Of a stretch of 46,885 nucleotides of DNA, positions 1-46,885 are shown piece after piece. The stretch covers positions 1 through 46,885 of the forward strand of contig DYEY01000053.1 in assembly GCA_020725465.1 (NCBI GenBank). The letters run 5' to 3'. Positions within the stretch are counted from its first letter, which is position 1. Each line of letters opens with the position of its first letter. The stretch is from Dethiobacter sp. (GTDB lineage: Bacteria > Bacillota > Dethiobacteria > Dethiobacterales > Dethiobacteraceae). The position numbers and the translations under genes are program-made. Under the pieces are notes generated by a model. The model worked only from the letters and a program-made list of their open reading frames with translations. It was not told the DNA's origin and searched no databases.

Positions 1-1
1 G

Positions 2-466
<465 letters not shown>

Positions 467-488
467 AGGGTTTAGTGCCGGGCTGCCG

Positions 489-749
489 TCAGTGGCGGGG
501 GTTTGACTTGATCAGGCGCACCGCGGCAGCCAGGGCGGCTATTACGTCAATGTTTTTCTGCAGCTCAAGGAAGTCAGCTTTGGAGAAAACCTTGCCCCGG
601 TTGGTAACCAGGTAACGGGGCGGCAGTTTATTCAAGGCTGTGGCCAGGACATCCAGGCGGCATTTTTCGCACTTGCACATGGATTCCTTTTCCCATACTT
701 CCGTGAGGGCTGCCATGACTACTTCTTCCATCAGGTTCTTCAGTTCCAT
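489..749 (-). CDS. ComFB-like small protein
   Basis: A protein of 86 residues starting at the ATG at 749, preceded by a strong AGGAGG site at 6-7 bases; an in-frame upstream extension to 785 has no better ribosome site. The segment CKCEKCRLDVLATALNKLPP followed by RYLVTNRGKVF is typical of the late-competence ComFB family: a short helical protein with a CxCxxC cysteine cluster that could bind metal. Members often occur beside motility or second-messenger genes. Here it lies downstream of fapA on the same strand with about 60 bases between them, so the two may be cotranscribed. A role in cyclic-dinucleotide sensing has been proposed for some relatives; that is family knowledge, not visible here. 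Confidence 0.75.
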   Translation of the reverse strand: MELKNLMEEVVMAALTEVWEKESMCKCEKCRLDVLATALNKLPPRYLVTNRGKVFSKADFLELQKNIDVIAALAAAVRLIKSNPRH

Positions 750-810
750 AATATTTCCTCCTGCGGTTTTACTAAAGAAAAACAAAGGCCGGCCGATATA
801 ATAAACGAAG

Positions 811-2388
811 TCAGAAACTTACCAACTCAATTTCACCAGTGGTGCTGTTATAAAAGATTTTGGTCCTGCTGAACCTTTTTGAAAATTTATAAATGTGTTT
901 GCCAATGGTAACGGTGGTGTTTTCAAAAATTTCGTTGGCGGTGATATGTTGTTCCGCCGGAACTTCTATTTTGGTCACTATGCCTGCCTCAGAGCCCACT
1001 TTGTTGAGAGTTATGCTTTTTTGCGCTTTCAGCAGCCCTCCACGGACCACCCCCTTAACAGTAATGCTTTCATAGGCGATGATATCTGTATGGAAGCAGC
1101 CCTGGCCGGCTACTGTAACGCTGCCGCTGGCTTCCAGCCTGGAGTTCAGGCAGTACATGACTTTGATGTCGCTTGCGCGGGCCTGATCCCAATGGAGAAA
1201 ACCTTTGAGCCGGTTGGTTGTCTGTAAAAGCCGGATAGCGCCGTTTAATTCCTGGTAAGATGGGAGTAAAAAGTTTTGCAGCTGGTTCCTGTAGTCGGCA
1301 ACAGCCTCCCGGACTTCCTGGCTGAAATCAAGCCCGGATATGGTGGAAAGCGCCTGGAGAAGGGCTTCAGTTTGCCTGAGAAAGCCGGTGAACTTTTTTT
1401 CCACCAACAGGTTAAAAACGTAGCCAAACCGGATATTTTCTTGTCCCGGAGTGCTCTTTATCTGCTGGAAGCCCTTTAAAATTTCCACCAAAGTCTGCTC
1501 GAAATCCACAACCATGGGGTAGACGTTGCTGGCAAACGCCTGGCGGGAACCAGCCACTATTTGGCTGTTTATGACATTTTGGTTTATGTGAATGGAACCT
1601 TCTGCCCTGATTATTGCACCGGTTACGCTCTCCATAATTTTGACGTTTCGGTCGGAAATTATTTCCATGCCTTCATTGACTTTGCCGTTGATAAGAATGT
1701 CGCCCCTGAACCTGATATGTCCGGTGTTCAGGTCCACGTCGCCGTTTACCACATAAACCGGTTCAATGCTGACAATACATTGTTTCTCACTCTGCAACAA
1801 AACAGGTTTACCTGCTTCGGCCGCGTAGACCTCCAAACCGTCCTGGCTGCTGTAAGTGCCTTTTCCGCACTTGAGAAAGATATCCCGTACCGGGGGTGGG
1901 GAGATTTTTCTCCCTTTTACGTCGGTGCCGGCGGTTCCCGGCACGGCAGGAATTTTACGCGCCAAAAGGGTTCCTTTTTCCACAAAAAGAACTTCTCCCC
2001 TGCTGCGGTAATCCATGCTTTTCAGGGTGTCGGCTTCGGGATAGGCCTGATGCGGTTGCTCAAAAAGGATTTCCAGGCAGGCATGTTCTCCCGGTTCGGG
2101 GGCTATGCCTGTGGCTACCACAACCCATTCACCGTCTTCCTGCCGGAGCGCTTTGTCAATGGCGTTGGCATCAATGCCAAATATAATTCCCAGGCGGTTC
2201 AGCAGTTCAGACACCTCTTTTGGTGTAACTGTTTCCTGCGGCAGCGGTTCCGGCTCCGGGCAATCCGGTAAGGCTTGAAGAAACTGCTTTATGTTTACCA
2301 GCCTTAAAGAGCAGGAAAGGTTATCCTCACTTATAATGACCTCAGCAAGCCAGTCTGCGGTAAGATTGAACTTTTGGCGTTTTTCCAT
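811..2388 (-). CDS. fapA: FapA family (DUF342) polymerising beta-solenoid protein
   Basis: The 525-residue product has the FapA/DUF342 layout. An N-terminal mixed domain contains the segment GTLLARKIPAVPGTAGTDVKGRKI. A right-handed beta-helix region with repeated short strands follows (VYVVNGDVDLNTGHIRFRGD, then INGKVNEGMEI). A coiled-coil segment lies near residues 290-400, and beta-helix repeats return toward the end. FapA proteins are linked to polar flagellar assembly and signalling in Vibrio and are widespread in Firmicutes. The ATG at 2388 has an AGGA ribosome site 8-9 bases upstream. It is divergent from fliM across a 121-base gap, which fits a motility role. No catalytic motif is visible. 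Confidence 0.85.
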   Translation of the reverse strand: MEKRQKFNLTADWLAEVIISEDNLSCSLRLVNIKQFLQALPDCPEPEPLPQETVTPKEVSELLNRLGIIFGIDANAIDKALRQEDGEWVVVATGIAPEPGEHACLEILFEQPHQAYPEADTLKSMDYRSRGEVLFVEKGTLLARKIPAVPGTAGTDVKGRKISPPPVRDIFLKCGKGTYSSQDGLEVYAAEAGKPVLLQSEKQCIVSIEPVYVVNGDVDLNTGHIRFRGDILINGKVNEGMEIISDRNVKIMESVTGAIIRAEGSIHINQNVINSQIVAGSRQAFASNVYPMVVDFEQTLVEILKGFQQIKSTPGQENIRFGYVFNLLVEKKFTGFLRQTEALLQALSTISGLDFSQEVREAVADYRNQLQNFLLPSYQELNGAIRLLQTTNRLKGFLHWDQARASDIKVMYCLNSRLEASGSVTVAGQGCFHTDIIAYESITVKGVVRGGLLKAQKSITLNKVGSEAGIVTKIEVPAEQHITANEIFENTTVTIGKHIYKFSKRFSRTKIFYNSTTGEIELVSF

Positions 2389-2509
2389 GGCGTGTGTCCT
2401 TCCAATAATATTTTAGACAATAATTTCTTCCAGAAGCTGCAGATTCCTGCAACTTCTGTCAAAGTTTTGCCTGATTATTGAATGAATCCTGGCTAAGGAG
2501 GGGTTATGT

Positions 2510-3511
2510 ATGGGCGGAGACGTTTTGTCACAAAACGAGATTGACTCGCTGATTAACGCCCTGAGCAGCGGTGACCTGGCCCTAAAAGAAGAGGACGGTC
2601 ATACGTTGCGTGACAGCAGGGTCATGCCATATGATTTCAGGCGCCCGAACAGATTTTCCAAAGATCAGATGAGGACTCTGAAAAATATCCATGAAATATT
2701 TGCCCGCAGGTTGACAAATTATTTCACGGCTTTTTTACGCATACCTGTTACTGTTAAGCTGGAAACGGTCAGCCAGATAACTTTTGAAGAATTCGTTAAC
2801 TCCCTGCCCCTGCCTACGTTGCTTACCATCTTCAGGCTCAGCAAAGATTATGGCAGCGCGCTGATTGAATCCAACCCGTATTTTAACTTTCCCATCATTG
2901 ACATTCTCTTCGGCGGTGAGGGCGATGTGGTGAGAAAAGCCAGGGAACTGACGGAAATAGAGCTGAACGTGATGAAGAGGGTAAGTGAAAAAATATTAAG
3001 TTGCCTGAGTTATGCCTGGGAAGATATGGCTGAAATGTCTCCGGAAATAGAGTACCAGGATACCAACCCGCAGTTTAACCAGTTGTTTGCTTCCAACGAA
3101 GCGGTTGCCCTGCTTAGTTTTTCCACCAGCATTGCCGGCAATGAAGGTTTTTTGAATCTTTGTCTCCCCTATATCACCCTTGAGCCCATCCTTGCCCGTC
3201 TTTCCGTACAGAACTGGCATTCCAGGCAGGCCAAGGCAGGCTGGAGCCCGGACAACATAAAAAGCCTGGAAAAAAGGCTGGGCCTTTGTGAAGTAGAGCT
3301 GACAGCTGTTTTGGGGGAAACGAAGATAACGGTGGCCGACTTTATTAACTTTGAGGAAGGGGACATAATACTGTTGAATAACTTTCTCAACAATCCTATG
3401 GAATTATGCCTGGACGGCAAGCCTATGTTCAGGGTAAACCTGGGAACAATAGGCAACAGGATGGCAGTAGAGGTGACTGGTATCGTTTTTGAGGGGGAGG
3501 AGGCGGTATGA
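2510..3511 (+). CDS. fliM: flagellar motor switch protein FliM
   Basis: FliM forms the middle part of the flagellar C-ring and receives phosphorylated CheY. The 333-residue length is normal. The N-terminus carries the CheY-P-binding peptide (LSQNEIDSLINAL, residues 6-18). A linker with the family motif YDFRRPNRFSKDQ follows, then the CheC-like middle domain with the ESNPYFNFPIIDILFGGEG segment, and a C-terminal SPOA domain (about residues 255-330). The start is the ATG at 2510 with AAGGAGG at 2495-2501. It opens a run of nine closely spaced motility genes and overlaps fliN by four bases (ATGA), a sign of translational coupling. Confidence 0.97.
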   Translation: MGGDVLSQNEIDSLINALSSGDLALKEEDGHTLRDSRVMPYDFRRPNRFSKDQMRTLKNIHEIFARRLTNYFTAFLRIPVTVKLETVSQITFEEFVNSLPLPTLLTIFRLSKDYGSALIESNPYFNFPIIDILFGGEGDVVRKARELTEIELNVMKRVSEKILSCLSYAWEDMAEMSPEIEYQDTNPQFNQLFASNEAVALLSFSTSIAGNEGFLNLCLPYITLEPILARLSVQNWHSRQAKAGWSPDNIKSLEKRLGLCEVELTAVLGETKITVADFINFEEGDIILLNNFLNNPMELCLDGKPMFRVNLGTIGNRMAVEVTGIVFEGEEAV

Positions 3512-3783
3512 CGGAGGGCGGTAAAAGGAAGCTGGAGTTAATCCTTGATGTTCCGGTAAAAAGCACGGTAATCTTGGGTACGACCAAAAGAAAGCTTAAA
3601 GATTTACTTAACATTAAGCCCGGCATGATCATTGAGACCGACGGCAACGTAGACGATAATGTAAAACTCTGTGTCAATGATAACGTAATTGCCCTGGGGG
3701 AAGTGGTAGTGGTGGGTGAAAACTACGGTCTGAGCGTTAAGCAGATCGTCAGCCCGCTGGAACGGATACAGAAACTTCAGTAG
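3508..3783 (+). CDS. fliN: flagellar motor switch protein FliN (short form)
   Basis: At 91 residues this is essentially one SPOA/FliN domain (LELILDVPVKSTVILGTTKR, then VKLCVNDNVIALGEVVVVGENYGL). Such domains form the bottom ring of the flagellar switch together with FliM. The ATG overlaps the fliM stop (ATGA). A second protein with a FliN-type C-terminus, FliY, follows directly, so this organism has both a short FliN and a FliY. That differs from Bacillus subtilis, where FliY alone supplies the FliN domain. Confidence in the family is high. Confidence 0.93.
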   Translation: MTEGGKRKLELILDVPVKSTVILGTTKRKLKDLLNIKPGMIIETDGNVDDNVKLCVNDNVIALGEVVVVGENYGLSVKQIVSPLERIQKLQ

Positions 3784-3798
3784 CTTGGCTCAGAAAGG

Positions 3799-4791
3799 GT
3801 GAAGCAGTTGAGAGAGCATCGCAGTCCAGGCAACGATGGGTTCACTGAACTGGAACAGGATGCCATTAAAGAAATTGGCAATATTTCTCTTGGCGCTTCC
3901 GCCACCATACTGTCACAGCTCATCGGCAAGCGTGTTCTGATTACCACCCCGGTGTTTTCCTTAAAAGCAGCGGAGGAGATAAACAGCTGTTTTGGCGCTC
4001 CCTGTGTCCTGGTAGAAGTGGAATATATTGAAGGACTGAAAGGCAAAAACATGCTGATAATCGAACCCAGGGACGCTGTTATTATAGGGCAGCTTATGAT
4101 GATGGAGGAACCCAATCCTGATAGCGGGATAACGGAGCTTCATCTCAGCGCCGTCAGCGAGGCTATGAACCAGATGATGGGAATGGCTGCCACAGCCATG
4201 TCTGACGTTTTTCAAAGGTTAATAAATATATCCTCGCCCAAAGTCAACTATATGCTGATTAATGATGCTCTGGCAGAAGAAAGAATTCCCGGCGCCAGCG
4301 GCGGATTTGTACAGGTGGCGTTCCGGATTGAGGTGGAGGGCCTGATAGACAGCCAGCTGCTGCAGATTATTCCGGTGGAATTCGCCAGAAGCATGGCCAG
4401 TTTTCTCCTTGGCAAATACCTGGAAGCAGAACCGGCTCCAGAGCCGGAGGAATCACCGGTCAGGATGGACTCCGGGCAGCCGCTGCCGGTTGAGCCGCTG
4501 GCGGACGAAACCTTCCCCGCTTTTATAACCAACCAGACCAAAAATGAATCTGCCAGAGCAGAGTCGCTTTTTTTGGACAATATTCTGCTGGAGGTCAGCG
4601 GGATTATCGGCAGAGTGCGAGTTCCCCTAAAAAAAGTCATGGAGCTGGGCGTTGGTTCGGTCTGTGAGCTTGACGCAAAGGTGGGGGATGATGTGGAGGT
4701 CCTTGTTAATGGCAAAAAGCTGGCTTCTGCAGATATTGTGGCGGTAGGGAACCAATATGGGTTACGAATAAAAAAAATTATCAAAAGTTAG
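3799..4791 (+). CDS. fliY: FliY, motor switch phosphatase (CheC domain plus SPOA)
   Basis: The 330-residue protein joins a CheC-type CheY-P phosphatase domain to a C-terminal SPOA switch domain. Both phosphatase helices are visible: ELEQDAIKEIGNISLGASA near residues 17-35 and LSAVSEAMNQMMGMAATAM near residues 115-135, each with the Glu and Asn of the active-site signature. An acidic, proline-rich linker (about residues 210-250) leads to the SPOA domain (about 255-330). The N-terminal CheY-binding peptide found in Bacillus FliY is not seen, since the phosphatase domain starts almost at once. The start is uncertain: the GTG at 3799 lacks a spaced ribosome site, while the TTG at 3808 has AAAGGGTG six bases upstream. 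Confidence 0.92.
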   Translation: MKQLREHRSPGNDGFTELEQDAIKEIGNISLGASATILSQLIGKRVLITTPVFSLKAAEEINSCFGAPCVLVEVEYIEGLKGKNMLIIEPRDAVIIGQLMMMEEPNPDSGITELHLSAVSEAMNQMMGMAATAMSDVFQRLINISSPKVNYMLINDALAEERIPGASGGFVQVAFRIEVEGLIDSQLLQIIPVEFARSMASFLLGKYLEAEPAPEPEESPVRMDSGQPLPVEPLADETFPAFITNQTKNESARAESLFLDNILLEVSGIIGRVRVPLKKVMELGVGSVCELDAKVGDDVEVLVNGKKLASADIVAVGNQYGLRIKKIIKS

Positions 4792-4802
4792 GAGGCAAAA
4801 AA

Positions 4803-5294
4803 ATGTCCGAGCTGGCTAAAAAACAGGGGTTACAGGTTGTGGTGTTCCGTTTGAGCAATGAAGAATTTGCTATCGACATCCAGCAGCTGCGGGAGGTGCT
4901 TAAGTATGTTGACATTACACGGTTACCCCAAACCTCGCACTTTATCGAGGGTGTAATCAATCTCCGGGGAGACGTGATCCCGGTTATTGACCTAAGAAAG
5001 AGATTCGGTATTTGTGAAGGGACCATCGATGCCAGAACCAGGATAATTATTGTGGAAATCACCGATCAGCTCCTTGGTCTGGTGGTGGACCAGGTTTCTG
5101 AAGTGCTGTATTTTTCCGGAGACCAGATACAGGATCCGCCCAAAGGGATAATCGGTGACAAAAGCCGGTTTATCAGGGGGATTGGCAAAAAAGATAACCG
5201 TTTGATTATTATTCTTTCTCCGGACATGGTCATTTCGTCAGAGGAAAAAGTTGAGCTGCGGGAGCTGTTGCCTGAGCAAGAGGCAGTGGCCTGA
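4803..5294 (+). CDS. cheW: chemotaxis coupling protein CheW
   Basis: CheW links chemoreceptor tips to the CheA kinase. The 163-residue product is a single CheW domain: VVVFRLSNEEFAIDIQQLRE, then the conserved IEGVINLRGDVIPVIDLRKR core and the LGLVVDQVSEVL strand. The ATG at 4803 has an AGGAGG site about seven bases upstream. It sits between fliY and cheA in the motility operon. Nothing unusual except that the cheA frame is open back into the end of this gene. Confidence 0.96.
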   Translation: MSELAKKQGLQVVVFRLSNEEFAIDIQQLREVLKYVDITRLPQTSHFIEGVINLRGDVIPVIDLRKRFGICEGTIDARTRIIIVEITDQLLGLVVDQVSEVLYFSGDQIQDPPKGIIGDKSRFIRGIGKKDNRLIIILSPDMVISSEEKVELRELLPEQEAVA

Positions 5295-5319
5295 AATCCA
5301 ATTGATTGGTGGTGCGGCG

Positions 5320-7323
5320 GTGGATATCAACGAATACAGGGACATTTTCCTGGCGGAATCCCGTGAATACCTGCAAAACTTAAACGACTCGCTGCTTAGG
5401 CTAGAAAAAGAGCCTGAAAATCTGGAGCTGATTCAGCAGATGTTCAGGTCGGCTCACAGCCTGAAAGGTATGTCGGCTACAATGGGCTACGACTGTGTTA
5501 TGAAACTTACCCATGAAATGGAAAATCTTCTCCAGTTACTGAGAGACGGCTCCCTGTGCCTGTCCAAAGAGCTGGCGGATGTCCTTTTTAGTTCGCTGGA
5601 TGCTCTGGAAGCACAGCTTGCCTCTGTTGAAAACGGTGAAAAAGACGCTGTGTCGGTTTTGCCGGTCCTGGAAAAATTGTCTGCGGCCTGCAGCAGCGCG
5701 CAGGCTGCAAAAGGGCTGCCTCATTTTGCGGGCAACAACGGTGAAAGCCGTTTGGCGTCAGAGCCTTTTGCCCTTGAAGAATTCGAAAAGGTAATCATTA
5801 GGGAAGCTTTTGCCTTGGGCGATAATGTTTATTGGCTAGAGGTTAACATAAGTAAGGATTCGCTCCTTAAATCGGTCCGGGCCTATATGGTAATCAAAGC
5901 GCTGGAAGAACACGGTACCCTGCTGAAGGTAAAACCATCGATCAGCGAGCTGGAAGAGGACAAGTTTGATCATGCCTTCCATGTGCTTTACCAGACTGCC
6001 GTAAGCGAAAAAGAAGTGGTAAGCAAGATTTACGACATACTGGAAATTGAGCGGGTCCGGGTGGAAAAAATAAATGAATCCCAGCTGTTTACTGCGGGTG
6101 CTGGCGGTGATATTGTAACTGGAAGTTTCCGCACCATACCGCAGGTGGAAACACCCTCAAGCACCAGAGTTTCCTTGCTTGATAAAACTGTACGTGTGGA
6201 CACCAGCAAACTGGACACTCTGATCAATCTGGTGGGCGAACTGGTGATTAACAGGACGAGGTTGGTGGAATTGGGAAGGCAATCCTCAGACCTGGGTATT
6301 GCCGAAGCCGCGGAGCAGTTGGACCGTATTACGTCTGACCTGCAGAGTGCCGTGATGAAACTGCGTATGGTGCCGATTAAACAGGTCTTTGACCGCTTTC
6401 CGCGCATGGTGAGGGATCTTGGCAAAGACATGGGCAAGAATGTACGTCTGGAAATAGTCGGTGATACAACCGAGCTGGACCGGTCTATTGTTAACCAGAT
6501 AGGAGAACCTCTGGTGCACCTGCTGCGCAATGCCGTGGACCATGGCATAGAAACGGAAGAAGAGAGGAAAAAAGCCGGCAAAAGCCCTGAGGGGCACATC
6601 AGGCTGGAGGCCCGCCATGAGGGCAGTTATGTGGCTATCGAAGTAAAAGATGACGGCAGAGGTCTAAACGAGGAACTAATTATTGAAAAGGCGCTGCGCC
6701 AGAAAATTATCACCAGAGAGGAGGCGGAGAAAAAGAAAGGAGCGGCTGTCTACAGCCTGATTTTTGAAAACGGGTTCAGTACCGCGGAGGAGGTAACAGA
6801 CATTTCCGGTCGTGGTGTGGGCATGGATGCGGTAAAAAAGATTGTGGAAAAGCTAAACGGGTTGATAGATATACAGTCAACACCCGGTAAGGGGACGAAT
6901 ATTACCATCCGCCTTCCGCTGACTCTGGCCATAATCAAAGCGCTGCTGGTGACGGCAGGAGGGGAAACGTACGCCATACCCGTAGAGAATGTGAGCGAGA
7001 ACCTTTATATCCATGCCGATGACATTCATGACATATACCGGCAGAAAGTGATTTCTCTCCGGAACGAAGTTATACCCCTTGTGCCGTTGGAAAAAAGCCT
7101 TTTTGGCAGAGATAACCTGCAGTGGGATTGCGAAGTGCCGGCAGTGATAGTCACAGCAGGCGAAAAGAAAGCGGGTCTGTTGGTAGATCAGCTGCTGGGG
7201 CAGCAGGAAATCGTCATTAAGGCTTTAAGCTCCATGCTCGGCAAAATAAAAGGTATTGCCGGTGCCACTATTCTCGGCAACGGCAGGGTGGCGCTGATTT
7301 TAAATGTTGCGACTCTGACATAA
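5320..7323 (+). CDS. cheA: chemotaxis histidine kinase CheA
   Basis: CheA phosphorylates CheY in response to receptor state. With the GTG at 5320 (GGTGG seven bases upstream) the protein is 667 residues. Domains in order: an Hpt domain with the phosphorylated His46 in SAHSLKG; a P2 CheY-docking region (about 160-270); P3 dimerisation (about 290-355) with NLVGELVINRTRL; a P4 ATP-binding domain with the N-box (His400 to His408 in HLLRNAVDHG), a DDGRGLN G-box and SGRGVGMDAV; and a C-terminal P5 CheW-like domain. The frame is open back to 5251 inside cheW, but that ATG has no ribosome site and would add a non-homologous extension. Confidence 0.96.
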   Translation: MDINEYRDIFLAESREYLQNLNDSLLRLEKEPENLELIQQMFRSAHSLKGMSATMGYDCVMKLTHEMENLLQLLRDGSLCLSKELADVLFSSLDALEAQLASVENGEKDAVSVLPVLEKLSAACSSAQAAKGLPHFAGNNGESRLASEPFALEEFEKVIIREAFALGDNVYWLEVNISKDSLLKSVRAYMVIKALEEHGTLLKVKPSISELEEDKFDHAFHVLYQTAVSEKEVVSKIYDILEIERVRVEKINESQLFTAGAGGDIVTGSFRTIPQVETPSSTRVSLLDKTVRVDTSKLDTLINLVGELVINRTRLVELGRQSSDLGIAEAAEQLDRITSDLQSAVMKLRMVPIKQVFDRFPRMVRDLGKDMGKNVRLEIVGDTTELDRSIVNQIGEPLVHLLRNAVDHGIETEEERKKAGKSPEGHIRLEARHEGSYVAIEVKDDGRGLNEELIIEKALRQKIITREEAEKKKGAAVYSLIFENGFSTAEEVTDISGRGVGMDAVKKIVEKLNGLIDIQSTPGKGTNITIRLPLTLAIIKALLVTAGGETYAIPVENVSENLYIHADDIHDIYRQKVISLRNEVIPLVPLEKSLFGRDNLQWDCEVPAVIVTAGEKKAGLLVDQLLGQQEIVIKALSSMLGKIKGIAGATILGNGRVALILNVATLT

Positions 7324-7336
7324 GGAGGAAAGCAAG

Positions 7337-7699
7337 TTGCCAGGTATTTTAATAACCGACGATACTGCCTTTATGCGAATGACCCTGAAAAATATACTGA
7401 CCAAGAACGGTTTTGATATCGCAGGAGAAGCAGCTGACGGTAATGAAGCCATCGAAATGTATAAATCCACCAGGCCGGACCTCGTTACCATGGATATTAC
7501 CATGCCCAATCTGGACGGAATTACCGCCATTAAAGAAATAATGAAGGTGGATCCGTCCGCCAGGATAATCGTCTGCAGTGCCATGGGGCAGAAAGCGCTG
7601 GTTATTGATGCCCTTAATGCCGGTGCCCGGGACTTTGTGGTGAAGCCTTTTCAGCCGGACCGGATTGTGGACGCGGTTAAGAAGGCTCTGACCGCATAA
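7337..7699 (+). CDS. cheY: chemotaxis response regulator CheY
   Basis: A single receiver domain of 120 residues. The acidic pair Asp8-Asp9, the phospho-acceptor Asp53 (VTMDITMP), a conserved Ser in VCSAMG and the Lys in VVKPF are all present, so it should be a working phosphorylation switch that binds FliM. The start is TTG at 7337, supported by a strong AAGGAGG directly upstream at good spacing. It lies between its kinase gene cheA and its phosphatase gene cheC. Confidence 0.96.
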   Translation: MPGILITDDTAFMRMTLKNILTKNGFDIAGEAADGNEAIEMYKSTRPDLVTMDITMPNLDGITAIKEIMKVDPSARIIVCSAMGQKALVIDALNAGARDFVVKPFQPDRIVDAVKKALTA

Positions 7700-7703
7700 G
7701 GCC

Positions 7704-8330
7704 ATGAACTGCTATCTGAGTGAAAGCGGGGTCGACCTGTTAAGGGAAATAGGTAATATCGGGATAGGTAACGCTGTTTCTTCTCTTTCACAGCTGCTGA
7801 ACGACCAACGGATAAATATCCGTATGCCGGAAGTTACCGTAGTTTCATTGGGAGAGCTGCCTGACCAAATGGAAAGCCCGGAAAAGGTGGTTGCCGGCAT
7901 TTATGTGGAAGTGGGCGGGAGTATCGATTTACACATGATTTTCCTGCTGCCGCTGGAAAGCGCCCGCTCTATCACTGCCAGCGTCAGTGGGGGCCTGGTA
8001 CGGGAGCTGGATGAAATGGGCTTGTCCGCCGTAATGGAAGTGGGTAACATTGTTACTGCCGGTTATATTAACGCTTTCGCAGGGCTGACCGGATTCAAAC
8101 TGATCCCCAAACCCCCGGCTGTGGCCGTGGACCTTACTGAGGCTATACTTGGTTCTATTCTGGCCGAGGTGCAGGCGGCTGAAGATTTTGTTATTTTGAT
8201 TAAAACAGGGTTCGAAACCGGGGAATCAGATATTGAAGGTTTCCTGTGTATGATACCGGCGCGGGATTCCTTTGAAATTGTGTATAAAAAGCTGTTAGAA
8301 GGAGCCTCGGATGAGTCTGGTGCGGGTTAG
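7704..8330 (+). CDS. cheC: CheY-P phosphatase CheC
   Basis: The 208-residue product carries the two pseudo-symmetric phosphatase helices of CheC: LLREIGNIGIGNAVSSLSQL near residues 12-31 and VMEVGNIVTAGYINAFAGL near 111-129, each with the essential Glu-x-x-Asn pair. CheC removes phosphate from CheY and binds CheD to tune adaptation. The ATG follows cheY after four bases with TAAGG upstream, and the 3' end overlaps cheD by 20 bases, which fits the known CheC-CheD partnership. At this length it is the dual-site CheC type rather than CheX. Confidence 0.94.
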   Translation: MNCYLSESGVDLLREIGNIGIGNAVSSLSQLLNDQRINIRMPEVTVVSLGELPDQMESPEKVVAGIYVEVGGSIDLHMIFLLPLESARSITASVSGGLVRELDEMGLSAVMEVGNIVTAGYINAFAGLTGFKLIPKPPAVAVDLTEAILGSILAEVQAAEDFVILIKTGFETGESDIEGFLCMIPARDSFEIVYKKLLEGASDESGAG

Positions 8331-8787
8331 AATAGCTGACTATGGCGTATTAAGAGAGACAGGTTTGCTTGTTACCATTGGTTTGGGGTCCTGCGTGGGT
8401 ATCGCCCTTTATGATGCTGTGGCCAAAGTGGGCGGCCTTTCACATATCCTTCTGGCAGAAAGCGCTGATTTTACCAACCGGGACAGCCCAGCCAAGTTTG
8501 CCGATACCGCCATACCCCTGCTGGTGGGGGAGATGGAAAAAGTTGGGGCAAAATGCGGGAGAATGAAAGCGAAAATTGCCGGGGGCAGCCAGCTGTTCAA
8601 CTACAATAACGGGGCAGAGAGCATTGGTTCCCGTAATATCCACGCAGTAAAAAAAGCCCTGGCCAGTGCCGGCATCCCGCTGGTGGCATCTGACCTGGGA
8701 GGGCGGCTGGGCAGGACAATGCAGTTTAACGTAGCTGACGGCCGGGTTTTGATTACCAAAGTGGGACAGGCCCCGGTGGAGCTTTGA
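8311..8787 (+). CDS. cheD: chemoreceptor glutamine deamidase CheD
   Basis: CheD deamidates glutamines on chemoreceptors and is regulated by CheC. The 158-residue protein shows the expected Cys-His-Thr catalytic set: Thr22 and Cys28 in VTIGLGSCVGIALYD, and His45 in GGLSHILL. The KIAGGSQLF and DLGGRLGR segments are also typical. The ATG at 8311 lies inside the end of cheC with a GGAG site at 8301-8304. No cheB gene is seen in this window, so receptor demethylation must be encoded elsewhere or handled differently. Confidence 0.95.
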   Translation: MSLVRVRIADYGVLRETGLLVTIGLGSCVGIALYDAVAKVGGLSHILLAESADFTNRDSPAKFADTAIPLLVGEMEKVGAKCGRMKAKIAGGSQLFNYNNGAESIGSRNIHAVKKALASAGIPLVASDLGGRLGRTMQFNVADGRVLITKVGQAPVEL

Positions 8788-8901
8788 CAGTGAGAGCGGC
8801 TTTTTGCCGGATGCCGGCTGTGGCTTTATCTTTAAAACTAACTAATGCCGGGCATCCTGTTGCAATGGGTGCAAAAACAGCCGACCCGGAGGAGTCCAGA
8901 G

Positions 8902-9723
8902 ATGGCAATGGATGAATTTGATATTTTTAAAAATAAAGTACATCAAAAAATTGGTCTTGATCTGAACAAATATAAAGAGAAGCAGCTGAAAAGACGTATC
9001 AGCCAGTTTATGGGGCGTTACAATTCCTCAGATTTTGCTCATTTTTTTATGCTGCTCAGCTCCGATCCGGAGCTGCTGGCCAAATTTAAAGACTTTCTGA
9101 CCATTAACACCTCCGAGTTTTTCCGGGATATTAAGGTATTTGAAGTTATTGCCGGCATCATTGCCCGGTTGGGGAAAAAACAATCGCTTTTAAAGATATG
9201 GAGCGCCGGTTGTTCTGTGGGGGCAGAGCCTTATTCCCTTGCTATTTTGGCCGAGGAGGCAGGTATACGAAGCTACTCCATTTTGGCCAGCGATTATGAT
9301 GTAAATGCACTGCAGGAGGCCACAGAAGGCTCCTACACAGCCAATCTGTTAAAAAATATACCGCCGTCCCTGCTGGACAAATATTTCAGCCGAAACGGCA
9401 ACAAGTATAAAGTTAAAAATATACTTAAGGCTAAGGTGACGTTTAAGGAACACAACCTCCTAAAAACCCCGTATCCCGGTGACTTTGACCTGATTCTCTG
9501 CCGGAACGTTTTTATCTATTTTAATCAGGATGTGCAGCATGAACTTATACATCTTTTTGTCAGGAGCCTGAACCCCGGCGGCTATTTTGTAATAGGCGGT
9601 TCGGAATTTATTCCTTTCCCTGATCAGTACGGTTGTAAAAAGATTTCAGCCTGCATCTATCAAAAAAACACGATGGCTGAAACCGGGGCTCCGCAGAAAT
9701 CAGGTGCGAACCGGATACCATAA
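8902..9723 (+). CDS. cheR: chemotaxis protein methyltransferase CheR
   Basis: CheR adds methyl groups from S-adenosylmethionine to glutamates of chemoreceptors. With the ATG at 8902 (GGAGGAG seven bases upstream) the protein has 273 residues. A small N-terminal helical domain (DEFDIFKNKV to about residue 75, including RRISQFMGRY and NTSEFFRD) precedes the SAM-binding domain with IWSAGCSVGAEPYSLA, the DYDVNAL acidic loop and DLILCRNVFIYF. The frame is open back to 8845, but the earlier ATG lacks a ribosome site. This is the last gene of the motility operon; the convergent gene on the other strand ends 12 bases away with no clear terminator between them. Confidence 0.95.
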   Translation: MAMDEFDIFKNKVHQKIGLDLNKYKEKQLKRRISQFMGRYNSSDFAHFFMLLSSDPELLAKFKDFLTINTSEFFRDIKVFEVIAGIIARLGKKQSLLKIWSAGCSVGAEPYSLAILAEEAGIRSYSILASDYDVNALQEATEGSYTANLLKNIPPSLLDKYFSRNGNKYKVKNILKAKVTFKEHNLLKTPYPGDFDLILCRNVFIYFNQDVQHELIHLFVRSLNPGGYFVIGGSEFIPFPDQYGCKKISACIYQKNTMAETGAPQKSGANRIP

Positions 9724-9734
9724 AGGAATAAGGG

Positions 9735-10751
9735 TCAGAGTTTTTGCTCCCGCAGTACCGGGGGCATTTGTTTAATTCGCCGGTAGTATTTTTTCAGTTC
9801 CTTAAACAGGTGTACCAGGGATGAACGGCTGATGAATTCTTCCCGGGTGGCGGGCAGGTCCATCTGGGCAAAGGTCTCCTCCAGGCGGATGATGGCGTGG
9901 TCCAGCAGGCGGGTATGAATGTTTTTGCCTCTGAGCTGATTTTTCTGCACCCTGATCAAAATACGTATAAGAGTCGCCAGCGGCCTGGCCTGGGGAACTT
10001 CCACCAGCATCCTCTTGGCCAGTTTGTGCATTTCCAGAAGCATTTCCAGTTGGGCGGCCAGAATCCGGAACGTCTCCCGGTACTGATCCGCCAGGGTTTC
10101 CCGGGACAGGTGAAAACGCTGCTCTTCCCGGAAAAGCTTGGACAGCTGCAGGCCTGCGGCAATTTCCGCCTCCAGCATTTCTGCTTCCGGGTTAAACTCT
10201 TCGTACCGGGTACCAGGATGCAACATTTCCTGGGCAATTGCCTCCATTAGTTCCTGAAAAAACCCCTCTATCAATAGGAGTTTTTCTTTTACCTCCTGCC
10301 GGTGGTTGGGGGTGAACAGGTAGTTGATGGTCAAAGCCACGATGCCGGCCACCAGGGCGGAGAGAACTTGCTGGAGAGAGTATGCCGGCAGGTTTTGCGC
10401 GTTGCTGGAGATGATACCGATGGCCACCACCGAGGTGGTGAGGACATGGTCCTGCCAGTTCAGCTGGAGGCAGGACCAGATAACCACTATAATCGCCAGC
10501 CCGAAAGCCAGGGGCGAAGGTCCAAGCAGGAGACCAAACACCAGGCCGAAAACGGCGCCGAGCAAAATGCCGCCCAGTTTGGCCAGGCTTTGCATGATGG
10601 AACGGTAAAAAGTGCGCTGGATGGTTACCATGGCCACAATGGCGGGCAGGGTGACCCTCTCCACACCAAAGCTTTGTACCAGGTAAATGGTTAGTGACAC
10701 AGCCAGGGCGGTTTTCAGCACCCGGCCTCCGACGGTAAAACGACGCAACAT
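9735..10751 (-). CDS. FUSC / aromatic acid exporter family membrane protein
   Basis: The 338-residue protein has an N-terminal half of several hydrophobic segments (roughly residues 10-30, 30-50, 55-75, 75-95, 98-118 and 122-142). A soluble helical C-terminal half follows, rich in charged heptads. The GGRVLKTALAVSLTIYL start and the TIQRTFYRSI segment match the ArAE_1/FUSC family, whose members are thought to export aromatic acids or similar amphiphiles; the substrate here is unknown. The ATG at 10751 has GAGGAG seven bases upstream and is preferred over an in-frame TTG six codons earlier. It is separated from the upstream 58-residue gene by a strong terminator. Confidence 0.8.
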   Translation of the reverse strand: MLRRFTVGGRVLKTALAVSLTIYLVQSFGVERVTLPAIVAMVTIQRTFYRSIMQSLAKLGGILLGAVFGLVFGLLLGPSPLAFGLAIIVVIWSCLQLNWQDHVLTTSVVAIGIISSNAQNLPAYSLQQVLSALVAGIVALTINYLFTPNHRQEVKEKLLLIEGFFQELMEAIAQEMLHPGTRYEEFNPEAEMLEAEIAAGLQLSKLFREEQRFHLSRETLADQYRETFRILAAQLEMLLEMHKLAKRMLVEVPQARPLATLIRILIRVQKNQLRGKNIHTRLLDHAIIRLEETFAQMDLPATREEFISRSSLVHLFKELKKYYRRIKQMPPVLREQKL

Positions 10752-10824
10752 ATCGATTCTCCTCAACAACCGTATCTATTTATTATTTATATCAGGAACA
10801 GCAAAAAAATGAAACAGGGAAAAA

Positions 10825-10843
10825 GCCCCCGCCGGGCGGGGGC
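10825..10843 (-). terminator. intrinsic terminator after the 58-residue gene
   Basis: A GC-only hairpin, GCCCCCGC / GCGGGGGC with a three-base loop, is followed on the minus strand by a run of five T. It lies 10 bases after the stop of the small gene at 10854-11030 and should end its transcript before the FUSC-type gene. Confidence 0.85.
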
Positions 10844-10853
10844 AGGAGATGTG

Positions 10854-11030
10854 CTACGAGTTTTGACGTACGGTCGGTCTTAGCATGTCCAGTAGTCCGA
10901 GTACCACATGGGCCAGGCCGAAACCGGAAATTGCCGCTCCCAGCCTTCCGCCCACCAGCTTGCCGGCTCCTGTGACCACTGCACCGACACCAGCCACTGT
11001 CAGGCTGGTTGTACTGCTTTTTGCTCTCAA
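10854..11030 (-). CDS. small glycine-rich hydrophobic protein, 58 residues
   Basis: The gene starts at TTG 11030 with a textbook AGGAGGT site eight bases upstream and ends in TAG. The product begins LRAKSSTTSLTVAGVGAVVT and continues with alternating glycine/alanine and hydrophobic residues (GAGKLVGGRLGAAISGFGLA) and a VVLGLLDML helix. It looks like one or two short glycine-zipper membrane helices with a basic C-terminus. The following strong terminator supports a real transcription unit. I do not recognise a named family. It could be a membrane peptide or structural protein; glycine-zipper composition alone does not show a function. Confidence 0.7.
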   Translation of the reverse strand: MRAKSSTTSLTVAGVGAVVTGAGKLVGGRLGAAISGFGLAHVVLGLLDMLRPTVRQNS

Positions 11031-11106
11031 AAGCTGCCACCTCCTGCTGATAGTTTTCCAATTCCGGAGGCGGCTTATGAACGCTGGTGCTTGTTTGGTC
11101 TGAAGA

Positions 11107-11904
11107 TCAGGCTCTTTTTTGAAAAATAAGCAGGTACTCGTGCACCTTGTTTACCCTGAAAACATAAGGGTAGCCCAGTGGCCGCAGGTTATTGTACTCT
11201 TTCCGGCGGTCCCAGATGATAATGTCATCCAGCACATAGCCAAGGCATGACAATTCCCGGGTAAGGTCCATGTGCAGGGGAAAAAGCTCTGAGCGTTTAC
11301 GGATATCCATTACGTTGACAACCAGATAGCCGCCGGGAGCAAGCACCGTCAAAACCTGGCTGAAAATATGGCCCAGTTCCCGGATGAACCGGCTGTAGTC
11401 GGTGATGCTGCTGAGGTCCTGGGCCAGTCCGCCGTAATTTTCCGGATCCCTGCGGTAGGCGGTCCTTTTGCGGTCCAGTATGTTCCAGTAAGGAGGGGAA
11501 GTGACACAAAGGGCCACTGTACCGGCGGCCAGGTATGCATTCAGATTCCGGGAGTCCGCCAAAAACAGCTCCGGTTCATAACCCGTCAGGCCATCAGGGG
11601 TCAGCAAATCCTGCCCGAAGCGCTCGCGGGCCAACGCGGCGAAGCGGGGTGATATTTCAAACCCTACCGAGCGCCGGCCCAATTTATGTGCCGCTGCCAG
11701 GGTGCTGCCGGTACCGGCGAACGGATCCAGCACCAGATCTCCGGGTACGGTAAAAATTTCGATCAGGCGGGCTGCCAACGCCATGGGAAAGGCGGCCGGG
11801 TGCTTAAACCTGCGCTCCTCCCGGTCTTTTTCGATGTCGCTCCAGATACTGATGGAATAGCGTGCCCACGTTCGGCCGTCAAGCTGCGTTTTTTTCCTGG
11901 TCAT
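11107..11904 (-). CDS. DNA methyltransferase, probably N4-cytosine type, orphan
   Basis: The 265-residue protein contains the N6/N4 amino-methyltransferase motifs: KHPAAFP (motif X-like, residues 34-40), the SAM-binding DPFAGTG (residues 60-66), and the catalytic TSPPYW (residues 135-140). Serine rather than aspartate before PPY is more usual in N4-cytosine enzymes. Motif I precedes motif IV, which is the alpha/gamma-like order. The ATG at 11904 has GAGGAG upstream. No restriction endonuclease or specificity subunit is adjacent, so it may act as a solitary methylase or belong to a decayed system. Target sequence unknown. Confidence 0.85.
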   Translation of the reverse strand: MTRKKTQLDGRTWARYSISIWSDIEKDREERRFKHPAAFPMALAARLIEIFTVPGDLVLDPFAGTGSTLAAAHKLGRRSVGFEISPRFAALARERFGQDLLTPDGLTGYEPELFLADSRNLNAYLAAGTVALCVTSPPYWNILDRKRTAYRRDPENYGGLAQDLSSITDYSRFIRELGHIFSQVLTVLAPGGYLVVNVMDIRKRSELFPLHMDLTRELSCLGYVLDDIIIWDRRKEYNNLRPLGYPYVFRVNKVHEYLLIFQKRA

Positions 11905-11933
11905 ACCGGCTCCTCTCCAGCGGCTTAAAACTA

Positions 11934-11957
11934 AAGCGCCTTTCCGGTCAGGCGCTT
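11934..11957 (-). terminator. probable terminator after the deacetylase gene
   Basis: AAGCGCCT and AGGCGCTT form an 8-bp stem with an 8-base loop just past the deacetylase stop. On the minus strand it is followed by TAGTTTTAA, a moderate T tract, so it could end the deacetylase transcript ahead of the methyltransferase gene. Confidence 0.6.
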
Positions 11958-11960
11958 GTG

Positions 11961-12779
11961 TTATTCTTGGGCTTCACCGGGCAGATGAAAGGTAAAGCCG
12001 CGCCTGATCAAAGTTTCGATGATGGCGGGCAGGGCTTCTACTGAGTTTTGCCTGATCCTTGTTTCATGAAGCAGGATTATCATCCCGGGCCAAAGGTGTT
12101 CGTGTTCCGCCTGAGACAGGACGTTGGCTGCTATATCCTTACTGTGGGGGACCGGGTTCCGCGAATCGTAGGAGTCCACGTTCCAGCCCATTATAATGTA
12201 ACCGGCTTCTTCGGCGTGCTCCCTGATATCCCGGAACTCTCTGAGTTTGCCTCCGGGGTCGCGTATATATTTTGGCCGGGTGCCGGTGAGGCGGAAAATT
12301 AATTCCTCATTCTTCTGTATTGAACTGAGAAAGGCTTCTTTGCTTTCATAAATGTCGCGGTAGTCATGGCTGTAAGTATGGTTCCCGATGTAGTGGCCGC
12401 GGCTATGCATTTCCTTAATCAGGTCGGGAAATTTTTCCGCCTGCCTGCCGATTACAAAGAAAGTGGCCCTTACCCCGTACCTGTCCAGAATGTCCAGGAT
12501 AGCCGGAGTGGTTAATATGTCAGGGCCGTCGTCTATGGTGAGGTAAACCCTGCCGGTTGCAGTCTGCCTTACGGAAGCCGGGCTGGCGGAGGCAACCTGT
12601 AAAACATCCTCTTCGCTGATGCTGAAGGGGCTTGTGGTCTCTTCGGGAACAGCAGGCAAAACGGTGACTCCCATGGTGTTTTCACGGGAAACAGCGGCCA
12701 GGTAGCCGCAGAGACAGAGCAGGAGGACAAATGTAAGGGGAAATGGCTGTTTTTTGAGAGGCCCCACCAACTTCACCAC
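11961..12779 (-). CDS. membrane-anchored polysaccharide deacetylase (NodB/CE4 domain)
   Basis: Residues 13-30 form a single hydrophobic anchor or uncleaved signal after a basic start. A linker of about 45 residues follows, then a NodB domain. Metal and catalytic residues are present: Asp83-Asp84 in TIDDGPD, His134 and His138 in NHTYSH, RDPGG (motif 3), and LLHE near the end. The expected role is removal of acetyl groups from cell-wall glycan at the outer membrane face, similar to PdaA/PdaC-type enzymes; the exact glycan is unknown. The start is not firm: the GTG at 12779 gives the natural anchor but has only a weak ribosome site. Flanked by terminators on both sides, so probably a single-gene unit. 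Confidence 0.85.
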   Translation of the reverse strand: MVKLVGPLKKQPFPLTFVLLLCLCGYLAAVSRENTMGVTVLPAVPEETTSPFSISEEDVLQVASASPASVRQTATGRVYLTIDDGPDILTTPAILDILDRYGVRATFFVIGRQAEKFPDLIKEMHSRGHYIGNHTYSHDYRDIYESKEAFLSSIQKNEELIFRLTGTRPKYIRDPGGKLREFRDIREHAEEAGYIIMGWNVDSYDSRNPVPHSKDIAANVLSQAEHEHLWPGMIILLHETRIRQNSVEALPAIIETLIRRGFTFHLPGEAQE

Positions 12780-12880
12780 TTTACCGGTATGACGGAAAAT
12801 TTGCCAGAAAGTTCCGCCTGTTATAAATATGGCAGAAAAAAAATGCTAAAACAAGTAAAAACCATTAAATTTCATTAAAA

Positions 12881-12900
12881 AAGCTTCCGGGCGGAAGCTT
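12881..12900 (-). terminator. intrinsic terminator after the TRAP binding-protein operon
   Basis: AAGCTTCC and GGAAGCTT pair around a four-base loop, flanked by A and T runs on both sides. It begins two bases after the dctP-like stop on the minus strand and is followed there by TTTTAAT. It would work in both directions. Confidence 0.85.
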
Positions 12901-12902
12901 TT

Positions 12903-13913
12903 TTAACGGAGCGCGGCACGGAGCAAATCTTCTCCTATCTCTGGCAAAAATGTGTCCCAGACCGGGAGCAGGGCTTTTTTCCACTCTTTTTTTTCTTCAT
13001 CTGACAGGTGGTACGGTTCGATCTGTCCGGTTTTTATAATCAGTTCCAGATCGCGTTGGTTATGATAGATGGCTGCCTCCCGCTCCCAGGCGGTAACCTC
13101 AGCCAGGGTTTCTTCCAGGATGAGGCGGATATCTTCCGGCAAAGATGTCCAGAACTTTTCGTTGGTGAGTACCAGGTACCCCAGGTAACCGTGGTTGCTG
13201 ATGGTCATATGTTCCTGAACCAGATAAAATTTTTTGGTATATATATTGGACGGGGTATTTTCGGCCGCATCCACCAAGTTTCTTTCCAGGGCGGCATAGA
13301 CATCGGAAAAGGGCAGATCCCTGGCCTGTGCTCCCAGCTGCATGAACTGGGCGTCCAAAACGCGGCTTGGCATGATCCGGAAACGCAGGTTTTGAAAATC
13401 TGAGGGATTCCTAAGCGGACGGTTGGAGGTCATTACCTTAAAGCCGTTGTCCCACATGGCCAGCGAAAGCATACCGTTGCCCCGGAGCTTTTCCAGGAAA
13501 GCCTGGCCTTCGTCGCTGTCTATAAAGCGATGGACCTGGGCGTAGTCTTCAAACAGAAACGGCAGGTCGAACAGTAAAAGCTGCGGGAAATACTGTGTCA
13601 TCTTGGCGGTGGCGGGAGCAATTAGCTGAACCCTGTTGTCAATCAGCGCGTCGACTTCTTCTCCGTCCATGTACAGCTGCGAATTGGGATATACCTGCAC
13701 CTCGACTCGGCCGCCTGTCCTGTCATGGACAAGTTCCGCAAAGCGCCTGGCGGCCAGGCCTTTGGGTGTCATCTCCGAGACCACATGCGAGAACTTAATG
13801 ACGATTCTTTCCTCGGAACTGAACTGTTCCGAATCGGTGGCACGCTGCTGGCAGCCGGCGTATGTGACAGCAACCAGAAAGAGCAGGATGAGACAGGTCA
13901 AAATCTTTTTCAT
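12903..13913 (-). CDS. dctP: TRAP transporter solute-binding lipoprotein (DctP family)
   Basis: The 336-residue product starts at ATG 13913 with AAGGTG upstream. A signal peptide (MKKILTCLILLFLVAVTYAG) ends at Cys21, a probable lipid attachment site with an unusual Tyr at position -3. The mature part has DctP hallmarks: IKFSHVVSEMTPKG near the start, the GGRVEVQVYPNSQL segment, and RIMPSRVLDAQFMQLGAQ with the ligand-carboxylate Arg. No dctQ or dctM membrane subunits are nearby. The gene is third in an operon after a sensor kinase and response regulator, so it may present ligand to the kinase or serve a transporter encoded elsewhere. The ligand is probably an organic acid by family. Confidence 0.88.
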   Translation of the reverse strand: MKKILTCLILLFLVAVTYAGCQQRATDSEQFSSEERIVIKFSHVVSEMTPKGLAARRFAELVHDRTGGRVEVQVYPNSQLYMDGEEVDALIDNRVQLIAPATAKMTQYFPQLLLFDLPFLFEDYAQVHRFIDSDEGQAFLEKLRGNGMLSLAMWDNGFKVMTSNRPLRNPSDFQNLRFRIMPSRVLDAQFMQLGAQARDLPFSDVYAALERNLVDAAENTPSNIYTKKFYLVQEHMTISNHGYLGYLVLTNEKFWTSLPEDIRLILEETLAEVTAWEREAAIYHNQRDLELIIKTGQIEPYHLSDEEKKEWKKALLPVWDTFLPEIGEDLLRAALR

Positions 13914-13945
13914 TGTTTCACCTTCGGACATTATAGAATGCATGG

Positions 13946-14617
13946 TTAACTTGCCCTGTAGCGGTTAATGGGCCGGCCTACCGAGCCGTACTGAACCTCC
14001 AGTGTCAGCTGACCGCTTTTTTCCAGGTAATCAAGGTAGCGACGGGCGGTTACCCGTGCCAGTCCCACCCCTTCCGCCACCTCTTCCGCGGAAAGTGACT
14101 GGCTGCTTTTTAAGATATGCAGGAGCACCTGCCGCAGGGTTACTTCGTTCAGTCCTTTGGGCAGTCCTTCCTGCAGGCGTACTTTGGTTATGGTCAGTCC
14201 GTCCAGCTCTTCCTGGTCCAGCGCCTGTTTACGGGTAAGCTTGGTGTGGAGCAGTTTGTAAGAATCAAGGGCGCTCTTAAAGCGAACGTATTTAAAGGGC
14301 TTGATTATATAATCCACTGCCCCGTAACGGAAAGCGTTCTGGATGGCTTCCGCGTCTCTGGCTGCCGTGACCAGTATGACGTCCGTAGGCAGGTGGGAGG
14401 TGCGCAGTTCTTTCAGTATCTGTATACCGCTCAGGTCTGGCAGGTAGATATCCAGGATAACCAGGTCGGGCAGCAACCGCCGGATTTCCCGCAGGGCGGC
14501 TTCCCCGGTATCGGCGGTGCCCACAATGTCAAAGCCGCCTATATCCTGTAAGTACTGCCGGTTAATCTGCATGACCATGGGGTCGTCCTCGACTATCAGT
14601 GTACGGATCCCCTTCAT
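13946..14617 (-). CDS. response regulator of the CitB/DcuR family
   Basis: The 223-residue protein has an N-terminal receiver domain (acidic pair Asp11-Asp12 after the VE, phospho-acceptor Asp56 in VILDIYLPD, Lys in IIKPFKY). The C-terminal winged helix-turn-helix includes SAEEVAEGVGLARVTARRYL and YLEKSGQL. This matches regulators of C4-dicarboxylate or citrate uptake. The ATG at 14617 has GGAAGG seven bases upstream; an earlier in-frame ATG at 14635 lacks a ribosome site. Its start lies 56 bases inside the end of the kinase gene, a long overlap that points to coupled synthesis. The likely target is its own operon, including the downstream binding protein, or a dicarboxylate pathway. Confidence 0.92.
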   Translation of the reverse strand: MKGIRTLIVEDDPMVMQINRQYLQDIGGFDIVGTADTGEAALREIRRLLPDLVILDIYLPDLSGIQILKELRTSHLPTDVILVTAARDAEAIQNAFRYGAVDYIIKPFKYVRFKSALDSYKLLHTKLTRKQALDQEELDGLTITKVRLQEGLPKGLNEVTLRQVLLHILKSSQSLSAEEVAEGVGLARVTARRYLDYLEKSGQLTLEVQYGSVGRPINRYRAS

Positions 14618-16232
14618 AGCTGTTCCTTCCTTCATTCGGGATTAACACCTCTATTACGGTATGCTCCTGCAGCTTGCTGTCCACGGTAATCCGGCCGCCG
14701 GCGTTGGTCACATACTGCTGCACCAGAAACAGGCCCACCCCCCGGGCGGAGCCCTGCTTGGTGGAAAAGCCGGCCTGGAAGATAACCGGCAGAATTTCCG
14801 GGCTGATCCCGGGGCCGGTATCGGACACCCTGATGAGCAGGTTTCCCGGCTGGTTCCTTAATAAAATCTTCACCTTGCGCCGCTCCGGCGGGAGCCCCGC
14901 CACCGCTTCCATGGCATTTTCTAACAGGTTGCCTGTTATGATGACCAGTGCGCTGCTGTCGGTGGCGGCCGGCACGCTTTCCAGGTGGCTGCTGCGGTCA
15001 ATCTCCAGGTCGATTTTCAGTTCTTTGCTTCTTAAATATTTGCCGAGCAGCAGCCCGGCTACGCTGTAATCCAGGATGTTTTTGGCCAGGAAAAGTGTCA
15101 GTTCCTCCTGCTCCGTTGTTACTTCGAAGATGTAGTCGATGGCTTCGTCGCTTTTACCAAGCTCTATAAGGCCGGCAATGGTGTGCAGCTTGTTCATGTG
15201 TTCATGGTTCTGTACCCGCAGAGCTTCGATAAACTTTTTGACGCCGGTCAGCTCTTCAGCCAGCTTGTGCACTTCGGTTTTATCCTTGAATGTGGCCACC
15301 GCACCCATTATCTCGCCCCGGACCACAATGGGAAACCGTGAGACCAGGATGGTGGTACCGTTAATGACCCGCTCTTCGTTAAAGTGGGCTTTGCCGCTGA
15401 CCACGGTGGCGGGGAGCCGGGTTTCAGGGATAACTTTTCGCACCGGCCAGCCGGTGACATCCCCGTCGATTCCCAGTATCCGCTTGGCTTCATCGTTTAT
15501 TACCGTTATATTCAATTCCCGGTCAATAGCTATTATTCCTTCCCCGATTGACTGGAAAACGGCGCTCCTTTCCTCCAGGAGCTGCGCTATGGCCACCGGC
15601 TCCATGTTGTACATGGTGCGCTTGATATTGTCGGCCAGATATATGGAACCGGCCAGCCCCACCAGCAGTCCCAAAAACAAAGAGATATAGAAGCGTAACC
15701 GGATGTCGGAAAGGATACGGGCAATGGTGGGGGAGAGGATTCCCACCACCACCACACCTACCTGGCGTGTGCCCTCATCGGCTTTGATCGGGACGAAGGC
15801 CCGTACGGAAGGACCCATAATGCCGGTGGCCAGGGAGATATACTCGTGGTCGGCAAAAGCCGGCCCTTCGTCTCCTCCCTCGAAGCGCTGCCCGATCCTT
15901 TCCTGCAGGGGGTGGGAAAAGCGTATCCTGTCCATATCCAGGACTACGATGTACTCCACGTTGGTGGCAAGGCGGATTTTTTCGGCAATGGGCTGGATGA
16001 CGGCGGCGCCGTTGGGCTTGCCCACATATTTTTGGATCTCTTCAATCTGGGCAACGGTACGCGCTACCGCCAGTGCGCGCGAACCCAGTTCGCGCTCCAG
16101 TGTCAGCGAAAAATTCTCAATCAGGATGATGCCGCCACCCACAATAATGAGCATAATCAGGCCAAAGGAAAGGAGGGTGATTTTCCAGCGCAGGGGAAGC
16201 TGTTTTCCTTTTTTGAAAAAGAAAAAACTCAT
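14562..16232 (-). CDS. sensor histidine kinase of the CitA/DcuS family
   Basis: The 556-residue protein starts at ATG 16232 (GGAGGG seven bases upstream). The layout is a first membrane helix (about residues 18-40), an extracytoplasmic PAS/Cache-like sensor (to about 180) ending in the PIKADEGTRQVGVVVVG strand, and a second helix (about 185-210). A cytoplasmic PAS domain follows (SIGEGIIAIDRELNITVINDEA), then a SpoOB-type dimerisation domain with QNHEHMNKLHTI around residue 341, and an ATPase domain (NLLENAMEAV, DTGPGI, GVGLFLV). This is the typical form of citrate/C4-dicarboxylate sensors. It is first in the operon kinase-regulator-DctP and divergent from the hdr operon across a 563-base gap. 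Confidence 0.93.
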   Translation of the reverse strand: MSFFFFKKGKQLPLRWKITLLSFGLIMLIIVGGGIILIENFSLTLERELGSRALAVARTVAQIEEIQKYVGKPNGAAVIQPIAEKIRLATNVEYIVVLDMDRIRFSHPLQERIGQRFEGGDEGPAFADHEYISLATGIMGPSVRAFVPIKADEGTRQVGVVVVGILSPTIARILSDIRLRFYISLFLGLLVGLAGSIYLADNIKRTMYNMEPVAIAQLLEERSAVFQSIGEGIIAIDRELNITVINDEAKRILGIDGDVTGWPVRKVIPETRLPATVVSGKAHFNEERVINGTTILVSRFPIVVRGEIMGAVATFKDKTEVHKLAEELTGVKKFIEALRVQNHEHMNKLHTIAGLIELGKSDEAIDYIFEVTTEQEELTLFLAKNILDYSVAGLLLGKYLRSKELKIDLEIDRSSHLESVPAATDSSALVIITGNLLENAMEAVAGLPPERRKVKILLRNQPGNLLIRVSDTGPGISPEILPVIFQAGFSTKQGSARGVGLFLVQQYVTNAGGRITVDSKLQEHTVIEVLIPNEGRNSYEGDPYTDSRGRPHGHAD

Positions 16233-16795
16233 TTTAAACCCTCCGGCAACGTTGTATATGCAATTCGACATACACCCGGCATATCCTTTTCTCAACACCT
16301 CACCCGTCTGTCTCCAAATGCCCGGCTTCCCGTCCCTTGCGTCTCCCCATTCTGACTCCTGATTTCTGATTTCTAAAATGTACAGACCAAAATAACCAAA
16401 ACCGTAAAAGCAGTTGCAATTGTTTGTTCGATATTTTAAAATAAATCCAGGATTTGAAATTATTCTCCTCCTCTTCGCCGTCAGCGCCCGCCTTTCGGGT
16501 GCGGACGGTTACTTTTATATGGTCCGGACCTGTGAAAACGCCTGATTTTGCCTTCATATTACGGTTTGACAAGAAATAATAAATATAAAAGGCCGGGCAT
16601 AGATGTGATGAAGGTAACAAGCTGTTCCATTATTCTAAAAATAATATTTATTAAAATATTTTTAGCAATAAAAATCTAAAAAAAGGTTTTATTTTTGCAG
16701 TGTCGAATCTAAAAAAAACCGGTTTTTTTTGTGCTGTTTGCCGGGTTAAGGACGTGCCGCCACAGGCGGCAATTACTCAGAAAAACGGGAGGTGG
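16233..16795 (+). other. long divergent intergenic region between sensor kinase and hdrB
   Basis: About 560 bases with no convincing gene. Toward the hdrB side it is very AT-rich with long A and T tracts (16620-16730). It also holds an imperfect GC hairpin at 16478-16508 with CCGTC and GACGG arms, and a short direct repeat TGATTTC TGATTTC near 16359-16375. A TTGACA at 16566-16571 has no -10 box at 17-18 bases. Both flanking operons must start here, so this is the likely control region for energy metabolism in the window. I could not define either promoter with confidence. Confidence 0.5.
16635..16665. repeat. AT-rich inverted repeat upstream of hdrB, possible operator
   Basis: CTAAAAATA and TATTTTTAG are perfect 9-base inverted arms separated by 13 bases of A and T. 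It lies 130-160 bases before hdrB. It could be a regulator site or a curved upstream element; the low-complexity composition makes chance a real alternative. Confidence 0.4.
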
Positions 16796-17623
16796 ATGGG
16801 GGTGCGCTATAGCTATTACCCGGGATGCACCCTGAAAACTAAAGCCAAAGTCTTTGAGGACACCACGCTGCAAACGGCCAGGGCGCTTGGACTGGAGTTT
16901 GCGGAGGTGGAAGAGTGGCAGTGCTGCGGGGCGCTGTATCCGCTTAACACGGAAGAGGTGTTCCCGCTGCTGTCACCGGTAAGGTCTCTGGCCCAGGCCC
17001 GTGCCGCCGGGTGCACAAAACTTGTGACTTTATGCGCCGGTTGTTACAACGTTTTCAGGCGGACCAACAGGACAATGCGCAGCGACGCGGAGGTCCGTGG
17101 CAAAATAAACGGCTACCTCGAGGAGGACTACCGGGGCCAGGTCGATGTGGTCCATTACCTTGAGATTCTGAAGAACGATGTGGGTTTTGCGGAACTGGCG
17201 GAAAAGGTGTCACGCAGACTGGAGGGGCGTAAAATTGCGCCCTACTACGGTTGCCTGCTCCTGAAGCCCCGTAACGAGATGGACTTTGACGATGTGGAGA
17301 ACCCCACTATCTTTGAGGACTTTTTAAGGGCGCTGGGTGCAAACGTTGTGGAATATCCTTACAGGACGGAGTGTTGTGGCTCATACCTTTCCATGGCCAA
17401 TGAGGAGGTGGCCGCCACCGCCGTGGGAAGGATTTTAACCTCCGCTTTTAAGAACGGCGCTGAGGCCCTCGTGGTGGCCTGCCCGCTCTGTAAGTACAAT
17501 CTGGAAGAGTACCAGAAAGGTTTCAGGGAAGCGGCCGGTTCCCCGGCGGCCGGCATACCAGTGCTCTATTTCACCGAGCTTCTGGCCGAAGCGCTGGACG
17601 TCCGGGAACAGGACGGGCAATGA
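16796..17623 (+). CDS. hdrB: heterodisulfide reductase-like subunit HdrB
   Basis: The protein of about 275 residues has two complete CCG domains, which hold the noncubane [4Fe-4S] clusters where disulfide reduction occurs in HdrB. The first is YYPGC, QCCGALY and CAGCY; the second is YYGCLLL, ECCGSY and ACPLC. The start is either ATG 16796 or GTG 16802: GGAGG at 16788-16792 is nine bases from the GTG and only three from the ATG, and many HdrB proteins start right at YSYYPGC. It is the first gene of the hdrBCA-flxDCBA operon. The physiological disulfide in bacteria of this type is not established; DsrC or a small thiol are possibilities from the family literature. Confidence 0.95.
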   Translation: MGVRYSYYPGCTLKTKAKVFEDTTLQTARALGLEFAEVEEWQCCGALYPLNTEEVFPLLSPVRSLAQARAAGCTKLVTLCAGCYNVFRRTNRTMRSDAEVRGKINGYLEEDYRGQVDVVHYLEILKNDVGFAELAEKVSRRLEGRKIAPYYGCLLLKPRNEMDFDDVENPTIFEDFLRALGANVVEYPYRTECCGSYLSMANEEVAATAVGRILTSAFKNGAEALVVACPLCKYNLEEYQKGFREAAGSPAAGIPVLYFTELLAEALDVREQDGQ

Positions 17624-17639
17624 CAAGGGAGGGAAAGGA

Positions 17640-18044
17640 ATGAAGGTCACCACTGACAAGATCAACAGCAACCTGATTAAAGAAGTGGAAGAAGTCAGCG
17701 GCCAGAAAGTATCGGCCTGCTTCCAGTGCGCCAAGTGCACCGGCGGTTGCCCGGTAGTCTGGGCCATGGACGTCTATCCTCACCAGATACTGCGCTATGC
17801 CCAGCTGGGCCTCGCCGATGAACTTCTAAACAGTAAAACACTGTGGATCTGTGCTTCCTGCCAGACCTGTGACTCGCGCTGTCCGCGGGAAGTGGATATC
17901 CCCAAAGTAATTGAGGCACTCCGCCTGGTACTGCTGCGGGCGAGGGGCGGCAATTACCTTCACCCCAACAACCTGCCTGCCAGGGTACTGGAAAACGCTC
18001 CCCAGCAGGGCCTGGTGAGCGCCTTCCGCAAGTACGCCAGGTAG
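17640..18044 (+). CDS. hdrC: heterodisulfide reductase-like subunit HdrC
   Basis: The 134-residue protein carries two classical [4Fe-4S] motifs, CFQCAKCTGGCP (residues 27-38) and CASCQTCDSRCP (about residues 71-82). That is the HdrC pattern of a short electron wire between HdrA and HdrB. Like cytoplasmic HdrC it has no membrane segment. The ATG at 17640 has GGAGGGAAAGGA upstream, 16 bases after the hdrB stop. Confidence 0.95.
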   Translation: MKVTTDKINSNLIKEVEEVSGQKVSACFQCAKCTGGCPVVWAMDVYPHQILRYAQLGLADELLNSKTLWICASCQTCDSRCPREVDIPKVIEALRLVLLRARGGNYLHPNNLPARVLENAPQQGLVSAFRKYAR

Positions 18045-18071
18045 GGCAATAAAGAAGGGGGATTTTAAAAG

Positions 18072-20051
18072 ATGAAAAGAATTGGAGTTTTTCTTTGCTG
18101 GTGCGGTTCCAATATTGCCGCCACGGTGGACATAGAAGAAACCATGGCCGCAGCCAGAAAAATGCCCGGCGTGGTGTACGTTGATCATAACAAATACACC
18201 TGTTCCGAAATCGGGCAGGCCATGATCCGGGAAGCCATTGCCGCCCACAGGCTGGACCGGGTGGTAATTGGTTCCTGCTCACCTCGTATGCACGAAAACA
18301 CTTTTCGCAAGACAGTGGAAGCGGCGGGACTGAACCCCTTTTATCTGGAAATCGCCAATATCCGTGAGCAGTGTTCCTGGGTGCACAAAGATAAGCTAAC
18401 CGCCACCGAGAAGGCCATATCCCTGATTCGTACCGCGGTGGCCAAGGCGGCCCGGAGCGAGCCGCTTTTCTCCACCGAGATGTCCATTGAGCGCCGCGCC
18501 CTGGTCATCGGGGGCGGTATCGCCGGCATCCAGGCAGCCCTGGATATCGCCGACGCCGGTTTTGAAGTTGACCTGGTGGAGAAGGAGCCCAGCATCGGCG
18601 GGCGCATGGCCCAGCTGGACAAGACTTTTCCCACCCTGGATTGCTCTGCCTGTATCCTGACGCCTAAAATGGTGGACGTGGCGCAGCACGGGAACATCAA
18701 CCTGATCACCTACTCCGAGGTGGAGAAGGTGGAAGGATTTGTGGGTAACTTCACCGTAACCATCCGCAACCGGGCGCGCAGCGTGGACATGGAGAAATGT
18801 ACCGGCTGCGGCGACTGCTATGCCAAGTGCCCGTCCAAGGTGGACAGCGAATTTGAGATGGGGCTGGCCAAGCGCCGCGCCATCTATACCCCGTTTCCCC
18901 AGGCGGTTCCCAACAAGCCGGCCATTGACCGGGCCAACTGCCGCTACTTTACTTCCGGCAAGTGCAAAGTCTGCCAGAAAGTCTGCCCGGCCGGAGCCAT
19001 TGACTACGAGCAGCAGGACCAGCTGGTGGAGAAAAAATACGGCGCCATCGTGGTGGCTACCGGCTTTGACACCCACAAACTGGACAACTACGGCGAGTAC
19101 GCCTACGGCAAACATCCCGATGTCATTACCAGCCTGGAGTTTGAGCGCCTGGTCAACGCCTCTGGCCCCACCGGCGGCAAAATACTGCGCCCTTCCAATG
19201 GTCAACCGCCAAAGAATGTGGCCTTTATCCAGTGTGTCGGCTCCCGCGACAAGGCCAAGGGCAACCCGTACTGCGCCAAGATCTGCTGCATGTACACCGC
19301 CAAACATGCCATCCTGCTCAGTGAAAAAGTGCCCGGTGCCAACGCTTTTGTCTTCTATATCGACGTGCGTACCCCGGGCAAAGACTACGAGGAGTTCTAT
19401 AACCGGGCATACGAGGAGTGCGGAGCCACCTACATCAGGGGCAATGTCTCCAAGGTCTTCCCGGACGGCGACAAACTGGTGGTAAGGAGCGTGGATGCCC
19501 TGAGCGGCGCCCTGGTGGAGCTGGTGGTGGACATGGTGGTGCTGGCCACCTCCGTGGACGCCCGCGCCGATGCCAGGGAACTGGCCCAGAAGCTTTCCAT
19601 CACCACCAACGCTTATAACTTCTTCAACGAGGCCCATCCCAAGCTGCGGCCGGTGGAGACCCAGACCGCCGGCGTCTTCCTGGCCGGTGCCTGCCAGGGA
19701 CCCAAGGACATCCCGGATACGGTGGCCCAGGCTTCGGCTGCCGCGGTAAAAGTTGTATCGCTCTTAAACAAAGAGAGCCTGCTGTCCAACCCCACTGTGG
19801 CTGAGGTGGATATTAAACTTTGCTCCGGCGACATGTCCTGCCTGGCGGTATGTCCCTACGGTGCCATCGCCGAGAAGTTTATAGAAGAGCGCCACGGTAG
19901 GGAAATCAGGAAACGCCGGGTGGCCGAGGTAAACACCGCTCTCTGCCAGGGCTGCGGTGCCTGTACTGTGGCCTGCCGTCCCGGCGCCATCAACCTGAAA
20001 GGGTTCACCAACGAGCAGATCTTAGCGGAGGTGGATGCCATATGTCTGTAA
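18072..20051 (+). CDS. hdrA: heterodisulfide reductase-like flavoprotein HdrA
   Basis: HdrA binds FAD and is the flavin-based electron-bifurcating centre of Hdr complexes. The 659 residues contain an N-terminal domain with CWCGSNI, a Rossmann FAD site (ALVIGGGIAGIQAALDIADAG near residues 142-162), and the CSACILTPKM signature. Inserted clusters follow at CTGCGDCYAKCP and CKVCQKVCP, and a C-terminal ferredoxin-like pair at CSGDMSCLAVCP and CQGCGACTVACRP. The C-terminal ferredoxin domain is the expected docking point for low-potential electrons. The ATG at 18072 has AAGGGGG upstream. The 3' end overlaps flxD by ten bases. Confidence 0.96.
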   Translation: MKRIGVFLCWCGSNIAATVDIEETMAAARKMPGVVYVDHNKYTCSEIGQAMIREAIAAHRLDRVVIGSCSPRMHENTFRKTVEAAGLNPFYLEIANIREQCSWVHKDKLTATEKAISLIRTAVAKAARSEPLFSTEMSIERRALVIGGGIAGIQAALDIADAGFEVDLVEKEPSIGGRMAQLDKTFPTLDCSACILTPKMVDVAQHGNINLITYSEVEKVEGFVGNFTVTIRNRARSVDMEKCTGCGDCYAKCPSKVDSEFEMGLAKRRAIYTPFPQAVPNKPAIDRANCRYFTSGKCKVCQKVCPAGAIDYEQQDQLVEKKYGAIVVATGFDTHKLDNYGEYAYGKHPDVITSLEFERLVNASGPTGGKILRPSNGQPPKNVAFIQCVGSRDKAKGNPYCAKICCMYTAKHAILLSEKVPGANAFVFYIDVRTPGKDYEEFYNRAYEECGATYIRGNVSKVFPDGDKLVVRSVDALSGALVELVVDMVVLATSVDARADARELAQKLSITTNAYNFFNEAHPKLRPVETQTAGVFLAGACQGPKDIPDTVAQASAAAVKVVSLLNKESLLSNPTVAEVDIKLCSGDMSCLAVCPYGAIAEKFIEERHGREIRKRRVAEVNTALCQGCGACTVACRPGAINLKGFTNEQILAEVDAICL

Positions 20052-20473
20052 AACCGGAAGGCTTTGAGCCTCTCATCGTGGCCTTCTGCTGCAACTGGTG
20101 CAGCTATGCCGGCGCCGACCTGGCCGGGACCAGCCGGATGGCCTACCCCACCAACGTGCGGATTATCCGCGTCCCCTGTTCCAGCCGCGTCAATCCCAGC
20201 TTTATTATCCGCGCTTTCCAGCGCGGCGCCGACGCGGTGCTGGTGGCAGGTTGCCACCCCGGCGACTGTCATTACCACAGCGGGAACTTCTTCACCCGCC
20301 GCCGTTTCACCGTGCTGAAGCAGATGCTTGAGTATATGGGCATTGAACCGGAGCGGTTCCAGGTCCGTTGGATTTCAGGTTCGGAAGGCGCCAAGTTCGC
20401 TTCTGTCATGAACAACATCACCGCGGAAGTGAAGAGCCTGGGGCCGAACAGAAAGTTGAGGGATGCCAGGTGA
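20042..20473 (+). CDS. flxD: FlxD / MvhD-like iron-sulfur subunit
   Basis: The 143-residue protein has the MvhD pattern: AFCCNWCSYAGADLAG, then VPCSSRV, then AGCHPGDCHYHSGN, ending in the basic helical stretch. In hydrogenase-linked complexes MvhD passes electrons from hydrogenase to HdrA; in FlxABCD-HdrABC the homologue FlxD does so from an NADH-oxidising module. No hydrogenase genes are present, so the Flx reading fits. The ATG lies inside the end of hdrA with GGAGG about ten bases upstream, and its stop overlaps the next start (TGATG). Confidence 0.92.
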   Translation: MSVKPEGFEPLIVAFCCNWCSYAGADLAGTSRMAYPTNVRIIRVPCSSRVNPSFIIRAFQRGADAVLVAGCHPGDCHYHSGNFFTRRRFTVLKQMLEYMGIEPERFQVRWISGSEGAKFASVMNNITAEVKSLGPNRKLRDAR

Positions 20474-21441
20474 TGGGACAGAGTGAAAAGCTGCAAAAAA
20501 TTGCAGCGGAAGCGCTGGAACAGGGACAGGTAACCATGGTCCTGGGCTGGTGCAAAAAGGATTTCTGGTGGCAGGCGCCGGTGGCTTTTATCACCGACCC
20601 GGCCAGTGCCGCCCGGTTGGTGTGGGATCCCTTTACCGTTTATAACCCGGTAAAGTACCTGCTGGATAACCACCACTGTCATGAAAAAATCGGAGTGTTC
20701 GTCAAAGGCTGCGACTCCCGGGCCGTCAACCGCCTGTTGCAGGACCGCCGCCTGGAACGGGAAAAGGTGGTGCTGTTCGGAGTACCATGTGACGGCAAAA
20801 CAGATGCCGCCAAAATCAAAGCCGCTTTTCCTGGCCGCAAAATCAGCGCGGTCTCCCGGGTAGATGAAAAATTGCTGGTTGACACCGACAGCGGCACGGA
20901 AACCCTGCCTGCCGCCGGTTACCTGCTGGACAAATGCCAGACCTGCCGGCATCCCAACCCGGTGGTGTATGACGTCTTAGCCTGGGAAAAGGTTGAGCCC
21001 CGGCCCGGCGTGGATGATGCCCGTTTTGTCAGGGTGGCAGCAGTGGAACAAAAAGAGCTGGAAGAACGGTATGCCTACTGGTTACGCCAGTTTGACCGCT
21101 GCCTGCGCTGCTTTGCCTGCCGCAACGTCTGCGCGGCCTGTAACTGCCGCACCTGTATTTTTGACCAGGCGGAGCCCCGCTGGATCGGTAAGGCCAGCGA
21201 CCTGGCCGACACCCTGAATTACCAGATTATCCGGGCTTTCCATGTGGCCGGCCGCTGTTTCGAATGCGGGGAATGCGAGCGCGTTTGCCCCGCTGATATT
21301 CCCCTGCAGGAACTTAACCGTAAGCTGATTAAGGATATTAACGAATATTTCGGCGAATACGAAGCCGGGCTGGACCCCAACGATAAGCCGCCTCTTGGCA
21401 CCTACCGCGGCGAGGACCCGGCCGGGTTCGACGAAAGTTAG
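20473..21441 (+). CDS. flxC: Flx complex iron-sulfur subunit (FrhB-like plus ferredoxin domain)
   Basis: The 322-residue protein has an N-terminal part with the segment VFVKGCDSRAVNRLLQD and LFGVPCDGK, reminiscent of FrhB/F420-hydrogenase beta subunits and formate-dehydrogenase-like partners. Next come CQTCRHPNP and a cysteine cluster RCLRCFACRNVCAACNCRTC. A final RCFECGECERVCP motif follows, so several [4Fe-4S] clusters are likely. It overlaps flxD by one base and is nine codons or fewer from flxB. The letter assignment (C rather than B) follows my memory of the Desulfovibrio FlxABCD set and should be treated as tentative. The role is electron transfer between FlxA and FlxD. Confidence 0.8.
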   Translation: MGQSEKLQKIAAEALEQGQVTMVLGWCKKDFWWQAPVAFITDPASAARLVWDPFTVYNPVKYLLDNHHCHEKIGVFVKGCDSRAVNRLLQDRRLEREKVVLFGVPCDGKTDAAKIKAAFPGRKISAVSRVDEKLLVDTDSGTETLPAAGYLLDKCQTCRHPNPVVYDVLAWEKVEPRPGVDDARFVRVAAVEQKELEERYAYWLRQFDRCLRCFACRNVCAACNCRTCIFDQAEPRWIGKASDLADTLNYQIIRAFHVAGRCFECGECERVCPADIPLQELNRKLIKDINEYFGEYEAGLDPNDKPPLGTYRGEDPAGFDES

Positions 21442-21453
21442 GGGGTGCGGCCA

Positions 21454-22473
21454 GTGAAAAAGATAGCCAAGACCAAGCTGGTGGAATTATGGCGCCAACT
21501 GGCGTCCGAAACCGGACTTTACCTTCCGATCGCCTCGGACGGTGTGGTAAACTTTGCCCGCTGGCAGGAAGGGGCGGAGGTGGATCTGGAAGCCCTGAAT
21601 ACCCTGCTGCCGGCCAAAAAGTTTTTCTTCCCCCAGACTGAAACGGTGCTCAAATACAGTTTCAGCGACGACCTGGTGCTGGAGGACTGTGCCGGGAAAG
21701 CGGGTGAGGCGCTCTGCCTGTTTGGGGCCCGGCCCTGCGAGGTGGCCAGCTTCTCCATGCTGGACAGGGTGTTCCTGGGTGAACCGGTGGATGAAGCCTA
21801 CCGCCGCCGTCGCGAGCTGACCACGGTTATAGCCCTGGGTTGCAATGACCCCGACGAAACCTGTTTTTGTGGCTCCTTTGATATTGACCCGGGCAAAGCG
21901 CCCGGCGCCGATGTGCTGGCCACCGATACCGGTGACGAGCTGGTTCTGGTTGCTCAGTCCGCCAAAGGGGAGGAGCTGCTGTCCCTGCTGAACGGGGTGC
22001 TGGAGGAAGCCACCTCCGGTGACGAGAATAAAGTGAAAGACGCCCAGGAAAAAGCCAAAGCCAAGCTGCCACCCGCTCCGCCCGCCGGCGGCCTAATGGA
22101 AAAACTGGACGGCATGTTTGAAGATTCATACTGGGACCTGTTGTACCAGCGCTGTATCGCCTGCGGCACCTGCACCTACATCTGCCCCACCTGCCACTGT
22201 TTTGACATACAGGAATACCCCACCGGTTCCCGGGGTGAGCGTATCCGCTGCTGGGATTCCTGCATGTATGCCGACTTTACACAGATGGCCGGCGGGCATA
22301 ATCCCCGTCCCACCCAGAAGGAACGGGTGCGCCAGCGCTTTATGCACAAGCTGAACTATTTCCCGCGCCAGCATGGCGAGTACGCCTGTGTCGGCTGCGG
22401 CCGCTGTGTGCGCAAGTGCCCGGTGAACCTTGACATCCTGGAAGTTATTAAAGATTTGGGAGGTGCTGTCTGA
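21454..22473 (+). CDS. flxB: Flx complex iron-sulfur subunit (anaerobic sulfite reductase A-like)
   Basis: The 339-residue protein resembles the AsrA family of [4Fe-4S] dicluster proteins. An N-terminal domain holds LFGARPCEVASFSMLDRVF and ETCFCGSFDIDPG. The clusters CIACGTCTYICPTCHCFD and CVGCGRCVRKCPVNLD lie in the C-terminal half. A charged lysine-rich linker lies near residues 195-215. The GTG at 21454 has AGGGGGTG five bases upstream; an earlier in-frame GTG at 21445 overlaps that site. Its partner in sequence and function is FlxA, as AsrA is partnered by AsrB. No asrC or dsrAB catalytic gene is near, so sulfite reduction itself is not indicated. Confidence 0.82.
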   Translation: MKKIAKTKLVELWRQLASETGLYLPIASDGVVNFARWQEGAEVDLEALNTLLPAKKFFFPQTETVLKYSFSDDLVLEDCAGKAGEALCLFGARPCEVASFSMLDRVFLGEPVDEAYRRRRELTTVIALGCNDPDETCFCGSFDIDPGKAPGADVLATDTGDELVLVAQSAKGEELLSLLNGVLEEATSGDENKVKDAQEKAKAKLPPAPPAGGLMEKLDGMFEDSYWDLLYQRCIACGTCTYICPTCHCFDIQEYPTGSRGERIRCWDSCMYADFTQMAGGHNPRPTQKERVRQRFMHKLNYFPRQHGEYACVGCGRCVRKCPVNLDILEVIKDLGGAV

Positions 22474-23303
22474 TGGGCTGCCAGAATCCTTTGTTTCCTC
22501 GGGTTGTGGTGGTGGAAGAGATCCGGCGGGAAACCCCGGATGTAAAAACCTTCCGCGTGGTAGCACCAGACGGTGGCGAACTCTTTGACTACAAACCGGG
22601 CCAGTGCGCCATGCTTTCGCTGTTCCCGGTGGGCGAGGCCCTTTTCTCCATCACTTCTTCCCCCACCCGCCGGGGCTTCCTGGAGTTCAGCATCAAGGAA
22701 ACCGGCATGGTAACCCGTGCCCTGCACGAGATTGAAGCGGGGACCAAACTTGGCCTGCGCGGCCCTTACGGCAACTCATTCCCCACGGAGCTTTTAAAAG
22801 GCAAGGACCTGCTCTTTATCGGCGGCGGCATTGCCCTGGCGCCGCTGCGCTCGCTCATCAACTACTGCCTGGACAACCGCGACGACTACGGACGGGTGGA
22901 TATTATCTACGGTGCCCGCTCCTCCAAAGACCTGGTACAGAAGGTGGAGCTTTTCGAGAACTGGCCCAGGGTCCGGGACACCCACGTCCATTTGACCGTG
23001 GATGTAAAATCAGATGACTGGGACGGCAACGTGGGTTTTGTGCCCGCTTTCCTGGAGCAGCTTAACCCCTCTCCCGAAGGCAAGGTGACCATCACCTGCG
23101 GGCCGCCTATTATGATTAAGTTCGTGCTGGAAAGCCTGGCCAGAATGGGGTACCAGCCGGAGAACATCATCACCACCCTGGAGATGAAAATGAAGTGCGG
23201 TGTGGGCAAATGCGGCCGCTGTAACATCGGCGACAAGTATGTCTGCAAAGACGGCCCGGTTTTTTCCCTGGCCGAATTGCAGCAGATGCCAAACGAGTTT
23301 TAG
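22473..23303 (+). CDS. flxA: FlxA, FAD/NAD-binding [2Fe-2S] oxidoreductase subunit
   Basis: The 276-residue protein is of the ferredoxin-NADP reductase/AsrB/PyrK type. It has an N-terminal flavin barrel (FRVVAPDGG, KPGQCAMLSL, SITSSPTRRG), a nucleotide-binding domain with LLFIGGGIALAPLRSLI and TCGPPIM, and a C-terminal [2Fe-2S] loop (CGVGKCGRCN, then YVCKDGPVF). In the FlxABCD-HdrABC complex this subunit oxidises or reduces NAD(H). Being the last gene before a strong terminator, it closes the seven-gene operon. Start and stop codons of flxB and flxA overlap (TGATG). PyrK is an alternative name for such a protein, but no pyrD gene is adjacent. Confidence 0.9.
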   Translation: MGCQNPLFPRVVVVEEIRRETPDVKTFRVVAPDGGELFDYKPGQCAMLSLFPVGEALFSITSSPTRRGFLEFSIKETGMVTRALHEIEAGTKLGLRGPYGNSFPTELLKGKDLLFIGGGIALAPLRSLINYCLDNRDDYGRVDIIYGARSSKDLVQKVELFENWPRVRDTHVHLTVDVKSDDWDGNVGFVPAFLEQLNPSPEGKVTITCGPPIMIKFVLESLARMGYQPENIITTLEMKMKCGVGKCGRCNIGDKYVCKDGPVFSLAELQQMPNEF

Positions 23304-23313
23304 CCAAAGTAAA

Positions 23314-23340
23314 GAGGGGGTGCCTGTACGGCACCCCCTC
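23314..23340 (+). terminator. intrinsic terminator of the hdr-flx operon
   Basis: GAGGGGGTGCC and GGCACCCCCTC form a perfect 11-bp stem with a five-base loop, followed by TTGCTTTT, starting 11 bases after the flxA stop. Confidence 0.9.
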
Positions 23341-23450
23341 TTGCTTTTATGATTTCCTTTACCCGGTGTTTTTCACCTGTCCCTTCACTTTGGTGACTAT
23401 GTAGGCAGCGGGAAAATATAGAATTATTCTGTAGCTGCTTCCAGAGAAGA

Positions 23451-23472
23451 GGTTGGCTTTGATTGGCCAACC
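23451..23472 (-). terminator. possible weak terminator after carB
   Basis: GGTTGGC and GCCAACC pair around an eight-base loop just beyond the carB stop on the minus strand. The following TCTTCTCT is only partly T-rich, so strength is doubtful. Confidence 0.4.
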
Positions 23473-23482
23473 CCCCGGATGA

Positions 23483-26400
23483 TTACCATGACTTGGACTT
23501 GAGCGCTTCACCGCTGCCGTCCAGGTATTCCTGGAGGGAAATATGGCTGAGTTTTTCCCCCCGGCGCAGGGAGTGCATGGTGTGCAACACAGCCCTGGCG
23601 GTATCAAGAGAGGTGAGGCAGGGCACGTTCAGTTCTGCCGCTGCCCGCCGGATACGGAACCCATCCCGCTCCGGGACCTTGCCCCGGGTCAGGGTGTTTA
23701 AAACCGCATCAATCTTGTTTTCACGTATGAAGTCTACCACGTGGGGGGAACCCTGGGCGATTTTGTTGACCCGGACGGCTTTCAGGCCGGCGCTGTTCAG
23801 GTAGCGCGCCGTGCCTTCGGTGGCATACAGCCGGAAGCCGAGCGCGGCGAAACTTTCAAGCAACGGCAAGGCTTCTGCTTTGTCTTTGTCCGCCACGGTG
23901 GCCAGCAGGTTGCCGGCAGACGGCAGGAAGAGGTTGGCGGCCAGCAGCGCCTTGTAAAGGGCGCGGGGCAGGTCTTTGTCAATACCCATCACTTCACCGG
24001 TGGATTTCATCTCCGGCCCCAGGGTAGTGTCCAGTTCTACCAGCTTGGCAAAGGAGAACACCGGCGCCTTTACAGCAACAAAAGGCATCTTTGGCTGCAG
24101 ACCGCTCTGCCAGCCCAGGTCTTTCAATTTGTGCCCCAGCGCCGCCAGAGTGGCCAGCCGGACCATGGGAATCCCGGTAACCTTGGCCAGAAAAGGGACG
24201 GTACGGGAGGAGCGGGGGTTTACTTCCAGCACGTACACCTCCCCGTTTTGGACTACGTACTGGATGTTGATTATGCCCCGCACCCGCAGGGCGCGGGCCA
24301 GGCGGGTGGTGTAGTCCACCAGCTGCCCTAATACGTGCGCGGTCAGCGATTGGGCCGGGTAGACGGCGATGCTGTCACCGGAATGGACCCCCGCCCGCTC
24401 GATATGCTCCATGATGCCCGGAATAAGTACGTCTTCGCCGTCGGAGACAGCATCCACTTCCAGCTCGGTTCCCAGCAGGTATTTGTCAACCAGCACCGGG
24501 TGGCGTGGGGAAACCTGTACGGCACTTGCCATGTACTCCTTCAATTCGCTTCCGGTGTACACGATTTCCATGGCCCGGCCTCCCAGGACATAGGATGGGC
24601 GCACTATCACGGGATAACCTATTCTGGCCGCTACCCCCAGCGCTTCCTGCACCGAGCCGGCGGCGCCTCCCGGCGGGCGGGGGATGTCCAGTTCAGAAAG
24701 GAGCCGGTCGAACTTCTCCCTGTCCTCGGCACGGTCGATATCGGAGACCGCGGTGCCGAGGATGCGGAAGCCCGCCCGCTCCAGCGGTTCCGCCAGGTTG
24801 ATAGCGGTCTGGCCGCCGAACTGGACGATAACTCCTTCCGGCTTTTCCTTCTCCAGGATGTTTTGCACGTCCTCCGCCTGCAACGGCTCAAAATAGAGGC
24901 GGTCGGAGGTGTCAAAATCGGTAGATACGGTTTCCGGGTTGTTGTTGATGATAATGGTTTCCACCCCTTCCCCGCGCAGGGCCCAGGCGGAATGGACAGA
25001 GCAATAGTCAAACTCGATACCCTGGCCGATGCGGATGGGACCGGAACCAAGTACGGCGATTTTGCGCGCGCTGGTGGGTACAGCTTCATCGCCGTCATCG
25101 TAGGATGAGTAGAAATAGGGGGTAGCTGCCTCAAACTCGGCGGCGCAGGTGTCCACCATCTTGTAGGCGGGAATGACACCGGCCGCTTTGCGCGCGTCCC
25201 TTACTTCTTTTTCAGTGCACCCGAGGAGGGCGGCGATGGTCTCATCGGCAAACCCGAGGCGCTTGGCCGCCGCCAGCAGGTCAGCCGGCAGCCTGTCCCG
25301 GCCGCGGCAGGCGGCAATTTTCTGCTCCATGTCCGTGATATTTTTAATCTTGCCGGTAAAAAAAGGGTCGAGGCGGGCAATGCGGTATATTTCCTCCTCT
25401 GTCACACCGCGGCGCAACGCCTCCGCTACCGCAAACAGGCGTTGGTCGCTTGGTTTGGCGATCATCTCCAGGATTTTTGCTGTTTCCAGGCTACCCAAGC
25501 CGTTCAAATGCAGGGAATGGACCCCGATTTCAAGAGAGCGGACCGCTTTGAGCAGGGCGCCCTCCAGCGTGCGGTCAATGGACATGACCTCGCCGGTGGC
25601 TTTCATCTGGGTACCCAAGGTCCTTTCCGCTTGGGCAAACTTGTCAAAAGGCCAGCGAGGGAATTTCACCACCACATAGTCGAGGGCCGGCTCAAAGCAG
25701 GCGGAGGTTTTCTTTGTCACGGCATTCTGTATCTCGTCCAGAGTCAACCCGATGGCAATTTTAGTGGCCACCTTGGCGATGGGGTAACCGGTGGCTTTGG
25801 AGGCCAGGGCCGAGGAGCGGGAAACCCGCGGGTTAACTTCGATTACTATATAGCTGAAACTGTGGGTGTCCAGTGCGAACTGGATGTTGCAGCCCCCTTC
25901 AATACCCAGGGCGCGGATAATTTTAAGCGAAGCGCCGCGCAGCATCTGGTATTCACGGTCGGTCAGGGTCTGGGCCGGGGCAACCACGATGGAGTCTCCG
26001 GTATGGATGCCAACCGGATCAATGTTTTCCATACTGCAGATGGTGATGCAGTTATCAGCGGAGTCGCGCATCACCTCAAACTCGATCTCTTTCCAGCCGG
26101 CCACGCTCTTTTCTACCAGCACCTGAGAAATAGGGCTGGCCTTCAGGCCACGTTGGGTTATTGTTTTCAGTTCTTCCTCGCTGCTGGCAAAACCGCCGCC
26201 GGTGCCGCCCATGGTATAGGCGGGACGTACCACCAGGGGGTAGCCGATGTTTTTGGCAAAGTCAACGGCGGCAGCCACGGTGGATACTATAGCGGAAGCG
26301 GGGACCGGTTCCCCCAGCTCCTGCATGGTGTTTTTAAACAGCTCCCGGTCTTCGGCCTTCCTGATGGCCGCCAGGGGTGTGCCGAGCAGCCTGACGCCGT

Positions 26401-26731
26401 ACCTGTCCAGGATACCCGTTTCCGCCAGGCATTTGGCCGAGTTAAGACCGATCTGGCCGCCCAGAGTGGGCAGCAGACCGTCCGGCCTTTCTTTGGCGAT
26501 GATGGCCTCCAGTGTTTCCGGCTGCAGCGGTTCAATGTAGACCCGGTCGGCGCTATTGGTATCGGTCATAATGGTGGCCGGGTTACTGTTAACCAGTACC
26601 ACCTGCAGGCCCTCCTCCTTCAGGGCGCGGCAGGCCTGGGTGCCGGCATAGTCAAACTCGGCGGCCTGGCCGATAACAATGGGCCCTGAACCTATAACCA
26701 TAACTTTGTTAAGGTCTCTGTGTCTTGGCAT
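23483..26731 (-). CDS. carB: carbamoyl-phosphate synthase large subunit
   Basis: CarB makes carbamoyl phosphate from bicarbonate, ammonia (from CarA) and two ATP, feeding pyrimidine and arginine synthesis. The 1082-residue length is standard. Two ATP-grasp halves are seen: the first begins [26 protein letters not shown], the second [26 protein letters not shown] near residue 560. Each has GGQ and EVNPR motifs; the oligomerisation helices lie around 400-550, and the MGS-type allosteric domain from about 935. The ATG at 26731 has AAGGAGG seven bases upstream. It is 12 bases downstream of carA and shares its PyrR-controlled leader. Confidence 0.98.
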
Positions 26732-26743
26732 GGCTTTGCCTCC

Positions 26744-27829
26744 TTAAATTATGTCATTTGCCGCCTTCATCAGGTCAAGGAAACGGTGGAAAAGGTGGAC
26801 GGAGTCGCTTGGTCCGGGAAAAGCTTCAGGGTGAAACTGGACGGAGAAAAGCGGCAAACGGTTGTGGGAGATGCCCTCCACGGTGCCGTCGTTTAAATTG
26901 CGGTGGGTAACTGTAACGTCAAGCCCAGCCAGAGTGGACTCAGCCACGGCATAGCCGTGATTTTGGGAGGTGATCCGTACCTTGCCGGTGGTCAGCTCTT
27001 TGACCGGGTGGTTGGCGCCGCGGTGGCCGAATTTTAATTTATAGGTGTCAGCACCCAGCGCCAATCCCAGCAGCTGGTGCCCCAGGCAGATGCCAAACAG
27101 GGGGACACGGCCCAGCAGCCCTTTGATGTTGTCTGTTGCCGGACCGGCGCCTTTGGGGTCACCGGGGCCGTTGGAAAGCAATACGCCGTCCGGTTTTAGC
27201 ACCAATACCTCTGCGGCGGTGGTGTGGGCCGGGACCACCGTTACTTTGCAGCCGGCCCTGTTCAGGCTGCGGGCGATACTCTTTTTCATCCCGAAATCCA
27301 GTATCACCACTTGTGGTCCCGGCCCGGCCAGGGTGTAGGGTTCTTTTACAGTAACTTCGTTAAGCAGGTTCCGGCCGGAAAGGGGAGTTACCATGGACAC
27401 CCGGCGCAGGAGCTCCGCGTCGCTGTAATCCCGGGTGGTAATGATACCGCGCAGGGTGCCTCTTTCCCTTATCATCCTGGTCAGCGACCTGGTATCCACT
27501 CCCGACATGGCCACCACCCCAAACCTTTGCAGGTAAGAGGCCAGAGTCTCAGTAGCCCTCCAGTTATTAGGACGGGTACATGCTTCCCTGACGACCAACC
27601 CGCGCGCAAAAACACGGAGGGACTGGGAATCATCGGGGTTAATGCCGCAGTTGCCGATCAGGGGGTAAGTCATCACCACTATCTGCCCGCAGTAGGAGGG
27701 GTCGGTCAGCACTTCCTGGTAACCGGTCATGGCCGTGTTAAATACCACTTCCCCTTCGCCGGCTCCTTCCGCTCCAAAGCTTTCCCCGTAAAAAATCCTG
27801 CCGTTCTCCAGTACCAACCTGGCCTGCAT
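26744..27829 (-). CDS. carA: carbamoyl-phosphate synthase small (glutaminase) subunit
   Basis: CarA hydrolyses glutamine and passes ammonia to CarB. The 361-residue protein has the CarA-specific N-terminal domain (EVVFNTAMTGYQEVLTDPSY, residues 27-46). Its class I glutamine amidotransferase domain has the triad Cys248 (FGICLGHQ), His333 and Glu335 (QFHPE). The start at ATG 27829 has AAGGAGG at eight to nine bases; a longer in-frame extension to 27889 would run through the leader terminator. Expression is predicted to be set by the PyrR leader immediately upstream (27879-27968) and the promoter at 27996-28024. Confidence 0.97.
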   Translation of the reverse strand: MQARLVLENGRIFYGESFGAEGAGEGEVVFNTAMTGYQEVLTDPSYCGQIVVMTYPLIGNCGINPDDSQSLRVFARGLVVREACTRPNNWRATETLASYLQRFGVVAMSGVDTRSLTRMIRERGTLRGIITTRDYSDAELLRRVSMVTPLSGRNLLNEVTVKEPYTLAGPGPQVVILDFGMKKSIARSLNRAGCKVTVVPAHTTAAEVLVLKPDGVLLSNGPGDPKGAGPATDNIKGLLGRVPLFGICLGHQLLGLALGADTYKLKFGHRGANHPVKELTTGKVRITSQNHGYAVAESTLAGLDVTVTHRNLNDGTVEGISHNRLPLFSVQFHPEAFPGPSDSVHLFHRFLDLMKAANDII

Positions 27830-27878
27830 AATCAGTCCTCCTTGTGTTAAGTCACCGGTGTGGTTCAAAAAAGGCATG

Positions 27879-27918
27879 AAAAAAGCCAACCAGGCGGGGT
27901 TACCCGCTGCGGTCAGCT
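27879..27918 (-). terminator. leader terminator of carAB (attenuator)
   Basis: On the minus strand AGCTGACC pairs with GGTTGGCT (two G-T wobbles) and GCGGG pairs with CCCGC, around a loop holding the leader stop codon; six T follow directly. It lies between the leader promoter and carA, so it must be conditional. Confidence 0.8.
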
Positions 27919-27938
27919 ACGTTTGGGCACGTATTCAT
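27900..27938 (-). CDS. 12-codon pyr leader peptide upstream of carA
   Basis: The ATG at 27938 has a perfect AGGAGG six bases upstream, and the frame reads MNTCPNVADRSG then TAA. The last seven codons lie inside the 5' half of the leader terminator, and the stop codon is in its loop. A ribosome translating this peptide would therefore prevent the terminator from forming. The PyrR-binding motif lies just upstream, ending four bases before the AGGAGG. This fits coupled transcription-translation attenuation as proposed for pyr leaders of Thermus and actinobacteria. Translation itself is inference. Confidence 0.65.
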   Translation of the reverse strand: MNTCPNVADRSG

Positions 27939-27954
27939 AATAAGCCTCCTTTTT

Positions 27955-27968
27955 AGCCTCTCTGGACT
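27955..27968 (-). promoter_or_regulatory. PyrR-binding RNA motif in the carAB leader
   Basis: The transcript reads AGUCCAGAGAGGCU, a full match to the known PyrR-binding loop consensus ARUCCNGNGAGGYU. PyrR with UMP or UTP bound should grip this RNA and lower carAB expression. The motif lies about 20-35 bases into the predicted transcript and just upstream of the leader-peptide ribosome site. The pyrR gene is not in this window. Confidence 0.88.
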
Positions 27969-27995
27969 AATTTAAAGGTTGCCGGCATTTTTTCC

Positions 27996-28024
27996 ATTTT
28001 AGCAGCCAGGACTGGGCTTGTCAA
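27996..28024 (-). promoter_or_regulatory. sigma-A promoter of carAB
   Basis: On the minus strand TTGACA (28024-28019) is followed after exactly 17 bases by TAAAAT (28001-27996). Transcription would start near 27989, giving a leader of about 160 bases that contains the PyrR motif, leader peptide and terminator. Confidence 0.85.
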
Positions 28025-28066
28025 GCAACGTTGGGGGTGATTAAGGAAACAGCCTTGTGGTTTAGT

Positions 28067-28897
28067 CTAATTTGCGAGGGAATTGGCATAGCTTAACAGT
28101 TTTTTTGCCATCTCATAAAGGTTGGCTGCGGAGGCTGCCACCTGCCCGATTGCTTTGGATTGTTCCGCAGAAATGCCGGCGATAACTTCAATCTGGCTGA
28201 CAAGCTTAGTGTTTGAATCGTTCAGTGCCGCAACAGTGTTTTCAATTTCTTTCAGTGAATTTGCACTGCTGTCGGAAAGCTTGCGGATTTCCCCGGCGAC
28301 TACTCCAAAGCCCAGGCCCGATTGTCCGGAACGGGCCGCTTCTATGGCGGCGTTCAGGCCAAGGAGATTGGTTTGAGAAGTTATTTTTTTCATTAATTTT
28401 AGCACCGAATCAGTTTTTTTGACCCTGGATGCCATTTCGCCCCCAATGTTTTTAAGGTCAGTGCTAATGGCGGACAGCTCCTGTGACTGTGCCGCCAGTT
28501 CCTCTGTTATGGAGCTGATTTCGTGTATGGCGCCAGACAGGGTATCAGCCATGGCAAGCAGGTCATCCTGGCGTGATGTATTCTCATTTAGCGATACTGC
28601 ACCGATAATTTCGCCTTTAGTGTTCCTCACAGGTATGCCGATACCGATATAAGGGATTCCGTACAGCTCTTTCCCTACTCGCTTAATTACTCTTTTCCCC
28701 GTGCGCATGGCGGTGCCGGCCACCGAGGCGTCTTTGACCGGATCGCCCACCTTAACCTTGTGGTCCAGGGTTTTCCCCGGGACATAGGCAAGCGTCTTTT
28801 CTTTATCACAGACATATACCGCGCAGTCACCCATAATCAGTTCGTTGAAATAAGGAGCAACCGCCACAAAGAAATCCAGCAGGGTTTTTTCCTGCAT
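28067..28897 (-). CDS. soluble methyl-accepting chemotaxis-like sensory protein
   Basis: The 276-residue protein lacks any membrane segment. Residues 1-115 look like a small GAF/Cache-like sensor ([46 protein letters not shown]). The rest is a short chemoreceptor signalling domain with the hairpin-tip sequence [19 protein letters not shown] and [16 protein letters not shown]. It may feed cytoplasmic signals to CheA arrays. The signalling domain is much shorter than in membrane receptors, so direct array entry is uncertain. The ATG at 28897 is preceded by GGGGGG. It is divergent from the iclR gene. Confidence 0.9.
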
Positions 28898-29053
28898 ACT
28901 GATACCCCCCCATGCCTTATACCGTTAATTTTACTGATGTGGCAATTTTTTACTTATCCGAATATTTTTTATATTTATCGACCAGGGCTGCTGATTCTTT
29001 AGGGCCTGTTTTTTTTTTAAGACAAATACCCTCCCCTTTCTTTACAGAAATGT

Positions 29054-29082
29054 TTGACAGCACAAAAACCGGGAGTTATAAT
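29054..29082 (+). promoter_or_regulatory. consensus sigma-A promoter of the iclR gene
   Basis: TTGACA (29054-29059), 17 bases, TATAAT (29077-29082): a perfect consensus. Start expected near 29089, leaving about 110 untranslated bases before iclR. The gap from 28898 holds no gene otherwise. Confidence 0.88.
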
Positions 29083-29201
29083 GGCCTTGAGAATCTATTT
29101 CGCCATACGAGAACCCGGCGAGAATACACAAAAAAACGCCAGCAACAAGGCAGGCGGGCTCACGGTCTGCTTTTCGCTTTTAAAACAGGGAGGAATGCAC
29201 T

Positions 29202-29984
29202 ATGAAGCAGCAGCACGACAAACACAGTGTCCAGGCTGTAGAAAGAGCGCTTAAAATACTCATTATTCTGGCCGAGGCCAGGAACCCTTTAACGCTTAGC
29301 CAGATTCGCGACAGGACGGGGCTGAATATTTCCACGGCGCACCGCCTGCTTCATACACTGATGAAAGACGGCTTCATCAACCAGGACAGTGAAAACGGCA
29401 AATATATGCTGGGCCTTAGGACTTTTGAGGTGGGACATGCCGCTCTTTACTCCTTTGACATCCGCAACCTGGCCAGGCCGTTTCTGCAGGAACTGGTAGA
29501 CCGCTGCAATGAAACCACCAACCTGGCCATCCTGGACCAGGATGACGTCGTCTATATCGACCAGATAGAATCGTCCAACATGATTCAGATTTTCGCCCGC
29601 ATTGGCAGCCGTGGCCCGGTCCACTGCACCGGGGCCGGTAAAACTCTGCTTGCCTATTATTCAGACCGGGAACTGGAAAGGTTTCTGCAAAGGAAAGCAC
29701 CCCTGCCGTCTTATACCGCCAATACCATTACCGACCCGGCACGGCTTAAGGAAGAACTTCTCCTTATACGTAAGCGGGGTTATGCCCTGGACAACGGAGA
29801 GCTGGAGGACGGTGTCCGCTGCGTGGCGGTACCGATCAGGAACTTTGAAGCCAAAGCCATCGCCGCCGTCAGTGTGTCCGGTCCTGATACCAGGCTTACC
29901 GACGCCTTTATTCACGAGAGCCTGCTCCCCGAGGTGCAGTTGTCTGCCGCCAGGATTTCGGAGCGGCTCGGTTATCGCAGGTAG
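29202..29984 (+). CDS. IclR family transcriptional regulator
   Basis: The 260-residue protein has an N-terminal winged helix-turn-helix (AVERALKILIILAEARNPLT, then LNISTAHRLLHTLMKDGFI). An IclR effector-binding domain follows (HCTGAGKTLLAYYSD, GYALDNGELEDGVRCVAVPI, AAVSVSGPDTRL). IclR proteins respond to small organic acids or aromatic compounds; effector and targets here are unknown. The ATG at 29202 has GGGAGG nine bases upstream. It is a single-gene unit with a consensus promoter and a following terminator. The divergent soluble MCP and its own promoter region are the nearest possible targets. Confidence 0.93.
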   Translation: MKQQHDKHSVQAVERALKILIILAEARNPLTLSQIRDRTGLNISTAHRLLHTLMKDGFINQDSENGKYMLGLRTFEVGHAALYSFDIRNLARPFLQELVDRCNETTNLAILDQDDVVYIDQIESSNMIQIFARIGSRGPVHCTGAGKTLLAYYSDRELERFLQRKAPLPSYTANTITDPARLKEELLLIRKRGYALDNGELEDGVRCVAVPIRNFEAKAIAAVSVSGPDTRLTDAFIHESLLPEVQLSAARISERLGYRR

Positions 29985-29993
29985 ACAAAAAAA

Positions 29994-30012
29994 GACGGAA
30001 GTATCTTCCGTC
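29994..30012. terminator. bidirectional terminator between iclR and the convergent small gene
   Basis: GACGGAAG and CTTCCGTC form an 8-bp stem with a three-base loop, with an A run on the left and TTTTT on the right, so it can stop transcripts from both sides. Confidence 0.9.
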
Positions 30013-30025
30013 TTTTTACTTCATG

Positions 30026-30421
30026 CTAACAGAGCCTAAAGTAGCCAAGCATAGAAAGGCGCTGGTATTCTTTGCTTATAATATCCGACAGGTCAGTATC
30101 CAGCAGGTGGCAGAGCGCCGCCAGGTAAAAGAGGTGGTTACCGAGAACTTCCTCCAGAACTTCCCGGCAGTGTTCACAGAGTTGTCCCTGCAGGTGGGAA
30201 TCCATAAACTTCCCGCAGTCTTTCAGGTCTGTCTCGGGGGGGAAGCTTTGCCGGGAGGCTTTAATGTTGAGGCAGCCGCAACCGGTTACCGCCTTTGCTA
30301 TAGACCTGTTTACCTTGGCGGTGGATTCCTGGAACTTGGTCAGGCTGTCAATGATACTGCGGTGCCGGACCAAAAGCTCTGCGACTTTCCCCTGAAATTC
30401 AGCGACAACTTGGCTTTTCAT
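30026..30421 (-). CDS. conserved small cysteine-containing helical protein
   Basis: The 131-residue protein starts at ATG 30421 (GAGGTG about nine bases upstream). It appears all-helical, with a long N-terminal helix (VVAEFQGKVAELLVRHRSII), a GCGCLN motif near the middle, and LCEHCREVLEEVLG followed by LFYLAALCHLLD. The paired cysteines could bind a metal or cluster. I believe similar proteins sit beside carD or disA in other Clostridia, but I cannot name a function. It has its own strong divergent promoter and shares a terminator with iclR. Confidence 0.7.
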   Translation of the reverse strand: MKSQVVAEFQGKVAELLVRHRSIIDSLTKFQESTAKVNRSIAKAVTGCGCLNIKASRQSFPPETDLKDCGKFMDSHLQGQLCEHCREVLEEVLGNHLFYLAALCHLLDTDLSDIISKEYQRLSMLGYFRLC

Positions 30422-30463
30422 ATTCCGCCACACCTCATTCTGTAAAACTCCTAACCCGGTTTA

Positions 30464-30493
30464 ATTATACTTTTTTGCATAAAACTTTGTCAA
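30464..30493 (-). promoter_or_regulatory. sigma-A promoter of the small cysteine-containing gene
   Basis: On the minus strand TTGACA (30493-30488) and TATAAT (30469-30464) are separated by 18 bases. It lies about 43 bases upstream of the ATG at 30421. Confidence 0.85.
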
Positions 30494-30571
30494 TTCTGCC
30501 GTGCGGCAGTGGGGTGGCAGTGGCACGGCGGGATTGTATGCGGGGCCCGGGGCCACGGGGCCAAACTGTTG

Positions 30572-30600
30572 TTGACAAGGACTATGGGATGTGTTAAAAT
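30572..30600 (+). promoter_or_regulatory. carD promoter P1
   Basis: TTGACA (30572-30577), 17 bases, TAAAAT (30595-30600). This is the upstream copy of a promoter duplicated exactly 40 bases further on; both share GTGTTAAAATA around the -10 box. Confidence 0.85.
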
Positions 30601-30611
30601 AGCCTATTTAT

Positions 30612-30640
30612 TTGACATAATTGTTCTTCTGTGTTAAAAT
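30612..30640 (+). promoter_or_regulatory. carD promoter P2
   Basis: TTGACA (30612-30617), 17 bases, TAAAAT (30635-30640). It lies 35 bases before the carD start, so a very short untranslated leader is expected. Confidence 0.85.
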
Positions 30641-30674
30641 ACTGGAAGCAGGGTTGGAAGAGGGAGGATTGTCC

Positions 30675-31169
30675 GTGTTCAATGTCGGAGACAAAGTGGT
30701 TTACCCCATGCATGGCGCCGGTGTCATTGAGGCCATTGAAGAAAAAGAAATCCTTGGCTCTACCAAGAAATATTACATTATGAATATACCCATCGGTGAA
30801 ATGAAGGTTATGATCCCTCTGGAGAGTGTGGAGCAGATTGGCTTAAGGGAAGTCATAGACGGGCAGGGTGTGGAACGGGTCTTCGATATACTGAGAGAGC
30901 ATCACAGCAGGATGTCAACCAACTGGAACCGCCGGTACCGGGCCAATATGGAGAAAATCAAGAGTGGTGACATCTACCAGGTAGCGGAAGTGGTGCGCAG
31001 TCTCATGGTAAGAGAACGGGAAAAAGGGCTCTCTACCGGTGAGCGCAAGATGCTGGAGAGCGCCAGGCAGATACTGATATCGGAATTGGTCTTGGCTCAT
31101 GAAGCAACTGAAAGCGCCATCGACGAAATAATCAGGCAGTTTACCCTGGAAGGGCATCACCGAGAGTGA
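30675..31169 (+). CDS. carD: CarD/CdnL family RNA polymerase-binding regulator
   Basis: The 164-residue protein has the N-terminal Tudor-like RNA-polymerase interaction domain (FNVGDKVVYPMHGAGVIEAIEEKEILG, with YYIMNIP) and a C-terminal helical DNA-contacting domain. CarD-type proteins stabilise open promoter complexes, notably at rRNA and housekeeping promoters. The start is GTG 30675, seven bases after GGGAGG; upstream in-frame codons run into the promoter. Two tandem promoters lie directly upstream and a hairpin terminator overlaps the last codons. Next to yacL, ispD and ispF, as in many Clostridia. Confidence 0.94.
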   Translation: MFNVGDKVVYPMHGAGVIEAIEEKEILGSTKKYYIMNIPIGEMKVMIPLESVEQIGLREVIDGQGVERVFDILREHHSRMSTNWNRRYRANMEKIKSGDIYQVAEVVRSLMVREREKGLSTGERKMLESARQILISELVLAHEATESAIDEIIRQFTLEGHHRE

Positions 31170-31180
31170 TGTCTTTTTTT
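31155..31180 (+). terminator. intrinsic terminator overlapping the carD 3' end
   Basis: CATCAC and GTGATG form a 6-bp stem with a five-base loop spanning the final carD codons and stop, followed by TCTTTTTTT. Confidence 0.75.
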
Positions 31181-31232
31181 GGATTTATTTTTATTTCTCT
31201 TTAAAAATTCCGGCTACAGTACATATTTCGCC

Positions 31233-31262
31233 TTGTCTTGGTAAAAAAATATAAGTTATAAT
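31233..31262 (+). promoter_or_regulatory. promoter of yacL-ispD-ispF
   Basis: TTGTCT (31233-31238), 18 bases, TATAAT (31257-31262). It lies between the carD terminator and the yacL start, about 25 bases before the initiation codon. Confidence 0.75.
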
Positions 31263-31286
31263 GGGGGAGTAAAGGAGGTGAAGCAA

Positions 31287-32384
31287 TTGCTGCAAAAAAT
31301 TCTTCGTTTTTTTTCTTTTGCCGTAGGTTTCGCAGCGGGTTACCAGCTGGTTTATAAGGGCTTTGCCGTTATTGCCGCAAATACCGGGCTAGAAGCCACA
31401 TTTACTACCAGTGTCGGTGTATCGGTCCTTGGCGGTTCTGTTTTTGGCCTTATCTTTTATATTATTACCCCGTGGTTTATAAGATTGGCCTCTCTCGTCA
31501 ACGGCTGGGTGCAGTCGGCCCTGAAGTCCATCCCCACCCAGGATATCGCAGTGGGTGTTATCGGCCTCATGATCGGACTTCTGGTCGGGGTCTTACTCAG
31601 CATCGCGTTATACAGGATACCGGTGGTCGGGGTTTATATCTCGCAGGTCGTAACCCTGTTTGCCGGTTACCTGGGGATGAGCCTTATGCTCAGCCGCAAA
31701 GAGGAGATGCCTTTTCTGACGGGGCTTTTTACCCGCCAGTCCCGGGCCGAGCGCTCCGGCAACTTCCGTAGTGCCAAGATCCTCGATACCAGCGTAATTA
31801 TCGACGGCCGAATCGTTGACATCTGTGCCGCCGGTTTTATCGAGGGAGTGGTGGTAATTCCCGGCTTTGTCCTTGAGGAATTAAGGCATATTGCCGATTC
31901 CTCGGATGCCCTGAAAAGGAACCGTGGCCGCAGGGGCCTTGACATCCTTAACAGGATGCAGAAAGAATCGCTGATCCCTGTCCAGATTGTGGAGCAGGAC
32001 TTTGAAGATATCGCCGAAGTTGACAGCAAGCTGGTAAAACTTGCCAAGACCCTTAAAGGAAAGATTGTGACCAATGACTTCAACCTGAACAAAGTCTGCG
32101 AGCTGCAGGGCGTGCCCGTACTGAACATAAATGAGCTGGCCAACGCGGTTAAGCCAATCGTCCTGCCGGGTGAGGAAATGGTGGCTCTTATTGTCAAGGA
32201 TGGTAAAGAAGCTGGCCAGGGGGTCGCCTACCTTGATGACGGCACCATGGTAGTGGTGGAAGGAGGCAGGCGCTATATCGGTGACACCATTGAAGTGGTG
32301 GTAACCAGTGTATTGCAGACAGCTGCCGGCCGCATGATTTTTGCCCGGCCCAAAATGGCCGAAAAAGTATCCGGGGTGCGTTGA
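31287..32384 (+). CDS. yacL: PIN-TRAM domain integral membrane protein YacL
   Basis: The 365-residue protein begins with four hydrophobic segments (to about residue 145). A PIN nuclease-like domain follows with the acidic residues of ILDTSVIIDGRI, VLEEL, and TNDFNLNKV, then a C-terminal TRAM domain (GVAYLDDGTMVVVEGG, RMIFARPK). The family is conserved in Firmicutes beside ispD; an RNA-related role is inferred from its domains but not proved. The start is TTG 31287 with AGGAGG eight bases upstream; the GTG at 31278 overlaps that ribosome site. It ends with TGATG coupling to ispD. Confidence 0.92.
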   Translation: MLQKILRFFSFAVGFAAGYQLVYKGFAVIAANTGLEATFTTSVGVSVLGGSVFGLIFYIITPWFIRLASLVNGWVQSALKSIPTQDIAVGVIGLMIGLLVGVLLSIALYRIPVVGVYISQVVTLFAGYLGMSLMLSRKEEMPFLTGLFTRQSRAERSGNFRSAKILDTSVIIDGRIVDICAAGFIEGVVVIPGFVLEELRHIADSSDALKRNRGRRGLDILNRMQKESLIPVQIVEQDFEDIAEVDSKLVKLAKTLKGKIVTNDFNLNKVCELQGVPVLNINELANAVKPIVLPGEEMVALIVKDGKEAGQGVAYLDDGTMVVVEGGRRYIGDTIEVVVTSVLQTAAGRMIFARPKMAEKVSGVR

Positions 32385-33076
32385 TGAAACCGGCTGTAAT
32401 AATCGCTGCCGCCGGCCGGGCGGCCAGAATGGGAAGCTCTCTCAACAAGCAGTACCTCCCTCTGGCCGGCCGTCCTGTGCTTTGTCACACTTTGGCCGCG
32501 GTCCTGGCGGCAGGGTGCTTTAAACAGCTTATAGTGGTGGTCACTCCCGGCGAAGAAGAACTTTTTCGCCGGGAGGTACTTTTGCCTTATTTCCCCGCCC
32601 TGCAGCCGGTGATTGTGACCGGGGGGGAAGAGCGGCAGGACTCGGTATATAACGGCCTTTTGGCGGTTGATCCCTCCTGCCCGATGGTGTGCGTTCATGA
32701 CGGTGCCCGCCCGCTGGCCGGGCAGCCTCTTTTTTCCCGCTGCATCAGTCAGGCGGCTAAAACCGGAGCTGCCGTTACCGCCGTTTTGGTCAGGGATACG
32801 GTGAAACGTGTGAACCGGGAAGGATTGGTGGTTGATACTCCACCACGGCAGGAAATGTGGGCGGCGCAGACACCGCAGGCTTTCCGGACAGACTGGCTTT
32901 CTTGTGCCCACCTGCAGGCCAAAAAAGACGGCATCAGCGCTACTGATGATGCCGCCTTGTTAGAGCATTACGGTTACCCGGTGCATATAGTTGAGGGAGA
33001 CTACAGCAATATAAAAATAACCACGCCCGACGACCTGGTAATGGCGGAGGCGCTGCTTCGGAGGTGGCAGTGGTGA
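32384..33076 (+). CDS. ispD: 2-C-methyl-D-erythritol 4-phosphate cytidylyltransferase
   Basis: IspD joins CTP and methylerythritol phosphate in the non-mevalonate isoprenoid pathway. The 230-residue protein shows the CTP-binding loop ([20 protein letters not shown]), VHDGARPL, and the C-terminal ATDDAALLE and [10 protein letters not shown] motifs. Its ATG overlaps the yacL stop (TGATG) and its stop overlaps the ispF start, indicating one transcript and coupled translation. Confidence 0.97.
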
Positions 33077-33549
33077 GAATCGGGACAGGCTTTGATGCCC
33101 ACCGACTGGTTAACGGCAGGCCCCTTATCCTGGGCGGTGTCACTGTTCCCTTTGAACTGGGCCTGCTTGGGCACTCCGATGCCGATGTGCTGGTGCACGC
33201 TGTTATGGACGCGCTCCTTGGCGCCCTGGCCCTGGGTGACATAGGGAAACACTTTCCTGACAGCGACCCATCCTACAAAGACGCTTCCAGCCTGGCCCTC
33301 CTGTCATCGGTGGCCGCCCTCTGCCGACGGGAGGGGTATGAGATCGGCAATATCGACTCAACTATTATTGCTGAACAACCGAAACTGGCTCCCTTCATAA
33401 CACGGATGAGGGAGAACATCGCCTCCACCCTCGGCCTTTCCCCTGAGAGGGTTGGTGTCAAAGCCACCACCACTGAAGGTCTTGGCTTCTGCGGACGCGC
33501 TGAAGGCATCGCCGCCCATGCCGTTGCTCTCCTTACATTAAAACCCTGA
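33073..33549 (+). CDS. ispF: 2-C-methyl-D-erythritol 2,4-cyclodiphosphate synthase
   Basis: IspF forms the cyclodiphosphate two steps after IspD. From GTG 33073 the product has 158 residues, normal for the family. It contains the metal-binding GTGFDAHRL near the start, the [30 protein letters not shown] block, and the [19 protein letters not shown] signature. GGAGG at 33060-33064 is eight bases from this start, and the GTGA overlap with the ispD stop supports it; GTG 33070 and 33064 are alternatives. Confidence 0.97.
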
Positions 33550-33613
33550 CCCGTATGCCACGGGGGCGGCCTCTATCCGTTAGGGAGGCGTGCAAACCAT
33601 CTGTAAAACTTAA

Positions 33614-33642
33614 AACCGGCTGCCTGTCAGGGGTAGCCGGTT
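33614..33642 (-). terminator. terminator between ispF and nadE (convergent)
   Basis: AACCGGCT and AGCCGGTT form an 8-bp stem with a GC-containing loop. On the minus strand it is followed by TTTTAAGTTTTAC and lies five bases past the nadE stop, so it mainly serves nadE. Confidence 0.75.
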
Positions 33643-33647
33643 CGTGC

Positions 33648-35705
33648 TTACCTGTCACTGTCGGGGATGAGTTCCACATCAGACAGCCAGGGGGCGTCTT
33701 CGCTGTCACTGGGGGCGCGCCAGTCGCCGCGGGGGGACAGGGAGCCGCCGGAACCCACCTTTGGTCCGTTTGGTGCCACCGAGCGTTTGAACTGGCTGGC
33801 GGCAAAAAAGCGGCGGATGAATACGCCAAGCCAGCGTTTTATCTCCCCGATGTCATACTGATTTTTCCTGTGTTCCGGAATTTCTGGCCAGTTTCCCTTT
33901 GTTTTATCGTGCCAGGCGCAGTAGGCAAGAAAAGCCACTTTGAGCGGCCTGTAGCCGAAACGCGTAAGGTAGTAAATGTTAAAGTCTTGCAGTTCATAGG
34001 GACCGATGGTGTCCTCGGTTCGTTGTGCCGGTTGGCCGCCGTCGGCACAGCCCGGTACCAGCTCGGGACTGATTTCCGTTTCCAGGATGTCCAGCAACAC
34101 GGAACGGGTTGCCGCGTCAGCCCGCTCCGGTGAGGCCTGCCAGCGCAGCAGGTACTGAATAAATGTCTTGGGTACACTGGCGTTGACGTTATAATGAGAC
34201 ATATGGTCTCCTACACCGAAGGTGCACCAACCCAGTGCCAGCTCACTGAGATCGCCGGTACCCACCACCAGGCCTCTATGAAGGTTGGCCAGGCGGAAGA
34301 GGTGAGAGGTGCGTTCGCCGGCCTGGACATTCTCATAAGTGGTATCGTAACTTCCCTCTCCCCGTGCCAGCGGGTGGCCGATAGTTTCCAGCATCCGTTG
34401 TGAACTGGGCCGGATGTCCAGTTCCTCACCCCTGACACCCAGCGCTCTGATCAGGCGCCAGGCGTTTTCATGGGTCCGGTTCGAGGTGGCAAAGCCGGGC
34501 ATGGTATAAGCCCTGATCCGCTCGCGCGGCCAGCCCAGGAGATCGGCCGCTTGAACAGCCACCAACAGCGCCTGGGTCGAATCCAGGCCACCGGATACGC
34601 CGATAATCATTGTCTCGGCCCTGGACGCTTCCAGCCTTTTTACCAGTCCGTGTACCTGGATGTTGTAGGCTTCAAAGCAGCGCCTGTCCCTGTCGGCTTC
34701 ATCGGATGGTACAAAGGGGAAGCGCGGATACTGCCGGTCCGGGAGAAGCCTGCCGTCCGGTAATTTTACTTCTGTTTCCACTGTACGGTATGCGGCAAGT
34801 TTTTCCCTGAGCAGGCGGGAGTTTTCGGCGAACGTATTCTGGCGCAGCCTTTCCTGGGACAGCCTGTCCAGATCAATCTCGGCGGTAATCAGGCTGGAGC
34901 CGCGGCTAAAGCGGGAAGACTCAGCCAGCATTTGCCCGTTTTCGTAAACCAGGGCATGTCCGTCCCAGGCCAGGTCGGTGGTGCTCTCTCCCGGTCCGGC
35001 CGCTGAATAGAGATAGGCAACCAGGCAACGGGCAGACTGGTTGGCAAGAAGAGCATGCCGGTAGTCCGCCTTGCCCACTGTGATGTTGGAGGCTGACAGG
35101 TTGGCTATGACGGTAGCGCCGGCCAGCGCGGCAAAACTGGAAGGAGGCACCGGCACCCACAGGTCTTCGCATATTTCCACTCCCAATGTGAAACCGGGGA
35201 AGTTTTTTACTTTAAAGAGCAAATTGTTCCCAAACGGGATATCTCTCTGGCCACAAAATTCCACCCGGTCACGGAGCGCGGCCGCTGCCGGCCTGAACTG
35301 ACGCGCCTCGTAAAATTCCCGGTAGTTGGGTATATAAGTCTTAGGTATAATACCCAGAATCCGGCCGCGGTAGATTACCAGGCCGCAGTTATAAAGGTAA
35401 GAATCAACCGCCAGCGGCGCTCCGATTATAATCATGGTATCGAGCCCGGCAGTTGCCGCAAGCAACCTTGTACACTCTTTTTCCACCGCCACAAGCAAAG
35501 CCTGCTGGTGAAACAGGTCTTCGTTGCTGTAGGCGGAGATGCCAAGCTCAGGGAAGAGTACCAAGACAGCCTTCTTTTCTGCCGCCTTGCAAGCCAGAGC
35601 AACGGTCCGGTCCACATTATAAGCAGGATCGGCTACCCTCACTTCGGGCACAGCCACCGCTACCCGGATAAAGCCGTGGTTGTAAAAATTAAAGAAATTC
35701 TCCAT
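33648..35705 (-). CDS. nadE: glutamine-dependent NAD+ synthetase
   Basis: The 685-residue enzyme makes NAD from deamido-NAD, ATP and glutamine. The N-terminal nitrilase-type glutaminase domain has the triad Glu53 (FPELG), Lys122 (PKTYIPNY) and Cys179 (VEICEDLW). The C-terminal synthetase has the ATP loop GVSGGLDS near residue 370, [12 protein letters not shown], and a long tail. It resembles the large fused type seen in Mycobacterium and many Clostridia. The ATG at 35705 has AGAGGTG at about six bases. It is transcribed against its neighbours, interrupting the usual ispF-gltX order. Confidence 0.96.
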
Positions 35706-35762
35706 GGTACACCTCTTTGGCAGAGAGTCTCCTGCTTAATTTGGCATCGAATAACTTTCCCG

Positions 35763-35892
35763 GGTGTCAGTTCCCCCGTCCCCCTGGCCCGGGCGTTTCT
35801 CTGGTCCGGTGTGGTGTCAGTTCCCCCGTCCCCCTGGCCCGGGCGTTTCTCTGGTCCGGTGTGGTGTCAGTTCCCCCGTCCCCCTGGCCCGG
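35763..35892. repeat. 50-bp tandem direct repeat, 2.6 copies
   Basis: The 50-base unit starting TTCCCCCGTCCCCCTGGCCC occurs at 35771, 35821 and (partly) 35871. The first two copies are identical and the third continues for 22 bases. The shared last bases GGTGTCAG before each copy extend the array to 35763-35892. It lies in the 300-base gap between nadE and gltX, upstream of the gltX promoter. The identity of the copies implies recent amplification. No open gene or clear hairpin explains it. Confidence 0.92.
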
Positions 35893-35944
35893 TGGTTGTT
35901 ATACTTATATTTTCACAACCTTGGCCACAAGTCAATAGCTCCGG

Positions 35945-35973
35945 TTGTTTCCGCTTTTCAATAATGGTATAAT
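35945..35973 (+). promoter_or_regulatory. gltX promoter
   Basis: TTGTTT (35945-35950), 17 bases, TATAAT (35968-35973), about 32 bases before the gltX ATG. Confidence 0.75.
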
Positions 35974-36005
35974 AGGAAAAGTTTAACGCGACGGAGGGAT
36001 TTGTG

Positions 36006-37484
36006 ATGGGGGAGGTAAGGGTACGTTTTGCCCCCAGTCCGACGGGACCCCTGCATATCGGCGGCGCCAGATCTGCTCTTTTTAACTGGCTGTTTGCCCG
36101 CCGCCACGGCGGAACCATGATTGTGCGGATGGAAGATACCGACCTCAACCGTTCGGCGGAAGAGTACGAAGCAATGATTCTGGAGGCCTTGCGCTGGCTT
36201 GGCCTGGACTGGGACGAAGGAATCGGTGTGGGAGGGCCACACGCTCCTTACCGGCAGCGTGAGCGGCTTGACATCTACCGTCCCTACATAGACAGGCTGT
36301 TGAATGAAGGAAAGGCTTATCTTTGCTTCTGCAGTGAAGAAGAGCTGGAGGCCGGACGGCAGGAACTGAGCGCCCGTGGTGAGCTGCCGCGGTACCTGGG
36401 AAAATGCCGCAACCTCACCGCGGCCGCCTGCCGGGAAAAACAGGCAGCCGGGTACAGGGCAGCGGTGCGTTTTCGGGTGCCGGAGGGGCAGCTTGTCGTG
36501 GTGAACGACCTGGTCCGCGGACGGGTGGAGTTTGAAAGTGACGGCATCGGTGATTTTATTATAGTAAAGTCGGACGGTATTCCCACCTATAATTTTGCCG
36601 TGGTGCTGGATGATGCCGAGATGAATGTCACCCATATCATACGCGGCGAGGAGCACCTGTCCAATACGCCAAGGCAGCTCCTGATATACCGGGCCCTGGG
36701 CTTTACTGTGCCGCAGTTTGCCCATATCTCGCTGATTTTGGGAGAGGACCGCTCCAAGATGAGCAAACGCCACGGCGCCGTCTCGGTAGCGCAGTACCGC
36801 AGGCTTGGTTACCTGCCAGAGGCGCTGGTAAACTTCCTGGCGCTGCTGGGCTGGTCGCCGGAGGGGGAAAGGGAGATTTTTTCGGTGCAGGAGCTGGTGC
36901 AGCAGTTTTCACTGGAGCGGGTGTCCAAAAGCCCGGCTGTATTTAATTTTGATAAGCTCAAATGGATGAATTCCCATTACCTCAGGCAACTGCCGGCTTC
37001 GGAACTGTCGGCGCTCTGCCTGCCGCACCTTGCAGAAGCGGGCTTGGTGGAGGCGGAGCCGTCACCGCAGCGCCTGGCCTGGGTGGAGCGGGTGGTGGCC
37101 ACCGCCCGGGAACACCTGGAGTATGCCGCCCAGATTCCGGGTCTGGTACAGGATTTCTTCGGTGAAGAGGTGACATTGGACCCGCAGGATACCGACGCGG
37201 CGGAAGCACTCCGCTTTGAGACCTCACCGGCGGTAATCGCCCGTTTTCGGGAAAAAGCTCTGGAATTTAATGAATGGGACGAGGAGACGGCTAGGGAGAC
37301 GCTAAAGGAAGTGGGTAAGGAACTGGGGGTCAAAGGCAAGCCTTTGTTTATGACGGTGCGGGTGGCGCTCACGGGCAAGTCGCACGGGCGGGATCTAAAC
37401 ACGCTGCTGGCGCTGCTTGGGCCACAGCTGGTGGCGCGACGCCTGCAGCATACCCTCCTGTTACTGCAGGGCCTGACCGGTTGA
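36006..37484 (+). CDS. gltX: glutamyl-tRNA synthetase
   Basis: The class I synthetase attaches glutamate to tRNA. The 492-residue protein has the HIGH-type motif at residues 17-20 (PSPTGPLHIGG) and KMSKR at 251-255 (SKMSKRHGAV), with the C-terminal helical anticodon domain. The family also charges tRNA-Gln in organisms using the transamidation route; sequence alone does not settle that here. ATG 36006 has GGAGGG seven bases upstream and is preferred over GTG 36003. The TTGACA of the next promoter overlaps its stop codon. Confidence 0.97.
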   Translation: MGEVRVRFAPSPTGPLHIGGARSALFNWLFARRHGGTMIVRMEDTDLNRSAEEYEAMILEALRWLGLDWDEGIGVGGPHAPYRQRERLDIYRPYIDRLLNEGKAYLCFCSEEELEAGRQELSARGELPRYLGKCRNLTAAACREKQAAGYRAAVRFRVPEGQLVVVNDLVRGRVEFESDGIGDFIIVKSDGIPTYNFAVVLDDAEMNVTHIIRGEEHLSNTPRQLLIYRALGFTVPQFAHISLILGEDRSKMSKRHGAVSVAQYRRLGYLPEALVNFLALLGWSPEGEREIFSVQELVQQFSLERVSKSPAVFNFDKLKWMNSHYLRQLPASELSALCLPHLAEAGLVEAEPSPQRLAWVERVVATAREHLEYAAQIPGLVQDFFGEEVTLDPQDTDAAEALRFETSPAVIARFREKALEFNEWDEETARETLKEVGKELGVKGKPLFMTVRVALTGKSHGRDLNTLLALLGPQLVARRLQHTLLLLQGLTG

Positions 37485-37509
37485 CACATTGGTGATGGTT
37501 CCCTATAAT
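37481..37509 (+). promoter_or_regulatory. promoter of the T-box/cysE/cysS operon
   Basis: TTGACA (37481-37486), 17 bases, TATAAT (37504-37509): full consensus, overlapping the gltX stop. It would start the T-box leader near 37516. Confidence 0.9.
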
Positions 37510-37515
37510 AATAAT

Positions 37516-37757
37516 TAATATGTATGGACGATGACCGGGAAGAGTAAGGTTTGGCCTGACGCCAGAGAAGGGCTTTCAGCGGCTGAAAGAAGCCCCCGTC
37601 CAGGAGACCTGAAAGTGCGCCCCCGAGTCCTGACCCCTGAAATTCCAGTAGGGGGACACGGTGCCGCCGTTACCGGGTTAAGGTGGGGCAAGCTGCTTGC
37701 CCAATCAGGGTGGAACCGCGGGTATAACCGTCTCTGCAAAGAGGCGGTTTAGTTTTT
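37516..37757 (+). promoter_or_regulatory. T-box riboswitch, probably cysteine-specific
   Basis: The leader contains the conserved T-box sequence AGGGTGGAACCGCGGG (37707-37722). An intrinsic terminator follows: AACCGTCTCT / AGAGGCGGTT with a four-base loop, then TTAGTTTTT (37726-37757). Stem I starts near 37535 and has the AGTA of the S-turn at 37543-37546. On its 3' side a TGC triplet at 37616-37618 (after GAAAG) is the best specifier candidate, which would read tRNA-Cys and fits the downstream cysE and cysS. Uncharged tRNA-Cys should favour antitermination. The exact specifier position was placed by eye. Confidence 0.9.
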
Positions 37758-37786
37758 AAGCCAGCACCCACCGGGAGGAAGCTGAA

Positions 37787-38449
37787 ATGAGAATAAAAAA
37801 AGAAATACAGGCAATTTTTGAGAGAGACCCCGCAGCCAAAACAGTGTTGGAGGTGTTGCTCTGTTACCCGGGGCTGCATGCCATTCTTCTGCACCGCGTG
37901 GCACATGCTCTTTACCGGCGGGGACTGATCCTGCTGCCCCGCCTCATTTCTCAGTTCAGCCGCTGGATAACAGGCATTGAGATTCATCCCGGCGCCAAAA
38001 TCGGTGAGGGGCTTTTTATCGACCACGGCATGGGGGTGGTTATCGGTGAGACCGCCGAAATCGGCGATAATGTTACCCTTTATCAGGGTGTAACCCTGGG
38101 TGGCACCGGCAAGGAAAAAGGCAAGCGCCACCCCACTGTTGGCAATAACGTGGTGATCGGAACCGGCGCCAAGGTGCTTGGCCCCATTGTTATCGGTGAC
38201 TACGCCCGTATCGGCGCCGGTACGGTGGTGCTGAACAACGTGCCGAGCCACACCACGGTGGTAGGTGTGCCCGGGCGGGTGGTGGTCTATGACGGGGAGC
38301 GGGTTCCTTCCATAGACCTGAACCACGAAAAACTGCCCGACCCGGTGGCCGAGATGCTTTACTGCCTGCAGCAGCAAATCGACACCCTGCGCTTCCAGCA
38401 GGAGAGGTGTCTGAAGGAGGGAAGGATAAATGGCGATCCGCGTGTTTAA
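37787..38449 (+). CDS. cysE: serine O-acetyltransferase
   Basis: CysE acetylates serine from acetyl-CoA, the committed step to cysteine. The 220-residue protein has the short Firmicute form: an N-terminal helical part and a left-handed beta-helix of hexapeptide repeats ([23 protein letters not shown] begins it). The catalytic His is in FIDHG, followed by the [14 protein letters not shown] loop. The ATG at 37787 has GGGAGGA at eight bases. It is directly downstream of the cysteine T-box and overlaps cysS by 20 bases. Confidence 0.96.
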
Positions 38450-39821
38450 CACCCTGACTCGTAAAAAGGAAGAGTTTGTACCCGTAAACGAGGGCAGAGT
38501 TGGGATTTACGCCTGCGGCCCCACGGTTTACGACTTCTTCCACATCGGCAATGCCAGGATTTTTATCGTTTTTGACGTGATCCGGCGCTATTTTGAATAC
38601 CGTGGTTACCGGGTGACTTTTGTCCAAAACTTTACCGATATTGACGATAAGATGATTAAAAGGGCTGATGAGCTGGGTATCAGCGTGCCGGAGCTGGCGG
38701 AGCGGTTTATTGCCGCCTACTTCGAGGATGCAGAAGCTCTTGGTGTCCGTCCCGCCGACCTTCACCCCAAGGCCACCGAATACATTCCTGAAATGGTTGA
38801 GCTGATTGAAAATCTTATGGCCAAAGGCCTGGCCTACGAGATCGACGGTGACGTTTATTTCCACGTGCCTGCTTTTCCCGCATACGGCGAGCTGTCCGGA
38901 CAGCCTCTGGAAGAGCTGGCCTCCGGAGCCCGGGTGGATGTGGACGAGCGCAAGCGGCACCCGTTGGATTTTGCCCTCTGGAAGAAGCAAAAACCTGGGG
39001 AACCGGCCTGGGACAGTCCCTGGGGCAAGGGCCGTCCAGGCTGGCATATCGAGTGCTCCGTCATGTCCATGAAACACCTGGGCAATACGTTGGATATCCA
39101 TGCCGGCGGCCCCGACCTTGTCTTCCCACACCACGAGAACGAAAAAGCCCAGAGCGAAGGCGCCACCGGGCAGCCCTTTACCAGGTACTGGATGCACGCC
39201 GGTTACCTGAACATCAACCAGGAGAAGATGTCCAAGTCTCTGGGCAACTTTTTTACCGTACGCGACCTGCGCAGGCAGTATAACCCGCAGATAATCCGCT
39301 TCTTCATGCTCTCAGCCCACTACCGCAACCCCATTAACTTCTCCGACGACCTACTCCGGCAGGCAGAAAGCGGCCTGGCCCGCCTGAACAACGCCGTATT
39401 TTCCCTGCGCGACCGGCTGGCCAAGTTGCCCGAAACCACGGATACAGAGGAAGGTCCGGACTGGACGCCTTTCCGTCAACGGTTTACCGCCGCCATGGAT
39501 GATGATTTCAACACTGCCGATGCGCTGGCCGTACTCTTTGAACTGGCCAGGGAGACCAACACCTACCTGAAGAACGAACAGGTTTCCCGGCAGGCTGTTG
39601 CCGCAGCCCTCTCATTGTTCGAAGAACTGGGGGGTGTACTTGGCTTTTTCGCTGCCGCGGAAGAATCCGCCGATGCCACAGTGGACGAACTGGTGGCCAG
39701 GCGCGAGGAGGCAAGGCGCAAAAAAGATTTTAAAACTGCAGATGCCATCCGTGATGAGCTCACCGCCATGGGGATCCTGCTGGAGGACACGCCGCAGGGG
39801 CCGCGCTGGCGCCGCAGATAA
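38430..39821 (+). CDS. cysS: cysteinyl-tRNA synthetase
   Basis: The 463-residue class I enzyme charges tRNA-Cys. It has the zinc ligand Cys29 in YACGPTVYD, the HIGN motif at residues 38-41, the WHIECSVMS and HHENE zinc-site segments, and KMSKS at 266-270, then the DALR-type anticodon domain. The ATG lies in the end of cysE with GGAGG about ten bases upstream. Control by the upstream T-box gives a direct feedback on tRNA-Cys charging. No unusual insert is seen. Confidence 0.97.
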
Positions 39822-39824
39822 TTT

Positions 39825-40208
39825 ATGAAGGAAAACGAAGCGCTGCCGCCTCTGTTGCTGGCATACGTGGGGGACGCGGTTTTTGAGCTCCTGGTCCGCG
39901 CCAGGCTGGTGGGGAGAGGTGCGGCGCCCATCGGCCGCCTGCACAAACAGTCCACTGCCCAAACCAGGGCTGCCGGCCAGGCGGGGGCGTTAAGCCGCCT
40001 GGAGCCTTACCTGACCATACAGGAGCAGGAAGTTGTTAAGCGGGGACGCAACACCAAGTCCCGCGTGCCAAGAAGCGCGGAGATGTCGGACTACCGCCGG
40101 GCCACCGGCCTGGAAGCCCTTTTTGGTTATCTGTATCTGCGTGGTGACTGGGAAAGGCTGCAGGAGCTTTTTGCCCTGATAGACAGTGAACAACAAAACG
40201 GAGTGTGA
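39825..40208 (+). CDS. mrnC: Mini-ribonuclease III
   Basis: Mini-III matures 23S rRNA in Firmicutes. The 127-residue protein is an RNase III catalytic domain without the double-stranded RNA-binding domain. The signature LAYVGDAVFELLVR holds the catalytic Asp17 and Glu21, and TGLEALFGYLYL supplies the second acidic site. The ATG lies three bases after the cysS stop, and the stop overlaps the rlmB GTG (GTGA). Placement after cysS is the usual one. Confidence 0.94.
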   Translation: MKENEALPPLLLAYVGDAVFELLVRARLVGRGAAPIGRLHKQSTAQTRAAGQAGALSRLEPYLTIQEQEVVKRGRNTKSRVPRSAEMSDYRRATGLEALFGYLYLRGDWERLQELFALIDSEQQNGV

Positions 40209-40990
40209 AACCATTGGCCGAAACAAGGGTGATTGAAGGCCGCCAGCCGGTTCTTGAAGCCCTGCGCAGTGAAGTGGCTGTCTCCAGGTTGCTGCTGCAG
40301 AAAGGGGCCGGAGGAAAGCCGGTGGAAGAAGTACTGGATCTCGCCCGCCGGAAAAATGTGCCGGTGTTATGGCTGGAAAAAGCCGACCTTGACCGCCGGA
40401 GCTTCTCCCGCAATCACCAGGGAATTTTGGCAGAAGCGGCGCCTTTTGTTTATGCCGATTTCCCTGCCCTGCTTAAAGGCAGGAATGGAGAAAAACCGTT
40501 TATCCTGATACTGGACCACCTGCAGGACCCTCAAAACCTGGGTGCCCTGCTGCGCAGCGCCTATGCCGCCGGCTGCCACGGTGTGGTTATTCCAAAGCGG
40601 CGGGCTGCCCAGGTGACGCCGGCCGCCGAAAAGGCCGCGGCCGGTACCGCCTCCTTTATCCCTGTAGCCCGGGTGGCAAATATCGCCCACTGCCTGGATG
40701 AGTGCAAAAAGGCGGGACTTTGGGTCTACGGTGCTGATATGGCGGGGGAGGACCTTTATATTGACGGCGATTACCGTGGCGGCACGGCGCTGGTTATCGG
40801 CGGCGAAGGAGGAGGCCTGTCCCGCCTGGTGAGGGAAAGGTGCGACCGCCTGGTGCGGCTGCCCATGAAAGGTCAGCTGGCTTCGCTCAATGCCTCGGTA
40901 GCCGGGGCGCTTCTCCTCTACGAGGTATACCGGCAGCGGGACGGGCTGGTGTCGAAAGTTCTTGACGCTTCCCGGAACGGTAAGATATAA
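40205..40990 (+). CDS. rlmB: 23S rRNA (guanosine-2'-O-)-methyltransferase RlmB family
   Basis: The 261-residue SPOUT-type enzyme has an N-terminal substrate-binding domain (VIEGRQPVLEAL) and a knotted SAM-binding domain. Its three motifs are LDHLQDPQNLGALLRSAYAAG, VIGGEGGGL and LPMKGQLASLNASVAGALLLYE. The predicted target is a ribosomal RNA ribose; TrmH-like tRNA activity cannot be excluded. GTG 40205 overlaps the mrnC stop but has a poor ribosome site; TTG 40214 is nearly as likely. The sigH promoter sits inside its last codons. Confidence 0.93.
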   Translation: MKPLAETRVIEGRQPVLEALRSEVAVSRLLLQKGAGGKPVEEVLDLARRKNVPVLWLEKADLDRRSFSRNHQGILAEAAPFVYADFPALLKGRNGEKPFILILDHLQDPQNLGALLRSAYAAGCHGVVIPKRRAAQVTPAAEKAAAGTASFIPVARVANIAHCLDECKKAGLWVYGADMAGEDLYIDGDYRGGTALVIGGEGGGLSRLVRERCDRLVRLPMKGQLASLNASVAGALLLYEVYRQRDGLVSKVLDASRNGKI

Positions 40991-40991
40991 T
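40962..40991 (+). promoter_or_regulatory. sigH promoter within the rlmB 3' end
   Basis: TTGACG (40962-40967), 18 bases, TATAAT (40986-40991). It overlaps the last rlmB codons and stop and lies about 50 bases before the sigH start. Confidence 0.75.
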
Positions 40992-41039
40992 AGCTATGTA
41001 ATTGACGGTGGCTTACTTGAATTCCTGGAGGCGATGCTT

Positions 41040-41699
41040 GTGAGTGTTACGGCCCAAGACGTTCGTGTTCTGGGCGAAGTCTATGGCAGGTACGATGTCA
41101 AAACCGACGAAGAAATCGCCATGGAAGCCAAAGACGGCTGCGAGGTTGCACTGGAATTTCTGATCAACAAGTACAGAAACTTCGTCAAAGCCAAGGCCAG
41201 GTCATATTTTCTCATCGGCGCTGACAGGGAGGACATCATACAAGAGGGAATGATTGGGCTGTACAAGGCTATCCGTGATTTTAAAGAGGACAAACTTTCC
41301 TCTTTTCGTGCTTTTGCCGAACTTTGCATCACCAGGCAGATTATCACCGCCATTAAAACCGCCACCCGGCAGAAGCATATTCCCCTCAACTCCTATGTCT
41401 CACTCAACAAGCCCATCTACGACGAGGATTCCGACCGGACGCTGCTGGATATCCTCTCCGGCGCCAAGATAACTGACCCGGAAGAACTGATGATCAACCG
41501 TGAGGAGTACGACAGCATCGAGGTAAAGATGGGTGAGCTCCTGAGCGACCTGGAATGGAAAGTGCTGATGTACTACCTGGAAGGGAAGTCTTACCAGGAA
41601 ATAGCAGTGGAGCTCCGGCGCCATGTCAAGTCCATCGACAACGCGCTGCAGCGGGTCAAAAGGAAACTGGAGCGTTACCTGGAAGTAAGGGAAGCATAA
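41040..41699 (+). CDS. sigH: RNA polymerase sigma-H factor
   Basis: Sigma-H drives early sporulation and stationary-phase genes. The 219-residue protein has region 2 (EFLINKYRNFVKAKARSYFL, ADREDIIQEGMIGLYKAIRDF, RAFAELCITRQIITAIKTA) and region 4 (LEWKVLMYYLEGKSYQEIAVEL, then HVKSIDNALQRVKRKL). GTG 41040 has GGAGG eight bases upstream; ATG 41034 is too close to it. In Bacillus, rae1/yacP lies between rlmB and sigH; here there are only about 50 bases, so it is absent. A strong terminator follows. Confidence 0.95.
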   Translation: MSVTAQDVRVLGEVYGRYDVKTDEEIAMEAKDGCEVALEFLINKYRNFVKAKARSYFLIGADREDIIQEGMIGLYKAIRDFKEDKLSSFRAFAELCITRQIITAIKTATRQKHIPLNSYVSLNKPIYDEDSDRTLLDILSGAKITDPEELMINREEYDSIEVKMGELLSDLEWKVLMYYLEGKSYQEIAVELRRHVKSIDNALQRVKRKLERYLEVREA

Positions 41700-41712
41700 A
41701 CAAGTCCGAAAA

Positions 41713-41747
41713 ACGGGGAGGCAAACGCTTCCCCGTCATTTTTTTTT
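41713..41747 (+). terminator. intrinsic terminator after sigH
   Basis: ACGGGGAGGC and GCTTCCCCGT form a 10-bp stem (one G-T pair) with a four-base loop, followed by nine T. It insulates the housekeeping operon from the Fur-controlled cluster. Confidence 0.92.
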
Positions 41748-41757
41748 CGATTTTTTA

Positions 41758-41786
41758 TTGACAAAACCGGGCGAGAAAGGTATTAT
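41758..41786 (+). promoter_or_regulatory. promoter of the iron-regulated nitrogenase-like cluster
   Basis: TTGACA (41758-41763), 17 bases, TATTAT (41781-41786). Start is expected near 41793, just upstream of and inside the Fur box, so repressor binding would block initiation or escape. Confidence 0.82.
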
Positions 41787-41797
41787 TATAACAAATG

Positions 41798-41816
41798 AAT
41801 GAGAATGGTTTTCATT
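41798..41816. promoter_or_regulatory. Fur box
   Basis: AATGAGAATGGTTTTCATT is a 19-base dyad with 7 of 9 symmetric pairs. Its core TGAGAAT-G-GTTTTCA matches the Firmicute 7-1-7 Fur motif TGATAAT-N-ATTATCA at 11 of 14 positions. It overlaps the predicted transcription start. Fur with ferrous iron would repress the operon, so expression should rise on iron starvation. Confidence 0.85.
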
Positions 41817-41838
41817 TTCATGCAAGGAGCTGAACCAT

Positions 41839-42114
41839 ATGACCGTTTTACTGGTTGGAGCAGACAGATTGGGTAATATTCCCCATGAACTGAAAAATCA
41901 CGGCTGTACAGAGATTATACACTGGACCGGGCGTAAAGAGCGGACCAGGCCGATTCCGGAAAGGGTCGAAATGGTGCTGGTAATACACGATTTTGTTAAT
42001 CACGGTCTGATGGACAGCGTTAAAACACAGGCCAGGCGCCGCCGCCTGCCCATATTTTTTGCCAAGCGCGGCATAGCCGGACTGAAGCAGGCGCTGGCTG
42101 AACAAGGCCAATAA
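41839..42114 (+). CDS. DUF2325 domain protein
   Basis: The 91-residue protein is a single DUF2325 domain: MTVLLVGADRLGNIPHELKN, a central VEMVLVIHDFVNHGLMDSVK segment, and RLPIFFAKRGIAGLKQAL. The pattern looks like a small Rossmann-like fold in which one face may bind a ligand. DUF2325 genes recur beside nitrogenase-like and metal-related genes, but no function is established. The ATG at 41839 has AAGGAG nine bases upstream and it is the first gene after the Fur box. Confidence 0.88.
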   Translation: MTVLLVGADRLGNIPHELKNHGCTEIIHWTGRKERTRPIPERVEMVLVIHDFVNHGLMDSVKTQARRRRLPIFFAKRGIAGLKQALAEQGQ

Positions 42115-42141
42115 GTTTGCATAAAAATATCGGATAATGGA

Positions 42142-42363
42142 GTGCTGAGTAGTTTGCTAAATGAAAATCATCAAAAGATATTAAAGCAAATATATCACCT
42201 TTATGAATCTCTGTTTCTCCACGATGGTTATGGCGAAATGAAGATAGAAATCAGACTACTCAAAAAAGGGCAAAAAGAGGTTATCATTCATTGTGGTAAG
42301 CAGTATCGTTACGTTGTTGACTTTGTTAAACGGCCGGGTGGTGCGGCAGATCAGTCAGGTTAA
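42142..42363 (+). CDS. unknown 73-residue protein between DUF2325 and nifH-like genes
   Basis: The start is GTG 42142 with only a weak GGATAATGGAG upstream; the frame runs to TAA at 42361-42363. The product is a helix-then-strand protein (LLNENHQKILKQIYHLYESL, then EMKIEIRLLKKGQKEVIIHC and QYRYVVDFVKRP), basic overall, with a single cysteine. I recognise no family. Its place in the Fur-controlled transcript, directly before the attenuator, suggests a role with the NifH-like protein or in control, but this is inference. Confidence 0.6.
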   Translation: MLSSLLNENHQKILKQIYHLYESLFLHDGYGEMKIEIRLLKKGQKEVIIHCGKQYRYVVDFVKRPGGAADQSG

Positions 42364-42390
42364 ACAGAGGTGTTTTAACTGTTGGGTTTG

Positions 42391-42449
42391 GGAAGGCGGT
42401 TCTGTGGGTGAACCCTTCCGGAAAACTTTGTTTCCCGGGGGGGTTTTTT
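42391..42449 (+). promoter_or_regulatory. attenuator-like element before the nifH-like gene
   Basis: Two mutually exclusive hairpins are visible. The downstream one, an intrinsic terminator, pairs 42411-42424 (AACCCTTCCGGAAA) with 42431-42445 (one bulged C, two G-T pairs), followed by TTTT. The upstream one pairs GGAAG and GGTTC (42391-42402) with GAACC and CTTCC (42410-42419), using the 5' arm of the terminator. With no promoter visible between it and the nifH-like ATG, the terminator must be read through or conditional. The ligand or factor is unknown; no B12 box or other named riboswitch signature was seen. Confidence 0.65.
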
Positions 42450-42480
42450 ATTGGCAATTCATTTAGACGGGGGGCAGGGC

Positions 42481-43248
42481 ATGAAAAAAATTGCGATTTA
42501 TGGCAAGGGTGGAATAGGTAAGTCCACCACCACCTCTAATCTCTCTGCAGCGTTATCAGTATTGGGCTATAAAGTTATGCAGATTGGTTGTGACCCCAAA
42601 GCTGATTCCACGAAGAACCTGGTGGGAGGAAAACTGGTGCCCACGGTTCTGGACCGCATCAGGCAGAAAAAAGAAGATATATCCCTGGCGGATATTGTCT
42701 TTAAGGGGTTTAACGGTGTGCTTTGTGTGGAAGCCGGCGGACCTGCTCCCGGTATCGGGTGTGCCGGAAGGGGCATTATTGCGGCCTTTGAAAAGCTTGA
42801 GGAGTTAAAAGCTTTCCAGGTCTACCGGCCGGATGTGGTTATTTATGATGTGCTGGGGGACGTGGTCTGCGGGGGGTTTGCCATGCCAATCAGGGGTGGT
42901 TATGCTGAAGATGTTTTTGTTGTTACTTCCGGGGAAATGATGTCTCTTTATGCCGCCTGCAATATTGCTGCGGCCGTAAATCAGTTTCGCAGCAAGGGTT
43001 ACGCCCGCTTAAAAGGTTTGATTCTAAATGCCAAAGGGGTTGATAACGAGAGGGAATTGGTGGAGAAAACGGCAGGAGAAATCAATACCGAGGTCATTCA
43101 TTGCATACCCCGGGACGGTCATGTACAAAAGGCGGAGAATGAAGGGAAAACAGTGGTGGAAGCTTTTCCCGGTTCAGAAATGGCTAAAGTTTACCTGTCG
43201 CTGGCTGATGCTGTTATGGTAAATAAGGCTCGTTTCCAGGCCTGTTGA
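42481..43248 (+). CDS. NifH-like nitrogenase-superfamily iron-sulfur ATPase
   Basis: The 255-residue protein belongs to the NifH/BchL/CfbC superfamily, which hydrolyses ATP to send electrons to a component-1 partner. It has the deviant Walker [15 protein letters not shown] (residues 7-20), the switch region CDPKADST (37-44), and both cysteines that hold the dimer-bridging [4Fe-4S] cluster: Cys94 (GIGCAGRG) and Cys130 (DVVCGGFA). It is shorter than nitrogenase NifH (about 290), as in divergent group IV members. The ATG at 42481 has GGGGGG at about six bases; a TTG extension to 42451 abuts the terminator. Substrate unknown. Confidence 0.93.
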
Positions 43249-43283
43249 ATAAGAATGCAAACAATGAAAGGAGAGTAAGGCAG

Positions 43284-44228
43284 TTGAAGAAAACACACAC
43301 CTTAATTATTTGGGTTGTATTTTCCCTGATATTGGCAGGTTGTGTCAGTAAAGCCCAACCCGTCAATCCACCCACTGACGAGCAACCAGCCAAATTCCGG
43401 CTGGTTGAATCGGATGGTACAGTCTTTGAAAGGGATGCCGTACCGCAGCGCGTTATTGTTCTTTCTGTACCCATAGCGATCATAATGGATGCCCTGGGTA
43501 TTGAATTGGCAGGTATCACCCAGACATCCCGTCCCCTGCCGCCCAGGTTGGCCGAGTTGCCGCAGGCGGGAGTTCCCAAGGATCCCAATGTGGAAATTAT
43601 CAAATCCCTGACCCCGGATCTGGTGATTATCTCCAAAGATTTCAAGCATATGCACAAGGCTAAAATGGAGCAGCATAATATCCCTGTCTATTATATTGAT
43701 AACCAGCTTTATGAAGATACCTTCAAAAGCATTGAAATTTTTGGCAGGGCTTTTGGCAAGGAAGCAGAGGCAAGTCAACTCATTAAAGACATGAGGGCCA
43801 GGGAAAACCAGGTCCTGAGTGCTGCCAAGGGGAAACCTGCTCCCAAAGTATTGATACTTTTTGGCACCGCGGACTCCTTTACCATGCAGAAAAGCAATAC
43901 CTATGCCGGCAACCTGGTGGCAAAACTGGGTGGGATCAACATTGCAGATGATATTAAGCTGAGTGAGGTTTCAACAGGAAATATTCCGCTTAGCATTGAG
44001 CAGGTAGTGGCAATGAACCCTGATATTATCCTGCGGATTTCCCATGGTAACGCTGAAGAGACTCAAAAAATATACGAGCAGGAATTTGTCAGGAACCCGA
44101 TCTGGAATGCGGTTTCAGCCCAGCAAAACAACAGGGTTTACGACCTGCCGATGCATCTGTTCTTTTCCAACCCTGGCCTGCAGGTCATTGATGCTCTGGA
44201 ACACTTGGCCAAACTGATGTACCCGTAG
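43284..44228 (+). CDS. iron-chelate-type ABC transporter substrate-binding lipoprotein
   Basis: The 314-residue protein has a lipoprotein signal with lipobox L-A-G-Cys20 and a periplasmic-binding domain of the FecB/BtuF class (RVIVLSVPIAIIMDALGIELAGI, then LTPDLVIISKDF, IEQVVAMNPDIILRI, and YDLPMHLF). Ligands of the class include iron siderophores, heme and cobalamin; the actual ligand is not evident. The start is TTG 43284 with AAAGGAG about ten bases upstream, which leaves the signal sequence intact; a longer in-frame start at 43245 lacks one. Flanked by the NifH-like and permease genes in one transcript. Confidence 0.9.
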   Translation: MKKTHTLIIWVVFSLILAGCVSKAQPVNPPTDEQPAKFRLVESDGTVFERDAVPQRVIVLSVPIAIIMDALGIELAGITQTSRPLPPRLAELPQAGVPKDPNVEIIKSLTPDLVIISKDFKHMHKAKMEQHNIPVYYIDNQLYEDTFKSIEIFGRAFGKEAEASQLIKDMRARENQVLSAAKGKPAPKVLILFGTADSFTMQKSNTYAGNLVAKLGGINIADDIKLSEVSTGNIPLSIEQVVAMNPDIILRISHGNAEETQKIYEQEFVRNPIWNAVSAQQNNRVYDLPMHLFFSNPGLQVIDALEHLAKLMYP

Positions 44229-44238
44229 GGGGAGAATA

Positions 44239-45270
44239 ATGCTCACTGGAAAATCCCGGGCAACCTGCAGAGAAGTAAATACGCGCTTAATCAAACGGCT
44301 GATGGTGCTCGTTGCGGCTTTGACCTTACTGGTGACGGCCGGCTTTTTATCCCTGCGGTTTGGCAGCGTCCGGTATGCCACCGCTGATATAATTGGGTCA
44401 TTCCTGGGGGCGGAAGGAAGCACGGCCAAAGTAATAATTATGGATATCAGGCTGCCAAGAACTCTTATTGCCATAATGGTGGGGGCGAACCTGGCCATGT
44501 CCGGCGCCCTGCTCCAGGCGGTGATGCGCAACCCACTGGCCGATCCCGGGTTAACCGGGGTATCGGCCGGTGGTGGCCTGTCAGCGGTGACCATCATGCT
44601 GGTATTCCCCGAAATGACCCGGTATGTGCCCCTGGCCGCCTTTGGTGGCGGCATTGTGGCGGCTTTTATGGTTTATACCCTGGCCTGGAAACGGGGAATA
44701 GACCCTATCAGGATAATTCTGGCCGGGGTGGCGGTAAACGCCATCCTGGGCGGGGGCATATCTCTATTGTCCATTCTCTACAGCGACAGAATTCAGGGTG
44801 TGCTGATGTGGCTAAACGGCAGCATGTCGGCCAAGAGCAGATTTCATGTTAGCATTTTGGCTCCCTATAGTTTTATCGGGCTGATTGCTGCCCTGCTTTG
44901 CATTAACACCGCCAATGTTCTGCAACTGGGGGATGACGCTGCCAAAAGCCTGGGAGTCAGGGTCAATCTGGCCCGTATTCTTCTGTCCATGGTAGCGGCC
45001 TTCCTGGCCGGTATCTCGGTGGCCATGGTGGGATTGATCGGGTTTATCGGCCTTGTGGTGCCGCATATCAGCAGGTTGTTGGTGGGAACCGATTACCGCT
45101 TTATGCTGCCTGTCAGCGCTGTTATCGGCGGCATCTTGCTGACTCTGGCGGACACGGGAGCAAGGACTTTATTTAGCCCGGTGGAACTGCCGGTGGGCAT
45201 TTTAATGGCCATTATCGGGGGACCGTTTTTCCTGTACCTGTTAAGAAAAGGGGGTGCTTACAGGGTATGA
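44239..45270 (+). CDS. FecCD-type ABC transporter permease
   Basis: The 343-residue integral membrane protein shows roughly nine to ten hydrophobic segments from residue 20 on. It has the family motifs RLPRTLIAIMVGANLAMSGA, LQAVMRNPLADPGLTGVSAG, LGVRVNLARI and GLIGFIGLVVPHISRLLVG, the last being the ATPase-coupling region. It imports a metal chelate with the neighbouring lipoprotein and ATPase. The ATG has GGGGGAG at six bases; the stop overlaps the ATPase ATG (ATGA). Confidence 0.95.
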   Translation: MLTGKSRATCREVNTRLIKRLMVLVAALTLLVTAGFLSLRFGSVRYATADIIGSFLGAEGSTAKVIIMDIRLPRTLIAIMVGANLAMSGALLQAVMRNPLADPGLTGVSAGGGLSAVTIMLVFPEMTRYVPLAAFGGGIVAAFMVYTLAWKRGIDPIRIILAGVAVNAILGGGISLLSILYSDRIQGVLMWLNGSMSAKSRFHVSILAPYSFIGLIAALLCINTANVLQLGDDAAKSLGVRVNLARILLSMVAAFLAGISVAMVGLIGFIGLVVPHISRLLVGTDYRFMLPVSAVIGGILLTLADTGARTLFSPVELPVGILMAIIGGPFFLYLLRKGGAYRV

Positions 45271-46052
45271 TCAATGCGTCGGAACTGAAAATCGGTTATG
45301 ACAAAAAAGTGGTCGTTGATGGTTTTGGCTTTAACATCAGGCAGGGAGAAATGGTTTCCCTGATCGGCCCAAACGGCTCTGGGAAATCTACGGTACTCAA
45401 AGTTTTGGCCCGCCTGATGGAGAAAATGGGTGGAGCAGTCCTCCTGGACGGCGCAGACATTCACCGTCTGCCCACCAGGGAGGTGGCCAAAAAACTCTCC
45501 ATTCTCTCGCAGTACAATATTACCCCGCCTGACTTTACTGTGGAAGAACTGGTGAGCTATGGCCGCCTGCCTCACCGTAAAATGTTCCAGTTGGAAAGCA
45601 AGGCTGACCGGGAGATTGTCCGGTGGGCTCTCAGGCAGACCAAGCTGGAAAAACTGGCTAACCGGTTTATCAACAGTCTGTCGGGAGGAGAACGGCAGCG
45701 GGCCTGGATTGCCATGGCATTGGCCCAACAACCCAAGGTCCTTCTGCTGGACGAACCGACTACCTATCTTGATATCAGTCACCAGTTGGAAATCATGGAA
45801 TTGTTGAACACGCTTAACAGGGAACTGGACCTGACAGCGATTATGGTTCTGCACGATCTTAACCAGGCGGTGCGCTACAGCAACAGGCTGATTGTAATCA
45901 AAGAAGGGAAACTGTTCATGGATGGTGCACCCCAGGAAGTACTTACCGCCGAGATGTTAAGAAGTGTCTATAAAGTTGAAGCGGAAGTTACCATAAACAA
46001 GCAAATAGGCAAGCCAATGTTCATGCCCCTGGGCCTTGCTTTTGGCACATAA
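45267..46052 (+). CDS. FecE/BtuD-type ABC transporter ATPase
   Basis: The 261-residue ATPase has Walker A GPNGSGKST (about residues 34-42), a Q-loop in LSQYN, the LSGGERQRAWIA signature, Walker B VLLLDEPTTYLD and the switch His in LHDLNQA. It powers uptake through the adjacent permease. The ATG overlaps the permease stop, so translation is coupled. The next gene, the component-1-like protein, follows after 32 bases. Confidence 0.96.
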   Translation: MINASELKIGYDKKVVVDGFGFNIRQGEMVSLIGPNGSGKSTVLKVLARLMEKMGGAVLLDGADIHRLPTREVAKKLSILSQYNITPPDFTVEELVSYGRLPHRKMFQLESKADREIVRWALRQTKLEKLANRFINSLSGGERQRAWIAMALAQQPKVLLLDEPTTYLDISHQLEIMELLNTLNRELDLTAIMVLHDLNQAVRYSNRLIVIKEGKLFMDGAPQEVLTAEMLRSVYKVEAEVTINKQIGKPMFMPLGLAFGT

Positions 46053-46084
46053 ATCACTTTTTGGATTTTGTGAGGAGGATGACG

Positions 46085-46861
46085 GTGTACAGTTACAGTC
46101 TTGACAGATTAAAAAGGTTGGCAGAGATTGAAACGGACAAGGACATTTTGCAGTTGTCCAACGCCCAGTTTCCCGGTACCCACTGCCCCCTTTTCGGTGT
46201 GGCCTTAACAGCTGGGTATATAAAGGAATTGTATACCATAGTTGTGGGGACTGATGAATGTACTTTTTATACCAAAAATTTTACCATGGAAAGGGCCAAT
46301 GCCACCGGTTCCAGTGACAATCACTTTCTCTCTTTTGCCGTCAACCAGGATGATGTGGTATTTGGCTGTCACGACAAACTGAAAAAAGCAGTGGCTGAAA
46401 TTGACAGGAAGTACGGTCCCAAAGCGATTCTTCTGGTAACAACCTGCGTTATGGAAGTAATAGGCGAGGATTTTGAGGCACTGGTATATTCCCTGCAGAA
46501 CCAGATACAGGCAAAATTAATGGTGGTTCGAGCGGAACACTTTAAATGTCATAATCACATTCCCGGTATTGAACGGACTTTGGAAGCATTGGCAGGCCTG
46601 ATGGAGTATCAGCCGTTACGGGTAAAAACCATTAACATCCTGGGACACCGCTACAATGGAGTGGAAGATACGGAACTGCTGAAGTTACTGGTGCAAAAGG
46701 GGATTGACATTAACCTTGTTATCCCTTCCGCCTGTTCTGTCGATTCCCTGGCCATGGCGCCTGCAGCGGCGCTGAACATTGTTACCGACTTTTCCGCCCT
46801 GCCCCTGGCTGAACAGATGAAAACCAGGTTTAACACCGATTATTACTACAGCGAAAACTAA
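46085..46861 (+). CDS. short nitrogenase component-1-like protein
   Basis: The 258-residue protein resembles the N-terminal and middle domains of NifD/NifK/BchN-type component-1 proteins. PGTHCPLFG carries Cys34 and TTCVMEVIGED carries Cys121, at positions where family members bind their [Fe-S] cluster; Cys59 and Cys95 are extra candidates. The chain ends at YYYSEN, just after the ALPLAEQMKTRFNTDYY segment, where full-length relatives of about 400-450 residues would continue. The GTG at 46085 has AGGAGG six bases upstream; ATG 46079 directly abuts that site. It could be a genuine short subunit, one half of a split protein, or a truncated gene; 24 bases remain in the window. Confidence 0.8.
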   Translation: MYSYSLDRLKRLAEIETDKDILQLSNAQFPGTHCPLFGVALTAGYIKELYTIVVGTDECTFYTKNFTMERANATGSSDNHFLSFAVNQDDVVFGCHDKLKKAVAEIDRKYGPKAILLVTTCVMEVIGEDFEALVYSLQNQIQAKLMVVRAEHFKCHNHIPGIERTLEALAGLMEYQPLRVKTINILGHRYNGVEDTELLKLLVQKGIDINLVIPSACSVDSLAMAPAAALNIVTDFSALPLAEQMKTRFNTDYYYSEN

Positions 46862-46885
46862 AATCTCTCTTTAACAATTCATTCA

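Follow-up and report, generated by a model that had tools for sequence, protein, structure and literature searches.

The window analysed here, the whole stretch of 46,885 nucleotides from Dethiobacter sp. contig DYEY01000053.1, carries a Fur-linked operon in which two small genes, encoding a DUF2325 protein and an uncharacterised protein referred to here as X, precede genes for a NifH-like reductase, an IsdE-like lipoprotein with its permease and ATPase, and a nitrogenase component-1-like subunit (Table 1). A scan of the forward strand from 41787 to 42877 gave no sigma-70-like promoter, so that one transcript from the Fur-box promoter is the simplest reading, in agreement with the initial annotation of this DNA. 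X and the nifH-like gene are separated by 117 bp (42364-42480), and the T run of hairpin 2 ends 31 bases before the ATG at 42481. The component-1-like gene (region 46079-46885) ends after 260 aa, compared with 447 aa in its homologue from the nearest relative (genome G011), and homology is lost just before the contig end; this may reflect the assembly end or a disrupted gene. Elsewhere in the window, a T-box leader (37522-37738) lies 5' of paired serine-acetyltransferase-like and cysS-like genes.

Table 1 Features of the Fur-linked operon and its leader hairpins in the window
Feature	Position	Strand	Evidence
Promoter, sigma-70-type (TTGACA-17-TATTAT)	41758-41786	+	Consensus match 11/12
Fur box	41801-41819	.	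15/19 match to GATAATGATAATCATTATC; 0/100 shuffles reach that score
DUF2325 small protein, first gene of the operon	41839-42114	+	PF10087, E = 2.3e-14
Protein X, 73 aa, uncharacterised	42142-42363	+	Alignment of 14 homologues; no Pfam/NCBIfam family
Hairpin 1 (putative antiterminator/anti-sequestor)	42391-42419	+	R1 covariance match 42388-42422, 54.7 bits; pair counts
Hairpin 1 heptaloop, conserved UGYGGGU	42403-42409	+	Hairpin alignments
Hairpin 2 (predicted intrinsic terminator), U tract 42444-42449	42410-42449	+	Folding
NifH-like reductase, Fer4_NifH	42481-43248	+	Closest models CfbC/NifH, scores under their cut-offs
IsdE-like heme/iron substrate-binding lipoprotein	43284-44228	+	TIGR03659, E = 5.4e-64, under cut-off; PF01497
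FecCD-type permease	44239-45270	+	PF01032
FecE-type ABC ATPase	45267-46052	+	PF00005, FecE model
Nitrogenase component-1-like subunit, shortened near contig end	46079-46861	+	PF00148; homologue in L103 of 447 aa

The two competing hairpins that had been noted before the nifH-like gene are both present. Hairpin 1 (GGAAGG, a CG bulge, GUUC, the loop UGUGGGU, GAAC and CCUUCC) pairs 42391-42396 with 42414-42419 and 42399-42402 with 42410-42413, leaving 42397-42398 as the bulge, and has a folding energy of -12.4 kcal/mol. Hairpin 2 pairs 42410-42421 with 42435-42446 and contains an inner stem (42423-42426/42430-42433), the stretch folding at -23.4 kcal/mol. Segment 42410-42419 is common to both, which makes the structures mutually exclusive. 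The initial annotation had described this overlap as a terminator 5' arm shared with an upstream hairpin; the sharing is borne out, with the correction that in hairpin 1 the same segment forms the 3' arm.

The folding energy of the single sequence does not exceed chance (z = -0.52 for 42340-42480 and -1.12 for the terminator stretch, against shuffles), and the question is therefore decided by comparison across relatives. No Rfam family, known riboswitches and leaders included, was matched at the hairpin in the window at the gathering or a permissive threshold, the latter giving weak chance matches only. Likewise, no known aptamer was detected 5' of the window hairpin, which lies only 28 nt from the X stop codon.

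Conservation of hairpin 1 and its linkage to protein X

In the nearest relative (L010/L103) the gene order is the same and the loop identical, and the inner stem of the terminator is altered on both sides. A pattern search located the core in two further genomes (G002 and G022), again after X, with other genes downstream. Alignment of the four Dethiobacteria loci revealed 25 invariant columns among the 27 of the hairpin, compared with about 15 of 90 flanking columns, and the reversed 17-nt core had no match in 100 genomes. Profile searches with X then added G387, G408, G294 and G313, followed by G519, G515, G492, G546 and G511, and finally G585, and at every one of these added loci the hairpin lies 3' of X.

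A covariance model (R1) built from 10 hairpin loci, the window locus included, scored 37.7-54.8 bits (E <= 1e-9) on the 14 linked loci, four of which were outside the model-building set. All 14 have an X homologue 5' of the hairpin and the hairpin in the same orientation, starting 16-415 nt 3' of X; the distance from the X stop codon is 16-36 nt in loci with heme-type downstream genes and reaches 415 nt in those of the pilus type. Pairing within hairpin 1 is maintained at 96.4%, and the loop reads UGYGGGU in nearly all loci. Compensatory changes occur at two pairs, and the remaining pairs hardly vary, so covariation is limited. The alternative pairing, whose absence from relatives would have spoken against an attenuator, is conserved in these 14 loci from several families, and in 13 of them the shared arm pairs downstream with a predicted probability of at least 0.86. 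From these alignments, hairpin 1 is a conserved, putatively regulatory element that recurs in distant bacteria, not a one-off structure.

R1 had no credible match in 79 other loci around nifH-like genes, indicating that the hairpin goes with X and not with nifH, and ruling it out as a general feature of nifH-like operons. Motif matches in acs-like coding sequence (G004, G013, G017 and G022:1087148) and in G041 were set aside as coding coincidences, as were weaker R1 matches in the phylum sample (G403 and G240), which lie inside coding genes.

Co-occurrence of hairpin and X was evaluated in three samples that overlap in part. In the phylum sample of 398 genomes, hairpins at E < 1e-8 occur in exactly the seven genomes with a strong X (Fisher 3e-15, a value that ignores relatedness); among 113 genomes of the class of G294, hairpin matches occur in the eight X genomes and in G523; and in the window's own class, in four of the five X genomes. 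Searched one by one, 13 X genomes each gave exactly one strong R1 match, and G003 gave none: its orphan X (L112:8146-8373) has a marginal Fur box and neither a hairpin nor an iron operon behind it. The converse case is G523 (72% complete), where no X was detected and two hairpin-terminators are found (L162:5700-5734 and 7740-7774). One of these follows FeoA-like, DUF2325-like and zinc-ribbon-like genes and precedes a Fur-box-like site and a DUF3793-like gene, and the other precedes a gene for an FN3-like protein. The linkage to X and the recurrence in unrelated operons are additions to what the initial annotation had described.

X is approximately 65 residues long across homologues, and 18 positions, a His and a Cys among them, are invariant in the alignment of 14 sequences. 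With dN of 0.08-0.25 and dS mostly saturated, X is, judged by its substitution pattern, a real protein under evidently strong purifying selection. It has no credible match in Pfam or NCBIfam, RNA-binding families included, and no PDB match by sequence; a relationship to HemP or DUF2292 was ruled out for want of a profile match. AlphaFold2 predicts an alpha-beta-beta-beta fold of one helix and three strands (pLDDT 73) that has no convincing neighbour among solved structures, and weak matches to dsRBD/SRP14-like alpha-beta-beta-beta folds are a lead only. The open-access literature searched yielded no earlier description of the motif or of X.

Downstream genes and output platforms

The genes behind the hairpin differ between loci. 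NEAT, sortase and nifH-like genes follow in G022 (L106), and in G002 genes for ExbB, DUF2149, a membrane protein and an HmuS-like member of the CobN family. In G387, presumably Candidatus Desulforudis audaxviator, a transposase-like gene lies between the hairpin and ExbB-DUF2149-CobN-like genes (L122, after 5100), and the remaining downstream type is a prepilin with a type IV pilus operon. The Fur-linked nifH-like operon, with its NEAT, sortase and IsdE-like genes (L106; window 42481-46861), suggests a role for the nitrogenase-like enzyme in the use of heme or tetrapyrroles. A heme theme for the non-pilus loci is plausible, since HmuS, a CobN-related de-chelatase, is described as removing iron from heme in gut bacteria (PMC12583661). 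Fur boxes of at least 15/19 were detected in seven of the 14 X loci and one more, by eye only, in G011, and five loci have no clear Fur box.

The second structure comes in two forms. A U tract follows the second stem in eight loci, making it a terminator, and in five others (G408, G313, G546, G519 and G585) the 3' arm is a purine-rich Shine-Dalgarno (SD)-like sequence immediately 5' of the pilin start. G511, with a short GGAG arm and a weak second structure (P = 0.49), is a possible sixth locus of the latter form.

Additional hairpins with GYGGG pentaloops lie between X and the attenuator in leaders of the pilus type and of G387 (L122, L123, L124, L131, L132, L133 and L134). A scan devised after the motif had been seen counted 12 such extra hairpins in long pilus leaders, compared with 0.65 expected from shuffles and none in the reversed sequence, which suggests that they are repeated binding sites. 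Two pilus leaders also contain c-di-GMP riboswitches between X and the hairpin, of type c-di-GMP-II-GAG (L125:2290-2380) and c-di-GMP-I (L134:12112-12196). On the basis of genome length, two cultured type strains, Desulfotomaculum ruminis (PMC3569383) and D. acetoxidans (PMC3035247), appear to carry the element.

Proposed mechanism and alternatives

Sequence comparison and folding demonstrate exclusive structures, a conserved hairpin 1, swapped platforms and linkage to X, and we propose, with a probability of roughly 60%, that the element is a protein-dependent ON attenuator with X as its most likely binder. X is the best candidate for binding the hairpin based on genomic linkage; we infer this binding, the ON direction and the iron/heme signal. 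Hairpin 1 is nearly unchanged while terminator and SD platforms swap around it, which points to hairpin 1 as the sensed element of an ON switch. Scarce iron would lift Fur repression and allow the first small genes, including X, to be transcribed. In the resulting leader, hairpin 1 and the terminator would compete for the shared CCCUUC arm; in some relatives the competitor would instead be an SD-hiding hairpin. A trans-acting factor, most likely X, would recognise the bulged hairpin with its UGYGGGU loop and stabilise it, so that transcription or translation could proceed into the heme/iron-uptake or pilus genes. A trans-acting binder, probably X, that brings about antitermination or SD release is the likeliest mechanism. 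Here X would impose a second condition after Fur, perhaps through its own concentration or through a bound metal or heme, the latter conceivable because of the invariant His and Cys. The second control layer on top of Fur that the initial annotation had predicted stands, since 14 loci preserve the alternative pairing and no internal promoter was seen.

We consider unlikely, if far from negligible, a genuine switch whose hairpin 1 is read by some other conserved factor of the cell, either RNA polymerase/NusA itself or an RNA-binding protein, with X simply a co-regulated product of the operon. The hairpin-terminators of G523, the lone X of G003 and the missing RNA-binding family match would all fit such a factor. 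However, the G523 genome is only 72% complete, and the strong hairpins sit in X genomes, adjoining X at all 14 linked loci despite differing downstream genes. Direct sensing of a small ligand or metal by hairpin 1 or the whole leader, as a minimal riboswitch, is improbable: a near-invariant loop and bulge combined with a swap between terminator and SD platforms is typical of riboswitch elements, but the conserved part is a lone hairpin of ~27 nt, beyond which the heme-type leaders have no structure in common, it matches no Rfam family, and its linkage to X would be left without explanation.

Even less probable is passive attenuation, in which a partial terminator fixes the ratio of DUF2325/X to the remaining genes and nothing binds hairpin 1. 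The terminator is strong, and partial read-through could arise from hairpin 1 alone if it folds first; however, this does not account for a loop and bulge that stay near-invariant across loci saturated at silent sites, nor for why hairpin 1 is kept in loci that work by SD masking. The fixed expression ratio that the initial annotation had offered as its second option fits poorly for the same reasons. We give least credence to translation-coupled attenuation, in which the position of the ribosome on the X frame selects the hairpin. It would explain why X is upstream in 14/14 linked loci, with its stop codon so close to hairpin 1 in heme-type loci, but the far longer spacing in pilus loci and the conservation of X at the protein level, not in runs of codons, argue against it.

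Returning to the protein-dependent attenuator, a more specific version can be put forward tentatively, and we would not bet on it as a whole. In this version X would be the founding member of a family of RNA-binding antiterminators, ~65 residues long, that recognise bulged hairpins with GYGGG loops. A bound metal or heme would let these proteins impose a further check, after Fur, on heme-uptake, nitrogenase-like and type IV pilus operons, with antitermination at some loci and SD release at others. If true, bacterial attenuation would gain an RNA motif and a protein family that appear to be undescribed and match nothing in Rfam, Pfam or NCBIfam, and iron status in anaerobes would be tied to heme capture, to a nitrogenase-like enzyme without an assigned substrate and to type IV pili. 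The small protein and its 30-nt RNA would then make a concrete, testable pair.

Comparison with known systems

The element would work like RAT or ANTAR systems but falls outside both by the features that define them. In the BglG/SacY/LicT family, an imperfect RAT hairpin of ~30 nt overlaps the 5' arm of a terminator, and a protein whose gene is often part of the operon stabilises it to give read-through. The element described here is likewise an imperfect hairpin of ~30 nt overlapping the 5' arm of an intrinsic terminator, and its sequence appears to differ from that of RAT. Unlike these proteins, X has only ~65 aa and no Pfam match to CAT or PRD domains, and the element is also found with SD masking and has Fur-linked heme/iron and pilus operons as its putative targets. 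As an example of the BglG/SacY family, NagY is described as regulating the nagY-nagE operon (PMC9981650).

Similar to clostridial c-di-GMP riboswitches, the element would place type IV pilus genes under leader RNA control. However, the hairpin is separate from the aptamers, and other loci, including the window, have the hairpin without a detected aptamer. ANTAR sites of the NasR/EutV class consist of two hairpins whose hexaloops have A1 and G4. Measured against this definition, the element has a single bulged hairpin with a 7-nt UGYGGGU loop instead of tandem A1/G4 hexaloops, and neither X nor the other genes of the operon match the ANTAR domain model. The hairpin resembles iron-responsive elements in its 5' bulge, short upper stem, fixed loop and iron-related transcripts, but its loop is UGYGGGU in nearly all loci, whereas that of iron-responsive elements is CAGUGN. 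What it shares with attenuators in general is an exclusive antiterminator and terminator with a common arm, as predicted by folding (P >= 0.86) at the eight U-tract loci, and an antiterminator conserved under selection across species.
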